A stretch of 64,000 nucleotides of DNA from Antedon mediterranea (Eukaryota; Echinodermata; Crinoidea; Comatulida; Antedonidae): NCBI RefSeq assembly GCF_964355755.1, contig NC_092676.1, positions 436,501 to 500,500 on the forward strand, written 5' to 3'. Of this stretch, positions 1-64,000 are shown in pieces. A program made the translations under genes and the position numbers. Each line of letters opens with the position of its first letter. Position 1 is the first letter of the stretch. The notes below the pieces were generated by a model, which was given only the letters and a program-made list of their open reading frames with translations, did not search any database and had not been told where the DNA came from.

Positions 1-10
1 TAATTAAGTG

Positions 11-558
11 TGATACAATAGTATTTATTGTAATTTGTGCTATGTTATTGTGTTACAGCCTGCTACAATAGTATTTATTGTAATTTGTGCTATGTTATTG
101 TGTTACAGCCTGCTACAATAGTATTTATTGTAATTTGTGCTATGTTATTGTGTTACAGCCTGCTACAATAGTATTTATTGTAATTTGTGCTATGTTATTG
201 TGTTACAGCCTGCTACAATAGTATTTATTGTAATTTGTGCTATGTTATTGTGTTACAGCCTGCTACAATAGTATTTATTGTAATTTGTGCTATGTTATTG
301 TGTTACAGCCTGCTACAATAGTATTTATTGTAATTTGTGCTATGTTATTGTGTTACAGCCTGCTACAATAGTATTTATTGTAATTTGTGCTATGTTATTG
401 TGTTACAGCCTGCTACAATAGTATTTATTGTAATTTGTGCTATGTTATTGTGTTACAGCCTGCTACAATAGTATTTATTGTAATTTGTGCTATGTTATTG
501 TGTTACAGCCTGCTACAATAGTATTTATTGTAATTTGTGCTATGTTATTGTGTTACAG
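11..558 (+). repeat. 50-bp minisatellite carrying a splice acceptor in each unit
   Basis: Ten complete 50-bp units (59-558) plus one nearly complete unit before them. Units are virtually identical. Each ends in TTATTGTGTTACAG, and the last copy is the splice acceptor of the first visible KIF18A exon at 559; each unit begins CCTGCTA, the same bases that open that exon. The array therefore spans the intron-exon border and has multiplied it. It is truncated by the window edge only on its degenerate left side. Confidence 0.95.
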
Positions 559-3500
559 CCTGCTAGTGCACAGGATCTGTTTAGTATGTTACAGTTTGGA
601 AATAAGAATCGAACTCAGCACCCAACTGATGCTAACGCTCAGTCTTCAAGATCACATGCTGTCTTTCAGGTTGGTTATTCTATAATCTAAAGCTCTAAAT
701 ATTAGAGAGCTTTAGATTTCTGAAGACCTAGAAACAAGTTAGTTCATGGTAATTCATTGTGTAAATACATTTTTCAACACAGTTTTGGTGATTTCTAGGC
801 CTATGACACATCAATTCCTCAATCCGTCTCAATTTTCCATTTAAACCGTATTTTACAGGGCCTATGGTGTTTTTGAAATCTGCATTTTTAATAGTTTTTT
901 AACAGTATTTTAACATAGGCCTATATATAGTATTTTAACATTGCCTTTTTCTTTTTCTTGAAACGCTTTTGGCACATTCTGTTTACTCACAGTGATTCTT
1001 ATTAATCACAAAAGTCTGAGTCAAGAGTGGTCCTGAACTTGTATAAAGAATAAAACTCTGAAATAAACTACAATTTAATTTTGTATGGAATCAAAAATGT
1101 TTTATTTATTAACAAATTTTTTCCTTTTTTTTTGCAGGTGTTTGTAAGACAGAAAGACAGAACTGGCAATCTGAATGCAGACGTCAAACTGGGTAAGATG
1201 TCGCTGATTGATCTGGCAGGTTCAGAGAGAGCCATCGTGACCAGGAACCGTGGGGCTAGGTTTCAAGAAGGAGCCAACATTAACAGATCTTTACTTGCCT
1301 TAGGTAGCTGTATAAATGCTCTTGCCAGCAATAAGGTAAATGTACAATACATTATATTTTTATTTATTTTAAGTTTGGAAGGTAGGGTTGTTATTGAAAA
1401 AGATGAGTGTATGTTGGTAAGCAAGATAAAATCCTCTCTTACAAAATCTGAATTGTTTTCAGCATCAATTGCTTGTAAACCTGTTTGTTTATAATACAGA
1501 CATTTCCCCCAAATCCAACATCCTAATAAAAGACAGCATTTTCATATTTAATTTCGGTTGTTTCTTGTGTTTAGAAGGATAAGTTTGTACCATACAGAAA
1601 CAGCAAACTCACCAGATTGTTAAAAGATTCACTAGGAGGCAACTGTAATACTGTCATGATAGCTGCAGTGAGGTAACTGTATATAACCACTTCTATACAA
1701 TAATAACAACGGCTAAAAATCACCATTAAAAGTAACAGAACTTTCCTTAAATTTATTGAAATGCTTTATCCTATTACAGCCCTTCAAGTTTGACATATGA
1801 CGACACGTACAATACACTGAGGTACGCAGATCGTGCTAAAAACATCAAGTCACAGGTAAGAAGGTTACATTTTAATTGTAGAAATGTGTGAGTAGTACCC
1901 ATTCATGATACAAGGAGACTTTTTGTGAGATACAATGTACAGTCAGATTCCAGTATCAGGTTAACCTTTGGTAACACTTTAATAAGTAAAAATATGTCAA
2001 TTGTTTTTAAAAACTTGCTAATATTGTTAAACATTCAACCTAATATTTCATTTGTTTTCAGGTTAAGAGTAATGTTGTGAACGTCAATTTTCATGTTACT
2101 CAGTACACAAAGATTATTTCAGATTTACGTTTAGAGGTAAGTAAGGATTCCTCTGTTGCTCTTCATCAAAAAGGTGTTAGCCAGTGTAATGTTGTGTGTT
2201 TGGTATGTGTCGAAAGAACAAGACGCATTTGTTTATTTTGTAGTGTGTAGAAGATATATTGAAAGCATCAGATTTTAGGCGTTTTAAAAAGGGAAGCTGT
2301 GTTTAACGAGTATGAAGCAGTTAAACAATCATAATTAGCCTTTCATTTGTCTGTTGTAGATCAGTGAACTAAAAGACAAACTTAAGCAGAATACGTCACG
2401 AAGCAGCAATGACAATTCAAACAAAGAATCACAGTCACTTTACCAACAGCAAGATATTATTAAGTAAGTTACAGACATTTCTGTTTTACAATTGTAAAGT
2501 TGCTTCACATTTCAAAATGGCTTACACTCACTTGAGGTGCATTTCCAGATACTCGTGTTTTCCTGACGTATTATTCTTGTTTCCAAGAGCCATACAAGTA
2601 CAATCAATCAAATCAACAGTTACTTTGTATGCAATGAACAATTACTGAACCTAGTATAAAATTAGCATCAACTAATTATTTTTTATTTATTGTTTTCTAA
2701 GGTACAATTCCTTGTTGTACGATGTGTTCACACAAAGAGCAAGCATCAGAAAGGAGCTGCTGGAGCTTGAGTCATCAGACAGAGATTTATCATGGAAGAT
2801 ATCGTGTAAAACTCAAACTATAGAAAGACTGAGACTTGTGTATGGAAATCAGGTTCAAGGAGAGAAGGTAAACATACTATGTACAAACAGATGTATTTGT
2901 TGATTGTTTTAATTCTTTTTTTAAACTTTTAAAATTCATTTAGCTGTTTTAAAGTCGATTTTATACTCAATTTCTTTGTTACTACGTATATATTTTTGTC
3001 TTGCAGACAATGTCAAAGTTCCAGCGTACAGTAGCGGCATCAGAAGCAAGACATGCGCGAGTGAAAAATAGAAAGATAGATGTTAAAAATAGAATGGAGA
3101 AAAATGAGGAATGGTTACAGAATTCAGTTACTGAAATGTCTTCATTAGCACAAAATGGCAAACTACCAGAGGTGAAATAAGTCTAATAATATATAGTATA
3201 ATATATATAGTATAATTTATTGCTGCACAGATTGTAAACTACATATAAAGAAAAGTAACCATGTTTTCACCACCTCTGTTCCATACATGTTTGACCGGGG
3301 TAATGAGGTGAATTATACCTATATAAGAATGACACATTTTAACTTTTCACAATGCCTATTCATCTTTATCAACCTAAAAAACTCAACCTTAAAATAGGCA
3401 TGATCTATGACATTTTGTTTACTCAAATTTTAGGTTTTACAAATGACATTACGAACCAGACACCTGGAAATTGAGGTCAAAGACCTCCGCCGCCAAGTGA

Positions 3501-6500
3501 AGCATTTGACAAAATTTTGCCGGCAACAAGGTGGCTGCATTCAGTCATCTGAAAGGTATAATTATATATTCAATGTTTATTGCACTCATTCCTTAGTTAG
3601 TCGACCACAAAATGTCTATTAAACTATGAAAAATACTTTAAAAACACCAACTGTGTTATACCTTATAGCTAATTGTTTATTAGAATGTATATTGATTGGA
3701 AATGTAGCCTTAAAGTTAAGCATTTCTTTTTCTGTTTTAAAGGTTAATCGCAACCCTTCTAAACACAATCCGTAAACAATTCTACCTGATAAAAGGCTCT
3801 AACATCGCTACATCAGAAACACTTGCCGAGTTTGAGAATATTCAAAAGCAGGTAGAGGGCGAGAGAGAAGTGTTATGGGCGGACATGGCAGATGATCCAT
3901 GCAGTGATGTAAACAGTTTACTGGAATTACCGGTGTTAAGTGGTGTCAGGACAACGCCAGAAGGTATGCTTTCTTACCATATATTAACTTTAAAGCTCAG
4001 GTACAGGCATGAATTTTAAATATAATATTTGGTTAATTGTACATAAATCAAATATTTGTAACAGAAATCGAAACGAAAAAACATGAATTTCCCTTAATAT
4101 GGTCAAATACAAAATTTGGCAAAATTCTTCCATAAAAACCAGGAAGACTTTTTTTCAGTAGTTAGGTAGTTAACCTAATGTAATAACATGTCTGGTGACT
4201 CCCTAGACAGTGAAAAAAGATGGTGGATATATGGTGGATAATTTTTGCTATAGCATGAAAATAAAAATCTGAAGTTGAATAAAAATATCAGAAATGTAAT
4301 ATTCAAGTTATATTACCTATATTTAGTCATCTGATGACATTTTTTACCACACCGTTTATTTTTCATAGCTTTTTAAAATGCCTCTCTATTTACAAAATTT
4401 GTGTACAAAAGAATAGAGATTTTACTGTGTAATTTGAACTATCCCCCCACTGATAAGAAAGTGCTTATTTTCAACAAGCTCATGTAACACAAATAAAATC
4501 CCAAAAATTATGAAACATAGGGGAAACTATAGATCGATAATTATTGGAATGTATGATCAATATAAATTGTTTGCCCGGCGCACCTGGCCTTTAAACTAAC
4601 AGCAATACAACGTTACTACAGTATAAAGCTCTATCTACATTATCAAACTAGTTTGACAAAAAAAGTGTGATGTGTTGATATGCTTAAATATGGTAGTGAT
4701 ATGACATCATCATGTCCATATATGGACAAGTCACATTTTGTTGTCTCATAAAATTTGATAGTGTAGACACAGCTGTTGCCAACCGTAACATTTTAAAAAA
4801 GTAAATATTTATGATTATCAATTTTTTAAATTTAATATTTTCTTTCCAGCTCCAACAATGGGTGATACTTATGTAATACAAGGTAAAATATATTTTTTTA
4901 TTCAATTTTCAAAATATACAGTATTTATTTATTGTGATATAAATACTGTGTGGTTCGTAATTTTTCCTGAAATTATTTAACTAATTTAAAAAATTAATAT
5001 TTTTGCGCTGTTTTAGATAACTCATCGACACCTCTTAAACGAAGCAACAGTGATAAACGTGCAATGACTGCCAGAAATTTAAATCCAAAAACAGCCAATA
5101 ACAGAAATCCAGAAACTCTTCCTAACAGTCTGTGCTCAACAACCAATTGTAGACAAACATTCACCTCAGAAACTAGTAAAAATGTTGCCATTACTCACCA
5201 AAAATCAGCTTTAATAGGAACACCGATGCGCGTGTGTACCCCTCGTCAAAATCCTCTTGGGACTCCAATGCGTGTACGTACTCCTCACAAGGAAGGAGAA
5301 TCTATCAGAGATCATCAATCCACGATGAACCAACATACACACAGTACTAAATCAGTGAACATTAATAAAGACTCAAGCTTTACAATTGAGGGCGTTTGTC
5401 CTTTGGATGCTACACCCAACAATCGGACAGTGAGTGCGGGTGATAACATAAGATTAACAAATGAAACAGGTATGTATGTGTCGTATGGAATATTGCAATT
5501 CAGAATGCTGGTTCTACAAGTCATTTGTAAATAGAGGTTGTCAGTAAATATTGCAATTTAGAATGCTGGTTCTACAGGTCATTTGTCAGTAAATTGGGTG
5601 TGTCGTTTGCTATGTATGATGCAGAATCCATATTTTATTTTATTTTATTTAATCAGCATTAAGCAACACTTCCAATATAATTAATTGCTTACGTCAGAGA
5701 CATACCACTTTTGTATATGTGTATTGTCACTGAATTCAAAATTATATAAATATACTTCTTCTAGGTCAAGTACTATCATATGCCAAGGTGGTGTCCACAC
5801 CAAAACGGCAAGCTGTAAGCCGCCGGGTGCCTCTCACGGACATTGCTGTTAACTCACCTCATCAGTCTCTCGCTAATCCAAAAGCAAAAACATTCCAGCA
5901 AAAAACAAGGTAATGTACTATTACAGTTAAGCATTCAAAACTCTTTTTCAAATATATCAATAAAGTGCTAAAATACAGTAACAATGTGTTTTCATTCAAA
6001 GTGGATTTTTGTTTTAGTAGGACCAAAAAGTTTATGACTGATAAAGTAGGTACCATGCCTAATAAGAATGCAGCTGCGGTTCGAGCACTTGGTTTGCCAT
6101 CCATGTCTGATTGTATACAAGGTATAATAACATTCATTTTTAGTACCAAATAAATCTTCATTTCTGATTTGTTAGTAATTTGCATATTTTGGATTGATTT
6201 ATGATGTAATTGTTTAAATTTTAGGTAAGAAACGAGCAGCGCCGCCAGCGTACATGATGTTGACAACAGCAGCAAAAAACAAGAGAACAAATAACCATCA
6301 TACAAGGTAAGACATTTGGAATCAAATTACGTACTGTAAATAAGTCAAGTGGTTGTGATGACATTGGTACCATTTATATACTGTACTGTATCATTCCACA
6401 TCAAACTTTCTGAATCTGCTCTTACTTCTATGCTATATCTGCTATATACACAATTAAATACAGTAGTAACTCTTTGCTCATTTTGTGGTTTGATAGGCCA

Positions 6501-7380
6501 TGTTTTTGCAGCCATAACAAACGTTATCGGTAAAATTATTGTTAACCAATCGGATAAAAGATAATTTTATTTTATTTCATCAAAACCAACAGCAACGAAA
6601 GAAACAGCAATAAAGTGCGCATCATTACCGAACAAATGCCAAATCAAAATGCAACAAGTTGTCCTAAGCATTTTTATGATAACTATCTGATCTGAATTGA
6701 ATGAGATAATTATGATCATATCCAAATCTCTTAATATTTTTTATTTTGATAGGTCATCATCTGAGCATAAGACACCATTCTCTGCTCTTCCATCACGAGT
6801 AAGGAACAGCAGAGCAGTGCCTTCAAGAAATGTGTAAGTAAAATCACCTGTGTTGTAAAACCACCTGTATTGTAAAACCACCTGTATTGTAAAACCATCT
6901 GTATTGTAAAACCACCTGTATTGTAAAACCATCTGTATGTAAAACCATCTGTATTGTAAAACCATCTGTATTGTAAAACCACCTGTATGATTGTAAAACC
7001 ACCTGTATGATTGTAAAACCACCTGTATGATTGTAAAACCACCTGTATGATTGTAAAACCACCTGTATGATTGTAAAACCACCTGTATGATTGTAAAACC
7101 ACCTGTATTGTAAAACCACCTGTATTGTAAAACCACCTGTATGTAAAACCACCTGTATGTAAAACCATCTGTATGTAAAACCACCTGTATTGGAAAACCA
7201 CCTGTATGTAAAACCATCTGTATGTAAAACCATTTGTATGTAAAACCACCTGTATGTAAAACCATTTGTATAGTTCAGTAAAAGTTAATACTAATTAATA
7301 CCAACATAATTGTATTGTTTCTTTACAGTACTTTGGCTCGAACGAAATCAGTCAACGGTTTGCGGAGTACATGGAAGTGA
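559..7380 (+). CDS. KIF18A: Kinesin-8, KIF18A-like plus-end motor (5' end outside window)
   Basis: Mitotic kinesin that dampens chromosome oscillation at microtubule plus ends. Exons: 559-669, 1138-1335, 1575-1672, 1780-1855, 2062-2136, 2360-2463, 2702-2867, 3007-3171, 3434-3555, 3743-3963, 4850-4882, 5017-5469, 5765-5909, 6018-6121, 6225-6306, 6753-6833, 7329-7380; joined they give 761 residues in one open frame. Visible motor part: switch I SSRSH (residues 29-33), switch II DLAGSE (62-67), then the [13 protein letters not shown]-type helix as [19 protein letters not shown], and the neck SNVVNVN. A coiled-coil region follows, then REVLWAD (3864-3884), which fits the RVxF-type PP1-docking site known in human KIF18A, and a conserved basic tail with [13 protein letters not shown]. 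The P-loop and N terminus lie upstream of the window. Family assignment is firm; KIF18A rather than KIF18B rests on the tail motifs. Confidence 0.93.
4625..4774. mobile_element. MITE copy (AAGCTCTG family)
   Basis: Copy in KIF18A intron 10 of a short inverted-repeat element with termini AAGCTCTGTCTACACTATC and its complement, next to TA. Internal blocks GTGATATG and CATGTCCATATATGG are shared with the other copies. Confidence 0.85.
6016..6020 (+). promoter_or_regulatory. Tandem splice acceptor (TAGTAG) of KIF18A exon 14
   Basis: The acceptor reads TTTTAGTAG, so splicing after either AG keeps the frame and adds or removes a single residue (a serine before the arginine). It is a NAGNAG-type site; both outcomes keep the downstream frame. 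Confidence 0.6.
6838..7271 (+). repeat. 16-18 bp minisatellite in KIF18A last intron
   Basis: About 25 units of the type TGTAAAACCACCTGTAT with variants (CATCTG for CACCTG, and an added AT giving 18 bp in the central block 6984-7105). It starts right after the donor site at 6834. Reverse-strand open frames here are only the repeat translated. Confidence 0.95.
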
Positions 7381-7415
7381 AATCAGTCAATGGTTTGCGG
7401 AGTACATGGAAGTGA
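7346..7415 (+). repeat. 35-bp tandem duplication of the KIF18A stop-codon segment
   Basis: The last 35 coding bases, including the TGA at 7378-7380, are repeated at 7381-7415 with one change (AACGG to AATGG). The second copy lies in the 3' UTR. Confidence 0.95.
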
Positions 7416-8700
7416 AATCGTTTTTTTTATTGTATGACATTTATTTGCAATAAAATCTGAAAATAAATTCAGATTTTTACTAGATAATTTAACATATTTG
7501 CATGTAAAGTGCATTGTATATAGCATATTGCTTCATTGTAAACTTTTTTTGTATAAATTATGTATAAAAGAATAATTATAAAGACATTACGTATTTCTTG
7601 TGCTGCTATGCACTAATTATGTGCATTTATTGACGGTATACGTGGCTGTTGGTAAACAGTTATGATGCTCAGTGTGGTATGGTTTAGGGCCAAATTTGGT
7701 CACAATGCTTATGTTGCTGTAAACTGATTTATTATACTATATCATGCAATTTATTTAAATTATGTTGTGGATTACCATTTAATAATCACTTTGTTTCATT
7801 AGATTTCTCACCATTTGTTAATCATTGAACTTTGCTTGTAAATTTAGTAGTAATAATTAGTTTGAATTATAAATATCATTGACAACAGTGTGTGATGTGC
7901 CACTCGGTGTTGCTAAAATAAACTTGTATATGTGACTAACACTTGGTTTGTATCATTTGTGATCTTTCTGACTATAAGAACAAATATAGTTAATTGATTT
8001 GATTGCTTTTATGTTATACGTATACAATAATTGTTTTGATTAAAGTATCAATTATTTATTTCATAATATCAAACCAGTAAGATGTAACAATACACATGCG
8101 TGAGCGGGTATTTGTAATTTTGCGGAGATTGCCTTCCATAGTAAACAACTTGTCATGCCGTTCCGCATAGATGAGCACGCACATGTTGAATATATCGGCA
8201 TCATACCACCACCATCAGCAGCCAGGCGAGTGGTGGAGTGAGATGATTTAGGCCTAGGATAGTAGCTAGCCTATTCGATTATTTATTGCCTTGGCTCTAT
8301 TATTGTTTACGACGTTTAGTTGAAATAAGAATGTTGGCAGTATTTGTTTTACTTATGTTATTTTACAGTTTCATTGTTTAGGCTAGGCTAGAATCCCTGT
8401 ATGGTAGGCTGGATAAACATATTCCAACCGATTGAACGTGTCATAATGTAGCCATCATAGTTATGGTCAAATCGTACCCAATCTTAGTCTTACTAACGGG
8501 GGTATACTGGCCTTACTTATTATATACACAGACTAGCTCTACTTAGGCTTAAATATTAACCTTTATAAATTGTAATTGGGCCATACATTTTCCATTGCTG
8601 GGAATTTTTCATTAAAAAAATATAAAAAACTGACACAATATCAAATTTTATTATTAATAATATATAACATATATCATTTTTCGATTATTTAGTCACAGGG
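7381..8700. other. KIF18A 3' UTR and METTL15 5' flank
   Basis: Holds an AATAAA at 7449-7454 and further AATAAA-type signals near 7917 for KIF18A 3' end formation. From about 8090 CpG-containing sequence suggests the METTL15 promoter and a 5' UTR exon. An acceptor-like ATTTAG lies at 8687-8692, just before the METTL15 start codon. No coding region seen. Confidence 0.5.
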
Positions 8701-10824
8701 ATGTCTTTGTGTGCTGGACGACTTCTTCATCGTCAGTTTTCAACATCCATTTGCTTGAAGTACCCAAGGTCAATGCGATTGAGAAACACTTCTTCACCCG
8801 CTCTTGAAAAGGAGACGAATGATAATGTAGAATTTAGACATTTTCCAGTCATGAAAAATGAAATTCTTGCGTTCCTGGATCCAAAGGAGGATGAGGTTGG
8901 TAATGCATTGTAATTTTGTGTAAAATGTGTATTAAATAATTAATTAATTTGTTTTGAAAACTATGATTACATATATTCTGTGCATTTAATTTTATGAACA
9001 TTTCATCCTAATGAACATTTCTGTATTATATACTGTAAATATTGTTTATACCAAAAGAGAGGTATAAAAATATTTTCATACCTCCCTGATGTACCTATAT
9101 TGGTTGTAAAAGTGCATTTTAAAGTACAATCTTTGTTTTATGTTTAATATACGTACTAATGTATTTTTGTAATATATTCCTGGTCCAATTTTGTTAGTTT
9201 TTCATTCTATTACAAGCTTTTTTAGCTTTTTTAGCTTGATCCTGCTTGTTTTTGTAATATTTTTTATTATATAACATTTCATATAATCTTTCTTTTAATT
9301 GAGAAATGTTGGTATCATTGCTATTTGTGTTTATATTGATATTTGTAGAAGTTCCTTGACATGACCTTTGGTGGTGGAGGTCATTCAAGATCCATCTTAA
9401 AGTGTTCACCAACTAGCCAAGTGTTTGCTCTAGATCGTGATCCTGTTGCATACAATATAGCTAAAACCTTATCAATCAATTACAGGTACATTTCTTTATT
9501 TTTCTTGTGTGACTTCATCTCATGTTTATTTAAAATCTCAGTGATGAATATATTGTATTCATAATAAGTACATTTGTGACAATGAAAGTGAGTGTTTAAA
9601 GTAGTACATTTGTATCTATGTCTAGTGATAGCTGATGAGTGAGTGATAAATGTATAGCTCCTCCCACACACACTTGCCTCTTATTGAAGGATGCTAATTT
9701 TTCTGCTTATATTTCTGCTTTAAATTCAAATTAATAATAATAGTAATAAATAAAATCATAGTTTATAAAAGAAGCTTCTATTTAAGGCTGAGAAGAAGTA
9801 AACAAATTATTTTTGTTCATTGAAAGATTGAAAGAAATCAATATTTGATTTTATGAAATAATGTGTTTTGCAGAGATCGACTTCATCCAATGTTAGGAAG
9901 ATTCTCTGAATTAGATACGGTTGCTAAGGATATTGGTCTCCAAGAAGGCATTTTAGATGGTGTCGTCATTGATGCCGGCTGCTCCTCAATGCAATTTGAT
10001 ACAGCAGAGCGAGGCTTTGCACTGAGCAAGTCTGGACCACTTGATATGCGAATGGATGGAGATAACAGGTTGTTATAAAATAAATATTTTGTTTAGAGTT
10101 AAGTAGGTATGAAATTATATTACAGTGTTTGAAACAGACAATGATTTGTAATTAGATATTGATCTGTTTTTCTCTCTGATCTACAAAAAAGAAATAATGA
10201 TTTTTATTTTCCTCACACAGACATGAAAATCAGCCAACAGCGGCTGATGTTGTAAACTCATTGAATGTTGAAACCCTTGCCAGAATAATAAAGGCGTACG
10301 GAGAAGAAAGACAGGCTAAGAAAATTGCGCAATTGATAGTTGAATTCAGAGAAAAATACCACCCGATTAAAACGACATCGGAATTAGCAAACATTGTTTC
10401 ATTTGCCTTTACACACACTCAATCCAGCCAATCAAAAGACATGATAGGTAGAAAAATGCACGTAGCAACAAGAACATTCCAGGCGTTAAGAATATTTGTG
10501 AATAATGAACTAGAAGAGTTGAGTAACGGTTTGAATTTGGTATCAAAGTTTCTGAAACCTGGAGGCAGGATTGCTGTATTGACGTTTCACTCGTTGGAGG
10601 ACAGAATCGTGAAAAGAATTCTGCAGGGAAGACATGCAATGGAACCTGGTAAAAGTATACATCAAAAGAAGAGAGACAATTTTACATATAATACAGAAAG
10701 TGGTCATGAAAATCAAATTAAAATTTGGTCTTTTGACGATAAATTCATGGAACCATCAGAGAAGGAGGTCGAGAAAAACCCAAGGTCACGGTCAGCAAAA
10801 TTGAGGAAAGCTGTCAAGTTATGA
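8701..10824 (+). CDS. METTL15: 12S rRNA N4-methylcytidine methyltransferase (RsmH family)
   Basis: Mitochondrial enzyme that methylates a cytidine of the small-subunit rRNA with S-adenosylmethionine; homologue of bacterial RsmH. Exons: 8701-8895, 9349-9485, 9874-10068, 10221-10824, giving 376 residues (human about 407). Visible motifs in order: N-terminal stretch rich in Arg and Ser with no acidic residue ([20 protein letters not shown]), a credible mitochondrial presequence; [14 protein letters not shown]-binding [43 protein letters not shown]; the [13 protein letters not shown] block; [11 protein letters not shown]; and the C-terminal [10 protein letters not shown]. In DAGCSSMQ an alanine stands where human has leucine. 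The start is the first ATG and opens the presequence. It follows KIF18A in the same orientation and converges on the ethanolamine kinase gene. Confidence 0.95.
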
Positions 10825-10855
10825 AACATATATTGTTAGTGAATCATATTTATAT

Positions 10856-10933
10856 AAAGCTCTGTCTACACTATCAAACTTATTTGATGAAAAAAGTGTC
10901 ACAAAGTTTTTGATTGTGTAAACAGAGCTTTAG
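10856..10933. mobile_element. MITE copy (AAGCTCTG family), internally deleted
   Basis: Both termini are present and flanked by TA on each side, but most of the interior is missing, leaving a 78-bp inverted repeat. Confidence 0.8.
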
Positions 10934-11320
10934 ACAGAGTTGGTGTATACTTTGTTGTATATCCAGTATTTATTTCTTCTATGCAACACTAATGGGTGAA
11001 TTTAAAAGCTTACTTTGTGTAATGGAACACTACAGGGACATAGGGCCTAAATTCATAAAAATACAATGCAAAAAATAGAACTTTATTTTAGGCCCTAAGC
11101 CCCATTTATTTCAAAATCCAGAATCTGCATGAAGGTAATAAATTATCATTGTTGCACCTCTTGTATTATAATTTGAAGCTACAGAATGCGATTGTCTTTA
11201 CTAGAATTATCTTTCAAAATATCCATAGATAGCAAATTTATCATAAAAAAGTTTCTACAATTGATGCTTAGGGAATAGTAGGCCTATATTCTAACTAATC
11301 ATGCATTTTAATGCCTTAGG

Positions 11321-11431
11321 TACCAATTTACACTCTTGGTTAAAGAATCACTGTGTTGGCTTGGGAGACGAGCACGTAACAGGTGTCTGAGAAGAATCAA
11401 GATGAAACAGAGAGCTGAACAGGTTGTTTAA
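11321..11431 (+). other. Unassigned 36-residue open segment after an AG
   Basis: Opens after CCTTAG at 11319 and runs to a TAA at 11429-11431. The peptide is strongly basic (WLGRRARNRCLRRIKMKQRA) and locally richer in GC than its surroundings. No start codon and no polypyrimidine tract upstream. It could be an alternative terminal exon of METTL15 or chance; I do not recognise it. Confidence 0.25.
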
Positions 11432-11664
11432 AGTTAGCTTTTTATTTCTAGTACAAGTTCAATAATATTTATTGAAATCAGCAAAATAAAGGACAAAAAA
11501 TAGAATGGAACAATTAAAATTTGGTCCAAAACTATTCTGGTATTAATAATATATACAGTATTTCATTATTGAAAAAAAAAATTGCAGCCAAATAATAAGT
11601 AGATAAAGTCAATTTTAGATATTGATAGTCAAATGAGGTATTGATTGATGGACCCTGATGTGCG

Positions 11665-14600
11665 TTACAAAGCCAGGAATTCTTTCTTCTTCTTGTAGTA
11701 TTCATCTAAACGTATAATGCCATATCTAAAAAAAAAAAGATTGATTGTACTACTTAATTTGGTAGTTCATAAAAGTATACACCACCAAATTTTTGATTTA
11801 TTTGGTTTGTAAAATGTAATTAAAATGCTCTTGTAAATGATGCATATAAATACATGCAGTTTAATAGATAAACTTTTAAATTTCAAAGGTCGACATTAAT
11901 TCAATAAGGTCAGACTTACTGTAGGAAGTCAAAATCGATGACAGAGTTGTAAGCTTGTATTATGCCCCATAGTCCCCAAAACATATGAGAAGCCTTTATA
12001 GGAGAAAATGAAATGTTAAGTTAGTTTGGATTTTAGAATCCCCCAGTCTAAAAATATACCATCCCCTAGCACCCCCGCCTCTCAGAAGCGGCTTCATTAT
12101 TTTGTAACCTAGGATTACAAAACCCTTTTACAACATCCCTGTTAAGTAACATGATAAATTGTGTTTACATATTAACCTACCAATGCAAACTTATTAACAG
12201 TTGCATAGAATCTTTCTAGTTGTCCTTCCGTGATTGGTCCATCTATATTTTTTGCTTTGTTCCAATTGGTCAAATATTCTCTCAACCATTTCAATTGATA
12301 CTCTTTTCCAGGATAAAGATTGTAGTCAACTTCATCAATACCTGTAGTTAAAATCTTTCTTTATATTACTCTGAGTACATTAACATACAATATAACAGTT
12401 TTACTTTATAGTAGTATTATTTAAGTGTACCCATAAGAGGTACACCCCATCTCACCCGCTCAATCCTGCACTTACCGGCATATTCATTGAAATGGTTAGC
12501 AATATCAAAAGCTTGGTAGCTGTAGGATGCATATTCATAGTCAATGAACGAAACTTTGTCTAAAAAATAAAGATTTTAAACCAGATAGAGTTTGCGTATT
12601 TTACTCTGTGTACCTAATAATTATATATACATTTTTCATAAGGTCAATTTACCTTTGACCTTATCAAAAAGAACGTTCTCAAGTAGAAGATCATGATGTG
12701 TAAAAACAACGTTGTTATTGTCTTGTTTTGTCAACACTTCTTCTAACAAATCAATTTCTTTTGACAGAATATCAGCACTAGGATATTCTTTCAAATATCT
12801 AGAATGAAAGTAATTTTTATAAGAATGTTATTAAATGGCAAGTTTTTACTTATTGATTATTGAAAATGAGCATTGTTTGATTTTTCAAAAATATTTGGAA
12901 TTCAGCTCAGAAGTGTGTACTTTGTCTTGCCAGTTATAAATTAGCAACACCAAGATCATTTACTATAATGGTTTGACTGAATATTTTTATAAAAGTATTT
13001 TGCAGAATGAAATGATAAAAAACTACTTTTCATTTTTAAGAGGGTCATCAAATTTGGCTGGAAGTGCCTTTTGCCATTTTCTGAGCGTTTTGAAGAGTGT
13101 TGGTTCTGGAACAACACCCTCTGGTGGCTGAATACAATGCATTCGCACCAGCTCTTTTGCGATCAGCCTGTATAAAGATTGACAAAAAAAAAATGTAAAT
13201 TAGAAAATTACACTTATTTAAAGCTATGAGAATTGTTCACAAAATGTTAATTACGGTATCTAGTTTGCCTCTGTTAAGCTCTGTCCACAAAAAAGTGTGA
13301 TGTATCAAAATACATCACATTTTTTTGTTACATAAAGTTTGATTGTGTAGACATGACTTAAATCAAATTATTTTCACAGACAAGACTGCTTTTATGTACT
13401 GCTGTATAATAATTACAAGAACTACTAACTTTGCTATCTGTTCATCACGAACACTTTGCATTGTCAGCGTGACACCAGTAATATAATCATAACAAAGTCC
13501 ATTGTTGAAGATAACGTACAGTTCTGGACCACAATCGGCAGCAAAAAGAATTTGAAATGTTTTAATCTCGCTTTCACGGTCAATAATCACTTCGGTCTTC
13601 AAACCATAAATGCGGACAAGTACCATATTGGACTTGTTTTCACCCAAGTAGCATCCTATCAACTTGTTTGTAATCCCTGATGTAAATATCTGTGACAGTG
13701 GAAACTGGTTTTTAATATTTATTTAATAAATCTGAATGCATTGATTGGGTGGCCTATAATGTGCACAAAAATGCAACATTTCTTATTATTAATGGTGTAT
13801 TGCCTAAAAAAAAAAGAAAAATAAATCATTTTGTAATATTCAGTTCAAGAAAAATAATACTCATACTGTATAAACAAAAATTGTTTACAAATTATTTTGT
13901 CAGTTGGAAAATATATCTTTAATAATTTATAAAATATAGGCCTACATTCTTTTTATCAACAATTTTCTTTAATGATAGCTACAGAAGAGATGTTGCTAAT
14001 CTAGGCTAGCTATTTATTATACTCTACTCTATACGTCTAAACTTGTATAGCAGTTACTGTAGGATTAGGACCAAGGACAACTGGCCCCTATACTACTACT
14101 ACTAGGCTAGTAAACTACTGCTTTCTAGGGGATCCAGTCAAGTCGCCCCATCGCAAAGTCGCCCCATACAAAGTCGCCCAATACAAAGTCGCCCCATCGC
14201 AAAGTCGCCCCAAAACAAAGTCGCCCGGGCACAGTCGCCCCATCTCAAAGTCGCCCCATTACAAAGTCGCCCCATCGCAAATTCGCCCCATCGCAAAGTC
14301 GCCCAAACGCAAAGTCGCCCCATCGCAAAGTCGCCCACGGTTTTAATCATATCGGTCGTTTGATTTTTTAGGATAATATAATAAATGTATAAATGTGTAG
14401 TAGGCCTTCGTATAGATTTACAGTAGTTAAAACAATAACAGTGTTGTAAGACAATAAGTGTTATAGGCTACTTATTGATCATTTTGCATTTATTGACAAG
14501 TTATGTGTCTTAATTTTATAATGACTTTTCAAAATGAAGAAAAAAAAAGGGGATTTCATTGCCGATATGATTGTTTTACATGCAGGTATTAGTAAAATTA

Positions 14601-16318
14601 AAACGCGACATTTTGACCATGGAAAAACCATCGTACAGTATCGTGTGCGTGTTTGTTAAAAAGGGGAATCCCCGACGGTCAGCAGAAAGACGTAGCAGCT
14701 GTGAGGAAACAGATAACAGAAGGCGCAGCTCCGATTGGATTCAGAGAATGTTTCAGATGGCGAGTGGCCTTTTATTCAACAGCACAATGATCATTTTACT
14801 GAAGAAATTCTTTTCAATCCTTTTGGTTATAGAACATTCTAATTATAATGCCTAATAAATATCCTCATATCGGGTGTTTATTTAATTTTAAATTAAACAA
14901 GACAGTGAAGAGGCACGGAATAATACGTACACGGACGTACGACAAATACACACACGCACGTTATCATTTACGACATTATAGTAGTGATATGATGCAATTT
15001 TATAATGGATATAATGATGGTATTGCCTTTCCAGGAGTCTTACAATCAATGTTCACTGTAATACTATGTATATAATAGTAAACTGAATGTTTATAAATAA
15101 ATTGTTTTACGTAATTTGTTGCATACAAAATAAAAGATACAGACGTAGCCTATACGTTTCCTATAAAATATTTCACATTTAAATAATTATGTACTGTTAA
15201 ATGACATTATGCTGGATAATACTATATCTCAAACTATGTTTACAAATTTTCATTTTTTAAGCCACACATCTTTCTCATCATACTGATCTGTAAAATAAAA
15301 ACAAAAATCAATTATTAATATAGGCCTAAATAATAATAATAAATATTCATCGACCAAAGTAAAAATAATCTAGATCGTATAACATCATTTTATCGCGACC
15401 GATTTCGAACGCGACTGATATCATGTGGTAATGATTGAAATGTGGTATTATTATTATCATCGTAAAACTCCGGCGGGGTTTCCCCATCTTCAGATGGTGC
15501 GTTGTAGAGTGCGACAACGGCAACGGCGGAGTAATTACGGGGGTTTCCCTCTGGTAAGCTAGCACGAGTGCGACCGCGGAGTGATTAGTCGGGGGCTTCC
15601 TCTCTGATGATATGGGGGTGCGTGCCGATCGTGTGACCTGAGACTACATGGCGGGGCTTCCCCTTTTATGCCTACACGTTCAGTGTTATTTTGTGTATCA
15701 TTGCAACATTTTACGCACTTGTAAACTATTTTTTAACGTTTTGGGGCGAGTTTGCAATAGGGCGACTTTGTGATGGGGCGACTTTGCGATGGAGCGACTT
15801 TGCGTTGGGGCGACTTTGCGATGGGGCGACTTTGCGATAGGGCGACTGTGTCGGGGCGACTTTGTTTTGGGGCGACTTTGCAATGGGGCGACTGTGTAAG
15901 GGGCGACTTTGTATGGGGCGACTTTGCGATGGGGCGACTTGACTAGCATCCCTTTCTAGTTGGGATGGAGGAGGCCTACTTTAGGTAGTCACTATAAATA
16001 ATAATATGAACTACACGTGTCTTCCACCTTAAATTGGATATCGCTTTGAGTCCAGTTTGGTCGCACAACACTCATTAATTTTAGGCAGTCTTCTTTTTCA
16101 AATCCATCTCTAACAGTAACATCAATTCGTGGAATATCAACTTTATTATTAGGATCCATGTCTGATGTGATACCGCGGCGGTTTATGTGATGTGGTGTCA
16201 CTACACTATCTTTGAGATGGTTGTGGGATTCAGGATATTGTGTACGTACGCAATGAACCACATCGACCCTGGGAATAATTCCTGTTAAAGACAACTTGTT
16301 AGAAGATGTACCAATCAT
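11665..16318 (-). CDS. ETNK1: Ethanolamine kinase (ETNK family)
   Basis: Phosphorylates ethanolamine, first step of the CDP-ethanolamine route to phosphatidylethanolamine; cytosolic. Exons on the minus strand: 16318-16028, 13689-13430, 13167-13027, 12798-12653, 12559-12476, 12341-12181, 11993-11920, 11725-11665; 405 residues. Features in order: IPRIDVTVRDG; GITNKLIGCYLGE; VLVRIYGLKTE with the ATP-site region; FNNGLCYDYITG; the phosphotransfer loop HHDLLLENV (catalytic Asp and Asn kept, second His where human has Asn); metal-binding FIDYEYASY; DIANHFNEYAG; and ASHMFWGLWGIIQA near the end. The start is the first ATG of exon 1 (16316-16318). The first intron (2.3 kb) carries a foldback transposon. 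Invertebrates usually have one such gene, so the symbol covers ETNK1/ETNK2. Confidence 0.94.
13276..13360. mobile_element. MITE copy (AAGCTCTG family)
   Basis: Degenerate copy in an ethanolamine kinase intron, with GTGTGATGTA centre and the terminus CATAAAGTTTGATTGTGTAG. The first part of the left terminus is shortened. Confidence 0.75.
14129..15951. mobile_element. Foldback transposon with mirrored arrays of AAGTCGCCCC units
   Basis: Intronic element of 1.8 kb flanked by the 8-bp direct repeat CTTTCTAG (14121-14128 and 15952-15959). Its ends are inverted (GGGATCCAGTCAAGTCGCCC against GGATGCTAGTCAAGTCGCCC read from the other end). Each arm is an array of 13 units about 15-16 bp long of the type AAAGTCGCCCCATCGC (14140-14336 and 15743-15940). 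The interior has no recognisable transposase, so it is non-autonomous; the superfamily is uncertain (8-bp duplication fits hAT or MULE). Confidence 0.85.
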
Positions 16319-16461
16319 GGTATAGTAATACAAAATTGTGTTCGCTGATTGGCTAATCTTTTTTATCTAACACAATTTTACATGCGATCAAAGGTTGTTC
16401 AGTCACATGATCTCAATCAATTACCAGCAAAACAACAAAGTTTCTGAAATCAGAGTCTTTG
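16319..16461. promoter_or_regulatory. Divergent promoter, ethanolamine kinase / HPS5
   Basis: Only 143 bp separate the two start codons. The space holds an inverted CCAAT box (GATTGGCT near 16348-16355) and TCACATGA at 16403-16410, the palindromic M-box form bound by MITF/TFE bHLH-zip factors. No TATA box is evident. Confidence 0.65.
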
Positions 16462-19400
16462 ATGTACAAAATGCAGGTAGGTAGTAATATTTGGTAATCA
16501 ATGAATTGTATTTTTCGTTTATCGGTATGGCAGCTACTAGGCTAGCTTATATTTATACGTAGGGTAATAAAGTCTGGCAATTTGAAACAGTTTTGTGTGC
16601 GTTTTTAAACCCGTCCCATATCGTACGTACGGTCCTCTCTACTTTCTAGGCCCGGATAGGGTTTATCATAGCAAAGGTGAAACAGGTATGTACAGTAGTC
16701 CAGTGTTGTAAGAAGGAAGTAGGCCAATCCTAGGCCTACTTGTTGAGTTATTTTTCTCCCAGGGGGTTTGGGTCCAAATGCTGAAATGAAACTGGAAAAC
16801 GTTCTTCTCTTAATTAACAAAAGGCAGTAACATTTATCAATATATTTGAATACATGTAACATTTAATATTTAATATATTATTTTCTAAAAGTTAATACAA
16901 TAATAATATTATAATTAATATCAATAACATTCATTAATTAATTATTAATAACAAGATGATATGAATATTTTACTTGAAAAATGAAAGTTATACCTTTTTT
17001 ATTAAAAAAAAAATTTTTTCTAAATTTAAAATTAATTTGGAAAACAAATCTAGGCTTAATGACCTAATTGTTAATATTGTTATTTTTAATGAAGAATTTA
17101 AAGATATTCAATTCAATCATTTTATTTCGTCTTTCTTTCATCACCTTAGTTGCTAGTATCCGTGGTGGTTAGAGGAAATAAATCAATTGCAAACATCAAA
17201 CAATCTTGCATATTTTTTGTTTTTTCACAGCCAAGTTCCAGAATGATAATGTAAATAGTTAGCAATGCAATGTCAGAACCACTAGGCCAATCAAACGGAA
17301 TGAATTGGAGTGCCAGCCATTTACTTCTTGACAATGGTAACACAGAAGAACTCCTACTTCCCATCAAGGCTACAGAAAGGATTAAAGTATACTAGAATCG
17401 TTATTTTTTAGTATAAATTACTGCGATTTATCTGTATTGAAATCATATAACTTTCACATACCACTGGCAGTTGTGTATACTGGGGTATAAAAGTTGTACA
17501 CACACTGTAACATTTCTGAATAAATGTTTGTAAAGCTCTGTCTACACTATCAAACTTTATGTGAAAAAAAATGTTACATGGTGATGAAGTCATATCACTA
17601 CCATATTTGGGTATATCACACTAGTTTGATAGTATAGACTGAGATTTATTATCTGTATTGCATTGCAACCATATATATAAGTATAACTGTCTCATACCAC
17701 TGGTAGTTGTGTATATATATTGGGGTATAACAGTTGTAAGCATACTGTAAAATTGAAGATAACATAAGATTAAAAAAATAGGATTAAAAAAAAAAATTAT
17801 TTTGGTTAATATATTGCATCTATATTAATTGATTTTCAGTACACATGTGTGGCCTTGTCAAAACGTTTTATTGCATTTGGTGCTACCTCTGGTGGACTTT
17901 ATATTTTTCAAAGAGATACTCACAAATACTTACAAGTTATAGTAAACAAGGTTAGTTGTTTCATAATAATAAAATTGTGCTCTTATTTACTGTTCTTGTG
18001 TACACTTGGCCATCATTGACAGATACATTATAGTGTCAGATGATACATTATAGTATCAGGTGATACATTATAGTATCAGGTGACTTTAATGCTGGTGTTT
18101 ATACCATGCTATTTGAATGCCAAAAAACCAGCTTTATTTCCTTATGTTTCATCAATATTAATATATAATGTTATTGATGATGTCATAATTCTACCAATGT
18201 ATTTGTTTCATTCAGGTTAAATTTGAAACACTCTCAAATATTGTAGTGATATGATATCATCATGTCCATACCTATATGGGCACATATGTTTTTGTCACAT
18301 AAAATTTGATAGTGTAAACAGAGCTTAGTAATAATTCTTGTTTTATAGGAGGGCTCAGTAACCCATGTGAAGTTTGCACCAGATGATAATCTTGTTGGCT
18401 TATCTACCAAGTAAGTTAATTATTTCCTAACTGATTATATTTTCTTTCAAACTATCGTTTCTTGTTGAGTGAACCTTGTAGAAGTGTGTTAACAAAATGT
18501 AAGTAAGTTAGTAGTGTGTGCATGAATGAACCCAACTTTTTTTAAAGTTATACACAACTTTAACCCCAATCATGGAGAAATAAGTTAATTTTCACTAATA
18601 TCCAAACTCCCTATGTTGAATTGGGACACATCATTGAAACAATGCAACAATTACTTTATCATACCAAGCTATGCCGTTACACAGTTAATATCAATTACTT
18701 TATCATACCAAGCTATGCCGTTACACAGTTAATATCAATTACTTTATCATACCAAGCTATGCCGTTACACAGTTAATATCAATTACTTTATCATACCAAG
18801 CTATGCCGTTACACAGTTAATATCAATTACTTTATCATACCAAGCTATGCCGTTACACAGTTAATATCAATTACTTTATCATACCAAGCTATGCCGTTAC
18901 ACAGTTAATATCAATTACTTTATCATACCAAGCTATGCCGTTACACAGTTAATATCAATTACTTTATCATACCAAGCTATGCCGTTACACAGTTAATATC
19001 AAGATTATTAACTGTAGAGTATAATAAGAAAATAATAAGAACAACTTTAAAACTTTTATAATAACAATATTTATTCAACATCAATAGTTTACAGACAGTT
19101 TACATAGTTTATGGTGAAGACACACAGAAGCCAAAGTGACTTGTCTTTGTAGTCCGTAAGCATAAAACATAGACGGATGCATTACAATTACAAAAAAATG
19201 ACATTTTGAGACAGAAAAAGAAAAAATACAAAGTGAGATAAAGCAAAATAGTTTCAACTCCATGATGCAGTAGCAATAGTAGCTAGCAACATAATTATTA
19301 TTAGTATCCTCTTTGTTTTTTAGAACTACCGAATGATGTTTGAAAGTTTGTGTGCATATAGATATTAATAGTCTTTTTGTTAAAAGTATAATGTCTATAT

Positions 19401-22400
19401 CATCATCTAGCAAGTAACTGTTTTTTTAGAACTACCGAATGATGTTTGGAAGTTTGTGTGTATGTTTAACATATTATTATAAAAGTCTCCCTCTTTGTTT
19501 TTGTTTAAAGTAATGGGTATATCGTCATCTGGCAACTAAATGTTGTGAACCGAAAGAAACCAGAATTGTTGATGACATCATTCGCTCATAAAGGATCCAA
19601 CATCACCTGTCTACAATGGAATGATACCAGCCATAGACTATATTCAGGGGACAATAAGGGAAAAGTTACTTTAACTAATGTATACAGCAGAAAGGTAAGT
19701 AAGTTGCTTTAACCAGGGAGTTGTAATTAGGTTGCAACTCCCTGGTTAAACCAATGTTTTCATCAGAAATGTAAGATTGATTGATATTGATTGCAATCAA
19801 TCAATTCATCAATCAATCAATACTCAAATGAATTGACAAACTTTCCTGAGAATGATCCATTAGATCAAGGAGTGTAATTTAATATTTTGAAACTGATTTT
19901 GTAGGTGTCTGGACTTTTACAACTGCCAACGGCTCCTATCGTCAGCTTGGATTCAGCAATTGTTCAACTTGATTTCATTAAAGACTTCTTGCTTGTTTCG
20001 TCGCACAATAAATGTCATATTTGCAATATTAAAAGGTAACTTTGATTCCATGGACGACACATACCTAATTTACCAGTATGATATATACACTGGTAAAATA
20101 CAATACGCCAGTGTAAACAGTTTTTGTAAAGAATATTATGCTAATTAGAATATGTTACTATTACTGTATTGAAATATGGTGATAACCATATTGTTTGATA
20201 TTAACAGGTACGTTATTATTGGTTACTTTAAAACATTACTTGTACATTATCCGTCTCTTTAAAATCAACAAATGCTAATTATAACATTTAATTGTCTCTT
20301 TAAAATGTGTTTTATAAAATAGAATAAAACATTAGTCTACAATATGTAATTTTTAAAATAGAGACAATAATTTTGTATATAAATTTTAAAAATATATAAT
20401 ATATACACTATCGATCTTGATGAATGTAAAGTAATTTCTAGAAAATTGTATTATTATTTAGTCAGCTAATCTATTTAATTATTGTTTTTTTAAATAACTT
20501 GTATTTTTTATTGTTTTTTAGGCAGCAGTTTTACTCTGTTGGCAAAAAACTAAGGTGAGATATTTTGCATTGTAATTTAAAAGTTTTAATATGAACACCT
20601 TTAGTTATAACAGGCTGTACCAACCCTGAAGCATAAACGACTCTCCTTTTAAACTCTGACCATTCTTTCTGTGTCATTGTTATGTAATGATTTATATATA
20701 GTATATTTTTAACATCTTGTTCTTTTTTTAGAGATGGACTGTATGGCGCCTGTTTCTATTTGAAGAGTAAGGAGCCAGAGGATGTTGTCATTTACTCTGC
20801 TCGTCCAGGATCAAGACTTTGGGAGGTTTGCGTTTATATGTATTTAAACCAACCTCGTAAATAGGTTTTAATTTGTTCTGAAAGGAGTGAGTACGATCAA
20901 AGTGTATTGATCAAATCGTGGAAAAACTCTTTTCAGAACTAACTATACGTGGTGACGTACCACAAACTTTATATCAACAAATCACAATAATTTATTTCAA
21001 TTTTTGTATACTTATCGTGCAGGCTAATTTGAATGGGGAGGTTGTTGCGACACACCAGTTTAAACGACAACTTGCAATACCTGACCTCGCAATCATTAAT
21101 TTTCAGTAAGTTTATAACATCTGCTAGTAATATCTTACTTATTTTGAATACCATTATACTCTATTTACATACATGCCAACATATTTAGTGCAGAAAACTA
21201 CACATATATACTGTAACAAAATTCAGTTATCTTTGTAATCCGGGAGAAAATGTTGAAAAGCGGAAGCACAGGAGTGTTGGCATGTCTGTATTTAATTTAA
21301 ATTTTAGATTATCCATCAACTTGATTTAAATTTAATTTTATAATTTTACTTTTTGTTAGAGAGGATGAGCGATACCCAGAAACTGATGATCATCATCCAC
21401 CCCAGGCACTTAATTTCCCACGTTTGCTAAAAGTGTAAGTAAACTCTGATATCATTATTTCATAAAAAATCATGTGGGACACCTTCTATTTTTAAACATT
21501 TTGTAATCGTTTGTGCCAAAAACAAGCATTTCGGAAATGTTTAAGTAGATAAAATTAATGGGAGAGAATCGAATGAAGTTATTGACAATTTTAAAAACCT
21601 ACATTTATCATGAGAAATATGAAATATTTTAATTTATTTCTGTTGGCAGTGAACAGTTCATAATGTCTTGGAATGAGAAAGCCATCTATTTTCTGGATAC
21701 TAGCACTGGTAAGGTAGTGCTTTGGTCCAGGCCACCTGCAGGTATGCCATCCAAATAAAGGATTTCTTTCCAGTGAGGGCTTTAATTAGAATACCCGATA
21801 TATACATTAGGTTCACCCCGTTATTTTTAGGACCTTTCTGGGCATTTGCCCTTCTACCATAATTCCTAGATCCGTCACTGAGCTGTATCCCATATATTTC
21901 CTAAAGCTCTGTCTACACTATCAAACTAGTTCGACAAAAAAGTGTTATGTGCCCAAATATGGTAGTGATATGCTTAAATATGGTAGTGATATGACATCAT
22001 GTTCATAAATGGGCACATCACACTTTTTTGTCACATAAAGTTTGATAGTGTAGACAGAGCTTCAGAGTGATAAAATAAATCTCAATGTATGAATATGCAT
22101 TATGTCATCCATTAGCTCTCAACAATTACATTACAGTATTTTGTTGTTTGTTGTTTTGAAGGTATACAGTTCTTGTCTAGTTATAAATCTGAAATTTACT
22201 ACCTAGACAACCAAAGCAGGATAAATAAACTGTCGTTTTTGACGATCGAACGATGCATTGTGCGACTGTTCATCAAGAAAGCTTGGAAACTCTGTGCTTC
22301 CGTTTGTCACCAGTTCTCAGAAAACCTCACCACAATAAAATCAAAGAGACTCGTGTCTGTTAACTTTCTAAAAGACATCAAAGAAAATTTAACCAAACTT

Positions 22401-25400
22401 GAAAAGACAGAAGATTTGATTGGCTCTCTAGATGATGTGATTTATCAAGTAGAGCAATTTATTATGGAAGTGGGACACTCTGGATCGAGTAGTAGAAGAA
22501 GTAGTATTGAATCTGCGGAGAGTGTACGATTGGAGTCGGGGATCTACCTCGTTAAAAGTCGTAGAAGTAGTGAGGAATCCTTAGAGAGAATGCTGCAAAG
22601 TATGAATGAAGACCATTCTCTTCCTGCTTCCCCAAATCTTGTTGATAATGGTAATGTACTTAATGATACAAAAGAGTTTAATCATAATGAACTTAGTGTT
22701 GAAACTAAGCAACAACTTAATGGAGGCTCAGTAGTGAACCCAAGTATATCTCAAGTATGTGAAGATAATTTTCAAAAAGATTTGATTTCGCAACAAAATG
22801 TTGAATTAACTGAAGAAAACTTCCAGAAATGTCTTTCAAGCCAGGAGGATAGTGAACCACAAAGTAAATGTGGGGAAAGCAGAGTAGGTGGAGTGATAGC
22901 TGCTGAATATCAAGAAACCGGTATATCAATGATCAATGTAGATTGCCTAAAGTCAACAGATATTCAACACAATGATATTGAATTCAAACCTACATCACCA
23001 GAACTTGCAAAAAGTCACAATACGATAATTGCAGAGACAAACATAATTGCAGACGTATCGAAACAGTCTAGCGATGAAATAGTAGATGATTCTCGTGATT
23101 TGGTATTATCGAAAACTCCTGTCGTCATAGTTACTGCTCATTCTGTAAATGAAACTGGAGACAGAAATGAAACTGAGAATGTTGTAGATTTGAATGAAAA
23201 CGAGAAAAGTGATTTGTTTGCTGAAAGTGCGTATGAACCTGTCATGCGAAGAACTGAAAGCTTCTCAGGTTCAAGTAACCATGACAAAAGGACAATAATT
23301 GAAAGAAGTAAATCGATGTCAAATTATGAGTCTACAAGTCCAAAACCTTCAAGAAAACTTAGAAAAAAGAAGAGTAAAACTAAAAGCAGAGTAGCGGAAA
23401 TTGGTAATGTTTCATTCTTGTTTTCTTAAGATAATTTATCACATCAACCAAATGTTGTTAATTAACAAGGAAATAACACTCCTTCTAAATTACTATCTTA
23501 ATAAGTACATTGTTTCAGAAACATTTTATAAGAATTAGCAATAATAGTTTGTTTAACCTTTTGCATATAATTTTGTTAATAATTTGCTCTTAAAGTATTA
23601 TTACTTTTTAACATTTTTGTAAAATTGTAGCAAATGTTAGTTTAATTTTGTCTTTCAGGTGAAGTGAAAAAATCAAAAGACAAAGTAAGTATATTAGAAG
23701 ATAAAAAAGCAGATGAGCCGCTGAAGCCACGCCCAATTAATTTGAATTTATCAAATAAGTCACCGTCAAGAAGATCAAATAGCCCACTCTTTGAGAAGCT
23801 TTTTGAGTCGGATGAAACAAAAGGTTCGGGGCAACGACAGATTTCAATTCCATTTGCAGCTGTCAAAGTTAGGTAAGCAATTCTAAAGCCCTGTCCACAC
23901 TATCAAAGTTTATGTGATGTGCCCATATATGGACATCACTACCATATTTGAGCATATCACTTTCAAATTTTGCCACATCACACTTTTTTGTCAAACTAGT
24001 TTGATAGTGGTAGACAGAGCTTAAAGCAATTTGTAAAATTATAATTAGAAAAGTAAAACTAACTTTCTCATATGTAATTTAAATATGTTTGTATTGTGTA
24101 AGGTTGTCCTACATACATATTTCATAGGTTGAGTTGGAGACACACCCATTGAGAAGTGTTGTTTAAACAGCATTAAACTAATTTAATATTTGTATATTCC
24201 AGCCTCAGTTCAACTTACTCAAAAACGAAAGAATTTGTAAAAGCTAAACTTGACTCAAATAAGAAATCACCAGTCACAGTTGAGGATGAAATGATGTCAT
24301 CATCAGGTCAAGTTTCACCTGTAGCACCAATAGACGTGACTGACACAGGTGATATTTTGGTGAAAGCGTGTGAAACATCCGAAAACTATTCACCGTTTGA
24401 AGAAGCTACTATCTCTACAAGGTGAGATTCTCTCCTCTTTTATCATTCCTACTGTAGATTTAAAAACTTGAGAAAGTACTCAGACATATGTTTAAAATGC
24501 TTAAATTAGGCCAATGAAGTAAACGTTTAAATTAGGCCAATGAAGTAAACGTTTAAATTAGGCCAATGAAGTAAACGTTTAAATTAGGCCAATAAAGTAA
24601 ACGTTTAAATTAGGCCAATGAAGTAAACGTTTAAATTAGGCCAATGAAGTAAACGTTTTCAGTTTTAAATTCAGGTACAATTAATTGCTTTATGTTTTTC
24701 ATGTTGTCTTTCGTGTTTTATGTCAATTAAAATCAATAATCCTGAATTTACTGTGTTGCATAAAAATAACTTTATTTTTGTTTCTAGGATAAAATTACAG
24801 CATCCTCTAATACTCTACGATATTAATATGTGTCGTGAAGTGTTAGAGCAATGGCTGTTGGACCTGCAAACGGCCTATGAAACTAATCAGCAGTTTAAAC
24901 CAGAGGTAACAGGCGTTGATGAAGAAAATGAGCTTACAGAAAATCAGACGCAAACTGACACAACGATACTTGACACTAAAATTGAGTCAGTTGAACACGA
25001 TAATTTGGTACAGGCAGTAGAAGAAAATGAATCGGTTGAAAGTGACGATCAACTACCAGAAGAAGACAAAACAAGCCTTCCTAAAGACAATGAGAAGAGC
25101 AAAGATGATGAAGTAGTGAAGTTAGTTACAAAAAATAAGCAGACTGAATACGAGCATCACTTACAAGAAGAAACAGACTGTGATGAAACACTTTCAAATC
25201 TTGAACTAATTACTGATTCTAGTGTTGGTAGTTCTTGGAATTTCCCATTGAGAGATTCTCTCCATGATCATGCATCTCAGCTACTTATGATGTGCTTTGA
25301 GATCCAACTTTTTCCAGATCTTAAACATTTGAATCTCAACCAATCAAATGAAATCTCAGCAACCAATCAGAATCCATCTCTAACATTTGAAGCAGCAGAT

Positions 25401-28400
25401 TGTTCTGCCTCAAAACCATCTGAATGTTCTGGAGAGACATTAGACGTGAAAGCTGCAAGATTTATCAGACAATTCTCACATTTTTTGGACATTAATCGAA
25501 TTAGACTTGTGATGAGTTCATGGCAAGGTTCAAGGCAGAAGACTTACAGTGAAATATGCAATCTGTTTGCTGGTTAGTAGTAGTAAATTGTTTATTTATT
25601 TTTTATTATTCTGCAAACTTTTAACTGCAGAATTTTGGAATAGAAATTTGTTTTTTTGTCAGTAGATTATTCAGTTAAATATTGTTAAAATATTAATACA
25701 CATCACTGTATTTGTAGTTCACAACATCAAGATTTACATACAGGATAATTAATTCATTTTACACTGATGTTTGTGTTTTAAGATTCGTTTGGGGAGAAGC
25801 AAGATCGTAACTGTAAAAGTGCTTTATGTGAGAAAAGAGAAATACAACAACGCAAGCATTACAAAGATGTTTACAGGATTTTGACGTAAGAACAACTTCT
25901 TTTCCGAAGTTTAAAGTAGTCGTCCATATCATATTGTTGATCAAGTAACATATTTCTTGTTCTATAACCAAAAATATATATTTATTGTAAAATTTAATCT
26001 TTTAGATTGCTTGACAGTGAAGAGAAATTGGTAGAGAGGCTAGTAGATTCTGACTTAAGAATTTGGGAAGTGAAAGAGTTATTTGAGATATACCAGCCAG
26101 AGAAAGCACAAAGACTGTTTGCCAAGTACATCGCAGCTGAGCTTAAAGAGGATCTTGGAAATGGGTACTACATTTTTTTAATTTAAAGAAACAGATTCAT
26201 TTATTAAAGGGAGACACTCAAACCTATCCATCAATATTTATATACAGTTCAATCCCTCTCAGGTCTTTATGATGGGCAGACAACTTGTTTTCACTCTCAA
26301 CACAATTACAAGATATTGAAATGATGATGTACATATTTTAATTTCAGTTGCAACTGTTTAGATGAGGTTATAGATGATAATGGTGTAGCTGGCTACCTTG
26401 TTAATTCTATATTTAACTGTAATACCATAGCAACCAAGATGTCTATTTGTAGTTGCAAGGCTCCCAGGTACGTTTGGGTAATTCAATTATGGAGGAATTA
26501 TTTAGAATATCATCTGATAATCAATGGATGCTTGCACAATTTGTTTAGCTCTATGAATTTGCTTATAAACGGTGCTTTTAGAAACTACTATTCTTTATAA
26601 TGTGATAATGCGGTGAATTTATGTAAGAAATTACTGTAGCCTAGGCATAGAAAGTAAAATAAATAGTAAAATCAATTCAGGAGACAACAAGTACTAATTT
26701 GTGTATATTTAGCACCTGTGTTTAGTTTAAAATGGTTCTGAATTACACTATTGTTTGTTATAAAGAAAGTTACTTTTATTTTACTGTAATAATGCTACAG
26801 AAAGTGAATTCACTCTACACTAATATGAAATATGCTGGCTGTTTCTGACGTTGCTACCTGCATGTTCACGCTAATTTTAATGGGCTATTGATACATTAAA
26901 GCAACAGTAACACAATTACCGGTAGTAATTAAAATTAGTATATTGAAATAATTTGACCTTCACTCTTGTACAATAGATGCGGATCTCATACTGTAGTCTG
27001 GCAATACAAACAGATACTAGACAAATTAATCGTTGAAATGGCGACACCCAAAATGGCCGACATGTGTAAAGATCGGGGGTAAGTTATTTTTGTGTAATTT
27101 TATTTCTACTAAAATTTCTATAAAATAACATTTTTTCTTCTAACATGACTAAACATTTGTTTTTTTTAAAGTTATTGGCGTGGATGCTTGGAATTGAGTG
27201 CTTATTTACCAAGGGAGACAATATTACATATTGTATGGTGTCTTGGAGATGTTAATATCCTGCAAGCCAAAAGTATGTGTTATTGGATAATTAGTATTTA
27301 GAGGTTTTCTGTGTTTAAATAGGTGAAATTTTAACCCTTTTCTCACTACCATACTTGCAATGAGGCAATATTCATTTCGGAATCATTTCTATGCATCGTA
27401 GACAGTGTTTACTGAAATGTAAACCTGTATTTACTTTACACAACACCTGTATATTACCACTTTACTCAACAAGAGTTACTGTGAATATCTGGCTGGTATT
27501 GTCATTTTGCCTGAATTACCCCTTTCAGATAGGATATACCGGTAAGGTTAGGAGTATATATTAATTTTTTTTTTCATGTTGTTTGTTTTTTTCTAGATTT
27601 ATCACCGACATCTTCTGAAGAATGGCGTTATATCTTAGAGCATATTTCACAACTTAAAGCATTTCAAGAAAGAGAAATTGAAACATCTATAAAATGTCTG
27701 CAATGTTTAACAGAACAAAATGCTACATTGTTGCCAAGTGATACTACTGATTCAACCAATCATGTAGTAAAACCAACAAACACAATCACATGGGAGAATA
27801 CTGTTCAACTATTGGCTAAAACTGTAGGTCCTCAGACTGCTATAGATCTCTTAGGACAGTTTACCTTTCCAAAGAACACAATCTCTCCTGAATTCTTCCA
27901 CAATTGCATTATGGGAATAGTCATAGATAGAAATCAAAGGTAAGAGGGATTATTTAATTTGCATACATCATGTTTGGTAAACTTGATATGAATAAAGCTC
28001 TGTCTACACCATCAAATTATGATAGTGATATGCCCAAATATAGTTGTGATAATGACTTCATCATGTCTATATATGGGCACATCAATGTCACATAAAGTTT
28101 GATAGTGTAGACAGAGCTTCATAGTAAGATTAAGACACATCTTTCAAATGAAAACAACAATTGGAATAAACTGTTTAATCATAGGTTGTTAACGCATGCA
28201 ATGTTGGAGAAGGTTGATTCTTACCTTTGGTCCAAACGACAGAATGCGTTGCCACAGCAACTGAAACAGTTTGTGAAAGAGGAGCATAGATGCCTATTAG
28301 CAGGATCAAGTACTAAGCCAAAGGAGGTAAGTACATGCTAAGGTTTGAGTTGAGTTGGGAATGGAGCTGTGGCTTGGTGGTTATGATGCTTGGCTACCAA

Positions 28401-29598
28401 TCTAAGGGTCCTGGGTTCAAGTCCTGTCCTATGTCAGGTTTTTTTTCTCATGACAATTTACAACTCCACTCCCAAAGACTTAATAATAAGTCTTTGTCTA
28501 TGTAGAGCATCTTGTGTATATGTTTGTCTTATATGTTCTAGTGCAGTATTTGGAGAGCCATCTCGATAGTGCTTTGCACTCATGGCAATCCTCAGGGTGC
28601 TGCACTGCTGTATTGTCATGTATTGTTGTGCCTGAAAATTGAATAAAATAAAAAAAAATAAAAAAGTTTTATCTTTGGTCCATAGTTTGTACTACGACTC
28701 AGCCATTCTAAGGATTCAGTGTAGGTAGTGCCCAGGAGGCCGGCCATTAAATTTCACAAAACAACTTGATTATTAACTTTTGATGTAACATTTTGTTTAT
28801 AGCCAAGCTTTAAGGGAACACTTTCTGGTAGGGAACATTTCTTGGAAGAGCCACTTAGTCACTGGGGTGTTAATGTGTCTTTGAATACGTGAGTATATTA
28901 TTCTACATCTTTTTAAAGGAGGATAGGGAGTTGATAATACGTTTTTATATTATTCTACATCTTTTTAAAGGAGGATAGGGAGTTGATAACTAAAATTCAT
29001 TAAGTTTTACCTTAATTCCTACACATTATTTATATGTATGTCCTATGCAGCAGCTATGCTATTTTCCCCAATTTGTTAAGGCTGCTCTGAAAACTCTTTT
29101 TTTTTCTCTTAGTTTTCCACTTTTCATTTCTTGAGGCTTTGCATAATGCACTATATAAGTCCTATTTATTATTATTATCATCTAAAAATGTGCTTCATAT
29201 GGCATGTTTTGGATAATAAATGATAATACATGTATTTTGTCAACAATAAATAAATGAAAATAAATGTTATATTTCAGGGATTGTCTTGTTTGTGGTCTTC
29301 AAGTCACCATGCAAGTATCTGATTCTTCTCCAGGTCTTCTGGTGTTTCCTTGTGGTAAGTCTTGTTCAGTTTTTTTGATTATTATTCGAATTTTGTACAA
29401 ATAGTTTAATTTATTTCACCTAAAATATTGCAGCATTAAATGATGCCTATGCAGTACAAAGTTTGTGTAAATTAGTGTTGAGATACATGACATAATGGTA
29501 ATACATTTGACCTCTTCTTTGTTTTTTTAGGTCATATATTTCACACAGAATGCATTCCTGAGAAGTTCTGCATGGTTTGTTTCTATTCAAAAAAGTAG
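16462..29598 (+). CDS. HPS5: BLOC-2 subunit HPS5 with C-terminal RING-like finger
   Basis: Subunit of BLOC-2 (with HPS3 and HPS6), which routes cargo to lysosome-related organelles. 24 exons: 16462-16476, 17840-17950, 18349-18410, 19511-19694, 19905-20035, 20522-20554, 20732-20825, 21023-21105, 21360-21434, 21650-21741, 22162-23403, 23659-23872, 24203-24421, 24788-25572, 25783-25885, 26006-26164, 26348-26467, 26977-27078, 27172-27272, 27597-27939, 28185-28326, 28803-28888, 29278-29354, 29531-29598; 1546 residues against about 1129 in human. N-terminal WD40-like region (GYIVIWQLN, YSARPGSRLWE, GEVVATHQFK), LSFLTIERCIVRLF, a long acidic/serine-rich middle with SSRRSSIES and LESGIYLV, an alpha-solenoid part ending in MLEKVDSYLWS, then 8 Cys/His ligands at residues 1501-1541. 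The 15-base first exon is the least certain part: an in-frame TGA lies upstream and the human N terminus is about 33 residues longer. Confidence 0.93.
17146..17371 (-). other. Unassigned open segment in HPS5 intron 1, minus strand
   Basis: Follows CTTTCTGTAG on the minus strand (an acceptor-like site) and reads about 73 residues to a TAA at 17146-17148. It contains WLALQFIPFDWPSGSD and looks more protein-like than its surroundings, but no neighbouring exon was found and I do not recognise it. On the plus strand a fair acceptor (TTTCATCACCTTAG) ends at 17150. Confidence 0.2.
17454..17751. repeat. 60-bp direct repeat flanking a MITE
   Basis: About 60 bp around ACCACTGGCAGTTGTGTATA occur at 17454-17513 and again, diverged, at 17692-17751. 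The MITE at 17532-17648 lies between them. Confidence 0.75.
17532..17648. mobile_element. MITE copy (AAGCTCTG family)
   Basis: In HPS5 intron 1; left terminus intact after TA, right end diverged (AGTATAGACTGAGATT). Confidence 0.8.
18023..18082 (+). repeat. Short tandem repeat, about 22 bp x 3
   Basis: Three units of GATACATTATAGTATCAGGT in HPS5 intron 2. Confidence 0.85.
18240..18328. mobile_element. MITE copy (AAGCTCTG family), left-truncated
   Basis: Right half only, ending TTTGATAGTGTAAACAGAGC, 20 bp before HPS5 exon 3. Confidence 0.8.
18645..19003 (+). repeat. 44-bp minisatellite, about 8 units, HPS5 intron 3
   Basis: Near-identical units containing TACCAAGCTATGCCGTTACA with an exact 44-bp period. 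Confidence 0.95.
19306..19545 (+). repeat. Tandem duplication covering the start of HPS5 exon 4
   Basis: TAGAACTACCGAATGATGTT occurs at 19321 and 19425. Downstream of the first copy, AGTATAATGTCTATATCATC (19385-19404) parallels the acceptor and first bases of exon 4, AGTAATGGGTATATCGTCAT (19509 onward). The upstream copy has decayed and contains an in-frame TAA, so it is a dead pseudo-exon. Confidence 0.65.
21903..22063. mobile_element. MITE copy (AAGCTCTG family), near full length
   Basis: In HPS5 intron 10. Both termini intact; 160 bp with the internal GGTAGTGATATG block duplicated. A good model for the family consensus. Confidence 0.9.
23885..24023. mobile_element. MITE copy (AAGCTCTG family), interior inverted
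   Basis: In HPS5 intron 12. Terminal repeats present, but the interior order differs from other copies (left arm followed by the GTGATGTGCC block, right arm with AAACTAGTTTG). Confidence 0.8.
24505..24657 (+). repeat. 26-bp minisatellite, 6 units, HPS5 intron 13
   Basis: Units of AGGCCAATGAAGTAAACGTT plus TAAATT. Confidence 0.95.
27993..28119. mobile_element. MITE copy (AAGCTCTG family)
   Basis: In HPS5 intron 20, between TA on the left and a diverged right flank; both termini recognisable. Confidence 0.85.
28357..28666 (+). mobile_element. tRNA-derived SINE
   Basis: In HPS5 intron 21. The head carries RNA polymerase III box A (TGGCTTGGTGG, 28370-28380) and box B (GGTTCAAGTCC, 28414-28424) with tRNA spacing, followed by a non-tRNA body and an A-rich tail (AATAAAATAAAAAAAAATAA). 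Inserted in the same orientation as the gene. No clear target-site duplication was found. Confidence 0.8.
28902..28990 (+). repeat. Tandem duplication, about 48 bp x 2
   Basis: TCTACATCTTTTTAAAGGAG with GATAGGGAGTTGATAA occurs twice in HPS5 intron 22. Confidence 0.9.
29110..29185 (+). mobile_element. Fragment of a LINE/SINE 3' tail
   Basis: GCACTATATAAGTCCTATTT followed by ATT repeats is the typical 3' end of CR1/L2-type elements and SINEs that borrow it. Only the tail is recognised. Confidence 0.5.
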
Positions 29599-30741
29599 TG
29601 AGGTATAGTTAGTGTTGGCATAAAAATTGGGATAATTCATATCATTTAAAAGCTGTATGACTAGCTAATTGAACAAACAACTTAAACAAGAATTGAAGTA
29701 ATGGATACATAATGCATCTGGTATATTTTAGATGTAGACATTTGAATATACAGTAATACTCAGCTTTGAAATAATACTGAAGGAATGCAATCTTATTACT
29801 AAAGCTCTGTCTACACTATCAAACTTTCTGTAACCCAAAAAATTGTGATGTGCCCATATATGGACATGATGATGTCATATCACTACCATATTTGGGCACT
29901 TTTTTTGTTACATAAAGTTTGATGATGTAGACAGAGCTTTATACTACTGGCATATATAAAAACGCATTGGTAATGTAAATGTGAGAGGCTACATAAAAGT
30001 TACTTATCACTATGGACGTATATTAAAAATGTGTAAATTAAAAACTTGAAAATCGTTGACAATCACTTAAATTTAGACTTAAATTTAGCAATCAAAGTAA
30101 GTGCAATACCAACATTCATTTCAGCATTAAAGTGAAAAAGACAATGGCTTTTTTGTAAGTAATTTTTTATAAGCATAATTAGGTTTTATTGAGAAGATCT
30201 TCCACGAACGCATCATATTTAATAATGACAATGCTGTGAGTATCACTGGCTGGATCTCAATGGAAATACAAATAAAAAAACTATTTAATTAACAATAAAA
30301 AGCTCAATCAAAACGATAATGTACAGCCATATATTGAAAGAAATATAAATCATGTATGAGGGCCACAATTGAAAGAAAACTAATTTGATTAATTTATATA
30401 TTGACACTCTGTAATATATTTGCACAAGACAATTGTGATTTGATCACTGAATAAATGTTAATGTACTGTATTGTTTTTATGTGTAGAGAGATTATATTTA
30501 CAATAAATTTATACAGTTTATTATCAAAGTTGTGTTTATACTGTTTTGGAATATTAATGTGTGCGAGTTTATAACATTTAACTGGTCGAAAATTACGAAC
30601 ATAAGAAAACAAGTTCCAGTTATTTTTATGTAACCTAAAACACCCCTTTCAGACATGGAATATTCTAAAAAGGGGGCGTGACGTTTAAAGTTCACAAAGA
30701 ATATTGTGGAAATAGGATTTTGGTGGAAAAGTATCTAAAAA
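29599..30741. other. HPS5-CPTP intergenic region
   Basis: Holds one MITE (29801-29940) and AT-rich sequence. No coding region seen; the CPTP promoter must lie in the last few hundred bases. Confidence 0.6.
29801..29940. mobile_element. MITE copy (AAGCTCTG family)
   Basis: Both termini intact and flanked by TA on both sides, which supports a TA target duplication for the family. Confidence 0.9.
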
Positions 30742-31627
30742 ATGGCTTCAAAAGAAGGATTTAGCTTAGAAGTTGTAGCAGAAGAATTCGAGAAATGTAA
30801 ATCAGCCGAAAACGAAATAATTCTAGAGCACTACATAAGAGGTTACGAAGAGTTAACGAGGTAAAATTAGTTGTAGACTAGCTATACACATGCCTAGCTA
30901 GTTAGGCTTAATTTAATGATTGTTTAAGAAGGGAAAAGGCAGACAAAGACTCCCTCTGTGAGGATGGCAAAGTCGTTTCGTCTCAATCGATATACTATAA
31001 ATAGTGTATATAAATTACGATCTAACATCTGAAATTAGTATTGAAATCAATTACAATTTATTAGTTTTTTTTTCATTAATTTTCTTTTTATATTAAATTT
31101 TTAGAGTTTTTGAACACCTTGGCACCATATTCTCATTCATCACATCAGATCTGAAAGATAAGATAAGAATTTTGAAAGAACACCAAAAGGCAACGTCAGA
31201 CCACTTTAAGTCTGTTCACACTATGGTTAAGTTTGAACTAGACAATGAATTAACAATCGGAAAAAATTCCAGTGGGCTTTTATCTGGTTGCAGGACACTA
31301 CTACGACTACACAGAGCTCTTCTTTTTATAAGTTCTTTCCTCAAGGAACTTATTGAAAGCAACGAAAATGATAGCGTACCAAAGATGGCGTCCAACGTCT
31401 ATGCAAGTACGATCGCTAATTATCACACTTGGCTTGTACGAAATACTGCGTACTTAGCAATGCGTACTCTACCAAACAAGAAGACGCTACAGGGCAGACT
31501 CTGTACGTCACCCACTTCCGAAAAGACGGCAGAGGAAATCGTCGGCGAATGCATTAAACAAATGATGCCAGTGTATGATATAGTGCAAGCTTTTTATTCT
31601 GAACGTAGCCTACTAGAATTACCTTAA
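30742..31627 (+). CDS. CPTP: Ceramide-1-phosphate transfer protein (GLTP fold)
   Basis: Cytosolic carrier that moves ceramide-1-phosphate between membranes. Two exons, 30742-30860 and 31105-31627, 213 residues (human 214). The single GLTP domain fills the protein. Head-group residues line up with human: Asp55 and Lys59 in FSFITSDLKDK, Arg103 and Arg107 in SGCRTLLRLHRALLF, His147 in YHTWLVRN. The C terminus YSERSLLELP matches the human YAEHSLLDLP. The start is the first ATG and precedes GFSLEVV, equivalent to human GFNLKVV. AATAAA lies at 31839-31844. Confidence 0.95.
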
Positions 31628-31844
31628 ACAATCTTAATATTAAATCTCCAAATTTGCTGGTAAAATGGACTTAATATGCAAAAAATTGCAATTCATTTAC
31701 TTTAATTTGTTTAGTTGTAGTTTTTAATGATGCCTTATGCTGTTTGTTTGTAATTGTATAAAATCAGATGTTGTCATTTGATGCCTCCGCCCGCCGCATA
31801 CATAATTATGTTCTATTTTTGTTTTGATTAACCAATTAAATAAA

Positions 31845-34162
31845 CTATTTTTTATCAAAAATTAAGTGCAATAATAATTAAAGTATATCTGAAATCATGA
31901 CACTGTGCCGGTATAATAAATGCTTTTGATTTGCAAGTCATTTGGGTTTTTTTTCCATTTCTGATGTTAACTATTTTAAGAAGAAGAACCACATTCTAAA
32001 ATATAGAAAGACAAATTCTATTCAATAAGATGATAAATAGCAGCAAGTCATTGATTTGCACGGCGGTCGTGTGGTCAATTTATAAATAGAGCGATTCGCA
32101 CGTACGCGATCACATACCCCGGAAGTGTATAATAAACCATTGAACCACATCCACGTGTGACGTGTTGAGTGTTTGTTCGGGACTTTTCTCGTGTTGTATC
32201 GGGTAATTGTAGTGGTAAGTTTTTAGAATATATATTTTTTTGCTAGTAAACATTAACAAAATTATTAAATTGTTGGGTAAATTTAGTTAAGGCAGGCATT
32301 TCTTCGCAATCCGATCTAGGGCTAGATAGTAGTTAGTAGGCCTAGGCATATTTAATGCCCAATACTAATTAGTATTATTAAAAAAAAAGTCTCGGAGGAT
32401 GAATGATATTGGCGGCTGGCTTGATGATAGATGGATCAAACAAGGCTTGGATAGAGGGAAGATTAAGAAAAAAGCTGAAGCTGTTTAATAAAAATGTACA
32501 AGACAAAATGGCGTTTTATTAATAATAACATTAACAGAAATAATTAAATGTAATGAAATAAAAAATCGTTATAAAACAATAAAATCACAGGGTAGGTAAG
32601 GTCTACTACTAAACCTGATCATTTAAATTATAAATTTGATCCTCATATTATTTATTTTTTTTCTTCACCTTTATTTGAAAAATATTTAGTTAATTAATGT
32701 AAACATTTTTGAATACTCACTAGTCCTATTATTGGCATTTCTTGATAACTTATATTTATACAACTGAACAATCTAGGTTTTCACACATTTAAATTACAAA
32801 TAGTATATTGACTTTTGCTTTGAATTTAAGAATGTATAGTATTTTAAAATACTATAAGTAGTAATCAAATGATTATGTAACAGTTTGAAAAGTGACTAAA
32901 TAATTTAATGATAATTTTTCCCTATTTCAGAAAGATATCAGTCTGTCATCATACTGTATAATTACTATTGAGAAGAGAGTGCACAGTGGTATTTTAGACA
33001 AGAATTAAATACAAAGGCCAGAACTGATGGACAATTATATTTTAATAGTAATAATAATTTATATTTTTGATTCTTGAAAAGGAGCAGTATCCTATGGGAT
33101 TACAAATAAAATCACTATTTTCACACACCTCATTGTTCACATATATAGACTTTAAAGTGAAAGGAAATAACCAGAATTCAGTTATCAGTACTGTTGTTTA
33201 GGCCTATTGGCTTCTTTTGTAATACAAGAAATCAAAATAATTACATAATTTTTCTTGTATTTAATTAAGAAGGCTAAAACCATACATTGGTAATTTATTT
33301 ATTGAGTGTATTTAATTATTCCATAGCTTTAATACTGTATAAACAACTTTGAAGTTAGATTTTTCAGTCTTTTTATTGCATTTTAATCCTGTCCGTAATA
33401 TTGAAAGTTGAGCTAATAAAAGTAGGTTGTCCCACAAAAGAACAACTTATGATTATGAATTTTTTAAATTAATATTTAATACTTTTACTTTTTTGAAATA
33501 AAAAAAAAATGTAACAATTGTTTTTTGTATGTTTGTATCTAGATGTATGTAGGCCTACAGTATATTACAGTTGTGGCAGATCGTAGTAAAATTCCCCTTG
33601 CAATGAAATAAATTTGTAAATTGTAGGCCTAAAGCACACAAAATAGAAAGAGAGGGTCCGAACAGGGGAAAGAACATCCCCCTGCCCCATTAATTTTTTT
33701 TAAAAAAATTGAAAAGACAGTTTTGGACAATATATCAGCAATTATTACAATTCATCTCCAAAAAATGCTTCTCTCGCACATAAACTGTGCCATCATCCCA
33801 GTAAGCCTAGGCCAAAGGCGGCCGACCTTGGGCGTGAACTGCGTAGCATCGCGCTGCGCCCCGCGACACTATTTATAACTATGCCTCAACCGACTGCCTA
33901 CAAAATTCGTCCTCCATACAGTCAGTGTTTATTCTGTAGCCGTTTGAGGTTGGACAGTGATATACGCATATGTAAGTGTAATATCAAATGGAGTAAATTT
34001 ATATAATCGAATTTTATATACTGTAGATGTTCTTTCATTTTGACGCGAAAGATAAAATAAAGTCGTACTGTTTATCGCGTAGATGTAAACCCTATTTGTT
34101 TACATTGATTTGGTGGCGTGCCGCATTGCCTACTGGGTAATCCGCTTGCCGTCGCCGAGAGA
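31845..34162. other. CPTP-TRDMT1 interval with a probable non-coding transcript
   Basis: Apart from the transcript candidate at 32100-33440, AT-rich sequence without open frames. Sequence just upstream of 34163 is GC-richer and includes the TRDMT1 promoter. Confidence 0.5.
32100..33440 (+). ncRNA. Candidate two-exon non-coding transcript
   Basis: A promoter-like block has an ETS site (CCGGAAGTG, 32119-32127) and CACGTG/ACGTG words near 32153. Exon 1 would end at 32214 before GGTAAGT; exon 2 would begin at 32931 after CCCTATTTCAG and reach AATAAA at 33415-33420. No exon 1 ATG and only tiny frames in exon 2, so it is probably non-coding. The intron contains a TGATGAT/CTGA pair (32422-32478) that could be a C/D snoRNA, weakly. 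Confidence 0.35.
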
Positions 34163-34300
34163 ATGGCTGCCCATCATGTAATTATCTTTTTTCGAGCGTC
34201 AGTTCCATATCTTGCGCCACTACGTGGCGCTATACGATCTTTGCGTACGACCACGTGTGGATGCAGTCAACCGGAAAGAAACGTACGATTCAAAACAAAA
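34163..34300 (+). other. In-frame upstream extension of TRDMT1
   Basis: An ATG at 34163 is in frame with the TRDMT1 start at 34301 with no stop between. The 46-residue extension has many Arg and only one acidic residue (RASVPYLAPLRGAIRSLRTT), like a mitochondrial presequence. It may equally be 5' UTR that happens to be open. Confidence 0.35.
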
Positions 34301-37300
34301 ATGGTGGAACAAGAATTTCGTGTCGTTGAGTTCTACAGTGGAATTGGTGGTATGCATTTTGCATTAAAAGGTAAATTTTGGGTTTATTAGTTTCTATAGT
34401 ATTAGATTAGTCCATCGGAAGAATGCGTACTCGATCATAAGACTAGCAAGGTAACAGGTAGTGTATGTAGAAGTTAGGCCTAGCTAGCTAGGCTACGCGG
34501 TTTCTGGTGTTTGTTTTGAATATGTAGCCCAGCAGGGCCAGAGCAGAGCAGGCTGTAGAAGTAGTACGTACTGTGAGGCTAGAGTACATAGTTAACCATG
34601 AACATGTAAGGCAAGTAATCGAGGCGTCGGTGATTAATTTTAGCAATTTCTTTATCACTTAAAAATACTAGATTAATTCAACATCCACCCACCAGCCAGG
34701 CTGATTGCGCTTCCTCCTTCCATATTAAAATACGCCGTGGCTAAAGATACGGTACCGTATCCTAACTTCCGTTTACTAAAGATACGGTAAAATTGCATTA
34801 CGTCATAATCAGCCAATGGGTGCTGGTACGTGTGTGACGTCATCGTATAAGGACTTTGGATTTTTTTCACATCGCGTCTGTAGAGAATGCCTATCGGCGG
34901 CGCCAGGCTGCATGGATGTGTGCGCTTATGATTCTGTGACTCAGTCAGCCTCGGGGCTAGACCTAGTAATGTTGAATCCAGAATCGTCGATGCTGTAGTA
35001 ATAGATCAAGATCATGTGGTTGGTGGACATAAAGCGTTTAAATCATGCACTCAATCTCAAATATTATTTCATTATACAACATTAAACACTTACACTTGCG
35101 TCTAGTTCATTCGTCCATAGGCCTATAGTTACTATGAGGGTTTTATTTTTATTACAAATTGCCTATTTAGGCCTATATTTTTTAATAAACTTTGTTTACA
35201 GATGGTGACCATAAACAAAAAGCAAATGCGGACAATAAAGGGGCCCTCAAATACTATGATTTAGACAATAGGCCTAGCCCCAGGTCTGAGTCACAGAACT
35301 CAGCGCACACATGCAGCTGGCCCCAGCCTGGCAAACAAACTCATATACCGAGGCTATATAGCATGGTTATAGTACGTAGTAGGCCTCTTTTGAAACGGTA
35401 AATTTCTGTATTCTAGAATTAAAATCAACATATTTTAGCCTATCAATAATAACAGACGTAGGCCTAGGCTACATTTAGTTTTGTCACACGACGGGGATAA
35501 TAGCGATAAATGAAGCATAATAAAGAAAATGTTAAGCCGCCGGTTGATCACTGTTTTCGCAATATGAAAAAAAATCCCAAGTCCTTATACGATGATGTCA
35601 CACACGTACAGCACCCCATTGGCTGACTATGACGTAATGCAATTTTACCGTACCTTTAGCAAACGGAAGTTCGGATACGGTACCGTATCTTTAGCCACAA
35701 CGATTAAAATAAAACAAACTATTAGTGTTTTTATTTTTCAGAATGTGGAATAAATGCAACTGTTGTCGCTGCACTTGATATTAACACCGTTGCCAATCAA
35801 GTCTATCAACACAATTTTCCTTTAACCAAAATATTTCAAAGAAATATTGAAGTATGTACCGTATATAAAAAAAAATGCTCTGACATAATTAATGTATGTT
35901 CACATCAAATTAAATCGAATAAACATTTATAAATACAGTATTTATGTTCTCCTTTCCTATTTACCTGTAAAGTACAAAATTATTAATTTTTTCTCTTTCT
36001 CATTAAATAAGAATCAGAAAAAAAGTATTTATATTAAGTATGTTATGACCATTATTAAATTGATTTAAAAAAATGATTTATTCATGGAGGAACACATAAC
36101 CTCAAATGTCTCAAGATCAAGTTTCTACAAGTATGTGTGATGGCTGTTTTTCTAATCTAGATAAAAAGTGTAGGAAAGTTGTTAAATAGTTAATCAAGAA
36201 GTTAAGTCAAGTTAAGTTAGTTAAGTTAAGTCAAGTTAAGTTAGTTAAGTTAAGTTAAGTCAAGTTATATCATTTAAGGTATATATCATCAAAGCATGTG
36301 TATAACATTATTGTTTGTTTTAATTAAATTCTCTTTTTTCCACATTGAAGTCAATTTCACTGAAGGAGTTTCAAGCATTAAATGCTGATGTATTTTTGAT
36401 GAGTCCGCCATGTCAACCATTTACAAGGTGCAATATCTCTTTTGTTTGTTTTATTCTTTACTCACATTAAACATTCATAGATTCATTTTAATTCATTGTA
36501 ATTTTGTATGAAAGGCTAATAATAGTTGATAAATCTTTTTAAAGCAATAGCTTTAATTATCCTGTTTAAACTCAGTAAATGTGTATTTTTTTTTCAGGAG
36601 TGGTAAACAAGGGGATAATGAAGACCCAAGGACAAAGAGTTTCCTTTATATATTAAACCTTTTTGGAAGGTAAAAACATATTAAAGTTATTCATGTGAGA
36701 CATTGAATGATTGACACATTATCATGCAGAAATTAAAGACTATTTTCACAAATTGCATACAGTTTGATTTTATTACAAATTTCATATTTTGTTCTTGATT
36801 AACTACTTGCAACAATTTCCTACACTTTTTATCTAGATTAGAAAAACAGCCATCACACATACTTGTAGAAAATGTAAAAGGTTTTGAAACTTCAGAAACA
36901 AGGTATGTTAATGAGTGATAGTGATAGTATAGGTCGCCATTGAGTGATTGACCAGGCAAATGAAGGAATTATTAGAAAATTAGTTAGATTGACCACCGAC
37001 AACTTGCTAACTTTTATAATAGAACTTGGTACTATTTTATATATTAAACAATGAAAACTAATTTTATGAAAAAATTAAAATTATTGACTGGTATTAAAAA
37101 CTTTTTCTTTCAGAAACCTTCTTTTACAAACATTATCAGCTTGCAACTATGTTTATAAGGTTTGATACATTATTACATTCATTAGTTGAATTAACTTTAA
37201 AATGTTCTGTGATGTGATACAAACGGGATATATCATTATTCTATCTGCCATGCCAATTTGCTTCATATTTTCCAGGAATTTCTACTATCTCCTTATCATC

Positions 37301-38657
37301 TTGGTATTCCAAACCAGCGACTTCGATATTTTCTAGTGGCAAAACAACGTCCCCACCAATTTGTTTCTGATTATTTGTTAGAAAATGGACATTTATTGGA
37401 CAATTACCTCATAGAGAACTCAGCTAGTAGTAATGATGAACTTAAGGAAAGAAGGAATGAATTGGCCGCTGAAGGATCTGAAGGAGCCTCAGAAAAACAT
37501 GCTTTAAAAGTCCCAAAGGCAGCATCACTTAGCCAACAAAAAGACCAATTCTCAAATTATTTGCCTAATAGGACTATAAAAATGTATTTAGAAGAGTTAC
37601 CAGACATTGTAACTGAAGAACATAAGATTGATGCGAAGGTGTTGATTAGATATGGCAAGGTAATGGACATAGTAACTGAGGAATGTGAAAGAACCATGTG
37701 TTTCACGAAAGCGTAAGTAAAATCTAGAATTGTTAACAACTATTTCAGCATGTTTCATTATTATTAATTTGTGTGTACTTTTTGTGTTGGTTGACCTCTA
37801 TGTTCACTGTAAGAGGAAAAGAGTCTTAGAAAAATAAGAAAATAAAAGAATTACAAATATGGTGTTGAAATCATTAAATTTAATAATTTTATTTTCAGGT
37901 ATTTTCATTACATTGAAGGAACTGGTTCAGTCTTGCAAATGAACAAAACATTACAGGTAAGCTACACTCATAAAACACAATATAGATTTTGTAATGGAAT
38001 GGTTTTTTATTCCCATGCTAATACAGTTCATTAATTTATTTACAGAAATCAGAAGTGTTTCAGAGTTTAGAATCAACTGATGATGACTTAGATAAATGTG
38101 AAATTTTGAAGAATTTAAACGTCCGATACTTTACATCAAAAGAAATAGCAAACTTACACCACCTACCGCCAGATTTTTGTGAGTAACTCAGAGTTGTTTT
38201 AATATATTTATCTGGTCATATTTCGCCACGTTTCTATAGTTGGAATCAGATTTTATTGAAATAAAAGTGAGTTATAACTATTGATATCCTACCTTTTGTA
38301 CTAAACCATTAGTTGAATTAAGTTGTGTCTATACACTATCAAACTAGTTTGACAAAAAAAAGTGTGATGTACCCAAATTTGGTATGCCCAAATATGGTAG
38401 TGATATGACATCATCATGTCCATATATCGGCACATCACATTTTTTTGCCACATAAAGTTTGATAGACAGCGCTTCTGTAGCACAATCATCATAATCACCA
38501 CATACTATGTGATGTTCTGTAAGTTTGTTTAAAGTTTGTTCTTATTTTTTCCGTAGCATTCCCAAAGGAAATAACCAGGAAGCAACAGTATAAGTTGCTA
38601 GGCAACAGTTTGAATAGTCATGTGGTATCAGTCTTGTTGAGGTTTATGTTTTCTTAG
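34301..38657 (+). CDS. TRDMT1: tRNA cytosine-5 methyltransferase DNMT2
   Basis: Methylates C38 of tRNA-Asp and some other tRNAs with SAM. Exons: 34301-34370, 35742-35851, 36351-36427, 36598-36669, 36837-36902, 37114-37159, 37276-37712, 37899-37956, 38046-38178, 38557-38657; 389 residues (human 391). Motif I EFYSGIGGMHFALK, SAM-site ALDINTVAN, catalytic motif IV MSPPCQPFTR with the active Cys, motif VI LVENVKGFE, motif VIII QRLRYFLVAK, the DNMT2 signature CFTKAYFHYIEGTGS, and motif IX/X region with YKLLGNSLNSHVV. The start at 34301 gives the usual length; an upstream in-frame ATG exists at 34163. Intron 1 holds a TIR element, intron 2 an inverted copy of the exon 5 start. AATAAA lies at 38786-38791. 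Confidence 0.95.
34733..35702. mobile_element. TIR element with 9-bp target duplication, TRDMT1 intron 1
   Basis: 970 bp between perfect 9-bp direct repeats ATTAAAATA (34724-34732 and 35703-35711). Terminal inverted repeats of about 135 bp begin GTGGCTAAAGATACGGTACC and include TGACGTCATCGTATAAGGAC. No transposase frame inside. The 9-bp duplication favours a Mutator-like (MULE) non-autonomous element. Confidence 0.88.
36122..36199 (-). repeat. Inverted copy of TRDMT1 exon 5 start and acceptor
   Basis: Reverse complement matches 36794-36871 over about 78 bp with few differences. The copied segment includes the polypyrimidine tract, the acceptor ATCTAG and the first 35 bases of exon 5 (with AAAACAGCCATCACACATAC). 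It lies in intron 2, upstream of the original. Confidence 0.9.
36196..36268 (+). repeat. Simple repeat, GTTAA/GTCAA type
   Basis: Irregular runs of AAGTTAAGTTAGTTAAGTCA. Confidence 0.9.
38322..38474. mobile_element. MITE copy (AAGCTCTG family)
   Basis: In TRDMT1 last intron; right terminus shortened (GATAGACAGCGCTT). Confidence 0.85.
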
Positions 38658-39149
38658 AAGTAGCTACAGTGCCTTGAGAGAGAAATTGGTGTGGTCACAA
38701 GAATCACGAAAAATCAGCAGCAAAAAATTGTCTGAAGAAGATAGTAATGAAAAGAATGAAAGAGATACTGTAGTAAAGAATTTAAAATAAAAAGATGTCA
38801 AGGGAAGACAATACATTCTAGTATTATAAATAAACATTAATAATTATTATTATCAATGAAAACCGTGTTTATACAATATTCAATCCAGTTACTCAACAAC
38901 AATATTCAATTTAGTATTACAATAATCAATGGTAGACATAACTAAAACTATTAACAGAATAAAAATATACAGAATGTTTAATAAATTATGTACAGTATAC
39001 GTTTTGTGTATTTTCATGTTTATTATCGTACATCGTAATCGTCTGAAGTATGTAATCCTCCTCCTATACAGGTACGGTACTGTATTTATTTTGTATAATT
39101 ATGTGTTCAGTAAAAAAACTAACTTGCGCCCTCTATAGTTGGTACTAAT

Positions 39150-39279
39150 TCGAGCTACTCTTTTTCTCTCTGTATTGATTATCTCCGCTCTGCCCTTGCT
39201 TGATTTGGCTGTTTGACGATTTTCGGAAGATTATTTGAAAGATAAAAACCATATTTGACTGAATTTTCAAGTTAACGGT
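39150..39279 (+). other. Candidate promoter and 5' exon
   Basis: CTTGATTTGGCTGTTTGACG and TTTTCGGAAG precede an exon-like stretch ending in a strong donor (ACG, then GTAAGATGAG) at 39280. No coding exon that it would join could be identified, so the gene, if any, is unknown. Confidence 0.25.
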
Positions 39280-40650
39280 AAGATGAGTTTGAGAGTATAT
39301 TATGTGTTTTTTCTGGAATGTTGTTTAATAGATGACAACTTAGAATTTTAGCTTAAAAATACCGATGGAGTGGAGTAGCCCAACCCAGCCAGGTTTTTCA
39401 CAGGCCTAGCTTGTTGAGGGATATGATGGATGGGAACCGTTGACTGACTGCTGGATGATGACAAGCTGTGGTGCTCGCCGTGCATTTGATTGTTTGAAAT
39501 TGGAGCGTAAATAAATCTCAAAGGCACCTGACGACCCTTAGCTTTCTTATCCGTTGACACATATGCAGTAATTTGAAGAATTACACATTAGAAAATGAGT
39601 TTGAATAATAAATTTATAAATAAATTAGATAAAAAATGATTTTTTATTCACTTTTTTTAGTGTGGCCCTAGTATAGTATTGTAGGCTTATCTACTGTTTG
39701 ATAAACACCCACCTACCCAGGATAGGAGGCTCCCCTCACCATTATAGATAGGCTAGGCCAAACTTACTTTGAATGATTTCCAGTCTTTCTGTTTACAGAC
39801 AGCGGAGGCTCAGCCTTGTTGTTTTAAATACTGTATTAAAATACTAATTAATAATAAAACTATTAAAATAAAAATATTGAATTTTGAAAATTATTTTTTT
39901 ATTTACTATCCTAACAAAAGATATACAGACCAAGTAGTGTTCTTTTCATAGTTTTTACACTATTAAATTTCTCTAAATTTTAAGCAATTGTTGACTGTCT
40001 GAAATCTTGCAGACTCATTGTTCACACACACACACACTGGTACCTTAATTAGGAACATATCATAGTATCAGACCATGGTGGGCTGGAGCTTATTCTCAAG
40101 GGCTTATAGTATTAACAGTTATCAAAAGTATTAAGTATATACACACCTTATTAAACAATTTAAATTCATTAAAAAGCAACTAAAATGTGGCATGGATTAT
40201 GAAATCATACGAAAGAGTAATTTGAATCCCATTGGGAGAATTAACAACACATCACCTCACGGCTTTTGGTAGTTAATATTGTTAATTATTTACTTGAATA
40301 GTTTTAATCGGTGTAAAATTTAAATAAAAATGTACAGCATGTTAAATTTTATATTTTAGTATTTTCTGGGAAACCAACGCAGTTTTAGTCCTGGTAAAAT
40401 ATTCTGAAAAATTAAATTAAGCCTAATAATAATTTAAGTTTTATTTTAAACTTTGAATCGGGTTATAAAAAGATTTTTACATGTTTACATGTAGAGTTTT
40501 TCATGTATTCAAAGAATTCTAAAAATTTTATTTTATTGAATATTGTGAGAACATACTTTAATTTCAACTTGTCATAGTAACTTGTTCTTTTATTATCAAC
40601 AATTTGGAATTTATTGAGGAAATCGTTATTTAAATTATATTGAGAATGTA
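39280..40650. other. AT-rich region without recognised content
   Basis: Nothing coding seen; a short CA run at 40027-40036. Confidence 0.5.
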
Positions 40651-40651
40651 A

Positions 40652-43050
40652 ACCTTCCCATGGTTTGAGTTGATAGGTGTTGAGTTCCTTACTCTAATGC
40701 TAGAGCATAATTGGTTATCCGCAACGAAGTTGCAGGATAACCTCTTGTGATTGTACGAAATCATTCTGTATGATTTTTGTGTAACGCTTTTCTCTAAAAC
40801 TCGCAAACATAACATTTCGGTAACTATCTTAACATATTGACATTTACGTAACGTCGTCAAGCGAAGCTTTTCATGACGTTTACAATTGCGCAACGTGACT
40901 TACGCGCGATTTAACGATTTTGTCGTATTTAACATAGCTCGACAACCAAATAACATTTCAACTTGAAACTTTGCAAAAGTTTAATTTATATCATGCGCTA
41001 ACTTTCTGTTGAAAAAAAATTCCGTGTTTTACACAAAGTTACGCGCGCACGCGCATTTAAAATTTCAAAATGCGCAAAATTAATTTCTAATCAACTTTCT
41101 ACGCGTTTCATGTCGTTTTAAGCATGTCAAAAATTCCCACGCGTGCGCACAATTTTACGTGTGCGGTGCGCACGTAGCATTGAAAACGTATTTTTTTTTG
41201 CGTGATTTATGTTTTTCCAGCCTTTTCTAGTAATTTTACCAAATTTTAAACAATTTCGACTTAAAGATACGTCATACGAGCACGTCGAATTGAACAATTT
41301 GCGCGCGTTTTTTATGAAAAGGTTAATAAATTCGTTTAAAATATGCCTTTTTTTAAACAGTCGTAATTTCTAAACTAGACGGTCAACTTTTTGTGGATGA
41401 TATATTCTGGAAGTAGATGAGTTGTAGATATCGGATCAGGTAATAATATGGCTAACCGGACATTGTGACGTCATCGTATGGCCACGCGAATATAAAATTT
41501 AGGATTTTTGTATCTTTCGTCATAGCTCATCACATTGAATAGAGCGCATCTCCACTTATTCGTTTTCCATTTTCACCCAGATTTTGATATTGTCTAGGTC
41601 AATCAACTATCTTTCGCATGAGTTAAAAATATTTTAATTTTTTTGACGTCATCATGCCTAAAAATTTAAATCACGTGTGGCATCAATTTCATCTTTACAG
41701 TAAATTTTAATCTGTTATAGCTCGTAAGAATAAAATTTGATAATCACGATTAAAACTTTTTCTGGAAGCTATTGGATTGTAGATACGAAATTATGTAAAA
41801 ATGTTGCCAATCGGATGTTGTGACGTCATCATATGGTCAGTTAAATAAAAAAGGTCGTATTTTCATCTTTTGCGTCATAATTCATTACATTTAAACGAGC
41901 GCGCATCAATATTTCACGTATTCAAATTTCTTCTACACGCTAATACGTTGTTGCTGAGATAATTTCCTTTCGGAATTGCTACCTTCGCGTTTCATTTTAA
42001 AACCGTCAACATGTTAAAAATTGCAATAAATAGCGGGTCCCGTAATTTCACCTATTCTATGTATGTCACTGTATGTGATATGGATACAGATTATACTGTG
42101 TATACTATATATGAATTTAAATAATAAAATTCAGCAATAACAACATATCATATTCTTCAGTTCAGGTCATAATGCCAACGTGAACACTTCCTTTTGTCCT
42201 CAACCTATCCCCTTAATGTTAATGTTGCACCACTTGCGCGGCGGATAACCAAACTCGTCAAAGTGACGAGTTACATGTCTAGTATTAAAGTATAGTAACT
42301 ATCCAACCTTGCCATGGTTTGAGTTGATAGGTGTTGAGTTCCTTACTCTAATGCTAGAGCATAATATTAAAGTACAGTAACTATCCAACCTTGCCATGGT
42401 TTGAGTTGATAGGTGTTGAGTTCCTTACTCTAATGCTAGAGCATAATATTAAAGTACAGTAACTATCCAACCTTGCCATGGTTTGAGTTGATAGGTGTTG
42501 AGTTCCTTACTCTAATGCTAGAGCATAATATTAAAGTATAGTAACTATCCAACCTTGCCATGGTTTGAGTTGATAGGTGTTGAGTTCCTTACTCTAATGC
42601 TAGAGCATAATATTAAAGTATAGTAACTATCCAACCTTGCCATGGTTTGAGTTGATAGGTGTTGAGTTCCTTACTCTAATGCTAGAGCATAATATTAAAG
42701 TATAGTAACTATCCAACCTTGCCATGGTTTGAGTTGATAGGTGTTGAGTTCCTTACTCTAATGCTAGAGCATAATATTAAAGTACAGTAACTATCCAACC
42801 TTGCCATGGTTTGAGTTGATAGGTGTTGAGTTCCTTACTCTAATGCTAGAGCATAATATTAAAGTACAGTAACTATCCAACCTTGCCATGGTTTGAGTTG
42901 ATAGGTGTTGAGTTCCTTACTCTAATGCTAGAGCATAATATTAAAGTATAGTAACTATCCAACCTTGCCATGGTTTGAGTTGATAGGTGTTGAGTTCCTT
43001 ACTCTAATGCTAGAGCATAATACAGTAACTATCCAATGTTTCCATGGGGA
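40652..43050 (+). repeat. 82-bp minisatellite, about 9 units plus outlying partial units
   Basis: Nine near-identical 82-bp units at 42284-43021 containing CCATGGTTTGAGTTGATAGG, a degenerate unit after them, and a partial unit at 40652-40710. The outlying part is separated from the array by the Helitron-like element. Confidence 0.93.
40711..42282 (+). mobile_element. Helitron-like element (Helentron/HINE type)
   Basis: 1572 bp inserted between A and T of an 82-bp repeat unit, without target duplication; neighbouring units show the empty site GCATAATATTAAAG. The 5' end is TTGGTTATCCGC; its complement GCGGATAACCAA lies just before the 3' hairpin AACTCGTCAAAGTGACGAGT, which is followed by TACATGTCTAG. 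This matches Helitron ends (subterminal inverted repeat, 3' hairpin, terminal CTAG). No Rep/helicase coding seen, so it is non-autonomous. Confidence 0.75.
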
Positions 43051-44470
43051 AGAAATAATAATTGCCTGGGCGGCCTACAGTGCTGTATACTCTATGTAAA
43101 AAATGTAATAACTCATTGTAGCTGTCAAAAGGGAGAGTAGTATGCATCCCTGATGCTCCCCCTCTGGCCTAGGTGCAAAAATATTATATGTTGCAGTTCG
43201 TGCAATTTGCAACAAAATGCTAACTTTAAGTTGAGACTGTTTGTTTCATCTTATATTGATTCTTGCTTATATCTCATTTATTTCGCCATAAATTGATAAA
43301 CAAGTTTTGTTGTTCAGTAAACCTATTATATCATGAGCAATATTACATATCATTAGTACTTTTTATAGTGAGTCATAGATCTGTACTTTGATGATTCTCC
43401 TCGTTGGTAATGCTTAAGTATATTCTGAATTTCTCAATAGAAAACGTTACTGTTTATATGAAGAAAATTTAATTTACCACTGAACCATAGCAATACCAAT
43501 TAGTTGCCTGATGTAATTTCAGATTTGCAAATTGGCTACCAATAATTAAAGAGACTAGAGGGAATTAATTTACTGTCTGTTTATTTTGTGAATGCACAAT
43601 ATTCTATAATTTGTGGTAAATACTGAAAAGCATGGACTATATTATTTCTCTGTACAGTACGAGATTATTTGTTTACACGAGAATATCACTTTCTAACACC
43701 ACAGTACAGTATACATTTCATTAGGCTATTTCGTAACTGACAAGTTGGAAGCTCATTTAGTAAATACTGTACAGAATTTCTTGACATTTTGCTGACATAT
43801 TTTATAGTGTAAACTTGCATTTCCTGTCTATTATTATTTTGGTAGTTATATAGCAACTGTCAAATAAAGTAATTTTTGTTTTTTTGTACTCCGTATCACA
43901 TCAGTGTCTTTGGAAAAAAAATTGATATCCGTCTGATTTTTAAAAGATGTACTTGTGGCTTTAGGTGTCCTTGTTTTGAATATCATTACATATTTGGGTG
44001 TAACCTACAGATCTCATCATACATGTAGGTTTTACTTGAATAAACCTGTAGTATGTGATTTATGTAAATTACAAGCTAATTACATGTTCCATTACTTGTG
44101 TCATCAAATCAATACTATACAGTTGGACTAAGTAGTCGCGGTGAACTGTCTTTAAATTTACATACTGTAGCTGTGTGAGCATCTCTGTAGTACAGTAGCT
44201 TTAAATGTTTGAAAAATTAGTTAGTTTTATTGTTTAGCATAACAAGGTAAAACAGTGTGAAATTTTAATAAGCAATTGTTGATAATGTCTGAGAAAATGC
44301 ATGGAAGAATGCCACACTGTATTATTAAGCCTGAAGGAAGGTACTGTGTTATTAGAATTGCTACATTGTGTAAACAAATTTAAAACCGGACATTTTTAAA
44401 ACAGAAATTTTTTTAACAAAAGATTAAAATACAAGTTGTATTGTGTATGTAATTTTAAAAATATTGTTTT
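43051..44470. other. AT-rich region without recognised content
   Basis: No open frame or transposon end recognised. Confidence 0.45.
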
Positions 44471-44472
44471 GA

Positions 44473-44711
44473 ACAATACTGTAGACCTGCGGTAGGCTTA
44501 GAACAACCACCTTGCTCTTAACAATACTGTAGACCTGCGGTAGGCTTAGAACAACCACCTTGCTCTTAACAATACTGTAGACCTGCGGTAGGCTTAGAAC
44601 ACCACCTTGCTCTTAACAATACTGTAGACCTGCGGTAGGCTTAGAACACCACCTTGCTCTTAACAATACTGTAGACCTGCAGTAGGCTTAGAGCAACCAC
44701 CTTGCTCTAAA
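44473..44711 (+). repeat. 47-48 bp minisatellite, 5 units
   Basis: Units with AACAATACTGTAGACCTGCG and CTTAGAACAACCACCTTGCT; some units lack one base. Confidence 0.95.
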
Positions 44712-46695
44712 CTAAATTGTCTGTACATTGTTACAGCATGCCACGCCTTGATACTTAATGGACAGGAATAGGCTTTAAAAATGCCACGCCCTTTAGCATT
44801 CTACTGTATTGCCGAAGGCTTTAATTATTTTATGTCTGTTGGGTGTTCTGTCAGCCACACCCCTTCACTGTTTTACATTTTAATTAATAACATACTGTAA
44901 CAGTAGAGATACTGATATTATAATAATGGTCCTATAAAATTAAAAATATTGCTATTTATTACTCACACATTCACTGGCTCTGAGAAATACACTATAAACA
45001 GAGTATAAACATTATGCTGATAGCATTTACAAGCAAGACTTTATTTCCAATGGTTGAACTTTGCTCAATAGATGTCAATTCAATCATTCATTAACATGTG
45101 CATTAATGTAAAATTAATTTTGAATGTACAGTACATGCAGTGTGTGCTCCTACTATACATTACTACAGGTATAGTTTGTCCAAAATATTAATATTCAAAG
45201 TGTAATAATAATAATAATAGTTCATTCTTATCTTATATCACACACTGTATACTGTAAGCAAGTTCTTAATGTGCTGCACATTATTACCCGCTAAAAATGA
45301 TTATATTTATTTCACTGGTCTCCAAAAGGAATAGTTCAGGAAAATAACTTGGTTCTTTATTTGAACCCTATGGAACTCCTTGGCTATGGACTTGAATCCA
45401 TTTGTTAAAACAACCTGCGTGCATTTTCAAAGATTTAGTTTGTGATAAAATAAATCTATAGTATCTATGGTTTTTTTTTCTTGGTGAAACTTTATACTAT
45501 ATAGTATTACTATCCTTACTTTTCCTTCTTTATTGCCAGTGACAGATTATAATTTACTGCAAGCCTTTAGTAATTTTATTTATATTTATGAGCCTATTGT
45601 AATCCCATGAGCAATAGTAGCATTCAATACCTGAAACCTGAATAACAACATTATTATTAAATGTTTTTCCCCTTAATATTTGAAATGTTTTTTCTCGTTT
45701 GCCTGCTGGGATTGGCTGCTAATCTGTCATTCATCATCTACATGCAAACATAAATTATTTTAAATTGGATATTTTAGCATGCTTGCCTTCACCTTTAAAG
45801 CTAAAATTTACTTAATAGTAATCGTAAAGCTCTGTACGCTCTCAGTCATATCACTACCATATTTAGCCATATCGCTACCATATTTAGGCACATCACACTT
45901 TTTTTGTCACATAAACGTTGATAGTGTAGACAGAGCTGTACAGTATAAAAGAATAGAATCATTATAATGGGGTAAGGGTACAAAATGGTATGCCAACCTA
46001 CGACTAGTAGAGAAGTACTGTGAAAAATAGTGATTTATAAATAAACTCCCCCGGAAGTTTCTTTAGTCATTTCTATTTTAAAGACCTAGTGGAAAGGCGA
46101 CTTTAAAATTGATAAACTTTTAAGATGGGTCAAAGACTTTGAAGGTGGGTAAGGTTGCACCTCCTCCGAACCCACATCTGCCTAGTACAGTTTCTAAACT
46201 CATGACAGTTGATATTGCTGATAATTATATAATTTTTTAGATCAGAATGTCATTTATGGTAATTATTACATTACATTATGCAGTTTACATTTGCTTTCAT
46301 TTCAAACTGAATCCATACTCATAAGTGAATGCTTAAAAATGACTTACATTACAACAAATGTGAATATATCCTTAAGCAATACTTAGTGTCCTAAAAATCT
46401 GAACTGGATTTCTGAATTAATAGATCATTTAATATTATAGAAAATGCAGTATGAATTGTAATTATGTAGGTGGCAAGGAGGCTATGAATATAAACTTACC
46501 TTTCTGGGTGAATTTATTGATCATCCTCTTTACCATGTGACTACTTTGCTATTCACGATATTGCAAGGGTGATAATTATATCTTGAGTTAACTTACGGTT
46601 AATCGCTTCGAAATTTTGTGTTCAGATTTTTGTCGTTGATAAATTTAACAACTGTTTTAGCATTTATTTTAAATGTAGAGAATTTATATAGTTAA
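44712..46695. other. AT-rich region with one MITE
   Basis: Apart from the MITE at 45826-45938, nothing recognised. Confidence 0.45.
45826..45938. mobile_element. MITE copy (AAGCTCTG family)
   Basis: Left arm diverged (AAGCTCTGTACGCTCTC), right arm intact; TA on the left flank. Confidence 0.8.
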
Positions 46696-46701
46696 CACTA
46701 C

Positions 46702-48043
46702 CAGGGCATCACGTATGCAAAACCCAGGAGAGCAACAAATCGCTCTCCTCAAATCACCGAGGAGAGCAATTCGCTCTCCTTGCAAAAATTTTAAATCGCT
46801 CTCCTCAAATATTTATGTTGAAGTTAAAGGATGGTCGCCCTTATTAAAAATGGCTGGCACTTATTAATTTTTTTTACACATTTTTTTGCCCGACAGGGGA
46901 TAACCCCCCCCCCCCCCCCCCCCCCCCACGGGCACAACAGATGTATACTGTACCTCTCCCCTAAAATCCCCCACACCCACCTTTACACACAATATTTTCC
47001 GTGGGGATCGTATTATTCTACAGTACAAAAAACTCAAGCCAATTTTTTTTTTATGGCCTGCCTGGGTAGATTGGGTTTCAGGAGCCTGGAGAATCCTGTC
47101 CTGGCCAACTATAATTTTATATGCCTAGCTTTTCTAGCCTAGCTTGTTGGCCTAGAAATCAGACAGAAAACCTGAAAAGTATTTACCTGCAATTCATAAA
47201 TTATACAATTCTAACATGCAACAGCCATTAAAATATTGATAATAAGTTACAAAGTGTCATTTTAAAATAATTAAGAAAGATATTTGATCGTGTTTACATG
47301 TGTCACACATGGGCGCACGCACAATATAGGGGAGGGCTGAGAGAGCTTCTAGAAGATGCTGACGTCACACATCAGCACGTGTTTTGAGGAGGATTTGAGT
47401 GACCAAAATTGGTTAGAACTTTCGAAGAAATAATCCATCTTCAAAATGACATAATTAAAGCAACCAGCAGCTAAGCTTTTTTAAATAATAAACATTATAT
47501 TTAGGCCTCCTATATTAATGTTTCCTTTTAAAATTAAATATATTTTATTAACTCGTTCCATAAAAACATAAAGGGAAAAATTATTGGTTGGGATATGATC
47601 TTCCTGTAAAGGAGGTGTTTCTATGACACCGTACTGGTTGCACTATGAGGCGATAAAGTAAACTCGCCCTTCCTTGAATGCGCGCAGGCAGGGGAATCCC
47701 CTTTGTTGGTACCTCGCACTGCTGTGAGATGGAGCGCGATGAATTGCTCTCCTTTTCGAAGGTTGTTGTTGATTGCGATCGCGCTTGCGATCCTTAAAAA
47801 CGAGGGACTGCCATTAGGCTTGTAGCTTTATAACTTAGCTTATATATTATTAGCCTAGGCCTAGATTGGTTTTAACTTTTAAAAATCCACGTGTTTTTAG
47901 GCCTCTTGACAGAAAAATCAACACTATCAAAAGCTAGGCTCTATTTTGAAAATTAAGGAGCGCGATAAATTGCTCTCCTCGAAGCCTGTTGAGGAGCGCG
48001 GAGGAGCGCGGTCGCGCAGGCGCTCCTTATAAATGATGCCCTG
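46702..48043. mobile_element. hAT-like TIR element with GCTCTCCT subterminal repeats
   Basis: Ends CAGGGCATCA and TGATGCCCTG are inverted, and CAGGG is the usual hAT opening. CACTAC flanks both ends directly (46696-46701 and 48044-48049), suggesting a decayed duplication. Both ends are crowded with GGAGAGC/GCTCTCC or GGAGCGC/GCGCTCC words. The interior holds a run of C (about 46906-46927). No transposase is recognised. Confidence 0.65.
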
Positions 48044-48549
48044 CACTACAGTGCAGTTAAATACTCTAAACATTTTAAAATGTTTTTAAAACCACTCTGC
48101 AGTGATTTTTACAATCACAAATGTGACATTAATTCCTTTGTTATTCTTGTGTGTATCAATTCTTCTACTCCTTATTTTAATGTTCTCGTATTAATGTATG
48201 CCTGAAGTAGTGACAATGTTTATTATGACATTTAACATTTCTTTCAAGCAACATGAAGCAATTTAATGAGCTTTTTCTGCAGGGTGCGTGAGGTATTCTA
48301 CTCGCATTCATATACACATAATAGTAGTAATACATAGTTATACAAGGTGAGGTATTCTGCTCACATCATTCTTACAGTAAACCATAATACAATAGCTGGA
48401 ATATCAAAATGGCATTTATTACATTAAAATACAATTTAGCTGGGATGAATGTAGTTAAAGGTTTAAATCAAAATACAGTACATGAAAACAGGCCTAATGA
48501 AAGTATAACATTGTAGATGTTTGTTATCATTTTTAATTGGTCTCCACAG

Positions 48550-48605
48550 ACTGTTTGTTGCATCTGAAGTTGCCAGTAATACTTTTAGGTTGTGAAGACA
48601 ATCAG
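48550..48605 (+). other. Weak exon candidate
   Basis: Sits between TTGGTCTCCACAG and a GTATGTT donor, open in one phase (LLHLKLPVILLGCEDNQ). A 37-base candidate at 49398-49434 continues the frame before a GTAAGT donor, and a possible terminal segment follows an acceptor at 53515. Not recognised; the lengths are short enough for chance. Confidence 0.2.
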
Positions 48606-48900
48606 GTATGTTAATTATTTGTGTGCGTTTTATTTATTGATCTGGCATGACTCACCGGCAGCTTACTATATGAATGAGTATTCATAGTTCTTGCACAGAC
48701 CTATGGTTTATGTACCCATTAACCTGCTAATAAATAATATTGCATTCGTAGTGTAACAAGTGATAAGATACAGAATACAAAAGAGTTTCATCTCATAACA
48801 TTTTATTGAATTTGATCTGACGTTTTTGTGCTGTTACTGTCTGTAAAATTGATACAACAGAGTATTTTATTGGGATGGGTATTTGAAAGGAAAAATAGGA

Positions 48901-49372
48901 TAAAAGAGTATGATGTACTTATAAAGAGTATGATGTACTTATAAAGAGTATGATGTACTTATAAAGAGTATGATGTACATATAAAGAGTATGATGTACTT
49001 ATAAAAGAGTATGATGTACTTATAAAGAGTATGATGTACTTATAAAGAGTATGATGTACTTATAAAGAGTATGATGTACTTATAAAGAGTATGATGTACT
49101 TATAAAAGAGTATGATATACTTATAAAAGAGTATGATGTACTTATAAAGAGTATGATGTACTTATAAAGAGTATGATGTACTTATAAAGAGTATGATGTA
49201 CTTATAAAAGGGTATGATGTACTTATAAAGAGTATGATGTACTTATAAAGAGTATGATGTACTTATAAAGAGTATGATGTACTTATAAAAGAGTATGATG
49301 TACTTATAAAAGAGTATGATGTACTTGTAAAAGAGTATGATGTACTTGTAAAGAGTATGATGTACTTATAAA
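48901..49372 (+). repeat. 19-20 bp minisatellite, about 24 units
   Basis: Units of AAAGAGTATGATGTACTTAT, some with one extra A. Confidence 0.95.
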
Positions 49373-49517
49373 ACTGTGGCACTATTTGTTCATTCAGTGC
49401 TATTGTGAATTAGAGCTGCTGTCCTGTTTTAAAGGTAAGTTCATATTGAAGCTATTCATCATGGATCTGTTGCTGAATCTTTACTAAATGTCTACGCATT
49501 TTGTTGTCACATTGTGT

Positions 49518-49681
49518 AAAGCTCTGTCTACACTATCGAACAAGTTTGACAAAAAAAAAGTGTGATGTGCTTAAATATGGTAGTGATATGCTTAAATATG
49601 GTAGTGATATGACGACATGTCCATATATGGCCACATCACATTTTTTGGTCACATAAAGTTTGATAGTGTAGACAGAGCATT
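49518..49681. mobile_element. MITE copy (AAGCTCTG family), near full length
   Basis: TA flanks on both sides, both termini and all internal blocks present. Confidence 0.9.
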
Positions 49682-51030
49682 AGATATTAAGGTACCTTAT
49701 TTTACCTTAAATTTTATTTTATTATAGTTATGCAGATGATACATAAAGTGAACCTCTGTTGATCAGATTTAGTTTTGAACTTTAAGACTGTTAACAATCC
49801 TTGTCTGATCCATCTATGAATCGAAAGACCCCTATAGTAGCTATGTCAATCTTTTATAAACTGTTTGAATGAAAACATGCCAATCCTTAAAATTGGGGAT
49901 ATGAAATGGACAGGTTTGAAGAATGTCAATCCAAACGATTTAGTGCCATGACATTGATAAGTACTGAACTTAATGCACCTTTTGAACCAAATGTATGCTT
50001 GATCTACATTCTCTAGCAACAAAAAGTCAAAAGAGAATTTTAAAATGACGGGAAAAGGTGTGTTTCCAAAGTCAAATGCCTTTGTATTGAAAACACGCAA
50101 TTAACGCAATGTTTTTTTAAAAATGCTTACAAACAGGAAGATGGCCGCTATGATTTAATGTGACAAACAAGTGTTGGTTGGATGTAATGCGCATTAATGT
50201 TGTTTTCAAGGGAATACTAGTGATGAGTCATACAAGAAGTTTATTAATAAATATTAATTGGAATTTAAATCCTAGTTAAGAGCCATTGTCTCCTTGTTGT
50301 CAGCCTAGCGTATTCATCCTCACTGATGATGGTGTGATGACATTAATGCATCACTTGTAAGTTGTATGACTCATGTTTTTATTACTGGCTTTAGACCTCC
50401 AGAAACTAGTCTCCTGCACTCTGTGAAAAATGTCCATATGTCAGTTCTTCTAGTCTATTTCGTGCCTAGCTTACCTGGATAAACCGACAATAGCCCATGC
50501 TTTCCAGAGGGAGGTACTTGACACTTGGTGGTTGTCCTCTTAAATCTCCATACTCTTTTCGTAACGTGAATACATTAATGACATTATATCGTGATACGTT
50601 GTACTCAATTAAATAGGAAGTAAACACAGAAAGCTAAGCGTGCTGTACTTGTATATTTAGCATACGTATCTTCTAATAGAGTATGTGTCCAACTAGGACG
50701 AAAAAGAACTAAGCTGGGTTTTGAGATGTTTTCTGGCTGAGTGTTGTATTTGAGTAATACGGTAATGTATTTATCTCCAGACAATTTATATGTCATTACA
50801 TTTACAGGAACCTACATATTGGAAGGAGTATTGCCTTTAAATAATAACAATAAACTTTTATATTAATAGTAGACTCTTGAGGAATACACATATCTTTAAG
50901 TGCTCCTGATCTCACCAACTTTTTTCTTTTGTATGTAGGTGCCTGTCCTGTTTTATAAAATTTATCCTTAATGTTGTTGCCAATAAATTAAAAATCTTAA
51001 AGAACAGAAATATTTTATTTATCTTTCTCT
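49682..51030. other. AT-rich region without recognised content
   Basis: An 84-residue open frame on the minus strand around 49846-50100 has no recognisable motif; otherwise nothing seen. Confidence 0.4.
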
Positions 51031-51035
51031 TGAGT

Positions 51036-51307
51036 ACTGTAGATAGGTATAGTGTCAAGAGTAGCTGTACTTTAACCAGTCAAGTCTAGATGTACTGTAG
51101 GATTCTGTAGATAGGTATAGTGTCAAGAGTAGCTGTACTTTAACCAGTCAAGTCTAGATGTACTGTAGGATTCTGTAGATAGGTATAGTGTCAAGAGTAG
51201 CTGTACTTTAACCAGTCAAGTCTAGATGTACTGTAGGATTCTGTATATAGGTATAGTGTCAATAGTAGCTGTACTTTAACCAGTCAAGTCTAGATGTACT
51301 GTAGGAT
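51036..51307 (+). repeat. 68-bp minisatellite, 4 units
   Basis: Units with AGATAGGTATAGTGTCAAGA and CTGTACTTTAACCAGTCAAG, exact 68-bp period. Confidence 0.95.
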
Positions 51308-51522
51308 TTGTGCCATTTATTTACCCTGGGACTATTGCTTTTCACTAGCAGGGCACAAACAAAGTCAAAATTGAGAGGATTTTATGTTTTACTTTCAATA
51401 ACCCTACATTTGTACAATTTACTTGAATGCATTGATGCTGTGTGTTAAATTTTCCCATCTTCAGTGAAACTGAAAACTTAAGGCAACATTTATTTGTAGT
51501 ACTAGTAGTATACACTAATATA

Positions 51523-51688
51523 CAAATAATGAATGTTTATGAGTGTAATGGTACAAATAATGGCACGAGGTGAATGATGAAAGGTTATATTTCAACGAGG
51601 CGATGAGCCGAGTTGAAATATAACCTTTCATCATTCACCAAGTGCCATTATTTGTACCATTACACGAATACAAAACATTCATTATTTG
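51523..51688. repeat. Long hairpin (foldback MITE-like)
   Basis: Arms of about 75 bases (51523-51596 and 51611-51688) pair almost perfectly around a 14-base loop with GGCGATGAGCC. Arm words: TGGTACAAATAATGGCAC and TGAATGATGAAAGGTTATAT. Confidence 0.92.
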
Positions 51689-52450
51689 TTTTATATAACA
51701 TCTAAATAAATTCTAGTTATTTGAATCAAATAAAAGGTAGCCCTAGCCAAAGTTTACTACATTTCATTCACACACATTGATTAAAAACAGTAACATTTCG
51801 TTTTAAATAATTTTATATTAAATGTTATATTTATATGGATTTCGTAAACACACCTACTTTTGTGTTAATTATGTCAACAAACGACCAAACAATCCTAGGC
51901 CTAGCAAGGCTAAAACGCCTAGGCTAGGCCTAGCCTAATACTAGCATGGCCTAGGCTAGACCTAGTAGCCTAGTACTAGCTTGGCTGAAAGGCAAAACTT
52001 CGACAGACAATTGGAACTTATCTAAGCTAATTATGGTTTTTCCAACAATTCCACGTCCTGTAGGAATGTCCCCATTAATTAATCAAAATCCTAAAAACGA
52101 TTTAAAGCTAATTTAAATGCCTTTTTGAATGAAATTAGTACATAATGTCCAAATCGTACACAAATATCTGCTGCTGTTGCATATCTCGCGGTGGTGTTTA
52201 CAAATGAAACTCAGACCAGACGACAGGTGGCGCTGTTGTATTTCACAGTACATAGCCATATCATAGGATAATTTGTGTACTAGATTTTTTTTCATCCGCG
52301 AGACGTTTTTTTTTTCGTACACAAAAATGTTTCAAAAAGTACTATTTAACGATCGTTGAATAGTGCGTACTATTGCACGCCATGTGACCCACATTCGTCC
52401 AATCAAATGACAGGAATTTATTTAGGTGTTATATAATAATAATCATTTCA

Positions 52451-52852
52451 CAGTAAACTTTACTTGTACACCATTGAATAGCATGATTGAGGGTGAGTCC
52501 CACTCAGCAGCAGCCATCAGTAAACTTTACTTGTACACCATTGAATAGCATGATTGAGGGTGAGTCCCACTCAGCAGCAGCCATCAGTAAACTTTACTTG
52601 TACACCATTGAATAGCATGATTGAGGGTGAGTCCCAGTCAGCAGCAGCCATCAGTAAACTTTACTTGTACACCATTGAATAGCATGATTGAGGGTGAGTC
52701 CCACTCAGCAGCAGCCATCAGTAAACTTTACTTGTACACCATTGAATAGCATGATTGAGGGTGAGTCCCACTCAGCAGCAGCCATCAGTAAACTTTACTT
52801 GTACACCATTGAATAGCATGATTGAGGGTGAGTCCCACTCAGCAGCAGCCAT
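52451..52852 (+). repeat. 67-bp minisatellite, 6 units
   Basis: Units with CAGTAAACTTTACTTGTACA and GGGTGAGTCCCACTCAGCAG, exact 67-bp period. Confidence 0.95.
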
Positions 52853-53886
52853 CAAGCTTGTTTACGTGATCACTCAACAATAGTTCAGTTCTTTACATCT
52901 TGTTCTGTGACCTCTATTATTGTTTATAGCTGTGTATTACTTCCTATTGTCATTACAGATTTACCTGTGTGTATACTGTTTAAACACAGGATGTAAAAAT
53001 ACAGCTCTTTTTTCATTAACAATACATTTTTTTGCTGTTATTGTTACAGGATATTTCTTCCTCTCTTAAGCTCCTTATTATTTCTTCCCATTGTCATAAA
53101 CAATTTAGCTGAGTACTCTACTTAACCACAGGATGATGCAAAGTTTATTTTTATTACTAAATATGTTCACTGGTAATAACTGGTAAAGCATTTTCCATTA
53201 AAAAAAAAGAAGACATTTATTAGATTTTTGGAAGTCAATTTTTTATAAAGTTTACACATAAAAGAAAGAAACACAGACAAATATTATTGGGTTTTATTAT
53301 GTAGTTATCCTTATTTTGATCCTAGAAAATATCAGCCAGTACTGTTTGGTGGACCAGTGCTATGAATGTGGTTCTATTTTAGACCTTTACGACTCCCCAG
53401 TCACTGCATCATATTATTCAATTACCTCTGAAATATGTACATCATACTGTGTGTAAGATCTGGTCAGTTTCATAAATATACATTTTTCTCTCATGCTTTT
53501 TCCTTTTTATTTTAGTGAAACATAAATTAGATCTGCACCTTTAATTAAAAATATGATTCTAGAAATCTAGGAGGCTAGTGAAGGGATTAAAGGTATTCAT
53601 CTAGATTCAAATATTGTGTTCTAAAATCTAATAAAAATACTGTAGAAATCTGTAGCTTATTATTCACTAACCTCCCTCCGAAAACTTGTAATTTACACTC
53701 ATTCCTTGAGGGAACAGCTCGATTTTTGTGTAAAAAGCATACCATTGGAGAATAGAGGTCACATGTTCATTAGGGATGATCTTAACAATTCAATTGTTCA
53801 TGTTTTTTAGTATTCCATTAATAAACGTTGCTAAACACTACCATATTTAAAGTGGATGAATTAAACCAGCATCCACTGTTGACATA
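52853..53886. other. AT-rich region without recognised content
   Basis: Only a good acceptor-like site at 53515 stands out. Confidence 0.4.
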
Positions 53887-55153
53887 AGGCCAAATAAAAA
53901 AAAATACTTGTTAAGCGTCACACCCTCATCAATTTTCAGGGGCGGGGGGACGGTTTTTTTTTTTTTTTTTTTTACTTTTTATGGAGGTATAATTTTGCGC
54001 GATGGACGTTTTGGCCCACTTTTTTTTAGGACGAAACGTCAAACTTTTAAAATGCGAAACAGAACAAAATTGACTATGTATGAAATATTATTGCCGATGA
54101 CAAAATTGAGTTTTGTATTGTTTATATCCAGACGTAATTAAAACATTAAATTTAATTGCCACCGAGCGAAATTGTAGGCCCTAGGCTAATCCGTCCAAGC
54201 TGCCACCCCCGCCTCACTCATCGGCGGCCATGGTCCGCCGTCTCTCGCTCGACTCATCTATCCAGGAAATTCCCTATCGCGAGAAGCATGATGTTGGTCT
54301 CAATAATACTAAATTATAGTGGGCTGATTTTGAAAACAGCTTACGGCATTTCTTAAGTGAATTTTTATTCAACGTATTCATTCTTCTTTGATGAATCCGT
54401 TGCCAATTGCTGTGTAAATCAGTATTTAAAGTTGTGATGCGAAAAGTGTGTGTAATTATTCCACAGGTAAACCAGGCATAAGAAAACGCATCGCCGGGCC
54501 CATCGCCCAACAGGACCCTCGTGGTGTGCCGATCTCGAGCGCGAGATCATCGTAAACAAAATTGGTAGAGTCCATTATGTATGGGGTGTTTCCTATTTAC
54601 GAACCTATAAAAAACGCGTTTCGACCACTGTGTAGGCAAAATATTTATTTCAGTAATCCCTAAATTGATAATCGTGTATTCTATCACGTGACTGATGATG
54701 TAATCCTCAGCGACGTACTAAATGCACGTGATTTAATGTGTTGGGGAAAAAGCTTGCTGTTTACCACACATGATTCGCGGTGCTATTCGCGTTTCCTTGA
54801 CGTAAATCGGCGGCGTGTAAATGAAACAATTGTTTTCACCAAATTGCCGTTGTCGACATAGAGCGATCGGTGGCTAGCTAGCGTGGCTAAGCTAAGAAGT
54901 ACGTATTTTTCAAAAATTACACCAGCCTAGCAAACATTTGCTAGTTTTGAAATTTTCAACTAGCAATTATAAAGAATCTACTAGCAAAATGCTAGTTTGC
55001 TAGCGTGAATTTTGAGCCCTGCTCTGGAGCTGGGCCGGGCCGCTAAACTTTCCGTTGTATATGGGTAAAAAAAAAATAAAAATAAAAAGAGAGGCGGCTG
55101 GATAATCAGGAGCGGGCGGTGACGCTTAACAAGTATGTTTTTTTATTTGGCCT
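53887..55153. mobile_element. TIR element, AGGCCAAATAAAA ends
   Basis: 1.27 kb with inverted ends of about 37 bp: AGGCCAAATAAAAAAAAATA then CTTGTTAAGCGTCA on the left, the complement at 55115-55153 on the right. Target duplication not clear. The interior is CpG-richer than its surroundings and contains the word CTAGCAAACATTTGCTAG. No transposase recognised. Confidence 0.7.
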
Positions 55154-55625
55154 AATTGGTGTTTATTCTTAGTCTAGCTGTTTGGTGTTTACTTTTGGTA
55201 ATTACTTTGGTAATTAATTCTGAATATTAAGATCATGATACAGATTTTTGTTCGAAGTGTTGTCTCTATGGTCACAAGGACAAAATTAAAATTTAGTTTT
55301 ATAATACAAGAGGTACCATTACTGTACATTTAGATACAAATACATACTAAATACTAAGTAAATTATAACCATGGATGAAAAATCTTCCATGTAGTAAAAT
55401 GAAATTCAATTAATATAACTCTCCTCCCCCCCCCCCCCCCCCATCCCCTACTTTTAGTTTGTGTGCTTTTATTTCTATATTAATGTAGTTTATTATTGCA
55501 CACAAAGTTAATTTTTATTTTTGTGGAAATTAATTTAAATGAAATGTTTTAATTTATACAATACAATAAGGTACTGTAGGTACTTGGAGACATTAATAAT
55601 AGTACATGTTTGTAGGACGGTTCTA

Positions 55626-57297
55626 GGACACCTACCCCCTAGACAGTTACCCCCCGGATGTTTACCACCCGGACAACTACCCCCTTAGGACAACTACCCC
55701 CCGGACAACTACCCCCCGGACAACTACCCCCTTAGGACAACTACCCCCTTAGGATAACAACCCCCCGGACAACTACCCCCCGGACAACCACCCCCTTAGG
55801 ACAACTACCCCCTTAGGATAACTACCCCCCGGGTAACTACCCCCCGGTCAACTACCCCCCCGGTCAACTACCCCCCCCCCCCATCCAAAAGTAGACAAAT
55901 ATATAGGACCGGTTTCTGTAAAAATGAAATCATCTGTTTTTAACGGGTGTTTCGAAACTAGAGACCCGAGACCAGAGACCTGAAACGAGACCCAATACGA
56001 AAAGGGAGACCTATTGGGTCTCCCTTTTCGTATATTAGGGTCTCCCTTTTCGTATAGTGTGGTCTCTCTTTTCGTATAGTGGGGTCTCCCTTTTCTTATA
56101 GTGGGTCTCCCTTTTCTTATAGTGGGTCTCCCTTTTCGTATATTTGGGTCTCCCATTTTGTATATTTGGGTCTCCCTTTTCGTATATTTAGGTCTCCCTT
56201 TTCGTATATTAGGGTCTCCCTTTTCGTATAGTGGGGTCTCCCTTTTCGTATAGTGGGGTCTCCCTTTTCGTACGTGGGTCTCCCTTTTCGTATATTTAGG
56301 TCTCCCTTTTCGTATTGGGTCTCGGGTCTCTGGTCTCTGGTCTCGGGTCTCTAGTTTCGAAACACCCGTTTTTAACCGATTATTCTGTTTAACAGCACGC
56401 TAGACCCTAGATGTGCTAGATTTAAAGTACCGTATTTATTGAAAAAACGGCCTGGGCTGTTTATTGTTTAGGTGGTTTTTAGGTGGACATTTATTGGAAG
56501 AAAGTTGTTTATTCAATGGGAGAATCTAATGGAAATAGACGCCGATTATTTCATATGATGTTTCATGGGAGTGACATGGTCACCGTTTATTTGAGGGGAA
56601 TTTATTTAAAGATCGACGTTTATTCGGTGAGTGAAAATTGAGGTCAAATATCAAAAGTGATATTATTCTTCAAGTGTACAAAAATACATATATGACAAAT
56701 TTGAGACAAAAATTAATTCTTTTAAGACCAGTGGTTATCGAAGCATTGTCCTGACGCAAAAATTATTATTATTATTATTAGCGAACCCAGTATTTACAGT
56801 AAATACAGGGAGTACTATAATACGTTCGACTATCCTATGATCATGTGTGACAATCTTCAGTTTATACCAGGCTATATTTATGTTCAATCTTTTACTTTTG
56901 TTTACAATAATGAATAGTAATTCGTCAAAGTAACGAATTAAAATATAGTTATTAATTCCTATTATACACTGTTGCAGAGTCAGGTTGTTGAATGGTCTGG
57001 GTGGTTAGGGTGTTCTAAAGGGATAGTTTTCTGGGTGGTAATTGTCCGGGGGGTAATTGTCCGGGTGGTAATTGTCCGGGGGGTAATTGTTCCTAGGGGG
57101 TAATTGTCCGGGGGGTAGTTGTCCAGGGGGTAGTTATCCTAAGGGGGTTGTTGTCCTAAGGGGGTAGTTGTCCGGGGGGTATTTGTCCGGGGGGTAGTTG
57201 TCCTAAAGGGGTAGTTGTCCTAAGGGGGTAGTGGTCCAGGTGGTGGTTGTCCGGGGGGTAGTTGTCCGGGGGGTAAATGTCCAGGGGGTGAATATCC
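55626..57297. mobile_element. Foldback element with mirrored arrays of GGACAACTACCCCC units
   Basis: Left array 55626-55871 and right array 57001-57297 are reverse complements built of units about 14-17 bp long (GGACAACTACCCCC, some with TTA between). Variants such as GGACCACTACCACC and the TTAGG-linked units recur. About 1.1 kb lies between the arrays and includes a second element at 55945-56367. Outer target duplication not resolved. Confidence 0.8.
55945..56367. mobile_element. Nested foldback element, GGTCTCCC array, 9-bp duplication
   Basis: 423 bp flanked by perfect 9-bp repeats GTTTTTAAC (55936-55944 and 56368-56376). Inverted ends begin GGGTGTTTCGAAACTAGAGA. The interior is a tandem array of about 15 units of GGTCTCCCTTTTCGTATA with one- to three-base variants. 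Inserted inside the larger foldback element. Confidence 0.9.
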
Positions 57298-60200
57298 GGA
57301 TACGATATATTCTTTAGTTCAGTCGGTTGAAAATAACCCTTAACTTGCTAATAAAAGGGACACAGCTCCCCTTGTTTGTTTACTGATTTTTTAGGAGTTA
57401 GGGGGTTTTCAGCATTAAACTTGTCCAGTCTAGTCTGCCTTGATGAATGAGTGACTTGATGTCCCACGCTAGTTTTTAGCTTGAATGAAATGCGTGAATG
57501 GCTCTAGGCCTAGCTAGGCCTAAAAGCGGATGTGATCGTAGTCCCTATGTTTAAATACAAGGTGCATGTATTTATGTCATTTGTTAGAAAATATAATGGT
57601 AATCAGTTGATAATAGTTTGTAGCCTTTGTAACAGTTGTATTTGTAGTGTAGTTAGGCCTTATTTATTCTGGCCTTTTTGTTATTGAAATCCATCTCACA
57701 CATTGACGATACAAGATGTCAGCCTAGGTCAAACCTTGTTTCGCGTCATAACAGGAAACGTTCTGATTGGATACAACGTTGACTTACAGTAGCGTCGTAC
57801 GCTAAAACGGTACTATCAACCGTTTTCCACTACAACGCTACAACCGTTGTACGACGCGTTGTACGCTAATCCCCAACTGTTCAGACACACATTCTTTTAG
57901 CGTCGTACGCTAAAACGGTCTAACGCCATGGGTCTGAACAGGGCCTAAGGTTATCTTATAAATTCCTTATACATTTTATAAAAATAACAATATAAATAAC
58001 ACCGGTAGAAACAACATATACAATATACATGTTTTGTTTCCCCGGAGGAATGTTTAGGGAGACTGAGTGTGGAGTTACACTCCATCCCCTTTTCAATTCA
58101 AATCTCTCCTGGAAACTCGCCTCAATTATTCTTTTTGTGAAACTCCGGTAAACAGCACTTTATTAATCTTCGATATTATAAAATGGGGATGAGTGCATTA
58201 AATAAAGTTAGTGTGGATATTAGAACTAACAACATGATGCTGGTGGCATTGATTTATGTATCAAATTATAATGTAGATTGTAATACTTAATTAAATAAGA
58301 TAAAGGGATCTCAACTACTGTGTGTCTAGATCAATATTGGTTAGTGATAAGTCAGTATCCTGTCTTGCACTGCTTTTGATTAAACTACGAAAAGGTATTT
58401 ACAGGTATAATTAAAGCTATGACTTTTGTAGATGTTGAGGCCTGGGTAATATACCAGTTATCATTGACTTGCAAAAACATTCAAAGGTGTACAAAGAGGT
58501 ACAATGGATTTAGTGTTTTTGCAGGCTGAAAAATAAATTGTTTAATATCATTGATTTTCTGGTGGTAAACTCATACTTGGAATAGTTTCTTCATTGGCTA
58601 GTTTCCTCTATTCCAATCTGCTAACCTGTCTGGTTTGTTTCAGGATCAGTTCCTACTCTACCAGGTCTAATTATTACCTGTAAAACTGGTTCCCATGAGA
58701 TCTTGTCAACTAACATAACATGCTGATTAGCAGGAATTTCAGCAATACACTTGTATGTTATGGTCTTTAATGACCCTCACAGGATTGGAATATTGAACTT
58801 AGTATTCCATTGTTTATTTAACATTTTTTAAGTACTGGTATTAAAATATAAAAAGAATAAAAAAGAATTAGCAATCAACAAAGCAGAAGAAAAAAAGTTG
58901 GATTAAACAATCGAAGTAAGTAAATACTCATCATCTGATACTAAATCAATCTTTTTAAGACATCAAACAGAACATTTTCGTAATTCCGAATTCTACTCTA
59001 CATCAAGAACAATATAAAACCAACACTATTTTAGGTTTGATGAATTAAGCCTATGTCTGTAACTGAAACCAACAGCATATGGACCTGATTATAAATAGTC
59101 GTGGTTACCCATAATGCACTTATGCGATTCAAAGCTGGAAGGAACCAGTGTACGAGATCAATGTCAATTTTGAAGGAATAGATCGCTGGCAGTTACAGAG
59201 TGAATTGAGTGAGGTCAGTTACTTAGACCGCTTATGTTGACACAGTTGAGTTGCCTTCAGTTCAGTGTCGACATAAGCCCACCTTTAGTAATTAATACTA
59301 CAAACATACAATGCTCCATTGCTCCTCTATTACATTACACCAATCTAATTAAGATATACCTTACTGACTTAAGTCCTGCCAGCTTAATGTGGAGTCATTT
59401 CGATGCTAGCTGATCTTTGTAGATGTAATGTATAACTGTGGTGGGCCAAATAACTACACAGTTCACAGTACAGACGACCAACCACCTTATTATAGGGATC
59501 TACTAAAATGTGTACAGTATTTGGTATTTATACTGTATTTTGTAGAAAATATCATAATGATACTTGACAGTCTAATAGTAATACTGTTTTGCATAGATAT
59601 CTAGATTTGTGCAATAAAGAATATTATACTGTATAATTATGTAGGCAGAAAAACGCAGCATTTACTAACATGGCAAACTGTCAAAGACATTAATGATCAT
59701 GAAGTAAGTTTGTCACCATGGACAAACAAAACCTTCTATAAAAGACATCCTTAGCCATCACACCAGATTTATTGTGAATCACTTGAATATTCATAAACAC
59801 ACAAAAATAAGAAATTACTACAGTTGGATCAAGGCTAAATATTTACTTACTGCATACAGAAGCTATTAGTTAAACTAGATTTGTTGAGGTGTATTTTTAG
59901 TATTGTTGTAGGCATTGTCATCCTTGATGCCATTAGCATTATAGGATGTGCTCTGATTATCTTGGCATGGTACTAAATACAGAGCATGGTGATGATTAGA
60001 AATTAAGAACTGATGACTCAACATATCATCATCTTGGAATAATTAAAAAGTATATTCAGGTGCTACATTACTAAGATCTCACTTGTAGTAGACAACTGAA
60101 TAATTATTGGCATTAAATTCTAATAAATTGATCATTATAAATTAATAAATAGCATCTTTTTCTGTCCATCGTATCCGATGATGACTAGGTGGGTATTTCT

Positions 60201-60300
60201 AGATTTTTTTGATCGGACATGTAGAAGAAATACTTTTCTGGTTTGGAAGGTTCATGTACAATATACAGTATGTATTCCTCTCAAAAAAATAATAAAAACG
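57298..60300. other. AT-rich region with a short CpG-rich repeat block
   Basis: 57795-57930 has TAGCGTCGTACGCTAAAACG twice with inverted GACGCGTTGTACG words, probably a degraded TIR element. A 21-base exon-like segment lies between TTTGTTTCAG and GTCTAATT at 58645. Nothing else recognised. Confidence 0.4.
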
Positions 60301-60304
60301 CAAG

Positions 60305-60365
60305 AAAATATAAGATAAGATAACAAGATTTATAGAGCGCACATATCCAAAAAGTGCTCAAAATT
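60305..60365 (-). mobile_element. Fragment of a LINE/SINE 3' tail, reverse orientation
   Basis: ATTTATAGAGCGCACATATC next to an AAGATAAGATAAC run is the reversed form of the common GCGCTATAAAT tail. Confidence 0.4.
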
Positions 60366-60899
60366 GAATATGGTGACGATTCTGTATCTATATTGTATGC
60401 AAAACGACTTGAATTAAAATAGACTGTATATTTAAATGAAGAATGGAGTTACTCAATCTAGAATGTAGATTAAACTTTGTATCCAAATTACAACAATTTA
60501 CAAACGCACAATTTAGCATGTCAACTTCATTATAGATTTGATTAGAACAATTTAGTTAGTTCTAAGCAATTTATTGAACATGCTTTATCTAATTTGGTAC
60601 TGCAGTTCTGTAAGCACGTTCTTAAGATGATGCTGTGGTGTATACCAACCGTAGTGAATTATCACTTTCTTACTTTCCAGTGAATTATTTTTGCTTGGTT
60701 TAAAAGGTGTGAAGTAAGGAAGAACTGTTAATTAAGTGTAAACAAGCTGCAAGCTACACAGGTTTATAGCCCTTAATCAATTGACAATGACATTTCCAAT
60801 ATGGAACTCTTTCAACGCATAACTATGCTCCAAAAGAGAATACTACACTTTACAGTCGAGCAGCAAAGTGCTCATTTAACCGTTAAAACGCTGTTTTTT

Positions 60900-62340
60900 A
60901 ACTGCGCAGGTCACTGAGCATCGCCAAGTTATAGTGACTTCCGGTTCGCTTTTCACTTCGCGGCAAGCATTTTGCATGGGAATACCCTTACAAATCTGCT
61001 GCAATTTCCACCATCCGGGTTAAATTATATCTTTCTATATTTGGAAATTGTTACTCCTAATATGGAAGATTATTCCCGCCACAAAATTTTGGTATAAGTA
61101 GCCCAGGAAACGACGACAGAGCTTATTGAAGAAAAAAGTGCAGATGGAGGTGTTCGTTGAGGTAGGCTACATGATTTATTTGTTTGGTTTCGTAGGGAAT
61201 CCGGCACTTTTCTCATCAGCACGGAACCTTTATAAAAACTTAGTGGTTGGTTATTAGGTTATTAATCTATCTTTTCTGAAAGTTTAAGCTTGGTTCAGCT
61301 TGTGGGACGGATTCAATATCCGTTCAAAGCTGGGGATATATTCTAAGCAGACTCCATCTTGGATTCGTATGTTTAGTACAGGCCGTGTGGTTGAGTAATT
61401 TCAATCCTTCAAAATCACTATGTGCAATCCGTTTTTAAACCAGTTAATATACCAAAATATGTTATTAGTAGCTTTTTTATTTTGGATTTGGTGCTAGTTT
61501 GGTAAATATTGCAATATAATTGTAGATTATTTGGTTGTAAAAAAATGTACCCAACTTGTAGTATTATCTAGGCCTAGGCTAGGCCTAGCCCATTTGACGG
61601 AAACCCAATGCTATTTGTAGGCGGATAGAGAGGGCCGCAGGCTAGTTTTTAGTGGCATATCGCCGACTTATTATAATCAATGTGAAGCCATATTATTATT
61701 ATGTTTAAAATGTTGAATCTATATCCACTGGATTATGGATATAATATATATCGTCGGATATTTAAAGAAAGGCCTAGACCTTTTTATTTAATTAATTTAG
61801 GACTATATTACGGGAAATTCTTTGCCAAAGAAAAGAAAATACGTTGTGGCTGTTGGAGGTTTGTAAATATATGACAATAATGTAGCCTAGGCTAGGAAGG
61901 ACTGTAGGTAGGATAAGGTAATTTGGATGGTCGTACATATGATATTTATATATACAGTATTGTGTATAGTAGTGATCATGGCGACAAAATTTAGGATGAC
62001 TAAAGTTGACATTAAAATTATTTAACTATGAATAGCTCATTATTGGTGTTTTTTTTTCTTTCAGGTTTCTAAGAATAAACTATCCGACTTGTGATTCATC
62101 TTGTGCTGCAAAAACAATCCTATTTTGATATTTGTAAATTGATGTACGTAACAGATGTCTTTAAAAATAAAAAAAAACTAAAAATTTTTATTATCGCGAT
62201 GATTTAACTCAAATATTGACATATATAACTTGATATTTTAGCCTGAGCAAGATAGTTTGATAGGCATATTTTACTTCGATGTAAATAAGATATTACATGT
62301 TATACTGTATGTAAAATACTTTTTTGTAAATAAAATTATT
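60900..62340 (+). other. Candidate promoter and two-exon transcript with a 15-codon frame
   Basis: ACTTCCGG (ETS-like, 60939) lies in a CpG-containing block. An exon ending at 61161 before GTAGGCT carries ATG at 61144; a strong acceptor TTTTTTTTCTTTCAG precedes 62065, and the joined frame MEVFVEVSKNKLSDL stops at 62092-62094. Probably a non-coding or 5' UTR transcript. AATAAA near 62329. Confidence 0.3.
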
Positions 62341-62639
62341 TAATGGTGGTTAATTTATTAACTTGTTAATTTGTTTGTTAGTTATGATGTTATACTATTA
62401 ATTAATTATTTAGTTAGTAACCAAAGTGGAGTGGATTCGTGGCAGTTGCAACTTGACTGTAATATGCATATATATAATAATATTTACTTCTTCTTGGATA
62501 AAGTTAAAGCAAAATAAGCAATAATAAAAATTAAATATTTATTTTGCCATAAAGAAAGCAAAAACTAAACATACAGTACTATATGTACAGTAATACCATG
62601 GACCTATAGGTCCATAGTAATACATACTGTAGTATTGAG

Positions 62640-62870
62640 CACCAGTAGCAGAGACGTCTGGACAATCGAATATAATCGTTATCAGCTGTCTGGGTACCCA
62701 AGGCTAGTGCTAGAAAATGGCGAAAATTCGTGTATTCATTCGCCGTCAGCGAAATGAATCCGGCACTTTTCTCATCAGAAGCAAATCAACAAATCCTTTT
62801 ATCAGTTTGTTTTGATATATAATCTGGATAATATATATTAAAATGGCCTTGGTTCAAGCATGTTTAACAG
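62640..62870 (+). other. Candidate first exon at right end
   Basis: An ATG at 62843 opens MALVQACLT and runs into a GTAAAATC donor at 62871. The gene, if real, would continue to the right. A short frame at 62718-62816 overlaps it upstream. Confidence 0.25.
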
Positions 62871-64000
62871 GTAAAATCAGATTTTTTCCTACCTAGGCCC
62901 CTTAGCACTGCGGTACCCTACGCCGTGTGGGGGAACCGATCTCGGCAGTATTTCTTAAGTAGCCTATCTTTCGTAAAATCCTTAGTTGAATTTTATTAAT
63001 ATAAATTTAATTGTATGAATATGCTATTTAAATGTTATTGACATTTTTTTTGGCTGCATTTTGTAATTCCGCACTACTTGCTTTATCGCGATTCCAAGAT
63101 GGCGGCAATTCAAATTTTGATTTGGTAATAATTCGCGAGGTCAACCACTTTGCTGCCCGACTGTTTATAAAATTGTTGTATCGGTTCACTTCATACTTTT
63201 GTACTCATGAGGTCACTTGTATTGACCTCTAATTAGTAACCTGTGCACACGCTCAGGGTGCCTCCGATCAAGTTCAACCATTTTCTTAGTATTTTGTCGA
63301 GTAAATAAACGGAAAGTGTGATATTTGTACGGTTGATAACAGTCTAAAATACTTCAATGTTTGCATAGAATGATTTGATTATAGTATTCTTAATGTAACC
63401 ATTACTGAATACAATAAATGATTTAGTAATCTATATCTCTGTGGAAGTTGTGATAGAAAGTGTCAATTTACTTATTGTCAATTATTTATCATAAACAGGA
63501 GATAAAGTAATAATTTTCATAATTATTTTCATAATTATTAATGCACAATCATTCATGTTGTGTTATTACAATTTCAGAACCTAACTAAATAAACTAATCG
63601 TTAAAAAAAAAGTCTTAAGCAAAATCTTATTTCTTATTTTGGTAGGATATGATAGACAGATGCCTTTTTCACTCCTGTGAATATTGCTATCATATAGGAG
63701 CTTCAAACTACTGGAGAACGGAGTGGTATAAATGGTTCCTCTGCTTTTCTTTTTTTAGAATATTTTATGGATCATTTTTGTGTGTAATTGTATTAGACAG
63801 GGGCTATATAAGACTACTATTATTTTTATTATCTGTAATTCAGTACCATTGACAGGGAATTAGCTCTATATAAGTGTAGTTTCCACATTCATTGAAGATA
63901 TAAATTGGTACAGGTGGCACATAATCCCAAGCCTGGTACTGTAGTAGTACTATAGCCATAGTCCAGGGCACAATAACAGGTATATGATGTCATAATAAGC
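62871..64000. other. AT-rich right end without recognised content
   Basis: No coding region or element recognised; an acceptor-like site ends at 63646. Confidence 0.4.

Follow-up and report, generated by a model that had tools for sequence, protein, structure and literature searches.

An inverted copy of the intron 4/exon 5 border within intron 2 of TRDMT1, probably of recent origin and predicted to pair with the exon 5 splice acceptor

The DNA analysed in this study, a stretch of 64 kb from Antedon mediterranea (hereafter the window), carries on its forward strand an orthologue of the TRDMT1/DNMT2 gene, within which part of an exon border occurs a second time in inverted orientation. The features on which the analysis is based are as follows:

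34301-38660, plus strand: TRDMT1/DNMT2 orthologue, 10 exons, 390 amino acids, from gene model and homology
34301-34370, 35742-35851, 36351-36427, 36598-36669 and 36837-36902, plus strand: TRDMT1 exons 1 to 5, gene model
37114-37159, 37276-37712, 37899-37956, 38046-38182 and 38558-38660, plus strand: TRDMT1 exons 6 to 10, gene model
34737-35698, no strand assigned: high-copy repeat element in intron 1 with inverted ends of about 140 bp (arms 34737-34876 and 35558-35698, 92% identical)
36122-36200, minus strand: intron 2 segment repeating the intron 4/exon 5 border as its reverse complement (the inverted copy)
36188-36278, plus strand: (AAGTT)n-type tandem array detected with Tandem Repeats Finder, whose first bases overlap the far end of the inverted copy
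36351-36669, plus strand: exon 3 (77 nt, with the PPCQP motif), intron 3 and exon 4 (72 nt), all within the loop that the arms enclose
36792-36871, plus strand: donor arm, made up of the final 45 nt of intron 4 (with the acceptor AG at 36835-36836) and the opening 35 nt of exon 5
36837-36902, plus strand: in-frame exon 5 of 66 nt, LEKQPSHILVENVKGFETSETR, holding the ENV motif

The encoded protein finds its best matches in the human DNMT2 structures 9hgm and 1g55 (E-values of 2.9e-102 and 3.3e-101), is spanned from residue 6 to residue 385 by the Pfam C5-methyltransferase domain (DNA_methylase, PF00145, E-value 1.2e-37) and contains both the SPPCQPFTR and the ENVKG motifs. On these comparisons it is closest to DNMT2, and not to bacterial or DNA methyltransferases, and the gene identity and the intron and exon assignment given in a preliminary description of this DNA are thus borne out by the gene model, in which the exon 9/10 junction carries an ambiguity of a few bases. 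The gene is intact over all 10 exons and is therefore not decaying. The ENV motif is catalytic in C5-methyltransferases. Because exon 5 measures 66 nt, its skipping would keep the frame and delete LEKQPSHILVENVKGFETSETR together with the ENV motif, yielding an in-frame protein without a catalytic motif, while exons 3 and 4 add up to 149 nt, so that the frame would be broken if both were skipped. A search of positions 34000-39000 against Rfam matched no known structured RNA, and nothing directly relevant to the inverted copy was found in the literature on TRDMT1 splicing.

As for the surroundings, open frames at 30739-31627 resemble a gene with a glycolipid-transfer-protein domain (translation judged by eye). 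A tandem array of nine copies of an 82-bp unit, 99% alike, occupies 42283-43022, and a lone 61-bp piece of the same unit (98%) lies at 40651-40711. Near-perfect minisatellite arrays are also found at 11-565, 18648-19002, 44472-44712, 48900-49373 and 52451-52854, and young tandem repeats seem to abound in these 64 kb.

The inverted copy of the intron 4/exon 5 border that had been reported in intron 2 is real. Local alignment of the full arms (36122-36200 with 36792-36871) gives 77 matching columns out of 81, and the core, 36122-36177 against 36816-36871, consists of 56 bp with 100% complementarity. The location first described was correct; its inner limits, 36199 and 36794, were one or two bases off, the alignment placing them at 36200 and 36792. 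All three differences between the arms (a 1-nt insertion at 36178, a 2-nt deletion and a mismatch at 36186) are held by the outer 25 columns. The loop between the arms measures 591 nt (36201-36791) and contains exons 3 and 4, as originally proposed, so that complementary sequence sits in both introns flanking these exons, namely the intron 2 arm on one side and 45 nt of intron 4 on the other. Within these 45 nt of the donor arm lie the pyrimidine tract, the acceptor AG and, probably, the branch region. Since the coding part of the donor arm aligns with human DNMT2, the exon side is the ancestral one and the intron 2 segment is the copy. In a search of the 354-Mb assembly (18 contigs, C1-C11 each longer than 20 Mb), each arm recovers its partner with E-values of 6.7e-27 and 4.4e-27, which excludes chance. 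One might argue that the intron 2 copy stems from a chimeric inverted read, since inverted chimeras are a known artefact of libraries. Yet the copy is short and interior, it stands three events away from its source when a chimera formed on the same molecule is not expected to differ, and the locus lies within a contig of 30.5 Mb; we regard an assembly or library artefact as scarcely credible.

The search of the whole assembly revealed no third genomic place for the arm pair, and the weak extra matches on C2 and C11 mainly cover the AAGTT-array part of the query and not the copied exon border. For comparison, other local inverted pairs were taken from the window (those at 34737 and 53884) and from a 190-kb sample elsewhere in the genome made of nineteen readable 10-kb pieces, a twentieth consisting of N throughout (L023, L022, L013, L017 and L031); the copy-number check covered sample pairs of at least 86% identity outside the tandem array of L026. 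All seven proved to be high-copy repeats with at least 40 scored matches each, and the TRDMT1 pair is the sole single-copy one among the inverted pairs checked, a comparison from which no genomic rate can be derived because the window is not a random draw. The element in intron 1, one of these seven, has at least 40 scored copies and 492 candidates genome-wide; about 680 bases separate its ends, and several of its genomic copies have both ends similarly spaced. In L026, positions 1-2888 hold a large foldback structure, in which a tandem array is succeeded by a stretch of its own repeat in the opposite orientation. A transposon inverted pair, a foldback element or a dispersed repeat is ruled out as the source of the TRDMT1 arms, which are present at only two genomic places. 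That the pair is found only here, while all seven other checked pairs are high-copy, therefore identifies it as a single-copy local inverted duplication.

How did the copy arise? The copy holds intron 4 sequence and was therefore templated by DNA and not by mRNA, which rules out the insertion of a processed transcript. The best-fitting origin, and judging from the sequence the most likely one, is replication template switching or templated insertion: some 79 bases from the intron 4/exon 5 border would have been written in reverse into intron 2, either by a replication template switch or by polymerase-templated insertion at a break, beside the AAGTT tandem array. The arrangement of one single-copy donor and one reverse-complement copy, 591 nt apart, is that expected from a template switch. 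A single such event can yield a hairpin with a perfect stem (PMC8794818), and the events described in hominids make single inverted repeats with copied lengths of up to 128 nt and a median of 12 nt (PMC7954356). Against this origin, a 79-nt copy lies some 600 bases from its source, when published short events are typically much shorter. Similarity between the tail of the donor and the AAGTT array may have favoured the switch, or the tail may have served as the seed from which the array expanded; 44 of 2000 shuffled tails matched the array equally well. Nothing bearing directly on the TRDMT1 case was found in the literature on inverted exon duplications.

Judged by its sequence divergence, the copy is recent. 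The position of the differences deserves some comment in this respect, since the probability that all three fall at one end of the arm is about 0.03 for that end and about 0.06 for either end. This clustering hints at a history more complex than one clean event. It could also be taken as a sign that the hairpin is under selection, the intron 2 copy being kept to control the level of active TRDMT1 through skipping of exon 5 to give an in-frame, catalytically dead protein, through a circular RNA of exons 3 and 4 or through ADAR editing of the acceptor adenosine in the manner of GRIA2. The perfectly paired core spans the acceptor and the start of exon 5, its 56 bp are free of differences and all three fall in the 25 columns next to it, the in-frame exon 5 bears the ENV motif, and the genome encodes an ADAR with double-stranded RNA-binding domains. 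Nevertheless, three clustered differences are weak evidence for selection and would be expected just as well from a recent event of which one edge was repaired untidily, and recent origin accounts equally for the low divergence. We consequently think it improbable that the hairpin is maintained as a regulator. Instead, the copy is probably a recent, near-neutral mutation that created a strong RNA hairpin.

The hairpin was evaluated by folding the pre-mRNA. Until intron 2 has been removed, the copy could pair with the newly transcribed acceptor of exon 5, and in the RNAfold prediction for 35700-37200, 73 of the 78 arm bases pair with the partner arm. The mean unpaired probability of the exon 5 acceptor region is 0.007 in this fold, versus 0.48 when the fold starts at exon 3 and intron 2 is thus missing. 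When all acceptors of the gene were folded with 800 nt upstream and 40 nt downstream, the value was 0.001 for exon 5 and between 0.35 and 0.57 for the eight other TRDMT1 acceptors; scrambling the copy (ten shuffles) brought that of exon 5 to 0.50. The arm duplex is therefore predicted to dominate the fold, with a near-complete occlusion that is specific to the exon 5 acceptor, these folds being equilibrium predictions in which kinetics, helicases, bound proteins and co-transcriptional splicing lie outside the model. The possible duplex over the acceptor and the adjoining 35 nt of exon 5, which had been put forward from inspection of the sequence, finds backing in both the gene model and the folding.

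Pairing between an exon and an intron, as in the duplexes edited by ADAR, is likewise present in the predicted fold. An ADAR whose deaminase domain is divided between two exons is encoded in the genome: a 507-amino-acid open frame on the minus strand of L007 (1501-3024) carries its two dsRNA-binding domains, followed by half of the deaminase, the other half of which is in L008. Further A_deamin matches are found on C3, C7 and C8. The acceptor adenosine at 36835 lies inside the predicted duplex in a UAG context. This is a context favoured by ADARs.

What could the hairpin do to the transcript? By analogy with published systems, exon 5 skipping, circles of exons 3 and 4 and A-to-I editing are all plausible, both the existence and the size of an effect being inferred. 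In C. elegans, reverse-complementary matches, including one of 13 nt, promote exon skipping as well as back-splicing (PMC8330042), and intronic inverted Alus push an exon toward partial skipping (PMC2533698). A large effect is argued against by the fact that TRDMT1 is intact even though intron 1 carries an inverted pair of a common repeat, of 131-140 bp. Likely at most a minor fraction of transcripts would have exon 5 skipped, exons 3 and 4 circularised or adenosines edited, and normal splicing would prevail, owing to the removal of intron 2 or to proteins that keep the RNA open; the effect on RNA processing is most likely at most modest. A step further, the template-switch copy might have no measurable effect on RNA at all, intron 2 being spliced first or RNA-binding proteins parting the arms. 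The integrity of all 10 exons and the tolerance of the intron 1 pair, which causes no visible harm to the gene, agree with such an inert mutation; on the other side, the occlusion is predicted to be almost total and to concern the exon 5 acceptor alone, and shorter complementary stretches do change splicing in C. elegans (PMC8330042). We consider complete inertness unlikely. At the other extreme would be a cis RNA switch established in one step from a single template-switch event, in which pairing hides the exon 5 acceptor and a set share of the transcripts, adjusted by ADAR editing or helicases, gives catalytically dead in-frame TRDMT1, a reading that we hold to be very unlikely. Taken as a whole, the account that we favour, and think likely, is that of a recent copy made by template switching or templated insertion that gives rise to an RNA hairpin with at most a minor effect on RNA.

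The TRDMT1 copy offers a clean natural test, since one mutation has placed a 56-bp perfect complement of an acceptor 600 bases upstream of it, in the gene of a conserved enzyme, with an ordinary acceptor and an in-frame target exon. If splicing turns out to be normal, this would limit the weight to be given to strong predicted structures in living cells. Should exon 5 instead be skipped or circles form, a single replication error would have led to a new splicing outcome without any transposon.

The locus can be set beside several known systems. As in the short-range template switches of great apes (PMC7954356) and those that generate RNA hairpins (PMC8794818), nearby sequence was apparently copied once in reverse to give a perfect inverted repeat, whereas the TRDMT1 copy, with 79 nt over some 600 bases, is longer and probably farther from its source than is typical. 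As in the circRNA system of C. elegans zip-2 (PMC8330042), complementary stretches flank exons in TRDMT1, here exons 3 and 4, and could join the back-splice sites; in TRDMT1 the downstream arm additionally covers the next acceptor and 35 nt of coding sequence, and the circle is hypothetical. The inverted Alus of RABL5 (PMC2533698) lie close to an exon with several hundred bases of pre-mRNA between them, as do the TRDMT1 arms, but the latter are not a transposon and one of them is the exon border itself. Finally, GRIA2 has an intronic editing-complementary sequence (PMC7045468), and in TRDMT1 too an exon border could pair with an intronic complement to form an ADAR substrate, although the TRDMT1 duplex is longer and fully paired, its intronic arm lies upstream and two introns away, and its editing is hypothetical.
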